Shown piece by piece: positions 1-37,157 of a stretch of 37,157 bases of DNA. The stretch is from contig JAAYQI010000180.1 of assembly GCA_012519385.1 (NCBI GenBank), forward strand, positions 1 through 37,157, read 5' to 3'. The DNA is from Candidatus Epulonipiscium sp. Its GTDB lineage: Bacteria; Bacillota; Clostridia; Lachnospirales; Anaerotignaceae. The first letter of the stretch is position 1. Every line of letters begins with the position of its first letter. The notes beneath the pieces are model-generated. The model was not told the DNA's origin, did not search any database, and was given only the letters and a program-made list of their open reading frames with translations. The translations under genes were made by a program, and so were the position numbers.

Positions 1-1934
1 TGATTTCGCTGTTAAATGAAGCATCAAAGGCTTATTACCAACTTGATTCACCAATATTATCCGATTTGGAATACGATAAGTTATATGATGAGTTGCTTTT
101 ACTGGAAAAACAGACAGGTGTAATTCTTTCTGGAAGCCCTACACAAAATGTTGGCTATGAAGTGCTAAGTGATTTAAAAAAGGTACAGCATGAATTTCCT
201 ATGCTGTCACTTGATAAAACCAAGGAGCCGCAAAAATTGAAGTCATGGCTGGGAGAAAAAGAAGGTCTTTTATCATGGAAGATGGATGGCTTAACCATTG
301 TGCTTCATTATAATAACGGTAGTTTGCGGCAAGCTATTACCCGTGGAAACGGGCAGGTGGGTGAAGATGTAACCCATAATGCTAAAGTTTTTAAAAATTT
401 GCCCCTAAAAATACCTTTCCAAAAAGAATTGGTGCTTCGAGGAGAGGGTGTAATTTCTTTATCTGATTTTCGTAAAATAAACGAAGAATTGGGTGCGGAA
501 GAAGCATATAAAAACCCTAGAAATCTATGCAGTGGTACTGTTCGCCAATTAAACAGCGAAATTGCGGCGAAGAGAAAAGTAATGTTTTATGCCTTTTCTG
601 TGGTAAAAGCAGAAGGAAAAGAATTTGAGGACGGCAAAAATAGTCAGATGGAATGGTTAAAGGAACTAGGATTTCCTGTGGTAGAGTATGTGCTTGTCAC
701 AAAAGATACTGTGGAAGAAGAAATTCAAAAATTTCAAAAGGCAATCCCTACTATAGATTTTGCAACAGATGGTTTGGTGCTTACCTATAATTCCCGTACC
801 TATAGTCAAAGTCTGGGTGCTACCTCTAAATTTCCAAGGGATGCCATTGCTTTTAAATGGGCAGATGAAACGGCAGAAACCACTTTGCGGGAACTAATAT
901 GGAACACCTCAAGAACAGGCTTGATTAACCCCATTGCGGTGTTTGACCCTGTAGATTTGGAAGGCTCTACTGTGAGCCGTGCCAGTGTGCATAATGTGAG
1001 TATTTTGGAAGAACTGCAACTTGGCATCGGTGATACCATTCGGGTATACAAAGCCAATATGATTATTCCGCAGATTGCGGAAAATGTTACTAAAAAAGGC
1101 GGGGCAATTATCCCTAAGCATTGCTCTGTTTGCGGCGAAGAAACTGAAATCAGAGCACTCAGAGAAGGAAAGGCACTATACTGTACCAACCCCAATTGTC
1201 AGGCACAAAGGGTTCGCTCCTTGACTCATTTTGTCAGCAGGGATGCTATGAATATCGAAGGACTTTCGGAGGAAACTTTGAAAAAGTTTGTGGATAGAGG
1301 GTTTATACAGTATTACCCCGATATTTTTGAATTGCATCAGTACGAAAAGGAAATTAAGGAAATGGAAGGCTTTGGAGAAAAGTCTTACGATAACTTGATT
1401 AGGTCTATAGAAAAAAGTAAATCTGTGTTTCTTCCCCATTTTATTTATGCATTAGGGATTTCCAATATTGGCCTTAGCAATGCGAAATTACTGTGTAAAC
1501 ACTTTCGGTATGACTTAGAGCGGATGAAGCAGGCAACGGAAGAAGAACTGATTCAAATTGAAGGCTTTGGCAGTATTATTGCTCATAATGTGTATCGCTA
1601 TTTTCATAATGAGAAGGATATGGAGCTATTACAGCAGGCCATACAAAAACTGGATTTTCAGTTGCCAAAAGAAGAGGAAGCAGTAAAAACTCTGGATGGA
1701 GTAACTGTGGTGATTACAGGGGACTTACAATATTTTTCTAATCGTAAGGAATTACAGCAGAAAATAGAAGACCTTGGTGGCAAGGTAACAGGGAGTGTTA
1801 CTAAAAAAACTGCCTTCCTTATCAATAATGATGTTTTATCCGAATCGTCAAAAAATAAAAAAGCAAAAGAACTGGGAGTTCCCGTTCTGAGTGAAGAAGA
1901 TTTTTTAGAAAAGTATCCAGAAATAAAGGAATAA
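1..1934 (+). CDS. ligA: NAD-dependent DNA ligase (5' end outside window)
   Basis: Seals nicks in DNA during replication and repair, using NAD+ as adenylate donor. The reading frame is open to the left edge (first full codon at base 3), so only the first few residues are missing. The visible order is an NAD+-binding start (YDELL), the adenylation motif KMDG with its lysine codon at 279-281, the nucleotidyltransferase core (TRGNG, RGEG, NPRN), an OB fold, a four-cysteine zinc finger (about 1120-1200), helix-hairpin-helix repeats and a C-terminal BRCT domain from about 1690. About 640 residues would be slightly short but normal for LigA. The downstream LysR gene follows in the same direction after about 50 bases. 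Whether this is the essential copy or a second ligase cannot be told here. Confidence 0.95.
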   Translation, partial: ISLLNEASKAYYQLDSPILSDLEYDKLYDELLLLEKQTGVILSGSPTQNVGYEVLSDLKKVQHEFPMLSLDKTKEPQKLKSWLGEKEGLLSWKMDGLTIVLHYNNGSLRQAITRGNGQVGEDVTHNAKVFKNLPLKIPFQKELVLRGEGVISLSDFRKINEELGAEEAYKNPRNLCSGTVRQLNSEIAAKRKVMFYAFSVVKAEGKEFEDGKNSQMEWLKELGFPVVEYVLVTKDTVEEEIQKFQKAIPTIDFATDGLVLTYNSRTYSQSLGATSKFPRDAIAFKWADETAETTLRELIWNTSRTGLINPIAVFDPVDLEGSTVSRASVHNVSILEELQLGIGDTIRVYKANMIIPQIAENVTKKGGAIIPKHCSVCGEETEIRALREGKALYCTNPNCQAQRVRSLTHFVSRDAMNIEGLSEETLKKFVDRGFIQYYPDIFELHQYEKEIKEMEGFGEKSYDNLIRSIEKSKSVFLPHFIYALGISNIGLSNAKLLCKHFRYDLERMKQATEEELIQIEGFGSIIAHNVYRYFHNEKDMELLQQAIQKLDFQLPKEEEAVKTLDGVTVVITGDLQYFSNRKELQQKIEDLGGKVTGSVTKKTAFLINNDVLSESSKNKKAKELGVPVLSEEDFLEKYPEIKE

Positions 1935-1983
1935 GGGAATAAGGCTATTTAAGTAAAGGTAGTTGCTTTTTGGAGGAGCCAAA

Positions 1984-2871
1984 ATGAATCTAAATCAGTT
2001 GTATTATTTTAAAACATTGGCAGAGTTGGAGCACTATACCAAGGCGGCAGAAAAGCTGTCTATTTCACAGCCTACATTAAGCCATTCGATTTCCACATTA
2101 GAACAGGAGCTAGGAGCATTTTTGTTTGAAAAACAAGGCAGAAATGTGGTTCTTACCAAATATGGACGAATTTATTTGTTTTACGTGGAAAATGCTCTGC
2201 ATCAGTTGGAATTGGGAAAAAATCAGATAGAGCGAATGGTAAGCGAGGGCGGTGGTCATGTTGACTTAGCTTATATGGCATCTGTTGGTACAAACTTTTT
2301 GCCTGAGATGATATCTGCTTTTTTTGAAGAAAAGAAAAACAAAAATATTACCTTCTCTTGTTACGAAGGAAGCACAAAAAACTTGATTTATAACTTAAAA
2401 CGGGAAAAGTATGATTTGATTTTTTGCTCTCATGTGGAAAATGAACGAGATATTGAATTTGTACCCGTCTATGAGCAGATTTTGATTGCCATTGTACCAA
2501 TCAATCATCCTTTGGCAGAAAAAACAAAGGTGGAATTAAAGGATATTAGCGGGTATCCCTTTATTTCTTACACAAAAGAAAGCGGAATGCGAAAAATCAT
2601 TGATGATTTATTTATTAAAGCAGAAATGATACCAAATGTACTTTGCCAATTTGAAGATATGAACTCTATTGCAGGGTTGGTTGCTGCGAATCAAGGGGTG
2701 GCAATTATTACGGATAATCCCTCCATCGGCAATTATAATGTAAAAAGATTGGAACTGGATGCACCTCATTCCAAGCGTCAAGTGTATCTTGCCTATGTTA
2801 AAAATCGATACCTGCCGCCATCGGTGCAAAAATTTAAAGACTTTATCATCAAACGAACCAAACAACGATGA
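1984..2871 (+). CDS. LysR-family transcriptional regulator
   Basis: Probable DNA-binding regulator of 295 residues. Residues 1-60 form the LysR winged helix-turn-helix (SISQPTLSHSISTLEQELG is the recognition region, followed by LTKYGR). The rest is the two-lobed substrate-binding domain that senses a small molecule. The ATG at 1984 is preferred over an upstream TTG because GGAGG lies a proper distance before it. The gene follows ligA and precedes a secreted protein gene in the same direction. LysR proteins often control a divergent neighbour, but none is present here, so the target and effector are unknown. Confidence 0.9.
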   Translation: MNLNQLYYFKTLAELEHYTKAAEKLSISQPTLSHSISTLEQELGAFLFEKQGRNVVLTKYGRIYLFYVENALHQLELGKNQIERMVSEGGGHVDLAYMASVGTNFLPEMISAFFEEKKNKNITFSCYEGSTKNLIYNLKREKYDLIFCSHVENERDIEFVPVYEQILIAIVPINHPLAEKTKVELKDISGYPFISYTKESGMRKIIDDLFIKAEMIPNVLCQFEDMNSIAGLVAANQGVAIITDNPSIGNYNVKRLELDAPHSKRQVYLAYVKNRYLPPSVQKFKDFIIKRTKQR

Positions 2872-2940
2872 TAAATTCCAGAAAAAGGTTGTTGTTTTTC
2901 TAATTAATAACAGATAAAATGAAAAATAAAGGGGGTTATA

Positions 2941-3879
2941 ATGATGAAGAAGTTGATGATATGCTTTGCCGCTTTGGTTGTGTTGGTGAGTACTCCTTTT
3001 ACTGTATTTGGAGAAGAAACGGCTGTAAATCAAACTATTGCAGTAAATCGTATGCAGGTTGGAGAAAGGCAAGTTGTAGTGAGGGATATTGTGATAACGG
3101 AAGCGGCAGCAGGGCTGTTTGAGAAAAAAGAATGCATTTATTTGAAGGCAGACCACCTTTCGTTTGAAGATGGAATAGAGTATACTGTGACAAAAGGTGA
3201 TATTAAAATCAAAAATGTTGAAACTAAGAATGATATTATAAAAATTACCATTGATAAAGCTAGTTCTAAAGCATCGGAAATTAAGCTGACAAATATTAGA
3301 TTATATCTGGACCGTTCTATTCCAGATGGTGTCTATCCCTTAGAATTAGTTACAGAGGGTGGGGCAAGTTATCCCAATAATGTTTTTGGAAAGCTATACG
3401 AACAAAAAGCCGCGAAAAATCAATCAGCAGTGAAGTCTGTAGTTTTGATGAAGAACTTTGTGGAGATTACTTCACCAAATCAGAATGGTGTTACAAAAGA
3501 GCAGGTGGTAATTTCTATTTCGGATGGGACTTTAACCAAAAACGGAGAAGAGATTGCTATTGATAAACCTTATATCTATGAAGGTCAAATCATGCTTCCA
3601 TTAAGAGCAGTGACAGAAGCATTATCCAAGGATGCTGTAATTGCGTGGGACAATGCTTCTCAAAGTATTACTGTTAGCATGGGAAAACAGGTAATGGGAT
3701 TTCGTGTTGGAGAAAAGACCTTGAATGCAAATGGAACGACTTTACCTATGACAACTCCCGCACAGATGCAAGAGGGTAGAGTATATTTATCTTTGCAGGA
3801 CTTAAGCTTTATTTTAGGTATGAAGGAAGAGAATGTATTGTGGAATCAAGAGGATATGACAATACAATTCAATAGCTAA
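2941..3879 (+). CDS. secreted protein with copper-amine-oxidase-like stalk domain
   Basis: A 312-residue exported protein of unknown role. It starts at ATG-ATG after a purine-rich AAGGGGG site. Residues 1-24 are a clear signal peptide (MMKKL, a hydrophobic core, cleavage near VFG-EE). Residues about 195-312 match the copper amine oxidase N-terminal 'stalk' domain, recognised by LPLRAVTEAL, a WDN turn and the paired repeat ending LGMKEENVLWN. Clostridia use this domain in many cell-surface proteins, and it does not imply oxidase activity. The middle part, residues 25-190, is beta-rich and not recognised. The gene ends just before a strong terminator. Confidence 0.85.
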   Translation: MMKKLMICFAALVVLVSTPFTVFGEETAVNQTIAVNRMQVGERQVVVRDIVITEAAAGLFEKKECIYLKADHLSFEDGIEYTVTKGDIKIKNVETKNDIIKITIDKASSKASEIKLTNIRLYLDRSIPDGVYPLELVTEGGASYPNNVFGKLYEQKAAKNQSAVKSVVLMKNFVEITSPNQNGVTKEQVVISISDGTLTKNGEEIAIDKPYIYEGQIMLPLRAVTEALSKDAVIAWDNASQSITVSMGKQVMGFRVGEKTLNANGTTLPMTTPAQMQEGRVYLSLQDLSFILGMKEENVLWNQEDMTIQFNS

Positions 3880-3910
3880 TAAATTAACCAGAGATTGAAA
3901 CCATAAAATT

Positions 3911-3941
3911 CACTCGAAAATTATTTTTCGGGTGTTTTTTT
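3911..3941 (+). terminator. intrinsic terminator after stalk-domain gene
   Basis: A stem of CACTCGAAAA pairs with TTTTCGGGTG around a short AT loop and is followed directly by seven T residues. It lies 31 bases after the stop codon of the stalk-domain gene and isolates it from clpB. Confidence 0.85.
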
Positions 3942-4033
3942 ATATTTAACAAATATCGCTCCTTATCTATTTTTTAAAAAATTGAAAAATGGGAAGACTT
4001 TTTTATACAAATTACGTTTTATATATAAAATTA

Positions 4034-4060
4034 TTAGCACTCTTTACAAATGAGTGCTAA
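4034..4060 (+). promoter_or_regulatory. CIRCE element (HrcA operator)
   Basis: TTAGCACTC, nine bases, then GAGTGCTAA: an exact match to the CIRCE inverted repeat bound by the heat-shock repressor HrcA. It covers the -35 region of the clpB promoter, so bound HrcA should block RNA polymerase. The hrcA gene is not in this window. Confidence 0.97.
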
Positions 4061-4071
4061 TAGCGTATAAT
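4043..4071 (+). promoter_or_regulatory. sigma-A promoter of clpB
   Basis: TTTACA (4043-4048) and TATAAT (4066-4071) are separated by 17 bases. The -35 hexamer sits inside the CIRCE spacer. The start of transcription should be near 4078, leaving a leader of about 45 bases. Confidence 0.9.
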
Positions 4072-4124
4072 ACTGTTAAAGAAAACCATTGTTATCAAAA
4101 AATTATAAGAAGAAAGGAAGGAAG

Positions 4125-6725
4125 ATGGATATGAACCTGCAAAAATACACGCAAAAATCATTAGAAGCAGTACAATCTGCTCAACAAACAGCCATGGAAT
4201 ATCAAAATCCTCAATTAGAACAGCAACATCTGCTGTATGCCCTGCTGGTTCAAGAGGATGGGCTGATTTCTCAATTACTGCTGAAAATGGGATGTAATGT
4301 AAATGGGTTATTAGGGCAAGTGAAGCAGGAGCTTAGTAAGTTGCCTCATGTGACGGGAAGCAGAAGTGCCAATAATTTATATATTTCAGCGGATATGGAT
4401 AAAGTGTTGGTAGAATCGGAAAAATTAGCAGAAAATATGAAGGACGAGTATGTTTCTGTGGAGCATATTTTTATGTCTCTATTAAACTCGCCTAACATCG
4501 TATTAAAAAATCTTTTTCAATCTCACCAGATTCAACTCAATGAATTTATGAAAGTATTATCCACGGTAAGAGGAAATACAAGAGTGACCAGTGATTCACC
4601 CGAAGCAACCTATGATGCCTTGAAAAAATATGGCACAGATTTGGTGGAAAAAGCCAGAACCAACAAGCTTGACCCTGTGATTGGTCGGGATGAGGAAATA
4701 CGAAATGTAATTCGTATTTTGTCCAGAAAAACAAAAAATAATCCTGTTTTAATCGGAGAACCTGGTGTAGGGAAGACAGCTATTGCGGAAGGTTTGGCGC
4801 AAAGAATTGTAAAAGAGGATGTTCCAAATAGTTTAAAAAATAAAACAATATTCTCACTGGATATGGGTGCATTGATAGCAGGTGCCAAGTTTAGAGGAGA
4901 ATTTGAAGAAAGGCTAAAGGCCGTTTTAAACGAAGTCAGAAAGAGCCAAGGGCAGATTATACTTTTTATTGACGAGCTGCATACCATTGTGGGTGCAGGT
5001 AAAACCGAAGGAGCCATGGATGCGGGAAATTTATTAAAACCAATGCTGGCTCGTGGTGAGCTTCATTGTATCGGTGCTACCACACTCAATGAATATAAGC
5101 AGTATATCGAAAAAGACCCAGCTTTGGAAAGAAGATTCCAACCAGTGCTGGTAAATGAGCCTACAGTTGAGGATACCATTGCCATTTTAAGAGGGTTGAA
5201 GGAGCGTTATGAAGTATATCATGGTGTCAAAATTCAAGACCAAGCCATGATTGCCGCTGCTACATTATCCCATCGCTATATTACAGACCGTTTTTTACCA
5301 GATAAAGCCATTGATTTAGTGGATGAAGCCTGCGCTATGATACGAACGGAAATTGACTCTATGCCCACAGAGTTAGATGTGATTCAGCGAAAAATTATTC
5401 AATATGAAATTGAAGAAGCCGCTCTGAAAAAAGAAAAAGATAAACTTTCTCAAGAACATCTAGCCGAGATTCAAAAAGAATTGGCAGAAATGCGAGAAAA
5501 ATTTAATGAGTTAAAAGCAAAGTGGGAAAATGAAAAAAACGAAATTACAAAAGTTCAAAAACTAAGAGAAGAAATTGAAAAAGTAAACGCAGAAATAGAG
5601 GCCGCAGAGCGTAAATATGATTTGAACAAGGCCGCAGAGTTGAAATACGGAAAATTACCTCAATTACAAAAAGAATTAGAAGCAAAAGAAAAGCAAACCG
5701 ATGAAACAACTATTAAACACAGCTTGCTTAGAGATAAAGTGACAGAGGAAGAAATTGCAAGAATTATTGAACGATGGACAGGAATTCCCGTAGCAAAGTT
5801 GATGGAAGGAGAACGGGAAAAGCTATTACACTTAGAGGATGTTTTGCACCAGAGAGTGATTGGGCAAGAGGAAGCGGTAACAAAAGTATCGGAAGCAATC
5901 CTTAGGAGCCGTGCTGGTATTCAAAACCCTGGCAGACCCATTGGTTCTTTTCTCTTTTTAGGCCCTACTGGTGTGGGAAAAACAGAATTGGCAAAATCCT
6001 TGGCAGAATGCCTTTTTGACGGCGAGAAAAATATGGTAAGAATTGATATGACGGAATATATGGAGAAATTCTCTGTATCTCGTTTGATTGGAGCTCCTCC
6101 AGGATATGTGGGATATGAAGAAGGCGGCCAATTAACAGAGGAGGTTAGAAGAAAACCATATTCTGTGGTACTCTTTGATGAGGTAGAAAAAGCACATCCT
6201 GATGTCTTTAATATTTTACTGCAAGTTTTGGATGACGGTCATATTACAGATTCTCAAGGTCGTACAGTAGATTTTAAAAATACCATTATTATTTTAACTT
6301 CTAATCTTGGCTCTTCCTATTTGCTGGAGGGCATTGATGAAGATGGCAATATTATGGATTCAGCAAAGAATAGCGTGGAAGAATTGCTTCGCCAGTCCTT
6401 CCGTCCTGAATTTTTAAACCGTTTGGATGAAATTATTTTTTACAAACCTCTCACCAAGAAGGATATCTCTCATATCATTGATTTAATTTTTAAAGATTTA
6501 AACAAGCGTTTGGCGCAGCAACAATTAAGCTGCCAGATTACACTAAGTGCCAAAGAATTTATAGCTGAAAATGGATATGACCCCTTGTATGGTGCTAGGC
6601 CGTTAAAACGATATATTCAAAGAAATATTGAGACAATGATTGCAAAGAAAATAATCAGTGAGGATGTATCGCCAGAGACAGTAATGACAATCGATATAGA
6701 AAATAACAATTTTGTAGTTAAATAA
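4125..6725 (+). CDS. clpB: ATP-dependent disaggregase ClpB
   Basis: A hexameric AAA+ chaperone that threads aggregated proteins through its pore, working with DnaK. At 866 residues it has the normal ClpB length and order: N domain (1-145), nucleotide-binding domain 1 with Walker A GEPGVGKT at 211-218 and Walker B ILFIDELH, the long coiled-coil middle domain (about 400-530) that marks ClpB rather than ClpC, and domain 2 with GPTGVGKT at 613-620 and VVLFDEVEKAH. ATG 4125 is chosen with AAAGG seven bases upstream; ATG 4131 is nearly as good. Control is by HrcA through the CIRCE element. The gene stands alone between two terminators. Confidence 0.97.
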   Translation: MDMNLQKYTQKSLEAVQSAQQTAMEYQNPQLEQQHLLYALLVQEDGLISQLLLKMGCNVNGLLGQVKQELSKLPHVTGSRSANNLYISADMDKVLVESEKLAENMKDEYVSVEHIFMSLLNSPNIVLKNLFQSHQIQLNEFMKVLSTVRGNTRVTSDSPEATYDALKKYGTDLVEKARTNKLDPVIGRDEEIRNVIRILSRKTKNNPVLIGEPGVGKTAIAEGLAQRIVKEDVPNSLKNKTIFSLDMGALIAGAKFRGEFEERLKAVLNEVRKSQGQIILFIDELHTIVGAGKTEGAMDAGNLLKPMLARGELHCIGATTLNEYKQYIEKDPALERRFQPVLVNEPTVEDTIAILRGLKERYEVYHGVKIQDQAMIAAATLSHRYITDRFLPDKAIDLVDEACAMIRTEIDSMPTELDVIQRKIIQYEIEEAALKKEKDKLSQEHLAEIQKELAEMREKFNELKAKWENEKNEITKVQKLREEIEKVNAEIEAAERKYDLNKAAELKYGKLPQLQKELEAKEKQTDETTIKHSLLRDKVTEEEIARIIERWTGIPVAKLMEGEREKLLHLEDVLHQRVIGQEEAVTKVSEAILRSRAGIQNPGRPIGSFLFLGPTGVGKTELAKSLAECLFDGEKNMVRIDMTEYMEKFSVSRLIGAPPGYVGYEEGGQLTEEVRRKPYSVVLFDEVEKAHPDVFNILLQVLDDGHITDSQGRTVDFKNTIIILTSNLGSSYLLEGIDEDGNIMDSAKNSVEELLRQSFRPEFLNRLDEIIFYKPLTKKDISHIIDLIFKDLNKRLAQQQLSCQITLSAKEFIAENGYDPLYGARPLKRYIQRNIETMIAKKIISEDVSPETVMTIDIENNNFVVK

Positions 6726-6743
6726 AAATCTTATATAAAACAA

Positions 6744-6784
6744 TAAAAAAAGATGATGTACCCAGTGTGCATTGTCTTTTTTTG
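6744..6784 (+). terminator. intrinsic terminator after clpB
   Basis: The AAAAAAGATGATGTAC arm pairs, with some G-T pairs, with GTGTGCATTGTCTTTTTT and runs into a T tract, 19 bases after the clpB stop. Confidence 0.75.
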
Positions 6785-6910
6785 TTTTTTAGGAGATTCT
6801 TAGTATTATGTCTGATTTTAAAAACATACTTGTCAAAAAGATGCATAGAATGTTCTTAGGCAGACAGTCGGAGTTTTTATGCACCAAATGGGAGGGAATT
6901 CATATAAAAT

Positions 6911-8479
6911 ATGAAAACAATAAGAATCAGACAAACTTTTATAGTCTGTCTTATCTATTGCGTTTTAATACATAGTTTAAATGCTTATGCTCTAGAAGAA
7001 AACACCGCCTCCTACAGAAATAGCCACATAATAAGTTATGTTGAAAGTGAAAAAAATCTCTTTAATAATCCTTATGGATTTTGGGTGGGGATGTGTATAT
7101 CGGCGGGGTTAGGATTTTTGCTATGTAGTGCTATTCAAGTACGAAAAAAACATTTGTTACAGAAACAGATGGCTGAGGGGAAGTTATATGACGAACGATA
7201 TAAAATTGCACTGATAAAAGGAGGCTTTAAGGTATTTGAGTTTGATAAAACCCAGGGGATTGTAATGCAATCCAATGAAAAATGGGGCTGTTGTGGTTTT
7301 GATGAATTAAACGGTGAGCCCGAAATTTATATCAAACGGGGGATTATCCACCCAGAAGATGCGGAGGAATTTAAAAGAATTTTTGATGAGATAAAATGCC
7401 AAAGTACGTGCCTAAGCTGTATTATCCGTCTAAAAGAAAATATGGATTATGTATGGAACCGAATTATGCTAATTAGCCTATCTTCGGAAGATGCAGTCAT
7501 AGGAATTGTAAAGGATATTTCTGAAGAAAAGGAAAAAGAAATGGTTTTTAACTATCAGCAGGAAGAGAAATACCGTATCTCTATCAAAAAGTTATATCCC
7601 TATTGTTTAGAAATGAATATATCTAAAAATTATTTTCAGAGCAAAAGTGAATTATTTTTATTAAACTCCTTCTTTGAAGAAGGGGATAATATGGAAGAAC
7701 TATTAGCAAATTTTGCGGAGGCACAAGTACATCCCGAAGACCAGGATATTTTTGGAGAGCTTTTTCAAAGAAATAAATTAATTGAGAATTATTTTAATCA
7801 CCGAACACAGTTTGATGTAGAATTTCGTTTGAAAGCTCAAGGGAATCAATACACTTGGTGGAATTGTCATTTGCTTTTATATTCCGATGAGCGAGGAGAT
7901 ATATGTGGTATTGTATTTTTCAAAGATATTGATGAGCAAAAACAAAATACACTTATGCTCCAACATTATGCGGAAAGAGATTTGTTTACGGGGTTATATA
8001 ATAAGGCTACAACACAAACTCAAATTACAAAAGTGCTGACACAAAACAATGATAAAGAAAGTATCCACGGAATTATGGTATTGGATATTGATGATTTTAA
8101 AAATATCAACGATACCATGGGGCATATTGCTGGAGATATTGTATTAAAAAAAATAGCCACTGATATGAAAGATACCTTCCGAAAATCAGATATTATTGGC
8201 AGAACTGGCGGAGATGAATTTATGGTGTGTATGAAGGATATTTTAGATGCTAATAATATAACAAATAAAGCGGAGGAGCTTTTGGAAAAAATACGAAGTT
8301 ATGAATTTTATATGGAAAATGGAAAAGAAGTGGAAATATCTGTGAGCATTGGAATTGCACTGTATCCACAGCAGGGGAATACATTTCAAGAGCTATATCA
8401 AAAAGCAGATAGAGCATTATATCATTCCAAACGATGCGGAAAAAATCAATATTTTATATATGACTCTATATTGGACTAA
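6911..8479 (+). CDS. membrane diguanylate cyclase with PAS-like sensor region
   Basis: Predicted to make cyclic di-GMP from two GTP. In order, the protein has an N-terminal hydrophobic segment or signal anchor (about 8-28), a short external loop, a second membrane segment (about 57-78), a cytoplasmic region of about 270 residues that reads like two PAS domains, and a C-terminal GGDEF domain (about 355-520). The active-site motif is an intact GGDEF at 433-437. An RKSD inhibitory-site motif lies five residues before it, so product feedback is likely. No EAL domain is present. The GGAGGG site is about 14 bases before the ATG, which is longer than usual. The gene stands alone, and the signal it senses is unknown. 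Confidence 0.9.
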   Translation: MKTIRIRQTFIVCLIYCVLIHSLNAYALEENTASYRNSHIISYVESEKNLFNNPYGFWVGMCISAGLGFLLCSAIQVRKKHLLQKQMAEGKLYDERYKIALIKGGFKVFEFDKTQGIVMQSNEKWGCCGFDELNGEPEIYIKRGIIHPEDAEEFKRIFDEIKCQSTCLSCIIRLKENMDYVWNRIMLISLSSEDAVIGIVKDISEEKEKEMVFNYQQEEKYRISIKKLYPYCLEMNISKNYFQSKSELFLLNSFFEEGDNMEELLANFAEAQVHPEDQDIFGELFQRNKLIENYFNHRTQFDVEFRLKAQGNQYTWWNCHLLLYSDERGDICGIVFFKDIDEQKQNTLMLQHYAERDLFTGLYNKATTQTQITKVLTQNNDKESIHGIMVLDIDDFKNINDTMGHIAGDIVLKKIATDMKDTFRKSDIIGRTGGDEFMVCMKDILDANNITNKAEELLEKIRSYEFYMENGKEVEISVSIGIALYPQQGNTFQELYQKADRALYHSKRCGKNQYFIYDSILD

Positions 8480-8482
8480 TAA

Positions 8483-8515
8483 AAAAGCATTCCTACTTTT
8501 GAAAGGAATGCTTTT
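8483..8515. terminator. bidirectional terminator between converging genes
   Basis: AAAAGCATTCCT and AGGAATGCTTTT form a long perfect stem with A and T tracts on either side. It can end transcripts from the GGDEF gene (+) and, read the other way, from the aro/SGNH side (-). Confidence 0.85.
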
Positions 8516-8531
8516 AGCTTTTTGATTAAAA

Positions 8532-9176
8532 TTATAATAGATTTTTTTTCTGAAACAAATCTTGCAATGTACTATAGATAGAATGATACAGCAACTCATA
8601 TCCTTTGGGACTTAGGTGAACCCCGTCAGACTGAAAATAGGGGACCATATTTTTTTGTCCCATAGAATTTAATACAGAAAAGAAATCAATGCAGATTATA
8701 TTTTTCTCATCAGCAATCTTCTTTACAATATTGCTATATTTTTCCACCCGATCTGTAGTGTTAAAAGGGAAAAAGTCTGTATCAATTACAGGCGGCGGAG
8801 TAATAAGAATCGGAATAGGTGAAGATTCTAGAGGGCTATGGGGTAACTGCACCGCATTTAATGTTTCTATTATGTGGAGTAAGTTATTTTCAAATTCATA
8901 TGGTGTAAGATACTGCTCCTCACATAAAGAGCTATCGTTAGAACCGAATAATATCAACACAATATGAGGTAAAAAGCACAATACATCTCCCATCAGTCGC
9001 CTTTTAGCATCTCTGGTAGTATCGCCGTTGATGCCGCTATTAATGACATTCCAGCGAAAGTCTTTATAATGAGCAGGCAGAGTATGTTTTAGTCGGGAAA
9101 GAAAGGTAACACTTTCCTCAACACCATACCCAAAGGTTAGGCTGTCTCCAAAACCTAAAATGGTAATTTCTTTCAT
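8532..9176 (-). CDS. GDSL/SGNH-family hydrolase
   Basis: A 214-residue esterase or acyl-hydrolase of the SGNH fold. All four blocks are visible: GDSL at residues 10-13 with the nucleophile Ser12, the glycine block NSGINGDTT, the asparagine block GSND, and the C-terminal DGVHLSPKG with the catalytic Asp and His. There is no signal peptide, so it is probably cytoplasmic. It lies 9 bases downstream of aroA on the same strand and is likely co-transcribed with the aro operon, though a role in that pathway is not evident. The natural substrate (lipid, sugar ester or peptidoglycan acetyl group) cannot be told from sequence. Confidence 0.9.
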   Translation of the reverse strand: MKEITILGFGDSLTFGYGVEESVTFLSRLKHTLPAHYKDFRWNVINSGINGDTTRDAKRRLMGDVLCFLPHIVLILFGSNDSSLCEEQYLTPYEFENNLLHIIETLNAVQLPHSPLESSPIPILITPPPVIDTDFFPFNTTDRVEKYSNIVKKIADEKNIICIDFFSVLNSMGQKNMVPYFQSDGVHLSPKGYELLYHSIYSTLQDLFQKKNLL

Positions 9177-9185
9177 AATAACCTC

Positions 9186-10466
9186 CTATAGTTGCAAAAG
9201 AGATTCATAAAAGGCAGGATAGGAGATATTGGCACACTGTGCATTTGTAATTATAGTTTCTCCATCTGCCATGATTCCCGCTACTGCCATTGCCATTGCA
9301 ATACGATGGTCATGATAGGTTTCTACAGTACATCCTGTGAGAGGGTTCCCGCCGTGAATCATCATTCCATCTTCTGTTTCTTCGATGGATGCACCAAATT
9401 TCTTTAACTCTGTAACAACAGTGTGGATACGGTTAGATTCCTTTACTTTCAATTCTGCTGCATCACGGATTACGGTAGTTCCCTTTGCAAAGCAAGCAGC
9501 AACAGCCAAAATGGGAATTTCATCAATGAGCCGTGGTATAAGAGAGCCTTCCACAACTGTACCTGATAGGCCAGAAGATCTTACTAGGATATCTCCTACG
9601 AGTTCACCACATACGGTTTGCTGGTTTTGAATGGTAATATCTGCCCCCATAGCCAAAAGAACATCAATAATACCAGAACGTGTAGGGTTGATACCTACAT
9701 TTTTTAATAGTATCTCTGCATTTTGACAGACACATCCTGCTACCATAAAGTATGCGGCTGAAGAAATATCTGCAGGAACATCAATGCGTTTTCCATAAAG
9801 CTGTGAAATAGGGCGGCAATGTATGGTAGTGCCATTGGTAGTAATATCCGCTCCCATATAGTTTAACATAATTTCTGTATGATTTCGTGTTGGCTCTGGC
9901 TCTATCACCACAGTTTCGCCTTCTGCATATAAGCCTGCCAGAAGCAAAGCACTTTTTACTTGAGCACTGGCAACAGGCAAGGTATATTCAATGGCTTTGA
10001 GTTTTTTGCCATGAATAGTGAAGGGGGCATGGAGATTATCTTCATCTGCACATTCAAAGGAAGCGCCCATTTGCCGTAAACAAACAGCAACACGATTCAT
10101 AGGGCGTTTTTGAATGGAAGCATCCCCTGTTAATTGACTGGTAAATGGCTGAGCAGCAAGCAAACCACTCATTAAGCGTAATGTTGTGCCGCTATTGCCT
10201 ACATCTAAAACTTCTGTAGGAGCAGAAAGGCCATGTAGCCCTTTTCCATGGACAAATACAGTCTCCCCTTGAAGCTCAATGGTAATACCCAGCTTGCGAA
10301 AGCAGGAAATGGTGGAAAGACAGTCCTCTCCTAATAAAAAGCCATGAACCTCTGTGATACCCTTTGCTATAGCTCCAAACATCACACTGCGGTGAGAGAT
10401 GGACTTATCTCCAGGAACGGTTACGCTACCGTGGAGAGAATTCTTTTGTTTGATTACAATATCCAA
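9186..10466 (-). CDS. aroA: 3-phosphoshikimate 1-carboxyvinyltransferase (EPSP synthase)
   Basis: Sixth step of the shikimate pathway: joins phosphoenolpyruvate to shikimate 3-phosphate. At 426 residues it has the standard length. Visible signatures are GDKSISHRS with Lys21, the LxxGNSGTTLRLMSG substrate loop, SAQVKSALLLAG, the acidic IDEIPILAVAA and the late KVKESNRI motif. The start is TTG at 10464-10466; no ATG is available in frame, and AAGGAC in the tail of the upstream tyrA gene serves as binding site. It follows tyrA by only five bases, so it is translationally close and in one operon. The DNSGTT-type segment places it nearer the class II (Gram-positive) enzymes, but this is only an impression. 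Confidence 0.97.
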   Translation of the reverse strand: MDIVIKQKNSLHGSVTVPGDKSISHRSVMFGAIAKGITEVHGFLLGEDCLSTISCFRKLGITIELQGETVFVHGKGLHGLSAPTEVLDVGNSGTTLRLMSGLLAAQPFTSQLTGDASIQKRPMNRVAVCLRQMGASFECADEDNLHAPFTIHGKKLKAIEYTLPVASAQVKSALLLAGLYAEGETVVIEPEPTRNHTEIMLNYMGADITTNGTTIHCRPISQLYGKRIDVPADISSAAYFMVAGCVCQNAEILLKNVGINPTRSGIIDVLLAMGADITIQNQQTVCGELVGDILVRSSGLSGTVVEGSLIPRLIDEIPILAVAACFAKGTTVIRDAAELKVKESNRIHTVVTELKKFGASIEETEDGMMIHGGNPLTGCTVETYHDHRIAMAMAVAGIMADGETIITNAQCANISYPAFYESLLQL

Positions 10467-10471
10467 TAAAA

Positions 10472-11572
10472 TCAGTCCTTTACAAAAACTTCATAGTTCA
10501 TTTGTCTTAAAAGCCGTATGCTTGTCTGGCGGTCGTCTTCGTTATCAAAGGCAAAGTAAAGCACACCTGTTTCCTGTTCTCTATTATTAATAATGCTCAT
10601 ATTTTTAATATTGATATTGTGACTGGAAAAAAGAACGGTAATAATAGCAATACTACCAGGTCTATCCAGTACATCAACAGTAATTTCGTACCGTTTTACA
10701 TAACTTGAAGGTGTTACATTTACAAAAGAGTCCCGATATTGACGTGCTGTATCAAAATAGGAAAATAATTCCTCTTTATTGAGGGAGGCAATATTTTCCT
10801 TCATTTTTTTAATATTATTTTCCAATGATTGCAATACTGTTAATATTTCCGATTGGTTTTCAATGCAGATGCTCTCCCACATTTCAGGACTTGAGGAAGC
10901 AATTCTTGTAATATCCTTAAATCCTCCTGCAGCCAGTTGGTGCATATAGTGCTCGGGGGTATCCAGCTCCTTTACGGTATTTACCAAAGCAGATGCAACA
11001 ATATGAGGAACGTGGCTAATGGATGCTACCACATAGTCATGCTGTTTTGGTGGCATAATAATCGGAATAGCACCGATATTACGGAGAAGTTGAGCAAAGT
11101 TTTCCGTTTGTGTCGATGTGGCATATTCCCCTGGAGTTAAAATATAGTATGCATTTTCAAACAAATGCTCTTTGGAAGCACTATAGCGAAATCGCTCTGA
11201 ACCCGTCATTGGATGCCCGCCGATATAGGTGATTGCATTTCCTAAAGAAGAAATTCTTTCATAAATGGCACTTTTTGTACTACCTACGTCAGTCAAAATA
11301 CAGTTGCTATCTATGTAAGGAAGCAATTTTTGTGCATATTCGAAAATTTTGTCCACGGGAGTACATATAAAAATAATATCACACTGGGAAAACAGTTCAT
11401 TAATTTCAGTGGTGTATCCATCAATGACTCCCTCAGCATATGCCGCTTGCAAAACGTCGTCTCTGCGGTTGCAGGCAACAATGGTGGATATGCCGCAACG
11501 AGCTTTTAATGCTTTTGCAATAGAACCGCCAATGAGCCCTAATCCAACAATACCTACCTTATGAAACATCAT
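10472..11572 (-). CDS. tyrA: prephenate dehydrogenase with C-terminal ACT domain
   Basis: Oxidatively decarboxylates prephenate to 4-hydroxyphenylpyruvate on the way to tyrosine, using NAD(P)+. Residues 6-17 form the Rossmann loop VGIVGLGLIGGS. The central domain carries GGHPMTGSE and the SHVPHIVASAL helix typical of the family. Residues about 295-366 form an ACT domain (TVDVLDRPGSIA), which normally binds an amino acid, so feedback control by tyrosine is likely. The 366-residue length fits the ACT-bearing Firmicute form. Its ATG overlaps the TGA of the upstream DAHP synthase by four bases (ATGA), a sign of coupled translation. Confidence 0.95.
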   Translation of the reverse strand: MMFHKVGIVGLGLIGGSIAKALKARCGISTIVACNRRDDVLQAAYAEGVIDGYTTEINELFSQCDIIFICTPVDKIFEYAQKLLPYIDSNCILTDVGSTKSAIYERISSLGNAITYIGGHPMTGSERFRYSASKEHLFENAYYILTPGEYATSTQTENFAQLLRNIGAIPIIMPPKQHDYVVASISHVPHIVASALVNTVKELDTPEHYMHQLAAGGFKDITRIASSSPEMWESICIENQSEILTVLQSLENNIKKMKENIASLNKEELFSYFDTARQYRDSFVNVTPSSYVKRYEITVDVLDRPGSIAIITVLFSSHNINIKNMSIINNREQETGVLYFAFDNEDDRQTSIRLLRQMNYEVFVKD

Positions 11573-12585
11573 TCAAATTTCCTTCCTGCAAGTTGTATAA
11601 AGGGTTTTAGCTCTTCACATAATGCTTTAAAATCAGCTGGATTTAAAGATTGTGCTCCATCGGACAAAGCACAAGCAGGGTTTGGATGAACCTCTATCAT
11701 TAATCCATCTGCACCCACAGCTGCTGCTGCTTTACTTAAAGGAGCAATATACTCACGAACACCAGAAGCATGGCTAGGGTCAATAATAATTGGCAAATGT
11801 GTTTTACTGCGTAAGACGGGAACAGCACTGATATCCAGCGTATTTCTTGTACTGGTTTCAAAGGTGCGGATTCCTCTTTCGCATAAAATCACTTTTTCAT
11901 TTCCTTCGCTCATGATATATTCCGCTGCATTTAACCATTCATCAATGGTAGCAGATAATCCACGCTTTAACAGCACAGGGAGGTTGGTTTTGCCTGCTGC
12001 TTTTAGAAGCTCAAAGTTTTGCATATTTCTTGCACCAATTTGTAATAAATCTACATATTGAACAGCTGTCTCTAATGCACGAAGGCTTGTTATTTCTGTA
12101 ATAACAGGCATACCAGTTTGCTCCCGTATTTCTGCCATATATGTTAAGCCATCTTCCTCCAATCCCTGAAAGGAGTAGGGGGAGGTACGAGGTTTATAAG
12201 CACCGCCTCTTAAAATCTGGGCACCTGCATTTTTTGCAGCCCAAGCAGATTCCAGCAGTTGCTCTTTGCTTTCAATGGCGCAGGGGCCAGCCATAATGGT
12301 AAAGTTTCCGCCGCCGATTTTAACACCACGTACATCAATGGTTGTAGGCTCAGGATGGAATTTTATATTTGCAATTTTATAAGATTCACTAATGGGAACC
12401 AAACGTTCCACACCTGGCATAAGCTGCGGATTTTTTTCTAAAAATTTGCTTTTATCTCCGACAACACCAATGATAGTGATGGATTCCCCTCTAGAGAGGT
12501 GGGCATTTAAACCCAATTCATAAAGGGTATTCACGATACCTTGGATATGTTCTTCAGTTGCGTTGGGTTGCATTACTACAATCAT
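11569..12585 (-). CDS. aroF: 3-deoxy-7-phosphoheptulonate (DAHP) synthase
   Basis: First step of the shikimate pathway: condenses phosphoenolpyruvate with erythrose 4-phosphate. At 338 residues it is the type I-beta form, with an N-terminal ferredoxin-like regulatory domain (1-70) followed by a TIM barrel. Visible motifs are MAGPCAIES, RGGAYKPRTSPYSFQG, LLQIGARNMQNFELL, LLKRG, ILCERGIRTFE, IIDPSHASG and DGLMIEVHPNP, which supply the metal and substrate ligands. AGGAGG lies well placed before the ATG. It heads the aro operon. The ferredoxin-like domain in this subtype usually gives feedback control by tyrosine or phenylalanine; that is family knowledge, not seen here. Confidence 0.97.
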   Translation of the reverse strand: MIVVMQPNATEEHIQGIVNTLYELGLNAHLSRGESITIIGVVGDKSKFLEKNPQLMPGVERLVPISESYKIANIKFHPEPTTIDVRGVKIGGGNFTIMAGPCAIESKEQLLESAWAAKNAGAQILRGGAYKPRTSPYSFQGLEEDGLTYMAEIREQTGMPVITEITSLRALETAVQYVDLLQIGARNMQNFELLKAAGKTNLPVLLKRGLSATIDEWLNAAEYIMSEGNEKVILCERGIRTFETSTRNTLDISAVPVLRSKTHLPIIIDPSHASGVREYIAPLSKAAAAVGADGLMIEVHPNPACALSDGAQSLNPADFKALCEELKPFIQLAGRKFE

Positions 12586-12622
12586 TTTTCATTGCCCTCC
12601 TTAAGATTTTGATTTGATACCT

Positions 12623-12652
12623 ATTGTACTCCAGGCAATGCAGAAGTGTCAA
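12623..12652 (-). promoter_or_regulatory. sigma-A promoter of the aro operon
   Basis: On the minus strand TTGACA (12652-12647) and TACAAT (12628-12623) are separated by 18 bases. The leader to the aroF start is only about 30 bases, too short for a T-box or a leader-peptide attenuator. It begins just after the stop codon of the upstream LytTR gene. Confidence 0.8.
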
Positions 12653-12660
12653 TGATTGTA

Positions 12661-13392
12661 TTAAAGTCGCATTCTCATCTCCAAGTATTCCAACACATCC
12701 TTTTTATAGGTACGGCTAATTAAGGCATTGTTTGGATAACCCTGAAAGCTAATAGTCCACGGGTCTCTTGTTTTATCAATTTTTGAAATGTTATCTATAT
12801 TCACCAAATAAGAACGGTGTGTTTGTTTTAAAAAGTCTAAAGGAGCAGTTTGTTTTAATTTATATAAAGGCATAGAAATCGTTATTTTATCCTCTGCAGT
12901 ATGAATAATGCATTTATGCTGCACAGCTTCCACAAAAAATATTTTATGTAGTGGAATATTGCGATAAGAATGTACCATATCTAAGCCAACTCTGAACTGC
13001 TGCCCCAATTTTTGATAAAGAGAAAAGTACATATTCAAATATTCGGTAAAAGCGTTACAAGTATCTTTATCAAAAGGAAGCAAAATATAATTACAAAATT
13101 TAAAATGTGTAAATGCTGGAATCAAGTATTCCAAATTAGAAGAAAGCAATATAGTAGGAGTAGTTCTGTATTTTTTTATTTTTTGTAATTCATGTACAAA
13201 TTGCAAAGAGTCACATGATTTTTTATCAAGTGAAACAATAAAGAAATGAATGTTGCAATTTGTGAATATCTCCATCGCAGAGGAAAGGGTTTTTGCAGTA
13301 TAAAATGGAATGTCGACAGGAAATCCCTTAATAATTTCTTCTATTACAGACAGGGTTTGATCATCACAAAATGCTGCTAATACGGTAAAAAT
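12661..13392 (-). CDS. LytTR-type response regulator, probable AUU start
   Basis: A DNA-binding response regulator of about 244 residues. The N-terminal half is receiver-like, with an acidic CDD pair early on and a possible phospho-acceptor Asp in FIVSLD. The conserved lysine seems missing (LLPFDK where K-P is usual), so it may not be a normal phosphorelay receiver. The C-terminal about 100 residues are a LytTR DNA-binding domain (IFFVEAVQHKCIIHT, LDFLKQTHRSYLVN). In-frame ATG codons at 13519-13521 and 13447-13449 lie before or inside the predicted -10 box, so they cannot start translation. AGAGGAG at 13401-13407 points to ATT at 13390-13392 (or 13395). No sensor kinase gene is adjacent. It lies upstream of aroF and divergent from spoIIIA; its targets are unknown. 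Confidence 0.75.
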   Translation of the reverse strand: MFTVLAAFCDDQTLSVIEEIIKGFPVDIPFYTAKTLSSAMEIFTNCNIHFFIVSLDKKSCDSLQFVHELQKIKKYRTTPTILLSSNLEYLIPAFTHFKFCNYILLPFDKDTCNAFTEYLNMYFSLYQKLGQQFRVGLDMVHSYRNIPLHKIFFVEAVQHKCIIHTAEDKITISMPLYKLKQTAPLDFLKQTHRSYLVNIDNISKIDKTRDPWTISFQGYPNNALISRTYKKDVLEYLEMRMRL

Positions 13393-13447
13393 AATATCAT
13401 CTCCTCTTTGATATATTATTAACGGATATTTTATGTATTCCTGGAAC

Positions 13448-13476
13448 ATTATATCACATAATGTAAAATGTTGTAT
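13448..13476 (-). promoter_or_regulatory. promoter of the LytTR gene
   Basis: A perfect TATAAT on the minus strand (13453-13448) has a weak -35 (ATACAA) 17 bases upstream. The -10 box contains part of an in-frame ATG, which argues against that ATG as translation start. Confidence 0.55.
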
Positions 13477-13497
13477 AGTGAATTCACAAAAGAATAG

Positions 13498-13526
13498 GTA
13501 TATTTTTAAGTAACAGTTCATAACTT
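13498..13526 (+). promoter_or_regulatory. sigma-E-like promoter of the spoIIIA operon
   Basis: GTATATT (13498-13504), 14 bases, then CATAACTT (13519-13526). This fits the mother-cell sigma-E consensus (kmATATT, 13-15 bases, CATACAmT), and sigma-E is the known driver of spoIIIA. It lies about 22 bases before the start codon and overlaps the upstream region of the divergent LytTR gene. Confidence 0.7.
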
Positions 13527-13547
13527 TAAAAAAAGGAGGACAACACT

Positions 13548-14522
13548 GTGGATGAAAAGAAAAAAATTCTACAATCTATCGGGGGACGTTTGCAAAATGT
13601 TCTACAAAATATGGATGAAGCCTATTTTCTTCATATAGAGGAGATTCGCATTCGAGCAGGACAGCCTTTTATGATTCGCATGAAAGGAAAAGAATATGTT
13701 GTCTCCGCCAAAGGAGAATTAATGGATAGCACACAGAGAGGATTTATTCCGACTCTTTCGGATATCCAAAAGATATTGGAAGTACTAAGCAGATATTCTT
13801 TTTATGCCTTTGAAGAAGAGGTAAAAGAAGGTTTTTTGACCATTGAAGGAGGGCACCGTATTGGCCTGGCTGGAAAAATTGTATTGGAGAATGGAAAAAT
13901 AAAAACAATGAAAAATATCCATGCTTTAAATATCCGCTTATCCCATGAGATAAAGGGGTGCGCGGATGGCGTTTTAAACTATATCGTGCGTCACGGAAGA
14001 GTGCATCACACGATGATTATTTCGCCTCCTGGGTGTGGTAAAACAACATTACTGCGAGACATTGTAAGACAAATTAGCAATGGAAAACCTGGTGTTTGCT
14101 CTGGATATACCGTAGGAGTTGTGGACGAGAGAGGAGAAATTGCAGGATGTTATCAAGGAATTGTGCAAAACGATGTAGGCATGAGAACCGATGTTTTAGA
14201 CTGTTGCCCTAAAGCACAGGGAATGTTAATGCTTCTGCGTAGCATGGCTCCTCAAGTGATTGCAGTGGATGAAATAGGAAAAAAAGAAGATTTTGAAGCA
14301 ATAGAGAGCATTTTAAATGCTGGTATTCAATTAATATGTACTGTTCATGGTAACTCTTTGGAGGATATCAAAAAAAGACCTATCCTCAATGCATTATTGG
14401 AGGAAGGGGTGTTTGGAACAATCATCGTTTTATCGGGTAAGCGTTCTATTGGAGAAATAACAGAAGTTTATGATGAAAACTTAAATAGTATCTTTACAAA
14501 AAAGAAGGGGATTATGTGCTGA
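13548..14522 (+). CDS. spoIIIAA: stage III sporulation protein AA (secretion-type ATPase)
   Basis: ATPase of the SpoIIIA-SpoIIQ channel that links mother cell and forespore. At 324 residues it has the usual length. Walker A is PPGCGKTTLLRD around residues 160-171 (Lys165), then VVDERGEIAG, an aspartate-rich region and Walker B VIAVDEIG. It resembles the type II/IV secretion ATPases. The GTG start at 13548 is chosen because AAAGGAGG lies eight bases upstream and the nearby ATG is out of frame. It is the first gene of a complete eight-gene operon and overlaps the next gene by seven bases. Confidence 0.97.
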   Translation: MDEKKKILQSIGGRLQNVLQNMDEAYFLHIEEIRIRAGQPFMIRMKGKEYVVSAKGELMDSTQRGFIPTLSDIQKILEVLSRYSFYAFEEEVKEGFLTIEGGHRIGLAGKIVLENGKIKTMKNIHALNIRLSHEIKGCADGVLNYIVRHGRVHHTMIISPPGCGKTTLLRDIVRQISNGKPGVCSGYTVGVVDERGEIAGCYQGIVQNDVGMRTDVLDCCPKAQGMLMLLRSMAPQVIAVDEIGKKEDFEAIESILNAGIQLICTVHGNSLEDIKKRPILNALLEEGVFGTIIVLSGKRSIGEITEVYDENLNSIFTKKKGIMC

Positions 14523-15037
14523 TAAAATGGATAGGAATTGTCTGTATTTTATTTTCTTCTATTATGACAGGAGCATATTTATCAAAACGATTTTATTTCA
14601 GAGCAGAGGATTTAGCCCAGATGCGGCGAGCCATGCTGATATTAAAAAATCAAATCCTTTTTTATTCCATGCCCTTGCCTGATGGTATGAGAGAAATATC
14701 CGAAAAGGTAGGCGGAGCCATAGGAGCTATTTTTGCTACTGCCGCAGGCCAGATGGAAGAAAGACAGGGGAAAGATGCCCAAAGCATCTGGCAGATTGCC
14801 TTGGAGAAAGAAAAGGGAAAAACATATTTTACATCAGAAGATATGGAGGAACTACATAACTTTGGGAGAACACTGGGGTATTTGGATAAAGGACAGCAAC
14901 AGTCCTCGATTGATTTACTCATCGAATATCTAACCGACAAAGAAGAAGCACTGAGAAAAGCAGGACAAAATAATACAAAACTATATGGAAGCATGAGTAT
15001 TCTCGTTGCTATGCTTACCATTGTAGTGCTGCTATAA
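14516..15037 (+). CDS. spoIIIAB: stage III sporulation protein AB
   Basis: A 173-residue membrane protein with an N-terminal membrane helix (about 3-20, ending near the AYLSKRF turn) and a C-terminal one (about 155-173). The soluble middle, mostly helical, resembles the GspF-like domain of type II secretion systems, which suggests a platform for the SpoIIIAA ATPase. The GTG start at 14516 lies inside the end of spoIIIAA, preceded by AAGGGG, giving coupled translation. The length matches the family. Confidence 0.92.
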   Translation: MLIKWIGIVCILFSSIMTGAYLSKRFYFRAEDLAQMRRAMLILKNQILFYSMPLPDGMREISEKVGGAIGAIFATAAGQMEERQGKDAQSIWQIALEKEKGKTYFTSEDMEELHNFGRTLGYLDKGQQQSSIDLLIEYLTDKEEALRKAGQNNTKLYGSMSILVAMLTIVVLL

Positions 15038-15050
15038 AAGGAGGATAAGT

Positions 15051-15245
15051 ATGGAAATTAATATTGTTTTTCAAATTGCAGCTGTTGGAATTTTGGTTGC
15101 AGTGCTAAACCAAGTTCTCATTCGTGCAGGTAGAGAAGAACAGGCAATGATGACAACTTTGGCAGGGCTTGTTGTGGTACTATTTTGGGTTATTCAATAT
15201 ATTAGTACCTTGTTTCAAACAGTGCAAACCCTATTCCAGTTATAG
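15051..15245 (+). CDS. spoIIIAC: stage III sporulation protein AC
   Basis: A 64-residue membrane protein with two hydrophobic helices (about 5-24 and 32-52) joined by the conserved turn NQVLIRAGREEQA. The length and this loop are typical of SpoIIIAC, a small membrane part of the mother cell-forespore channel. A strong AAAGGAGG precedes the ATG. Confidence 0.95.
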   Translation: MEINIVFQIAAVGILVAVLNQVLIRAGREEQAMMTTLAGLVVVLFWVIQYISTLFQTVQTLFQL

Positions 15246-15262
15246 CCTTGGGAGGTGGATAT

Positions 15263-15646
15263 ATGGAAATGGGACAAATTGTGGCGGTGGGGCTCATTGG
15301 TACTATTTTATCGGTAATGCTGAAAAAACAAAATCCTGAACTAAGCCTTTTAACTGCTTTAGCCACAGGATTAATTCTGTTCTTTTTCATCTGTACACAA
15401 ATAGGATTTTTAATTGGGCTTCTTCGGGAAACAGCAGAAAAAGCAGGTATCAGCAGTGGATTTTTTATCATCGTGCTAAAAATAACAGGAATAGCATATC
15501 TATCTCAATTTGGGATGCAGATTTGTGCCGATGCGGGCGAAGGTGCTATTGCAGCAAAAATTGAGCTTGCCGGAAAAATACTCATTATGACCGTATCTGC
15601 GCCTATTTTACTAGCAGTACTGGATGTAGTGATGGGGCTCACTTAA
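15263..15646 (+). CDS. spoIIIAD: stage III sporulation protein AD
   Basis: A 127-residue integral membrane protein with about four helices. The motifs LKKQNPELSLL and LKITGIAYLSQFGMQICADAGE are typical of the family. The first helix pair resembles SpoIIIAC, as known for AC and AD. ATG 15263 is selected by GGGAGGTGG upstream; an in-frame TTG 15 bases earlier is less likely. It is part of the membrane platform of the channel. Confidence 0.95.
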   Translation: MEMGQIVAVGLIGTILSVMLKKQNPELSLLTALATGLILFFFICTQIGFLIGLLRETAEKAGISSGFFIIVLKITGIAYLSQFGMQICADAGEGAIAAKIELAGKILIMTVSAPILLAVLDVVMGLT

Positions 15647-15671
15647 CGGAGGAAGGGGAAGGGAACGAAGG

Positions 15672-16799
15672 ATGAGAGGAATACGGTTTATGCTGTGCTT
15701 TATGCTGCTGCTGTTGGGCATGGTGCAATATGTAAAAGCGGAAGAATTATCCGGCGTTATAGAAAACAAATTAGAGCGTCTTGATTTGGGCGTGGTGGAT
15801 AATGAAGCAGGCACCATTGAGGACATGGAGGAAGTTACATTTCAAGGTTTGGTGAAGAAAATTATAACTGGTGAGTTTAGCTTTCGTCCTTCTAAAATTT
15901 TTTCCTTTGTGATGGAGCATTGCTTCGGAGAAGTAAAAAATCAAATGTCTACTGTGAGAAAGTTGATACTGATTATGATTCTCAGCGGAATATTAAAGAA
16001 TTTGAATGCATCTTTTTCTGGAAAATCTGTGGGAGAATTGGGATTTTACATATGCTATTTGGTTTTGATTGTTTTAGTGATGACAGAATTTTATCGCCAG
16101 ACTGCGATGGTTGGGATGGTAGTAAAAAAAATGACCATATCCTTCCAAGCAATGCTTCCCATTTTTTTTGCACTGGCGGCATCCTCAGGGGGATATACGC
16201 AGACGGCCGTCATAGGCCCTACCATTGCAGGAGGCGCGGGGATATTATCTGTTGTTTTGACTACAGTGGTATTACCAATCATTACTCTTGCGGCATCTTT
16301 AGAGATGATAAACCATATTACAGAAAAACCTATGCTAGGCAGGTTTAATGACTTATTAAAAGGCGGAATTGCCTTGGGTATGAAGGCTGCAGCGTTCTTA
16401 TTTATGACATTATTATCCCTGCAAAAGCTAGGAGCATCTTCTATTAACCATATGCTAGGGAAAACTACCAAAGCAGTGGTAAGTGCTATTCCTGTGGTTG
16501 GCGATGTTATGGGAGGAGCAGTAGAATCTGCCGCTGCCTTGACAGGAATGCTAAAAAACGGAACCTTAGCTGCGGCGGCCATATTTCTGATTTGTATGTG
16601 TGCTGTACCGCTGATTCGACTAGGGGTTATGGTGGGGATTTATAAAGTAACGGCGGCGATTGCAGAGCCTGTTTGTGAGCCGAGGCTTGTAAAATGCATT
16701 GGCGGTGTGGGAGATTTTTTGGTTTTGCTTTTCGGTATATTATTTTTAATGGAAGTGATGTTTTTATTTTCTGCAATATTATTATTAGCAGTGTTTTGA
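15672..16799 (+). CDS. spoIIIAE: stage III sporulation protein AE
   Basis: The largest membrane protein of the SpoIIIA complex, 375 residues here. It has a signal-like N-terminus (1-24), a soluble part of about 80 residues, then about seven or eight membrane helices. Recognised stretches include the ASSGGYTQTAVIGPT region, LLSLQKLGAS and the VVGDVMGGAVESAA loop, which are well conserved in SpoIIIAE. A purine-rich binding site precedes the ATG at 15672. Confidence 0.95.
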   Translation: MRGIRFMLCFMLLLLGMVQYVKAEELSGVIENKLERLDLGVVDNEAGTIEDMEEVTFQGLVKKIITGEFSFRPSKIFSFVMEHCFGEVKNQMSTVRKLILIMILSGILKNLNASFSGKSVGELGFYICYLVLIVLVMTEFYRQTAMVGMVVKKMTISFQAMLPIFFALAASSGGYTQTAVIGPTIAGGAGILSVVLTTVVLPIITLAASLEMINHITEKPMLGRFNDLLKGGIALGMKAAAFLFMTLLSLQKLGASSINHMLGKTTKAVVSAIPVVGDVMGGAVESAAALTGMLKNGTLAAAAIFLICMCAVPLIRLGVMVGIYKVTAAIAEPVCEPRLVKCIGGVGDFLVLLFGILFLMEVMFLFSAILLLAVF

Positions 16800-16815
16800 A
16801 AGGAAGGAAACAGGA

Positions 16816-17331
16816 ATGACAGAGGCTTTTTCGGCATATATAAAAACTATAGCGGCAGTCACGTTATTTATGGCATTTGCTGAAATGCTGATGCCGGATA
16901 ATAGTTTTAAAAAATATATTCATCTTGTAACAGGAATTTTGCTTTTGACAGTAATGGCAAAGCCCATGCTTTCCCTCGTCCATTTTGATGTGGAAGAAAT
17001 AGAAAGCAAGATAGTTGAAAAAATGAATCTTTTACAAAGCAATATCACATTAGAAAGCGAAGAATATTATGAAGAACTACAAGAGGAGACCGTACAAGAC
17101 CTCTACACCCAGGAGGTAAATAGAAAAATTACACAAGATATCCAAACAAAATTTGGAGAAGACTTGCAAGTTCAAACAGAAGTAGAAAAAGACAGCAACA
17201 GTATACATTACGGTAATGTTGTGGCGGTCACAATTTTTGGAAACTGCCCGAACGGAGAGGAGTTGAAAAAGTACATGGCAGATAGTTATCATATTGCCCC
17301 GGAATCTATTTCGGTTTATGTGGATTCGTAA
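16816..17331 (+). CDS. spoIIIAF: stage III sporulation protein AF
   Basis: A 171-residue protein with two membrane helices at the N-terminus (about 8-24 and 34-52, including the conserved VTGILLLTVMAKP) followed by a soluble domain facing the space between the two membranes. This domain is related to ring-building motifs of secretion systems. AAAGGAAGG precedes the ATG. Position and length fit the operon order. Confidence 0.92.
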   Translation: MTEAFSAYIKTIAAVTLFMAFAEMLMPDNSFKKYIHLVTGILLLTVMAKPMLSLVHFDVEEIESKIVEKMNLLQSNITLESEEYYEELQEETVQDLYTQEVNRKITQDIQTKFGEDLQVQTEVEKDSNSIHYGNVVAVTIFGNCPNGEELKKYMADSYHIAPESISVYVDS

Positions 17332-17385
17332 TACACAAAATAAAGAAAAAGTCCAACAAGACACAAAAGAGAGGTTGTGTGTGAA

Positions 17386-17970
17386 ATGGAGAAAAAAAAC
17401 TTTTTAAAGGAATTATTTCAGCCTGAAAATAAAAAAACTAGAATGAATTTATTAACTATATTTGCAGTGGGAGTGTTGTTGTTACTGGCAGGGGATACGT
17501 TTTTTCAAAAAAAGGAAACGGAAAATAAAGCTCCTATCCAAGAGCAAAAGGAAGACACCATACAACTGCAAAATGGGAAAGAAGAAAATCTAGAAAAAAG
17601 GCTGCAAAAAATTTTATTGCAAGTGGATGGTGCAGGGCAGGTGCAGGTAATGATTACATTTCGCTCTGGCGCAGAATCAATAGTAGCACAAGAAGAAAAA
17701 GTGGAGGATAGCCATACCGAGGAAAAAATGTCTCAAGGTACCATAAAAACATCGGAAAATACCAAACAGGAAAATACAGTGGTTATGCTTGAAGATGGTA
17801 AGGGAAACAAAACACCTTTTGTAGTAAAAGAAACGGTTCCTCAAGTAGAAGGTGTTGTGATTGTTGCCCAAGGCGGTGAAGATGCAAGGGTACGCAATGC
17901 ACTTACTTTGGCAGCACAGGCATTGTTGGATGTACCTGCGCATAAAATTGCAATATTAAAAATGAAATAG
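17386..17970 (+). CDS. spoIIIAG: stage III sporulation protein AG
   Basis: Ring-forming channel protein of about 194 residues. One membrane helix (about 20-38) is followed by a charged linker and the conserved domain LEKRLQKILLQVDGAGQVQVMI, in which an 'inserted' low-complexity stretch rich in E, K and T lies near EEKVEDSHTEEKMSQG. The C-terminus PQVEGVVIVAQGGEDARVR is the family signature. ATG 17386 is taken as start; GTG 17377 is possible. Confidence 0.93.
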   Translation: MEKKNFLKELFQPENKKTRMNLLTIFAVGVLLLLAGDTFFQKKETENKAPIQEQKEDTIQLQNGKEENLEKRLQKILLQVDGAGQVQVMITFRSGAESIVAQEEKVEDSHTEEKMSQGTIKTSENTKQENTVVMLEDGKGNKTPFVVKETVPQVEGVVIVAQGGEDARVRNALTLAAQALLDVPAHKIAILKMK

Positions 17971-17984
17971 GGGAGGAAAATAGT

Positions 17985-18629
17985 ATGTTTATGATTAAAA
18001 GAAATCAAGTAATTGTTACAGCTTTGGCGGTGATGATTGCGGTAGCGGGCTACTTAAATTTTACAGAAAGCAGAGGAAGCGAAAAAAGTAAGACCGCAAT
18101 GAATTTAACCGATGAGGGAGATGCAGTGGCTATTTTGGATGATTTTTCAACATTGCCTGATGATGACCCAGATGCTGTGGCAGCGTTAGACCCAATTACA
18201 GCGGAAGCTTCTGCTACAACAGGAGATGGAGCGGCAGTATTTGTAAGTGCAGAAAATGTTACTTCAGATTCTACGCAGTTTTTTGCTCAGGCAAAATTAG
18301 ATAGAGAGCAAGCTAGAGCAAAACAAAAGGATATTTTGACAGAAATGATGAATAACAACAATGTGCAAGAAGAAAAGAAAGCGCAATGTGCAGATAATAT
18401 GCTTGAACTGCAAAAAAGAGTAGAAAAAGAAACAGCAGCAGAAGCTATGATTGAAGCAAAAGGATTTAAAGAGGCATATGTTCGCATTGATGATGAAACC
18501 GTGGATGTAGTGGTAGATAAGGCAGAACTTACCGATGCGGAAATCGCTCAAATTGAGGATATTGTAAAGCGAAAAACAGGTGTGGCACAAGACAAAATTC
18601 GCATTTCCCCTCTGAAAAAAGCAAAATAG
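17985..18629 (+). CDS. spoIIIAH: stage III sporulation protein AH
   Basis: Mother-cell partner of the forespore protein SpoIIQ (or its clostridial counterpart). The protein has 214 residues with one N-terminal membrane helix (about 8-25, ending AGYLNFTES), an acidic Ala/Asp-rich linker, and a C-terminal ring-building domain (about 95-210) with AKLDREQARAKQKDILTEM and the end KTGVAQDKIRISPLK. It is the last gene of the operon and is followed by a terminator. No spoIIQ gene is in the window. Confidence 0.95.
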   Translation: MFMIKRNQVIVTALAVMIAVAGYLNFTESRGSEKSKTAMNLTDEGDAVAILDDFSTLPDDDPDAVAALDPITAEASATTGDGAAVFVSAENVTSDSTQFFAQAKLDREQARAKQKDILTEMMNNNNVQEEKKAQCADNMLELQKRVEKETAAEAMIEAKGFKEAYVRIDDETVDVVVDKAELTDAEIAQIEDIVKRKTGVAQDKIRISPLKKAK

Positions 18630-18668
18630 TATTCATACATAGGGAAACATATTGATAGAAAAAAGAAA

Positions 18669-18712
18669 GACTCCTTTTTCTCCGTGAAAAAACGGAAGGG
18701 AAGGGAGTTTTT
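18669..18712 (+). terminator. terminator of the spoIIIA operon
   Basis: An imperfect stem (ACTCC/GGAGT outer, TCCGT/ACGGA inner) with an A-rich loop ends in five T residues, about 40 bases after the spoIIIAH stop. Confidence 0.65.
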
Positions 18713-19079
18713 ATGTTATGACTTATGCAGGGAAGGGAGTGATAATAAAACCTCGCCTTATTGGAGGCTTTTACCGCATTTTAACAATGCACAAGTTTTC
18801 GTGGACTTGGACTTATCCTAATATCAAATTTGCAATAGGGGCATTATATTGGTCAAAACAAACAAGTGAAGCTACTATTAGAATAATTGTATCGATTTTA
18901 TCATCAAAAATACATTGGTAAGTTAAAACATAGAAAGGCAAGAATAAATCCCCACATTCTAAATTTTATGGAGCGTTCAAACGAAGAGTTCATTTATAGT
19001 TTTCCTTCCCAAATAAAAGAGAATCCATTTTTTGGTATCAATAGTATAGTTACATATAAAAACTGTTTTATGAAGCAAT
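18713..19079. other. gene-sized gap without a recognisable gene
   Basis: About 370 bases between two terminators. Two overlapping plus-strand ORFs (18718-18921 and 18887-19099) encode about 67 and 70 residues, but neither has a good binding site and neither resembles a family I know. The second has a basic-then-acidic composition that could be a remnant of a longer protein. I see no RNA gene or insertion sequence ends. Confidence 0.4.
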
Positions 19080-19080
19080 T

Positions 19081-19124
19081 AAAAATCCTCCAAACATAGA
19101 ACCATTCCTTTTACGTTTGGAGGA
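19081..19124 (-). terminator. terminator of the LysM/GH18 gene
   Basis: A perfect 10-base inverted repeat (TCCTCCAAAC and GTTTGGAGGA) with a 19-base loop. On the minus strand it is followed by five T residues. Confidence 0.8.
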
Positions 19125-19140
19125 GGATGTAGCCTTATTT

Positions 19141-20445
19141 TTATTGACTTAACTGAGTGATAGGAATTTTTTCAATATCATACAGGGCGTTTAACAATAG
19201 CCAATTTTGGGTGAAAGGACGCATCAAATTCCAATATCCTGCACCTTTTAATTGTTTTTCAGATAATAAATTCAACTTTCCCAGTATGCTTCTTGCATCT
19301 TCAAACCAAACCACATGCTCTTTGCCATCGTCATCATAATAACGGAAAAAAGGAGATTGTGCTAATTCATCAAATTGTATTTCTGCCCCCACAGACTGTG
19401 CCAGAGCGAGTGCTTCTTCATTTCCTAAAGGTACTGCGGCTGTTGTTCCTCGAATAAAGGGCAAAGCCCAGTCATAGCCATAGTTTGGTATTCCCAATAA
19501 AATTTTATCTGCAGGTATTTCTGTAAGTCCATAATCCACTACTTGTCGCACACTATTTAACGGTGCTACCGCTATAGGAGGGCCAAACATATATCCCCAT
19601 TCATATGTCATTAGCAAAGCAGTATTTGCAATATCTCCCAATGCGGCATAATCATGCCCTTGATAAAGCAGGCCTTCTTGATCTGCAGAAGTTTTTGGTG
19701 CCAAGTCAACATTGACACTAAACCCTTGGGCATTCAATTTTTCTGTAATGTTTTCTAAAAATTGAACATATGCATCTCTATCCTCTGGACGTACATATTC
19801 AAAGTCTACATCTAAGCCCCTATATTTTTTTTGTTTCATTGTGGCAATAATTTGTTCTATCAATTTATTTTGCATATCATAATCGTTAAATAGCTTGCTA
19901 GCAAGTTCTGTGCTAAAGGTACCTTTTTCTGAAACGGAGGATAAAAGCATAATAGGAGCGGTTTGAAATTCCAACGCCATATTAATCAATGGCTGGTCAT
20001 CTATACCACCAATTAAATTACCTTCTTCATCAAACCCATAGCCAAATATGGTCAAAGTAGTCAGATAGGGCAGAGAATTTAGCAGTACATCACGATGAAT
20101 GTAAGGATACGCATAGCCGTTAACGGTAATGGACCTACGTTTTTCATCGGAAAAAGATACTACTACTGGTTCTCCTGCATATAATATTGGGGATGTGGCT
20201 AAATGAGGGTTGTTTTGCAATAGAGAAAGTATCGTGGTATTATACATGACGGAAATTCCTCCTAAGGTATCTCCTGGCTTTGCAATATGTACCACATCAG
20301 GTGTCAATATCAAAAGAGCCTGTCCGACAGTAAGCATATTGGGGTCTGCGAAGTTATTGTCAGTTATAATTCTTTGGGGAGTAGTACCATACTGCTGTGC
20401 AATACTCATTAAGGTCTCTCCCGGTTTTACAACATGAATGTTCAA
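19141..20445 (-). CDS. LysM-GH18 spore-type N-acetylglucosaminidase (YaaH/SleL-like)
   Basis: Probable spore-associated enzyme that cleaves cortex peptidoglycan during germination. Two LysM domains (residues about 2-45 and 50-95) bind peptidoglycan. A GH18 barrel (about 105-425) carries the catalytic DVDFE motif (Asp212, Asp214, Glu216) and LGIPNYGYDW. The 434-residue length and architecture match YaaH/SleL proteins. There is no signal peptide, as is usual for spore proteins that enter the coat from the mother cell. It is divergent from the downstream transporter. I could not identify a convincing sporulation promoter upstream. It might instead act in coat assembly without strong hydrolase activity. 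Confidence 0.9.
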   Translation of the reverse strand: MNIHVVKPGETLMSIAQQYGTTPQRIITDNNFADPNMLTVGQALLILTPDVVHIAKPGDTLGGISVMYNTTILSLLQNNPHLATSPILYAGEPVVVSFSDEKRRSITVNGYAYPYIHRDVLLNSLPYLTTLTIFGYGFDEEGNLIGGIDDQPLINMALEFQTAPIMLLSSVSEKGTFSTELASKLFNDYDMQNKLIEQIIATMKQKKYRGLDVDFEYVRPEDRDAYVQFLENITEKLNAQGFSVNVDLAPKTSADQEGLLYQGHDYAALGDIANTALLMTYEWGYMFGPPIAVAPLNSVRQVVDYGLTEIPADKILLGIPNYGYDWALPFIRGTTAAVPLGNEEALALAQSVGAEIQFDELAQSPFFRYYDDDGKEHVVWFEDARSILGKLNLLSEKQLKGAGYWNLMRPFTQNWLLLNALYDIEKIPITQLSQ

Positions 20446-20668
20446 GCATTTTCACCACCTATTTTTAATATATACATAAGAATATCATAATAAAAGTATA
20501 TTCTACTTCTATGCTATTCAGTACCATAAATATAGAGATTATTCTTTATTAATCTAGAAATGTGAGTATTATAACGAAACCATAGGATTATTCTTTACTT
20601 TCTATCTGAGTATGGTGTAGAATAGGAAAGAATGAAATATTATGGAAAGGGTAAATGAGGATAGAGTT

Positions 20669-21994
20669 ATGAGTAATGAGACAAGAAAAGATAGAGACAG
20701 GTTTAAAAGTAAAGTAGGATTTATTCTAGCTTGTATTGGTTCTGCTGTAGGCATGGGTAATATTTGGTTATTTCCTTACCGACTGGGGCAATATGGCGGA
20801 GCTGCATTTTTAATTCCATATTTTTTATTTGTTGGTGTAATCGGATTTTCTGGAGTGGTCGGGGAAATGGCATTTGGTAGAGCCATGGAAACAGGCCCTT
20901 TAGGAGCATTTCGTAAGGCATCGGAAATGAGAGGTGGCCGTTGGGGGGAATGGATTGGAATTATACCCGTAATCGGAGCACTGGGCATTGGTATTGGTTA
21001 TTCTGTGGTAGTTGGATGGATATTGCGGTTTTTGATTGGTTCTATTACAGGTTCGGCAATGAATGCGGATGCAGGAGCGTATTTTGGCGAGATTGCTGGA
21101 ATGTATGGCAGTATAGGATGGCATATTGCTGGTTTATGTATTGTTTTTTTATGCATGACATTTGGAATTGCTGGAGGTATTGAAAAATTAAATAAAGTTC
21201 TGATGCCGGCATTTTATATTTTATTTCTATTGATGGCAATACGTGTTTTTATGTTACCCGATGCCATTAAAGGAGTTAGATATTTATTATATCCTGAGTG
21301 GTCCTATCTGAAAGATCCTAAAACATGGGTATTTGCGTTAGGGCAAGCATTCTTTTCCTTATCTTTAGCGGGTTCTGGTACCATTGTATATGGAAGCTAC
21401 TTAAGTAAAAAAGAAGATGTTGTTGCCTGTGCAAAAAATGTTGCTATGTTTGACACGTTTGCATCTTTGCTTACGGGATTTGTAATTATCCCCGCTGTAT
21501 TTTCCTTTGGGTTAGACCCATCATCAGGGCCTCCGTTGATGTTTATTACAATGCCGATGGTATTTCAAATGATGCCTGCTGGAAGAATATTTGCAATTAT
21601 ATTCTTTTGTGCTGTATTTTTTGCAGCAGTTACATCGCTGGTCAATATTTTTGAAACGCCTATAGAAGCATTGCAGGAAAAATTTGGATTTTCCAGAGTA
21701 AAATCTGTAATCATTATTGCTGTAATTGCCCAACTTGTTGGAATACTAATTGAAAGTGGTGACCGAGTAGGGGTTTGGATGGATGTTGTATCTATTTATA
21801 TTATTCCATTGGGAGCTTTATTGGCAGGAATCATGTTTTTTTGGGTATGTGGTTCCCAATTTGTGAAAGCACAGGTGCAAATGGGCAGAGAAAAATCATT
21901 GGGAGCATGGTTTGAGCCAATGACAAAGTATGTTTTTGTAGGGTTAACGCTGCTTGTCTATGTGATGGGAATTTTCTATGGCGGAATTGGCTGA
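20669..21994 (+). CDS. sodium-dependent amino acid transporter (NSS/SNF family)
   Basis: Membrane symporter that imports an amino acid with Na+. The first helix carries the family signature GSAVGMGNIWLFPY, followed by GGAAFLIPY. About eleven hydrophobic helices are present, as in many bacterial members (LeuT and MhsT type). ATG 20669 is preferred because GAGG lies eight bases upstream; an in-frame ATG at 20642 would add nine residues. The length of about 441 residues is normal. Substrate cannot be read from sequence; related bacterial proteins carry tryptophan, tyrosine, leucine or alanine. Confidence 0.92.
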   Translation: MSNETRKDRDRFKSKVGFILACIGSAVGMGNIWLFPYRLGQYGGAAFLIPYFLFVGVIGFSGVVGEMAFGRAMETGPLGAFRKASEMRGGRWGEWIGIIPVIGALGIGIGYSVVVGWILRFLIGSITGSAMNADAGAYFGEIAGMYGSIGWHIAGLCIVFLCMTFGIAGGIEKLNKVLMPAFYILFLLMAIRVFMLPDAIKGVRYLLYPEWSYLKDPKTWVFALGQAFFSLSLAGSGTIVYGSYLSKKEDVVACAKNVAMFDTFASLLTGFVIIPAVFSFGLDPSSGPPLMFITMPMVFQMMPAGRIFAIIFFCAVFFAAVTSLVNIFETPIEALQEKFGFSRVKSVIIIAVIAQLVGILIESGDRVGVWMDVVSIYIIPLGALLAGIMFFWVCGSQFVKAQVQMGREKSLGAWFEPMTKYVFVGLTLLVYVMGIFYGGIG

Positions 21995-22059
21995 TTTTAT
22001 AATATTATTGATAAAAATAGATTCCTTTGAAGGATTCTTAAAGAATTCTTAAAAAGGTC

Positions 22060-22088
22060 TTGATAAATAGCTAGGTTAACGGTATAAT
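22060..22088 (+). promoter_or_regulatory. strong sigma-A promoter of an intergenic RNA
   Basis: TTGATA (22060-22065), 17 bases, TATAAT (22083-22088). No start codon with a binding site follows for almost 290 bases. The transcript starting near 22095 is therefore either a stand-alone RNA or a long leader of the downstream symporter gene. Confidence 0.85.
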
Positions 22089-22094
22089 TATCGT

Positions 22095-22290
22095 TAGTGC
22101 CTTAACAGGTAATTTAGCAAATAGTTCACAAAAGAAGTCGAGGGGGGTTTCTGACAAGTATGTGCAGGAATGGAGGCTTCTGATTGTGCATGGATTTACA
22201 ATTAGATATTGACCCCCCACTCTGGTTAATTTATATGAATAGAACTTTTTTAGTCTGAAATCAGGTGGCTTTTTTAAGACACCTTTTTTT
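22095..22290 (+). ncRNA. structured intergenic RNA of about 196 nt, class unknown
   Basis: The stretch lies between a near-consensus promoter and a terminator-like hairpin (GGTG..CTT / AAG..CACC, then seven T at 22284-22290). GTGCCTTA at 22097-22104 can pair with TAAGACAC at 22275-22282 with one mismatch, closing the whole molecule. This pairing shares bases with the terminator arm. Inside, GGGGGGT (22142-22148) pairs perfectly with ACCCCCC (22212-22218), enclosing further small stems. Size, closed ends and own promoter recall 6S RNA, but I cannot confirm the 6S sequence signature. The alternative is a transcription attenuator or riboswitch for the PutP-like symporter that starts 84 bases later. 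Confidence 0.5.
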
Positions 22291-22373
22291 ATTATTCAAA
22301 TTATGCTATGAAACCATACATCATTTGCTGATTGATTAACATTATACTATCAAAACAGGAGGGAAAAAGGGAT

Positions 22374-23855
22374 ATGACTTATATTATTATATTCGCTGTA
22401 TATATCCTACTTATGGTAGCCATTGGAATGTACTTTTCCAATAAAAATGAGAATATGTCTGACTATATTCTGGGAGGACGTTCTCTAAATGTTTGGGTTG
22501 CTTCTTTAAGTGCGCAGGCATCCGATATGAGCGGATGGCTTTTGACTGGCTTACCAGGGCTTGCATATGTATCTGCTGTTGGCTCCCAGGAGGCTATTTG
22601 GACAGCACTTGGACTTGCCATTGGTACATATTTAAACTGGTTGTTTGTAGCAAAACGTTTACGCCAATATACGGAGATTTGTGGAAATGCACTTACAATG
22701 CCAGATTATTTTGAACATCGTTTTATGGATGAAAGTAGAACGCTTAGAATTGTAACGGCATTATTTATACTGGTGTTTTTTCTGGTTTACACTTCCTCTG
22801 CCTTTGTTACGGCTGCAAAGCTATTCCGTACCGTATTTGGGATGAGTTATATGCAAGGACTGCTGTTGGGTGCAGTGATTGTAGTGATTTATACGTGCTT
22901 AGGCGGATTTAAAGCGGTATGCTGGACGGATTTATTCCAAGGAATACTTATGTTTATAGCAATATTGGTAATACCTGTAGTTGCTGCACGTGTGCTGGGC
23001 GGATTCCAGCCTGCACTTGAAACTGCCAGCACCCTTCATCCAGGTTCTTTGGATATTATACCAAATGGAGATAATATTTCTTGGTTTGTTGTAATTACTG
23101 GTTTGGGATGGGGTATTGGTTATTTTGGTCAGCCTCATATTCTGGCAAGGTTTATGGCGATTCGTTCTTCCAAAGAGGTAAGACCTGCAAGAATTATTGC
23201 AATGGTGTGGGTAACTGTTTCCTTGGCCTTTGCTATCTTAGTAGGTATTTTAGGAATTGCTTATTTGAATCCTCCTTTGGCGGCAGGTGAGCATGAAACT
23301 GTATTTATGAGAATGTCATTAGAGTTATTCCATCCGCTGATTGCAGGTGTATTATTATCTGCTATATTAGCTGCAACCATGAGTACAGCGGATTCTCAGC
23401 TATTGGTTACTGCTTCGGCTATTTCTGAAGACGTTTATAAAGCATTTATTAATCCCAAAGCAACCGATAAACAATTAATTACGATTAGTAAGATTACAGT
23501 TATAGTTGTTGCTATTATTGCTGTTATTATTGGTTTAAACCCTGAAAGTAGTATTTTTAAATTAGTAAGCTATGCTTGGGCAGGATTTGGTTCTGCTTTT
23601 GGCCCTACCATTGTATTATCACTTTATTGGAGAAGAATGACAAGAAAGGGAGCTATTGCTGGTGTCATCAGTGGTGGTACGGTATCTATTGTTTGGGGAA
23701 TGTTAAAATCTCTAGGTGGAATTTTCAGCATTTATGAAATTGTACCTGGTGTAATTGTTTCTGTGATTATGATTGTGGTTGTGAGTCTTATGGATGCTCC
23801 TCCAACACGTGAAATGACAGATAAATTTGATTCTTTAAAAAGCTGTAATATATAA
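22374..23855 (+). CDS. putP: sodium/proline symporter (PutP-type, SSS family)
   Basis: Imports proline, or a related solute, with Na+. At 493 residues with about 13 membrane helices it matches PutP length. Visible family motifs are the early SDYILGGRSL, LSAQASDMSGWLL (sodium and substrate site on helix 2), the GRFMAIRS-type loop ARFMAIRS, and AILAATMSTADSQLL (the second conserved sodium site). ATG 22374 is chosen because of AGGAGGG upstream; a longer in-frame reading has no binding site. It follows the structured RNA and is followed by its own hairpin. Proline uptake would suit Stickland-type amino acid fermentation, but no proline reductase genes are seen here. Confidence 0.92.
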   Translation: MTYIIIFAVYILLMVAIGMYFSNKNENMSDYILGGRSLNVWVASLSAQASDMSGWLLTGLPGLAYVSAVGSQEAIWTALGLAIGTYLNWLFVAKRLRQYTEICGNALTMPDYFEHRFMDESRTLRIVTALFILVFFLVYTSSAFVTAAKLFRTVFGMSYMQGLLLGAVIVVIYTCLGGFKAVCWTDLFQGILMFIAILVIPVVAARVLGGFQPALETASTLHPGSLDIIPNGDNISWFVVITGLGWGIGYFGQPHILARFMAIRSSKEVRPARIIAMVWVTVSLAFAILVGILGIAYLNPPLAAGEHETVFMRMSLELFHPLIAGVLLSAILAATMSTADSQLLVTASAISEDVYKAFINPKATDKQLITISKITVIVVAIIAVIIGLNPESSIFKLVSYAWAGFGSAFGPTIVLSLYWRRMTRKGAIAGVISGGTVSIVWGMLKSLGGIFSIYEIVPGVIVSVIMIVVVSLMDAPPTREMTDKFDSLKSCNI

Positions 23856-23863
23856 TGGATAGT

Positions 23864-23919
23864 AAAATAGTCTTGTATTTTTATAGCAATTTCTTGTTAT
23901 AAAACATCAAGGCTATTTT
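23864..23919. terminator. long hairpin after putP
   Basis: AAAATAGTCTTG and CAAGGCTATTTT form the outer stem, with further pairing inside (ATTTTTATA with TATAAAA). T residues at the 3' end make it a plausible terminator. Confidence 0.65.
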
Positions 23920-23950
23920 CATTGGATATGGAATCAAAGGAGGAATCAGT

Positions 23951-24244
23951 ATGATTATAGTAGTTGCAAAAAGCAATGTTTTGCCAGAAAAAAGAGAAGA
24001 ATTTTTGAAATTGGCAAGAGAAATGGAACAAAAAAGCCGTCAGGAAAGCGGATGCATCTCCTATACATTGTATGAAAGCATGGATAATCCCAATCAATTT
24101 TGCTATATTGAGTTATGGAAGGATGCAGGTGCCTTAAAGGCTCATAATAACAGTGCCCATTTTTTATCTTTGGTACCTAAAATGAATCAACTCAAAAAGG
24201 AACCTAGCCATGTGGAGCTATACCATGAGATAACAGAGCTATAA
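23951..24244 (+). CDS. ABM-domain protein (YgiN-like putative quinol monooxygenase)
   Basis: A 97-residue single-domain protein of the antibiotic biosynthesis monooxygenase (ABM) fold, a ferredoxin-like dimer. The pattern V-x-KSNVLPEKREEF at the start, ESGCISYTLYES in the middle and the FCYIELWKDAGALKAHNNS segment are typical. Members include quinol monooxygenases, heme-degrading enzymes and proteins without known activity; the substrate is unknown here. AAAGGAGG lies before the ATG and a terminator follows, so it is a single-gene unit. Confidence 0.85.
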   Translation: MIIVVAKSNVLPEKREEFLKLAREMEQKSRQESGCISYTLYESMDNPNQFCYIELWKDAGALKAHNNSAHFLSLVPKMNQLKKEPSHVELYHEITEL

Positions 24245-24257
24245 TTTTAATTAAAAT

Positions 24258-24304
24258 AAAAGCCGCTGAGATATTTTTTTATAAAACATCTTAGTGGTTT
24301 TTTT
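24258..24304 (+). terminator. terminator after ABM gene
   Basis: AAAGCCGCTGAGAT pairs with ATCTTAGTGGTTTT (with G-T pairs) and ends in a run of seven T. The remaining 190 bases up to the next gene hold no recognisable feature except its ribosome binding site. Confidence 0.75.
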
Positions 24305-24496
24305 ATGGAGTGAAAGCTAGAATCCTTTCTGATGAAAGAAGTTTTCCGCTGTTATTAAACCAAATAACAGGAGCAATAAGCTACAGATTTGGATTTGTTT
24401 TAAAATAACATTCTTAATATGGCATTGCATTAATATAATTATTTTAATTACAAATGTAAATGGAAAATTTCTGTATATAGTAAGGAGGAAGTAATA

Positions 24497-24928
24497 ATGT
24501 CTCAGCAAGAAGAAAATAAAACAAACTCTCCAAAGCCTTTTCCTAACGATAATCCCCATGTTTGGAAGTCATTAAAACCATATATGAATGAATATACAAA
24601 GGTGGGATATATTATATTCCACGTTTATTATGAAAATGATGCAGGAGAGAAAATACCCATAGAAAATGCTCAAATTGTAATTGCAAAGGAAATTTATGAT
24701 TCCTATTTTTTTTCAAAGTGTGTAAGAACCAACCATTTGGGAATAACAAATCCTATTGTACTTCCAACATTGTGTACTGATGCATCTGATGTTAGAAAAG
24801 GAAATCAATCCTGTGTCTACAGTGCTATCATCAAAGCACCCAATATGAAGCGACAAGATATTCATGATATCCCTGTTTTTGATGGAGTTACTTCTACAAA
24901 ATCCATACAAATGATACAAAAAAAGTGA
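24497..24928 (+). CDS. N-terminal part of a spore-type peptidoglycan-binding protein
   Basis: A 143-residue protein. Residues about 35-140 look like a small beta-sandwich of the carboxypeptidase-regulatory type (VGYIIFHVYYEND, then IPIENAQIVIAKE, then IPVFDGVTS). In my knowledge of clostridial proteins this domain is usually fused to the region encoded by the next ORF, in one polypeptide. Here the two are in the same frame and are separated only by TGA at 24926-24928 and four codons. The ATG has AAGGAGGAAG upstream. It may work as a separate subunit or be read through. The role is probably in spore envelope or cortex, judged from the partner and neighbours. Confidence 0.7.
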   Translation: MSQQEENKTNSPKPFPNDNPHVWKSLKPYMNEYTKVGYIIFHVYYENDAGEKIPIENAQIVIAKEIYDSYFFSKCVRTNHLGITNPIVLPTLCTDASDVRKGNQSCVYSAIIKAPNMKRQDIHDIPVFDGVTSTKSIQMIQKK

Positions 24929-24940
24929 GGTGAAAATAAA

Positions 24941-26329
24941 TTGGTTGTAATCAGCAGGCCGTATGAGCCTTTTATACCCGAATTTATTAAAGTACATCTT
25001 GGGGAGCCAGATGAGCCAGCAGAAGATGTTGTGGTATCATTTACAGATTATATTAAAAATGTTGCCTCTAGCGAGATTTATCCAACGTGGCCAGAAAGTG
25101 CCATTAGGGCTAATATCTATGCTCAAATTACCTTTGCATTAAACCGCATTTATACAGAATGGTATAGAAGCAGAGGATATGACTTTGACATAACAAACTC
25201 TACTCGATTTGATCAGGCATTTGTAAAAGATAGAGAAATTTTTGAAAATATCAGCAAAATTGTGGATGAGATTTTTAATAGTTATGTTGTTAGATGGGGA
25301 CAAATACAGCCTTATTTTACTGCCTATTGCGATGGTAGGGTAACACAATGTGAGGGTCTTCTACAATGGGGAACTGTTCCTTTGGCACAGCAGGGATATG
25401 GTCCTTACGATATTTTGCAATATTATTATGGTGAAGATATTGACATTCTGCGAGATGTTCCTGTAAGGGCAAATTTTGAATCGTACCCGTTATATCCATT
25501 ACGATTAGGAAGTTTTGGCAGAGATGTAAGCATAATACAGAATGAATTAAATAGAATTCGAAAAAATTACCCCTCTATTCCCTTGATAAGCAATGACGAA
25601 GAGGGTGTTTTTGGAGTGGAAACAGAGGCGGCTGTAAGGCGGTTTCAAGAAATATTTAACTTAACACCTGATGGTATTGTAGGAAATGCAACATGGTATA
25701 AAATCAAGCAGGTTTTTAATGCAGTAAAAGGCTTAGGTGAACTGGCTTCAGAAGGAATTGCGCCAGGAGATTTTGATAGTCCTTTTGCGGTAAGCTGGCA
25801 AGAAGGGGATTATGGATTTTGGGTAAGGCTATTACAGTATTACATCAGAGCCTTAGCCTGCCTTTATCCCGATGAAATTCCCAAGATAGAACTTACTGGG
25901 TACTTTGGTCCTGAAACGACGCAGGCAGTTTTGGCAATACAAACAAAATTTGATTTAATACTAGACGGCGTAGTGGGAATACAAACATATGCAGTGCTTG
26001 ACAGAGAATACAGAAACAATTTGAATCGATTACCAGCAGACTGCTTTGGTGTGGAACCTCATTATCCAGGATATCTTTTATCAAGAGGGATGGGGGATAA
26101 AAACGTAATTTTAATGCAGGAATATTTGGAAAGAATTACACAAGCTGACCCATCTTTACCAAGAGTAACCGTGACAGGAATTTTTGATGATGCAATGTTA
26201 GAGGCAGTAAGGGCACTACAAGAAAGACATTTTAATGAAGTGATTGATGTTATTGATCCCAATACATGGCTACTAATTGTACGGTTATATCAAGAATTAG
26301 GAACTCCTCCTCCAGCAGAGGCAACCTAA
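24941..26329 (+). CDS. peptidoglycan-binding protein with three PG-binding domains
   Basis: A 462-residue protein. The first about 110 residues include YPTWPESAIRANIYAQITFA and RIYTEWYRSRGYDFDITNS, resembling the SpoIID-like segment of clostridial spore-associated proteins. Three peptidoglycan-binding repeats of the PG_binding_1 type follow (about 185-265, 280-360 and 375-455), each with a G-x-V-x-x-x-Q core and a GxFGxET or GIFDDA turn. No catalytic domain is seen. The start is TTG at 24941, with GAGGTGA seven bases before it. It is in frame with the preceding ORF. It probably has a structural or scaffolding role in the spore wall. Confidence 0.8.
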   Translation: MVVISRPYEPFIPEFIKVHLGEPDEPAEDVVVSFTDYIKNVASSEIYPTWPESAIRANIYAQITFALNRIYTEWYRSRGYDFDITNSTRFDQAFVKDREIFENISKIVDEIFNSYVVRWGQIQPYFTAYCDGRVTQCEGLLQWGTVPLAQQGYGPYDILQYYYGEDIDILRDVPVRANFESYPLYPLRLGSFGRDVSIIQNELNRIRKNYPSIPLISNDEEGVFGVETEAAVRRFQEIFNLTPDGIVGNATWYKIKQVFNAVKGLGELASEGIAPGDFDSPFAVSWQEGDYGFWVRLLQYYIRALACLYPDEIPKIELTGYFGPETTQAVLAIQTKFDLILDGVVGIQTYAVLDREYRNNLNRLPADCFGVEPHYPGYLLSRGMGDKNVILMQEYLERITQADPSLPRVTVTGIFDDAMLEAVRALQERHFNEVIDVIDPNTWLLIVRLYQELGTPPPAEAT

Positions 26330-26362
26330 AATGAAACTAAGAATAAGAGAAAAAATAAGTGG

Positions 26363-26409
26363 AAGGCACCTTTATCTATGGGTATATTTAGGTAATAGGT
26401 GCTTTTTTT
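26363..26409 (+). terminator. terminator after the peptidoglycan-binding gene
   Basis: AAGGCACCTTTATCTA pairs with TAGGTAATAGGTGCTT, allowing one bulge, and is followed by seven T. Confidence 0.75.
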
Positions 26410-26519
26410 AAAGGGGAAAGACTGATAGAATTGGCTTATGTTGGATTATAAGGTAACATATTTTCCTTTATGCAAGGAATATATTAGAATAGAATACTAT
26501 TAGAATAAGGAGAAGAGAT

Positions 26520-27095
26520 ATGCAATTATTTGGAAAAAAGATTTTTTCTAGAAAAAGGATTTTGTATGCTATAGGAGTTCTTTTACTTGCAGGCATTGCC
26601 GTAACATTTGTTGCACCTGCGGCAAAAACCGTATTTCAAGTACATATTGCCAAGGCAGAACGGAAGTTGCCTATCTATTGTGTAGATACGCCAGAGCCGA
26701 AAGTAGCAATTAGCTTTGATGCAGCATGGGGAGCAGACGACACAGATGAATTATTAAGGATACTAGAGGAAAATGGTGTTAAAACCACTTTTTTTATGTG
26801 TGGATATTGGGTGGATGATTATCCTGAGGAGGTTAAAAAGATTGCAGAAGCAGGCCATGATTTAGGCAATCATTCTGCTACGCATCCTCATATGAGCCAG
26901 CTTTCCAAAGAGCAGATAAAAAAGGAATTGCTAGATACTCATAAAAAGGTATATGACCTTACGGGGTATGAAATGGATTTATTTAGACCGCCTTTTGGCG
27001 AATATGATAATAAGGTGATTGAAACTGCACGGGAAAATAACTATCATATAATTCAATGGGATGTTGATAGTCTAGAAACAAAAATAAACCCTTGA
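26520..27095 (+). pseudogene. sporulation-type polysaccharide deacetylase, interrupted by the prophage
   Basis: NodB-type deacetylase acting on peptidoglycan or another N-acetyl polymer, related to the PdaB group. An N-terminal membrane anchor (about 14-34) is followed by the catalytic domain: motif 1 SFDAAWGADD (Asp67; metal Asp about 73/74), motif 2 HSATH (His118 and His122), motif 3 RPPFGEYD (from Arg156) and motif 4 QWDVDS (Trp180). The ORF then stops at residue 191, before motif 5 with its catalytic histidine. The usual C-terminal 40-60 residues are missing. The stop lies seven bases from the end of the recombinase gene. As it stands the protein should be inactive. A good AAGGAGAAG precedes the ATG. 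The 3' half is expected beyond the right edge of the window, at the other end of the element. Confidence 0.85.
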
Positions 27096-27118
27096 GTTTA
27101 TGCTATTTCCAGACTATC
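27066..27118. other. candidate recombination (att) site at the element's left end
   Basis: GATAGTCTAGAAA (27066-27078) is repeated in inverted form as TTTCCAGACTATC (27106-27118) with one mismatch. A second inverted pair, TAAAC (27085-27089) and GTTTA (27096-27100), has nearly the same centre, at 27092. The left arm is inside the deacetylase reading frame and the right arm inside the last codons of the recombinase. A dyad of about 50 bases with a short core fits serine-recombinase attachment sites. The exact crossover base cannot be fixed without the other end. Confidence 0.5.
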
Positions 27119-28590
27119 TCGATTACTTGGTCAGATAGAATTACTTTATCTATCATCAGCTTTGCAAGATACTTTTTATCCTCAAACGAAAGGTTGTAAT
27201 AATCAAAATCGGGTAAAAAAGCTTTCTCTTTGTTTGCTTTGATTTCCGCAGAATGCATATTGATTAAGGCTAATTTTTCCTCATCAAGTTCTTTAATTCT
27301 TTTATTGATATAAGCCATGCTTGCCCCAGTGGCATCTTCAAGGCTGCTAATCAGATTATTGATTTTAACATCAATTTCCGCTATTTTCTTATCGTATTCT
27401 AATGTTTTAACCTTTGCTTCCTGAGGCGCAGCAACTGCATACTTTCTCTTTTCTTCAACTCTAGTTAAGATTTCTTTCTCTACGTATTCCTCCACATCTG
27501 CAACTCTATGTGTCTGTTTAAGGTCACACGCCTTATGCAGATACCTTCCACTGCAAGCAAAATACTTTATCTCGCCATCTTTTGTTACACCGTTCCGAAC
27601 AGAAAAAGAATACCCACAGTTTCCGCATTTAACAAAGCCTGTGAGCCAACTATGTTTACCTTTATGCAAGTTTTTAATCTGCTTATTTTCGTTTAATTTT
27701 TGTTGGCAATAAAGAAAAGTATCACTATCAATGATGCCATTATGATTAGCAATAGCAAGTAGGTGGTCTGTAACGTCTGAATATTTTCTTGTGTTTGCAC
27801 TTCTTTTTCCAACCAATACACAAGCCTTTTTGCCATCAAATTCTTCTGGCTCATTTGCTATAATAGCTTTTTTGCTTTTATAGTAATTGTAAATGCTTAT
27901 ATCTGCCTTCACATAGGTAGGGGATTTCAAAAGTGTTGCTAGTTTCACATTATCCCAATTCTTATTTGAAGTAGTTTTTATATTATGCTCAATTAAATAT
28001 CTTTGCACGTCTGCTAGTGATGTATTGGGGGAACTATAAAGCTCAAATATTTTACGCACATTCTCAATATCATCATTTTCTTTGTAGACTGACATTTTTG
28101 TACCGTTTACTACTTGCCTAACGATATCGTAGCCATAGGGTGCAGGGCCACCGCCTAATGCTCCTTTTTTTACCCTCGCATAGTAATTATCTCTTACACG
28201 TTCTGCAATGGTTTCTCTTTCTAACTGAGCAAAAACAATGATAATATAAAGCATAGCTTTACCCATAGGTGAAGAGGTATCAAATTTTTCTGTGGCAGAT
28301 ACGAAAGCTATCTTTTTTTCCTCAAGGGTATTTATAAAGTCGGCAAAGTCTACGATAGATCTGCTGATACGGTCAAGACGATATACAACTACCTTTGACA
28401 CATCCTCTGTTTCCAAATCCTCCATCATTTGTTCAAAAGCAGGGCGGTTTGTATTTTTACCACTATAGCCTTTATCTTGATAAACTTTGAAATCTTCCCC
28501 GTAAATTTCTCTTTTGGCATATTCAATTTGTGTTTCTATGGATATGCTATCTTTTTTATCAATAGATTGACGTGCGTATATGTAAATCAT
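27103..28590 (-). CDS. large serine recombinase
   Basis: Site-specific recombinase of 495 residues that integrates and excises the element. The N-terminal resolvase domain (1-145) has the nucleophile Ser9 in YARQS, the arginine block YRLDRISRS, and the E-helix LERETIAERVRDNYY. The 'recombinase' domain follows (about 150-300, with GGPAPYGYDIV). Next come a zinc ribbon (CGNCGYSF with a second pair C...C near ACSGRYLHKACD, about 325-365) and a coiled coil (about 385-450). All catalytic residues are present and the frame is intact. AAGGAGG precedes the ATG. Its 3' end touches the interrupted deacetylase, as is typical for such integrases. A directionality factor would be needed for excision. Confidence 0.95.
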   Translation of the reverse strand: MIYIYARQSIDKKDSISIETQIEYAKREIYGEDFKVYQDKGYSGKNTNRPAFEQMMEDLETEDVSKVVVYRLDRISRSIVDFADFINTLEEKKIAFVSATEKFDTSSPMGKAMLYIIIVFAQLERETIAERVRDNYYARVKKGALGGGPAPYGYDIVRQVVNGTKMSVYKENDDIENVRKIFELYSSPNTSLADVQRYLIEHNIKTTSNKNWDNVKLATLLKSPTYVKADISIYNYYKSKKAIIANEPEEFDGKKACVLVGKRSANTRKYSDVTDHLLAIANHNGIIDSDTFLYCQQKLNENKQIKNLHKGKHSWLTGFVKCGNCGYSFSVRNGVTKDGEIKYFACSGRYLHKACDLKQTHRVADVEEYVEKEILTRVEEKRKYAVAAPQEAKVKTLEYDKKIAEIDVKINNLISSLEDATGASMAYINKRIKELDEEKLALINMHSAEIKANKEKAFLPDFDYYNLSFEDKKYLAKLMIDKVILSDQVIEIVWK

Positions 28591-28673
28591 ACAATCCTCC
28601 TTAAACCCTGCTTGCTTGTAGTCCTTCCTGTTGATACAGGAGAGGCTTTTTATTATTTTACCAGGGCGGGTTT

Positions 28674-29000
28674 TTATTTTACTTTCTTCAGATGATTAAT
28701 ATCGTAACTATGCAGCTTGGTAACACCTTCTACAACATCGGTTTTTAGTTTAAGATATTCCACATCATCTTTAATGGCATCCAACTGTTGCAGTTTATCC
28801 GCATTTTGCATATGACCTTCCACAAGCAGCTGAATATTCTTGTTGGTTTCATTTTCGAGGGTCATTTTGATTTCCTTTACTTCCATTTTTAATTCTTTTA
28901 TTTCTTGGGTCAGTCTGGAATCTATGGTATCCATTTTGCCACTTAAAACATCGAACATATCTTTCATAGCGGATAATAATTCTTTTGATTCTTCTGTCAT
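28674..29000 (-). CDS. small coiled-coil protein, unknown function
   Basis: A 108-residue, highly charged, almost wholly helical protein. Heptad-like patterns run from about residue 15 to 95 (MDTIDSRLTQEIKELKMEV and on). It has no membrane segment. Similar small coiled-coil proteins often sit beside integrase or repressor genes in clostridial prophages, but their function is not known to me. ATGGAGG lies eight bases before the ATG. It is 83 bases upstream of the recombinase in the same direction, with a small hairpin between, so the two are probably co-transcribed. A role as recombination directionality factor is conceivable, not shown. Confidence 0.7.
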   Translation of the reverse strand: MTEESKELLSAMKDMFDVLSGKMDTIDSRLTQEIKELKMEVKEIKMTLENETNKNIQLLVEGHMQNADKLQQLDAIKDDVEYLKLKTDVVEGVTKLHSYDINHLKKVK

Positions 29001-29090
29001 AATAATACCTCCATGATTTTTCTTTTAGAGATTCATATTTTTAATATATCATAAAAAAACAAGAGGGTAAAGAAAGGTGCACTTAAATAA

Positions 29091-29692
29091 TTATTTTTGT
29101 TGTTGCCAATATGTATCAATAAACGGCTGAAATTGCTTTAGCACAGCTCTTTCCAATGGACTTGTATAAAACGCTCTCCGTTTATATAACTCATGCATGC
29201 GTTTTAATCGTAATTCTGCGGATACACGGGAGATATTGCATAATTTCATAATTTGTTCTACAGTAGTTATCCTTAACTCTTTTAGAACACAGGCAGGTGC
29301 TAAAAGGTCTCTGGCAAAAATATTTGCTTGAAATTCACAAATATCATCTTGATTGTCATACTCGGAGTTTCTGAACTTTATCTCATCCAGTGGATGGTTA
29401 AGAATACCATGGCCTAACTCATGCCCAAGGGTAAAACGCCTTCAACCTATATAATGAATTTTATCATTAATAAAAATATGTTTTTTATCATCAAGTTGAG
29501 TGATAAAACCATCCCCAGATTGAACATCTTCGTTGAATAGTTGTACTAGGCTGCAAGTGGAATATTTGTGCAATGGGAATCCCATTTTTTTGCTACACTT
29601 ACCATATTTATTGGCAAGGCTGTTATTCCGCACTCCAAAATAGTTCTCCAAGACGCATCACGAGCAATTTTATAATGCTCATAATAATTCAT
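29091..29692 (-). pseudogene. broken ImmA/IrrE-type metallopeptidase
   Basis: ImmA peptidases cleave phage repressors of the XRE type to start induction. The start MNYYEHYKIARDASWR at 29692 has GGAGG before it. After about 33 residues the frame shifts at a run of seven A (plus-strand T at 29585-29591). The second frame then runs to a TGA at 29442-29444. After it, in the same frame, come RRFTLGHELGHGILNHP with the zinc motif HELGH, and a normal C-terminus ending at 29091. So there are two separate lesions, one frameshift and one nonsense codon (probably a former CGA). The peptidase is very likely dead, which would leave the nearby repressor without its usual antagonist. Confidence 0.88.
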
Positions 29693-29697
29693 AAAAA

Positions 29698-29751
29698 AAC
29701 CTCCATACAATAAAATTTAGCTACATTTGTAAATTTTACTGTATGGAGGTT
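29698..29751 (-). terminator. 22-base-arm hairpin overlapping the immA ribosome binding site
   Basis: AACCTCCATACA plus ten AT bases (29698-29719) pairs with 29730-29751 with a single mismatch around a 10-base loop. On the minus strand the 3' arm contains GGAGG of the immA remnant and is followed by seven T. It can thus end transcripts from the upstream membrane-protein gene and also hide the ribosome binding site of immA. Confidence 0.75.
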
Positions 29752-29838
29752 AGGCATATCATTATGAAATGACTGGAAAATAATATGATTTTAGATTATA
29801 TAATAAAAAAGTGTAATATATTGTATAATTACAATTTA

Positions 29839-30414
29839 TTATTTTAAAAGACTAGGTAATATGTATAAATCCTTTACATAATCTCCAAATGAAGTTGCAG
29901 AAATAGTTCCATCAGCAACCTTATCAATTAAATCTTTATCCATTGTAAAACTTATTACCTTAGATTCTTCACCGTTTGTCATATCAGCAACAGCCCAATA
30001 CTGTATTTCATTATAAGCGTCACCACCACCAGTTCGCACATAATCCTCCATGTTTAAATAATTTTGTTTGATGGTTAAGTTATTTGTTCCAGATGGGCTT
30101 ATCTTTGCTTTGATAACAACTGTTCCTGTATCAGGGTTTGAATATAAAGATACTAATTCTCCATGTTTTAATTCCCAAGAATCTGTGGTGTTTTCTTCTT
30201 CAGTATCATCCGTAGTATTATTATCTTCATCTTTTGAGGTTTCTGAAGAAGTAATATCTGAATCTGTGCTTATTTCTTCTGTTTTTGATGTAGCTTTACT
30301 AGAGTCTTTTTTTGAATCGGATTTAGGACTACAGAAGCTAAAAATGATAATAACCCATAATACTAGAACTAAAAATTGCAGTTTTTTCGGTGCTTGTTTT
30401 TCTTTTTTTGCCAT
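29839..30414 (-). CDS. membrane-anchored protein with acidic Ser/Thr/Asp/Glu linker
   Basis: A 191-residue protein of unknown function. A basic start is followed by one membrane helix (about 12-31), a low-complexity linker rich in Ser, Thr, Asp and Glu (about 32-78), and an outer beta-rich domain (about 80-191) that may resemble a small Ig-like or DUF5067-type fold. The FSFC before SPKSD is not a good lipobox, so a membrane anchor is more likely than a lipoprotein. It lies between the repressor and immA in the lysogeny block, where phages often carry superinfection-exclusion or other lysogen-expressed surface proteins; that role is a guess. Confidence 0.65.
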   Translation of the reverse strand: MAKKEKQAPKKLQFLVLVLWVIIIFSFCSPKSDSKKDSSKATSKTEEISTDSDITSSETSKDEDNNTTDDTEEENTTDSWELKHGELVSLYSNPDTGTVVIKAKISPSGTNNLTIKQNYLNMEDYVRTGGGDAYNEIQYWAVADMTNGEESKVISFTMDKDLIDKVADGTISATSFGDYVKDLYILPSLLK

Positions 30415-30547
30415 AAAATATCCTCCAAAGTTATAGATTATTTATATTTTGATAATTATATCATAAAATCTGTGGTAATTCAAATTTTATGTCACAATTC
30501 AATAAAAAAAGCAGCAAAGCAATTTATATTGTCAATGCTGCTTTTTT

Positions 30548-31081
30548 TTATATATCCATATCATCAGAATCATCTTTTAAGGCATCTTCTTTGGCAGCCT
30601 TGATTAGGGCATCCTTATCCACAGTAGTTTCTATTAAGCCGCCTCTGCCTGTTAATTTTAAAGTATATAAATTGCTTTGTGTATCTTCTTTCTGTTGGCT
30701 TGCATGAGATTGTTTCATAGCATAATTTTGTGCCACGTCTTTTAGATAATTTGACAATACTTTCATATCTTCCAAATCCATTTTTACCAGAGTCTCCAAA
30801 CAGGATTTTACAAAATCATCTATTTGATATTGTTCTGCTAGCTTATCAATGAGGGATTTCTCATCTTTCCGAAACATTTCCCCTGTGCCGTTACAAAGCC
30901 ATTCTTCATTTACATTAAACTTTTCGCAAATATCAATTATAGTACGTCTGGATAAATTTCTCTTTCCGTTTTCTATTAAAGAAACTGAATTTCTTTGAAG
31001 ATTTAATTTATTAGCAAATTCATTTTGACTTAAATCTAATGCTTCTCTTAATTCTTTAAGACGATTATTCACTTTTCGCAC
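30548..31081 (-). CDS. XRE-family phage repressor
   Basis: A 177-residue DNA-binding protein. Residues about 6-62 form the Cro/C1-type helix-turn-helix (LSQNEFANKLNLQRNSVSLIENG). The following FNVNEEWLCNGTGEMF is typical of clostridial phage repressors. The C-terminus is acidic and lacks a LexA-type self-cleaving peptidase, so induction would normally rely on ImmA, which is broken here. It is the first gene of the leftward block, facing rightward early genes across a 148-base control region. Its frame is intact. Confidence 0.92.
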   Translation of the reverse strand: MRKVNNRLKELREALDLSQNEFANKLNLQRNSVSLIENGKRNLSRRTIIDICEKFNVNEEWLCNGTGEMFRKDEKSLIDKLAEQYQIDDFVKSCLETLVKMDLEDMKVLSNYLKDVAQNYAMKQSHASQQKEDTQSNLYTLKLTGRGGLIETTVDKDALIKAAKEDALKDDSDDMDI

Positions 31082-31092
31082 CTCCTATATTC

Positions 31093-31121
31093 AATATAGA
31101 GTATAAATGATTACAAGTCAA
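31093..31121 (-). promoter_or_regulatory. promoter of the repressor gene
   Basis: On the minus strand TTGACT (31121-31116), 17 bases, TATATT (31098-31093), just before the GGAGG of the repressor gene. The same intergenic region carries repeated TTGATA-like words (near 31152 and 31183) that could be operators for a divergent early promoter, but no clear symmetric operator stands out. Confidence 0.6.
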
Positions 31122-31229
31122 CAACGAAATTAAAAAATATTTAATATTTATGTTGATAAATCACCTTCGAAATGATATTGTTTTGATAACAAGTAATACA
31201 TAATGTTATTGCAAATAGGAGGGGATTCT

Positions 31230-31400
31230 ATGAAAGTAAATATGATAGAGCAAGGGAATCAATTCATTAATGAATTGCAGGAAAAAGAAAAAATTCTCCA
31301 TGAATGCATAGAGAATCAAAAGAAACTGCCGTTACAAGAGCAATTAAAGTTTTTATACATGGCAGAAGGTGTGGCGTTGGTGGTTAGCAGAGGGGCATAA
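31230..31400 (+). CDS. small phage early protein, unknown
   Basis: A 56-residue, mostly helical, charged protein (KVNMIEQGNQFINELQEKEK). The ATG at 31230 has AGGAGGGG before it. It is the first rightward gene after the repressor. Its stop is followed by the next small gene after 27 bases. I recognise no family. Confidence 0.65.
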   Translation: MKVNMIEQGNQFINELQEKEKILHECIENQKKLPLQEQLKFLYMAEGVALVVSRGA

Positions 31401-31427
31401 ATGGATGTAGTAAAAAGGAGGGATAAC

Positions 31428-31634
31428 ATGAGCAAGAAGATGGAAAGTGTTATCAACACAAGTTTAGAGGTTTTGGAGATTTACGCAAGTAGGATTTTAG
31501 AGAAAGCAAAAGAGAATACAGAAGATTCTACTGATATGGAAAAGAATCTTCGTATTCTCAATGTAATTGGTTGCGATATGGAACGGTTACAACGATTGCA
31601 GCTTAAACAATTTTCAAGCTATTTTGAGGATTAG
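31428..31634 (+). CDS. small phage early protein, unknown
   Basis: A 68-residue, helical, charged protein. ATG 31428 has AAAGGAGGG before it. A longer reading from 31401 is in frame, but its ATG lacks a binding site. Its stop overlaps by four bases the end of a leftward small gene. Confidence 0.65.
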   Translation: MSKKMESVINTSLEVLEIYASRILEKAKENTEDSTDMEKNLRILNVIGCDMERLQRLQLKQFSSYFED

Positions 31635-31867
31635 CCTATACGCTTCCATTCGTAAATATCTGTAGGTACATGAAGTTGATACTCTGTATCAGTGCAGTGC
31701 TTATCCCACTCATAACATCCAGTGGAAAAGGTATATACATCATCAGCGGCGGCAATCGCTGATTGATAGCTGCCATAAAGCACTTCATTGATAACTATTG
31801 AGTACCTAGCATTTAAAGTTTTGACAATATAAATATTACCTATTGGACTTTGATAAATCCATTTAAT
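31631..31867 (-). CDS. small mobile-element protein, probable AUU start
   Basis: An ORF of 78 codons on the minus strand that would be missed by ATG/GTG/TTG searches. It reads KWIYQSPIGNIYIVK near the start, then SAIAAADDVYTFSTGCYEW, and ends IYEWKRIG. This pattern (SPIG..., AADDVY..TGCYEWD, a late EW) resembles small proteins of unknown function in clostridial plasmids and prophages. AGGAGGG lies seven bases before ATT at 31865-31867. An ATG at that place may have mutated to ATT, or AUU may be used at low rate. Confidence 0.5.
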   Translation of the reverse strand: MKWIYQSPIGNIYIVKTLNARYSIVINEVLYGSYQSAIAAADDVYTFSTGCYEWDKHCTDTEYQLHVPTDIYEWKRIG

Positions 31868-31921
31868 AAAAATCCCTCCTTTCTGTCACAGCCTGTATTT
31901 ACCAGTATAGGAGTTCTTAAA

Positions 31922-32038
31922 ATGAAATGCAATGTAACTAATTCGACAAATATACGGTGTGTTAGAAATAGGATGAACTGTAGAAATATGTACAACCAGT
32001 GCTTGAATATATATTTATTGGAGGTGAGGCCGTCATGA
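31922..32038 (+). CDS. tiny cysteine-containing phage protein
   Basis: A 38-residue ORF (MKCNVTNSTNIRCVRNRMNC and on) with four cysteines that could bind zinc. TAGGAG is placed before its ATG. Its TGA overlaps the start codon of the next gene as ATGA, a coupling that supports both being real. The family is not known. Confidence 0.5.
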   Translation: MKCNVTNSTNIRCVRNRMNCRNMYNQCLNIYLLEVRPS

Positions 32039-32193
32039 CAAAAGTATATACAGTAATTTGCCGTGAACCAGAAAACAAGAGCCCCCAAGAGGAACAACGT
32101 CTTTTGAGGGAGCTTGCAGCATTTGATTATCGTTTAAGAAAACGTCAAGCAGAAGAGTTGGAGGCACAAAAAAAGCAAAATGCGAAAAAATAA
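32035..32193 (+). CDS. small basic helical phage protein
   Basis: A 52-residue protein with a short beta-like start (TKVYTVICREPE) and a highly charged helix rich in Arg, Glu and Lys. ATG at 32035 has GGAGGTGAGG upstream and overlaps the preceding stop. No known family is recognised. Confidence 0.6.
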   Translation: MTKVYTVICREPENKSPQEEQRLLRELAAFDYRLRKRQAEELEAQKKQNAKK

Positions 32194-32240
32194 TCAAGCC
32201 CCATCTGGGGCCTTGTTGGTTGGACAAGCTATGGAGAAAT

Positions 32241-32275
32241 AAAAAAGTCCTTCGGGAGGGCAATCCCAAAAGGAC
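32241..32275 (-). terminator. leftward-oriented terminator-like hairpin
   Basis: GTCCTT (32247-32252) pairs with AAGGAC (32270-32275), with GGGA/TCCC inside. On the minus strand it runs into six T residues. There is no leftward gene just upstream of it, so it may block antisense transcription or be a leftover. Confidence 0.45.
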
Positions 32276-32349
32276 AGATAACAAAAACTACTTTCGTTAA
32301 TGATAGCATAACTGCTATTTTAAATCAATTAAAAAAGGAGGAGAACAGT

Positions 32350-32502
32350 ATGGCACAAAACAAAATATATTTGACCTATCCTGCTTGGCAGGGGGAGCAG
32401 TAGCGGAACAAATATAACATAAATAACATACCATTTAGATTAGCACTTATGAAAAATGGGGAAATAAAAGAACCTTTTTGTATAGCATCGACAGAATGGT
32501 AG
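32350..32502 (+). pseudogene. decayed short ORF with amber stop
   Basis: ATG at 32350 with AAGGAGGAG before it opens a frame (MAQNKIYLTYPAWQ) that meets TAG at 32401 and then continues open for 32 more codons to TAG at 32500. It could be the remnant start of the replication gene region; homology is not recognised. The rest of the interval 32194-32568 holds only hairpins. Confidence 0.35.
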
Positions 32503-32568
32503 TTAAATATTAGGGTTGATTATTTGGTTGGTGCGAGTGATATTAGAAATCCTTACGAACAGGGGTGA

Positions 32569-32976
32569 CTTTATGAAAATAAAGAAGAAACATATATATG
32601 CTCTTCTGACGAAGAGCGAGAGCCAGAATTAAGTTCTATCGAAAAGAAAAAACTGCTCAATAAGTATTTTGAAAAGTTTTATAAGGCATACCCAAAGAAA
32701 CGTGCAAAAGATAAAGCGGAAAAGGCATTTATGAAATTAAAGCCAGATATTGATTTCTTGGAAAAGGTATTAGCAAGCCTTGAGGTACAAAAGAGAAGTG
32801 CAGACTGGCAAAAAGACGGAGGGCAGTATATTCCATATCCTGCAAGTTGGTTAAATGCAGGATGTTGGGATGATGAGGTAGTGGTAAGTGTATCACATCC
32901 CCCCAATACAGAACTTCCACCAGGGGTTTCATCCATGGAGGAATGGGAAAGGATAAAGGCGGAAAGGATGAGGTAA
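32569..32976 (+). pseudogene. 5'-truncated phage replication initiator (replisome organizer-like)
   Basis: The frame is open from just after a TGA at 32566 to a stop at 32974. It encodes the C-terminal part typical of phage replication proteins: FEKFYKAYPKKRAKDKAEKAF, then DWQKDGGQYIPYPASWLN and GCWDDE. In clostridial phages this follows an N-terminal winged-helix domain of over 100 residues, absent here. No usable start lies before the conserved part; the first in-frame ATG (32731) is inside it. It is immediately followed (TAA-ATG) by the primase gene. Confidence 0.7.
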
Positions 32977-33936
32977 ATGTTTTATGAGTTGAAACAGTCA
33001 GATATCTTTGACTTTGCTAATACATTTCAGACACAAAAAAAGCAAAAAGGGGATGAGCTCTTTTTTGAGCGTTGCCCATACTGCAATGGTGGAAATCACG
33101 ATAAAAACACTTTTAGCATTAATCTGGTCAATGGCACTTTTAAATGCTTTCGTGCTTCCTGCGATAAACAGGGGCATTTTGTGGAGCTTGCCAGAGACTT
33201 TCAATTTCCTTTGGATTTTGGAGAGATAAAGGAATACCGCCAACTGCCTCAGAAGCCTATTATCACAAGGCCAAAAGCGATTGAATACTTAAAAAGCCGT
33301 GGCATCAGTGAGCAAATTGCAAAAAAGTATGGAATTACTACCCGTACCGATAACGATAATATTTTGGTATTCCCTTTCCATGATGAAAACAATATCCGTC
33401 AATTCATCAAATATCGACATATAAAGTACAACGGAAATGGCAACAAGGAATGGTGCGAAAAAGATACAAAGCCTATTCTTTTTGGTATGGCACAATGCGA
33501 AAATTTTGATACCCTTGTCATTACCGAAGGGCAAATAGATAGTTTAACGGTTGCGGAATGCGGTATCCCTAATGCCGTATCCGTACCTACAGGGGCGAAT
33601 GGATTTACCTGGTACCGCCATGTGAGAGAATGGATAGATAAGTTTCAAGAAGTGATTGTATTTGGAGACTGCGAAAAAGGGAAAATCACATTGGTGGAAG
33701 AACTGCAAAACAGACTAACGCAAAAAGTGAAAGTTGTGCAGATGCAGGACTACTTAGGTGAAAAGGATGCCAATGCAATACTGCAAAAGTACGGCAAGCA
33801 GGCTGTTATAAAAGCAGTGCAGAATGCAAAGATACCTGTGATAAAAAATATTAAGGAACTGGCAGAGGTAAAAGCTATAGATATTAATCTTTTGCCTAAA
33901 ATCAAAACCAACATCAAGGAAATTGACCGATTATAG
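32977..33936 (+). CDS. phage primase, helicase half lost
   Basis: DNA primase with a CHC2-type zinc finger at the N-terminus (ERCPYCNGGNHDKNTFSIN and FKCFRASCDKQG, about 30-65) and a TOPRIM domain (about 170-265: LVITEGQIDSLTVAE with the catalytic Glu, VIVFGDCEKG for the metal-binding acids). It ends at residue 319 with IKTNIKEIDRL. In related phage proteins this stretch leads straight into a RecA-like helicase (Twinkle-type primase-helicase), so this protein looks cut at the domain border. The next gene overlaps the truncated end. The primase domain itself is complete. Confidence 0.85.
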   Translation: MFYELKQSDIFDFANTFQTQKKQKGDELFFERCPYCNGGNHDKNTFSINLVNGTFKCFRASCDKQGHFVELARDFQFPLDFGEIKEYRQLPQKPIITRPKAIEYLKSRGISEQIAKKYGITTRTDNDNILVFPFHDENNIRQFIKYRHIKYNGNGNKEWCEKDTKPILFGMAQCENFDTLVITEGQIDSLTVAECGIPNAVSVPTGANGFTWYRHVREWIDKFQEVIVFGDCEKGKITLVEELQNRLTQKVKVVQMQDYLGEKDANAILQKYGKQAVIKAVQNAKIPVIKNIKELAEVKAIDINLLPKIKTNIKEIDRL

Positions 33937-34396
33937 AGATTTGAATCAGCTAAACTGGCTATATAAAAAGCTGGCTTTACACGAAGTACAACGAGATGAA
34001 ATAATAAACGATATGAACCAATCCAATATATCTTTTGAGGATACTATGAAAAGTGTATCCTATGACAAACCCATAGTGCAAACAAGTGGCGTATGTGGCC
34101 TTGAGAAAATAATTGATTTTGAATATGAAAAATTGCAAAAGGAACTAGATAGTATCAATAAAAAAATTGCTGATACTAAAACTGATATACGGCTTTTGGA
34201 AGAAAAGACAGCTAAGTTAAGCCATTTTATTAAATTACTAAGTGAAGAAGCTCAAATGTTTTTGGAGTTGTACTACCATAAGAAAAAGAAATCATATGTT
34301 GCTATTGGGTTGGAACTTAATGTGTCTCATAGTACGGTAGGAAGATTAAAAAAGGAAATTTTGCAACAGGTAGAATTATTTTTAAGTTATAGTTGA
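33923..34396 (+). CDS. sigma-70-like phage late regulator
   Basis: A 157-residue helical protein. The C-terminus has a region-4-like helix-turn-helix (YVAIGLELNVSHSTVGRLKKEI), typical of sigma-like or ArpU-like regulators that switch on phage late genes. The N-terminus YRDLNQLNWLYKKLALHE and the central QTSGVCGLEKII are seen in clostridial phage members. The only start is TTG at 33923, inside the truncated primase gene and poorly spaced from AAGGAA. The original start codon was probably lost in the deletion that removed the helicase. Confidence 0.75.
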   Translation: MTDYRDLNQLNWLYKKLALHEVQRDEIINDMNQSNISFEDTMKSVSYDKPIVQTSGVCGLEKIIDFEYEKLQKELDSINKKIADTKTDIRLLEEKTAKLSHFIKLLSEEAQMFLELYYHKKKKSYVAIGLELNVSHSTVGRLKKEILQQVELFLSYS

Positions 34397-34749
34397 AAAA
34401 GGAAGTATGCATGAATATATTGTTTTTGATATCACTAAATAGTTATTTTTACCCTGAATAGGCCCTTTTTCGCATATTACTTGAATTCAGTCATTAATGG
34501 TGATAGGATAACTTTCATCAAGGTTAAGGATGTGCAATATCAATTATTAAGACGGGGGTAGAGATGTGTAATATCAATTACTAAGAGGGGGACTTAGTAA
34601 TTGAAAAGGATGATAGAATTAAAGTTTTTCGGTGCTTTGCGCTATCGCTTCTATGTTTGTATAAAATCTGTCTGCTAAAAATTTATTGAAACACTCAAAA
34701 ATATGGCAAATAGGTAGATAGGTTAATAATGAAAATAGGAGGATAAGTA
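34397..34749. other. non-coding remnant with a 30-base direct repeat
   Basis: No ORF with a binding site lies here. GATGTGCAATATCAATTA starting at 34529 is repeated with few changes at 34563 (period 34 bases; units about 34529-34558 and 34563-34592). Packaging, capsid and most tail genes would be expected between the late regulator and the tail genes, so a large deletion has passed here. Confidence 0.55.
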
Positions 34750-35290
34750 ATGTTTAAAATTATATGTATAAAAGATTTGTGGCATTAAGTTATGTTTTTT
34801 GTTATGACACTTGGAGCAAGTACAGGTGCATTTGCTTACACAGTACCCAATAATAATGTGGCTAGAGTTAAAATGAATGAAGAAGTTTTATATGTTGATG
34901 ATGGGGAAGGAAATTTAATGGAAGTAGTAATTATCGAATATAAAGATTCCTGATTATCCAGTAGGAGAAACAAGAAGCTATGAGGTTAAAGTAAGTAACC
35001 AAGCATTAGGTGCACCTTCGGCTGGTGCAGGAGCTTTGACCTTAGCCATGAAGAAAAAAGCTGTCAATGCAGCAGCTGAGGCAATAGCAAAAAAGTTTGG
35101 TTCAAAATTTATTCCAGGCTTAGGTGTTGCATCTACAATTTTGGGGCTTGTATCATGGGGGAATGGACAGTTTGGCAACAATGGATTTAAATTTTCTATC
35201 GGCTTAGAATATAGTAGCGTTTATATCCATAAAGAAGGTCATGATATGTACGGATGGGATATCACATCAGCAAGAGTAAGTACTTATTAA
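34750..35290 (+). pseudogene. secreted protein gene with stop codon and frameshift
   Basis: ATAGGAGGATAAGT precedes ATG 34750. The signal peptide is broken by TAA at 34786 and continues in frame (VMFFVMTLGASTGAFAYT). The mature part then ends early near 34952, where a one-base shift is needed to continue (IPDYPVGETRSYEVKVSNQ) to TAA at 35290. The C-terminal half has a small Ala/Gly-rich hydrophobic stretch (about GVASTILGLVSWGNG) and a beta-rich end. The family is unknown; a peptide toxin-like or surface protein would fit. It is not a usual phage structural gene, so it is probably cargo. Confidence 0.65.
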
Positions 35291-35332
35291 CAGTAAAAAT
35301 TGTTTACAAGGAGGGAGATTAATATTATAAAG

Positions 35333-35764
35333 ATGAAATATGTAATGTATTTTGTTGGATTGGTAGCGTTATTCTCGATTTTAGGTAGTTTTATTACAAT
35401 GAAAACAAACAACAAAATCTATAACTATGAATCACAATTGATTTTGGAACAGTATAGTGAAAAAAACTTTGCTATGGCTTCTAGTACTTTAGACGAGAAT
35501 GACAGAAAAAGAGTTTCCTTCCTGTTTTTATGTGGTAGTGAAATGTTTGATACTATAGAAGTCTCTGATGATAAAAAATCTATCATTATATCTGTAGAAA
35601 AGGATCTTGGAGATATTAAAATTCTTGCAGCAAATAGTAAAGATGATAATATTATTTCCAAAGTGTTGAAAGAAGGAAAAAATGAAATATCGTTAAGTAA
35701 TGGACAGTACCAACTATACGTGGTAGGTAGGCAGTTTTGCGGCAATATACAAATAGAAAAATAA
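35333..35764 (+). CDS. small membrane-anchored protein, unknown
   Basis: About 143 residues with one N-terminal membrane helix (about 3-20) and an external beta-rich domain. AAGGAGGGAG lies 18 bases before the ATG at 35333, too far. In-frame ATT at 35324 has ideal spacing (nine bases), so AUU may be the true start. It follows the broken secreted-protein gene closely and could be its partner. No family recognised. Confidence 0.55.
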   Translation: MKYVMYFVGLVALFSILGSFITMKTNNKIYNYESQLILEQYSEKNFAMASSTLDENDRKRVSFLFLCGSEMFDTIEVSDDKKSIIISVEKDLGDIKILAANSKDDNIISKVLKEGKNEISLSNGQYQLYVVGRQFCGNIQIEK

Positions 35765-35865
35765 ACTCTGGTTAATAAATATGAAAGAAAGTTATATTTA
35801 TTATAGCTACCCAATGGCTATACGGAGAAAATCCTCTTATGCAGTGAATTACGGAGGGATGGAAG

Positions 35866-36417
35866 ATGATTAAACTAAAAGATGGTGGTTTATTATCTAT
35901 TCTCCCGCCTAACTTTGCTACAGACGTAGAGATACAATGCTTTTGCTATGCCATTGACCGTCAAATACAGAAATTAATAGCTGCGGCAGATAAAATATCC
36001 ATATTCTATACAAAGAAATGGGATGATAGGCTCTGCGATTATTTGGCAATGGAATTAAGGACACCTTTTTATTCAGAGGATATGGCATTAGAAACGAAAA
36101 GAGAATTGATTGGAAAGAGTCTCTTTTGGTATGCAAAGCTAGGGACGGCCGATGCAGTGAAAGAAATTATTGAAACAGTGCTAGGCTATGCGGAAATTGA
36201 AGAAGAAACAAGCGGGCCGTATACTTTTACGGTATGCACAACGGATGCCACCATTACAGGAGAAAAGGCAACGGAGTTTGCACGACAAATAGAAGGAATC
36301 AAAAACGTTCGCAGTGACTTTCTGGGAATACAAGTTTTATTGACAGAGAATATGAATGTTTACATAGGCTTTGCAGGACACAGTGGCAGCAGAGAAGAAT
36401 TAAGTATGGTGTATTAA
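35866..36417 (+). CDS. phage tail protein I (P2 gpI-like)
   Basis: Baseplate-associated protein of contractile-tailed phages, 183 residues. The motifs DVEIQCFCYAIDRQIQKLI, WDDRLCDYLAMELRTPFY, and YAKLGTADAVKEIIETVLG are typical of the family. GGAGGGATGG precedes ATG 35866. In intact phages it lies between baseplate J-like and tail-fibre genes. The fibre gene follows, but no J-like gene is upstream, so the upstream tail genes are deleted. Confidence 0.9.
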   Translation: MIKLKDGGLLSILPPNFATDVEIQCFCYAIDRQIQKLIAAADKISIFYTKKWDDRLCDYLAMELRTPFYSEDMALETKRELIGKSLFWYAKLGTADAVKEIIETVLGYAEIEEETSGPYTFTVCTTDATITGEKATEFARQIEGIKNVRSDFLGIQVLLTENMNVYIGFAGHSGSREELSMVY

Positions 36418-36434
36418 GGAAAGGAGGTATTTTC

Positions 36435-37157
36435 TTGGCAATCGGAAAAGTATATTTAACCAAAAGAGGATGAAATTTGATTGCAAAGGGTAGTGCTGGG
36501 GCAGAGATAGTTTTTACTAGGTTTGCTATTGGTGATGGCAATCTGACAGGACAGGCCATAGAAGATTTGAACGAACTAATTCATTATCGGAAAACAGTGG
36601 CCATTGGAAAAATAAAGCCTAAGGAAACAGGAATACTCAGCGTGTATGGAAATTTCAGTAATAGTGAGAGTGGTGGGTTTTATTATCGTGAGCTAGGACT
36701 ATTTGCAATAGATCCAGATTTGGGCGAGATTTTATATGCTTATGGTAATGCAGGAAATATGGCAGAATATATCCCGCTATTTCAAGAAGAGCTCTATGAG
36801 AAAACTATTATATTAAATGTATACCACGGAAATGCGGAACAAGTGACGGCAGTTATGGATGAAAGCCTTGTATTTGCTACGAAGGAGGATATCGAAGAAC
36901 TAGCATCCGAATTAGATTATAAAGCTGATAAGAATTTAGGGAATGTTTCCGCAGAAAGTTTTCGTGCGGCCTTTGCCAGTTCGGGTTTAGGTGGTGAGGT
37001 GGCAGATAAGACTACGCTAGATGCAGTGAGTACCAACGTAACCGATATCAAAGACAAGGTAGGCAGTACAGCCGATACAGGAGGTACAACAACGGCGGGC
37101 AGTATTTTTGCCAAGCTGAATGCAATTTTACATCAGTTTTTGAGCTACTGGACACCA
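36435..37157 (+). pseudogene. phage tail fibre/collar protein with early in-frame stop (3' end outside window)
   Basis: The TTG start at 36435 has AAGGAGG before it and gives the family start AIGKVYLTKRG; TGA follows at 36471-36473 where related proteins have a leucine. The frame then stays open to the right edge (IAKGSAGAEIVFTRFAIGDG, FYYRELGLFA, then a repeated coiled region). This is the DUF3751-type fibre protein of P2-like tails. Re-start at TTG 36477 is possible, which would lose only 14 residues, so some function may remain. The stop is read the same way as other lesions of this prophage. Confidence 0.75.

Follow-up and report, generated by a model that had tools for sequence, protein, structure and literature searches.

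The Predicted putP Leader and Its Transcription Signals

The window, that is, the whole stretch of 37,157 nucleotides analysed here, carries a predicted leader RNA flanked by a gene for an SNF-type sodium-dependent transporter on one side and by putP on the other. The relevant features are as follows.

22060..22088, plus strand: promoter TTGATA-N17-TATAAT, 11 of 12 consensus positions
22095..22290, plus strand: predicted leader RNA or terminated transcript, about 195 nt, from the positions of promoter and terminator
22130..22183, plus strand: conserved core (P1, internal loop, P2), from BLASTN and covariance models R1 and R2
22133..22139, plus strand: P1 5' strand AGAAGUC, predicted to pair with 22175-22181 (90.5% of cells paired, 2 two-sided changes)
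22140..22148, plus strand: G-run GAGGGGGGU in the internal loop, with the C-rich segment as predicted partner (RNAalifold consensus; duplex scan)
22148..22170, plus strand: P2 hairpin UUUCUG...CAGGAA (85% of cells paired, 1 two-sided change; RNAalifold consensus)
22175..22181, plus strand: P1 3' strand GGCUUCU, predicted to pair with 22133-22139
22179..22206, plus strand: P3 hairpin between P1 and the C-rich segment, from the minimum free energy (MFE) fold of the window
22212..22227, plus strand: C-rich segment ACCCCCCACUCUGGUU, putative shared switching strand, best upstream partner of the terminator 5' arm in all six leaders
22259..22268, plus strand: AAUCAGGUGG, putative antiterminator 3' strand and terminator 5' arm, within which CAGGUGGC is invariant in all six leaders
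22263..22291, plus strand: intrinsic terminator hairpin and U-run, from folds and from the RNAalifold consensus in relatives
22374..23855, plus strand: putP, sodium/proline symporter, 493 aa (NCBIfam TIGR02121 equivalog, 633 bits against a cut-off of 515.5)

Several elements that a sequence-only reading had proposed for this locus were indeed recovered, namely a near-perfect promoter, an inner stem GGGGGGT/ACCCCCC (22142-22148 with 22212-22218), which is paired in the MFE fold of the window, and a terminator after the element, the predicted length being close to the 196 nt first put forward. The terminator-like hairpin, AGGUGgCUU/AAGaCACCU at 22263-22284, is followed by a U-run, has an energy of about -7.6 kcal/mol, and was too imperfect to be called by a simple terminator scan of the window. 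Between this terminator and putP, no plus-strand promoter matching at least 9 of 12 positions was found in the window. The folding energy of the leader was unremarkable (z = -1.26; 21 of 200 shuffles folded equally well), so that the case for an element must rest on comparison, and the evidence that it is real is conservation rather than stability.

A Rare and Conserved Core

Homologues were indeed found upstream of putP genes, where that reading had suggested looking for them. BLASTN against 98 relatives detected the core in four genomes from one other genus of the same family, and covariance model R1, built on the core and run over 392 genomes of the order, returned those four, the window and a fifth relative, G033, all at E <= 2.8e-9 (G033 itself at 2.8e-9). 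A degenerate-pattern scan of 84,980 species returned the same five relatives, including Clostridium sp. MD294/ASF356 and Candidatus Coprocola pullicola. Of its 24 matches, the remaining 19 were set aside as unrelated, as were mismatched pattern matches in other genera (L009-L012, L018), since they lay in coding sequence or lacked the rest of the motif. Model R2 added nothing credible, whether across the class (391 genomes) or the phylum (300 genomes), and the weak covariance matches that were inspected in order, class and phylum (L025-L034, L104-L106) looked like chance and revealed no putP-linked leader. The element is thus rare, being known from six species after searches of the order, the class, the phylum and 84,980 species.

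The six leaders compared (the window, L002, L003, L004, L005 and L024) include five from one genus. All have a promoter 5' of the core, with TATAAT 33-54 nt upstream of it, and a terminator 3' of it. In terms of structure, 87.5% of cells in the predicted core pairing were paired overall, versus 40-56% in slid versions, with a C-A mismatch in P1 in three members. Covariation is thin, with six sequences of which five belong to one genus. When RNAalifold was given the six leaders with no structure supplied, it returned P2, the terminator and the helix between G-run and C-rich segment. This last helix would be a pseudoknot if P1 is formed, and an ordinary multibranch helix without P1. A hairpin can also be drawn at the P3 position in the relatives (by inspection, and in folds of L003). 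A G-quadruplex and a kink-turn were considered by eye for the G-rich loop and set aside, the spacing of G-runs and GA pairs being unfit for the standard forms.

Purifying selection on the core is clear from sequence comparison. Identity to the window in BLASTN reached 86-88% over 48 nt in three relatives and 79% over 59 nt in the fourth, G010, while fourfold sites of putP were only 34-44% identical between the window and the five genomes, thus near-saturated, and 40-46% identical between the window and genus g8.

Linkage to putP

The element lies directly 5' of putP, on the same strand, in all six genomes, and is the only significant copy per genome according to the covariance model. This linkage, like the conservation above and the alternative pairings below, was computed here. 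By contrast, the upstream neighbours are of three unrelated kinds: L002-L004 have a divergent EamA-type transporter there, L005 and L024 a gene for an ABC substrate-binding protein, and the window the SNF transporter. The sole common neighbour is putP, together with a small monooxygenase-like gene after it in the window, L049, L050 and L054.

Such linkage weighs against an independent small RNA that merely happens to precede putP and acts in trans or as a divergent 6S RNA, a reading which the element's own promoter, terminator and length of about 195 nt would allow and which we regard as highly improbable. Indeed, the copies stay tied to putP in six of six genomes while the upstream genes change. 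Moreover, all nine genomes checked have a 6S gene elsewhere that scores above the Rfam cut-off, among them the source genome (G000:C83:15404-15592, minus strand, 50.4 bits against a cut-off of 46.4), which excludes the 6S identity that had been named as the main alternative. In line with this, RF00013 gave no covariance match at the leader locus, an Rfam 15 scan at gathering thresholds, T-box and known riboswitches included, gave no match in the window, and at E <= 10 the leader gave only chance-level matches (E 1.9-8.8). The Rfam check that had been called for thus assigned the leader neither to 6S RNA nor to any other family.

Alternative Pairings of the C-Rich Segment

The switch as originally drawn was a closing helix in which the 5' end of the RNA, GTGCCTTA (22097-22104), pairs with the terminator 3' arm, TAAGACAC (22275-22282), so as to give read-through. 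Seven of eight pairs are possible in the window, but they include a C-A mismatch, amount to about -6 kcal/mol, which 13% of shuffles match or beat, and fall outside the MFE fold. In addition, the 5' arm is absent from all five relatives, where comparable pairing was at chance level (p 0.27-0.58), and the helix therefore has no counterpart there. We consider this version extremely improbable; comparison instead favours a C-rich segment that can pair either with the G-run or with the 5' arm of the terminator.

The 5' arm, which contains CAGGUGG in the window, has an unchanged CAGGUGGC in all six leaders, while both its partners vary. Its 3' partner in the terminator is GCUAUCUG, GCUGUCUG or GACACCU. 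Its predicted upstream partner gives CCAcUCUGGUU/AAUCAGG-UGG in the window, CCCCUGC/GCAGGuGG in L003, and CCUG-ACUC or CCUG-ACUU with GAGU-CAGG in L005 and L024. When transcripts were ended just past the arm, this antiterminator appeared in the predicted fold in four of six cases (L002, L003, L004 and L024). In four of six leaders the G-run, too, paired best with the C-rich segment, with a near tie in L005 (duplex scan and inspection). Taken singly, however, antiterminators were of modest strength versus dinucleotide shuffles (p 0.03-0.23), and the G-run pairing was clearly unusual in the window only (p 0.008). Support for the switch lies mainly in the use of the same position by three diverged leader types. 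In each of the six leaders, enforcing the terminator gave a fold 1.3-9.7 kcal/mol more stable than the one with the antiterminator, so switching would have to be kinetic, during transcription.

The leader of Candidatus Coprocola pullicola (G033, L024) keeps P2, the antiterminator and the terminator, and has lost the G-run, which now reads UAGAGAAAU. Under the proposed model, the helix that permits termination would be unable to form here, and this leader could be a natural loss-of-control variant.

Proposed Mechanism and Competing Explanations

The reading we hold to be probable is a cis-acting transcription attenuator in the putP 5' leader, whose C-rich segment would choose between two partners. 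The earlier proposal of a switch-type putP leader thus holds in outline, given putP in six of six genomes, the lack of an Rfam match and the mutually exclusive terminator pairings that can be drawn for every leader, but with a different switch. We infer transcription, switching, sensing, its direction and the ligand. From a mechanistic point of view, pairing of the C-rich segment (22212-22227) with the terminator 5' arm (22259-22268) would form an antiterminator and permit read-through into putP, whereas its capture by the G-run of the core (22140-22148) would free the arm and let the terminator form. Most likely, a signal, either a small molecule or an ion, would stabilise the G-run/C-run state and turn putP off. 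The core is most likely the sensor, no other long block being strongly conserved. For an uptake gene, the obvious candidate signal is proline or a cue related to it, and the same function of putP favours an OFF response when the signal is in excess. A switch that turns ON by stabilising P1/P2 may also be envisaged, since nascent folds of L002, L003 and L024 combine P1, P2 and the antiterminator.

The strongest rival keeps the same attenuator anatomy and makes the core a site for an RNA-binding protein, or a small RNA, in place of a small-molecule aptamer; we consider it unlikely. A protein site would agree with the element's narrow, one-clade distribution and with its short conserved loop rich in purines, and the data do not distinguish this from a ligand-binding RNA, but no candidate protein gene lies consistently beside the element.

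Ribosome-mediated attenuation, in which GGAGG of the core would serve as a ribosome-binding site and proline codons in the C-rich segment would stall the ribosome when prolyl-tRNA is scarce, seems very unlikely. The window could encode a leader peptide, since at 22183-22257 a 24-aa frame opens with UUG behind GGAGG and places Pro-Pro at the C-run (UUG UGC AUG ... GAC CCC CCA), and by inspection L002, L003, L005 and L024 can be read from AUG GAG GCN, a proline falling close to the C-run. The peptide is, however, not conserved in the relatives: L002-L004 have no ATG, GTG or TTG at a usable distance after GGAGG, one-base deletions in L004 shorten the AUG frame to 6 codons relative to its close relative L003, and the core itself shows 2-nt length differences. 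Of the conserved ORF, start, ribosome-binding site and regulatory codons of a leader-peptide attenuator, neither a conserved start nor a conserved frame was found.

Returning to the attenuator with two partners for its C-rich segment, the best reading is a new, narrowly distributed putP attenuator, possibly a riboswitch. As in riboswitches, a conserved core precedes functionally consistent genes (putP in six of six), and computation gives mutually exclusive structures in the expression platform, with the G-run pairing lost in L024. The more specific proposal, that the core is the aptamer of a new riboswitch class sensing proline, a proline-derived compound or sodium and turning off the sodium/proline symporter, appears quite unlikely. 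A literature search for the phrase "proline riboswitch" found no paper containing it.

Comparison with Known Systems

Terminating riboswitches likewise combine a compact conserved core, a strand shared between core pairing and antiterminator, an intrinsic terminator and a transporter gene. The putP leader differs in that it matches no Rfam family at gathering or at a meaningful E-value, and is known from only six species. The Na+ riboswitch (DUF1646 motif) controls sodium-related transport genes in bacteria including Firmicutes and, in the studied example, uses an intrinsic terminator overlapped by aptamer P2, the ligand turning expression on (PMC9337991). The putP leader gave no covariance match to it and shares a C-rich strand downstream of the core instead. 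Guanidine-IV and its variant Gd4v consist of two hairpins in pseudoknot-type contact, of which the 3' one serves as terminator, and are described as turning expression on upstream of sugE, MATE, GNAT or transaminase genes (PMC9788692); the putP leader resembles them in the layout of hairpin, contact and terminator, but not by covariance match. The opuB and proX candidates are orphans located before osmolyte or proline-betaine transporters, and the proX motif, mainly found in Spiribacter, is described as exerting translational (RBS) control (PMC11109978, PMC8632094). They precede other genes, and were compared with the putP leader through the Rfam scan. Finally, 6S RNA has a similar length and its own promoter, and differs from the putP leader in the latter's tie to putP and in the presence of a separate 6S gene.

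If proline were sensed, a common amino acid would gain a new riboswitch class, one present in gut Clostridia. Among these is Clostridium sp. MD294/ASF356, whose complete genome makes it a practical test organism. If something else were sensed, the leader would still represent a new family of attenuators whose target gene is clear and whose switch can be tested.

Related putP Loci and Neighbouring Genes

PutP of a third genus, g8, is 74-80% identical at the protein level, and the conserved leader was looked for upstream of its gene and is absent. The branching of g1, g8 and g11 is not resolved by the PutP tree, so that gain and loss of the leader are indistinguishable. The putP leaders of genus g8 (L074, L075 and L081) carry a different, short hairpin, which in L075 and L081 has a CAGG/CCUG-type stem, a GTATRCGTCAA loop and no clear terminator. 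In a search for proline reductase PrdA, control genomes were likewise without any match. The small protein encoded after putP (23951-24241 in the window; also L049, L050 and L054) presumably has an antibiotic-biosynthesis-monooxygenase fold, and it matched an LsrG-type isomerase model weakly.
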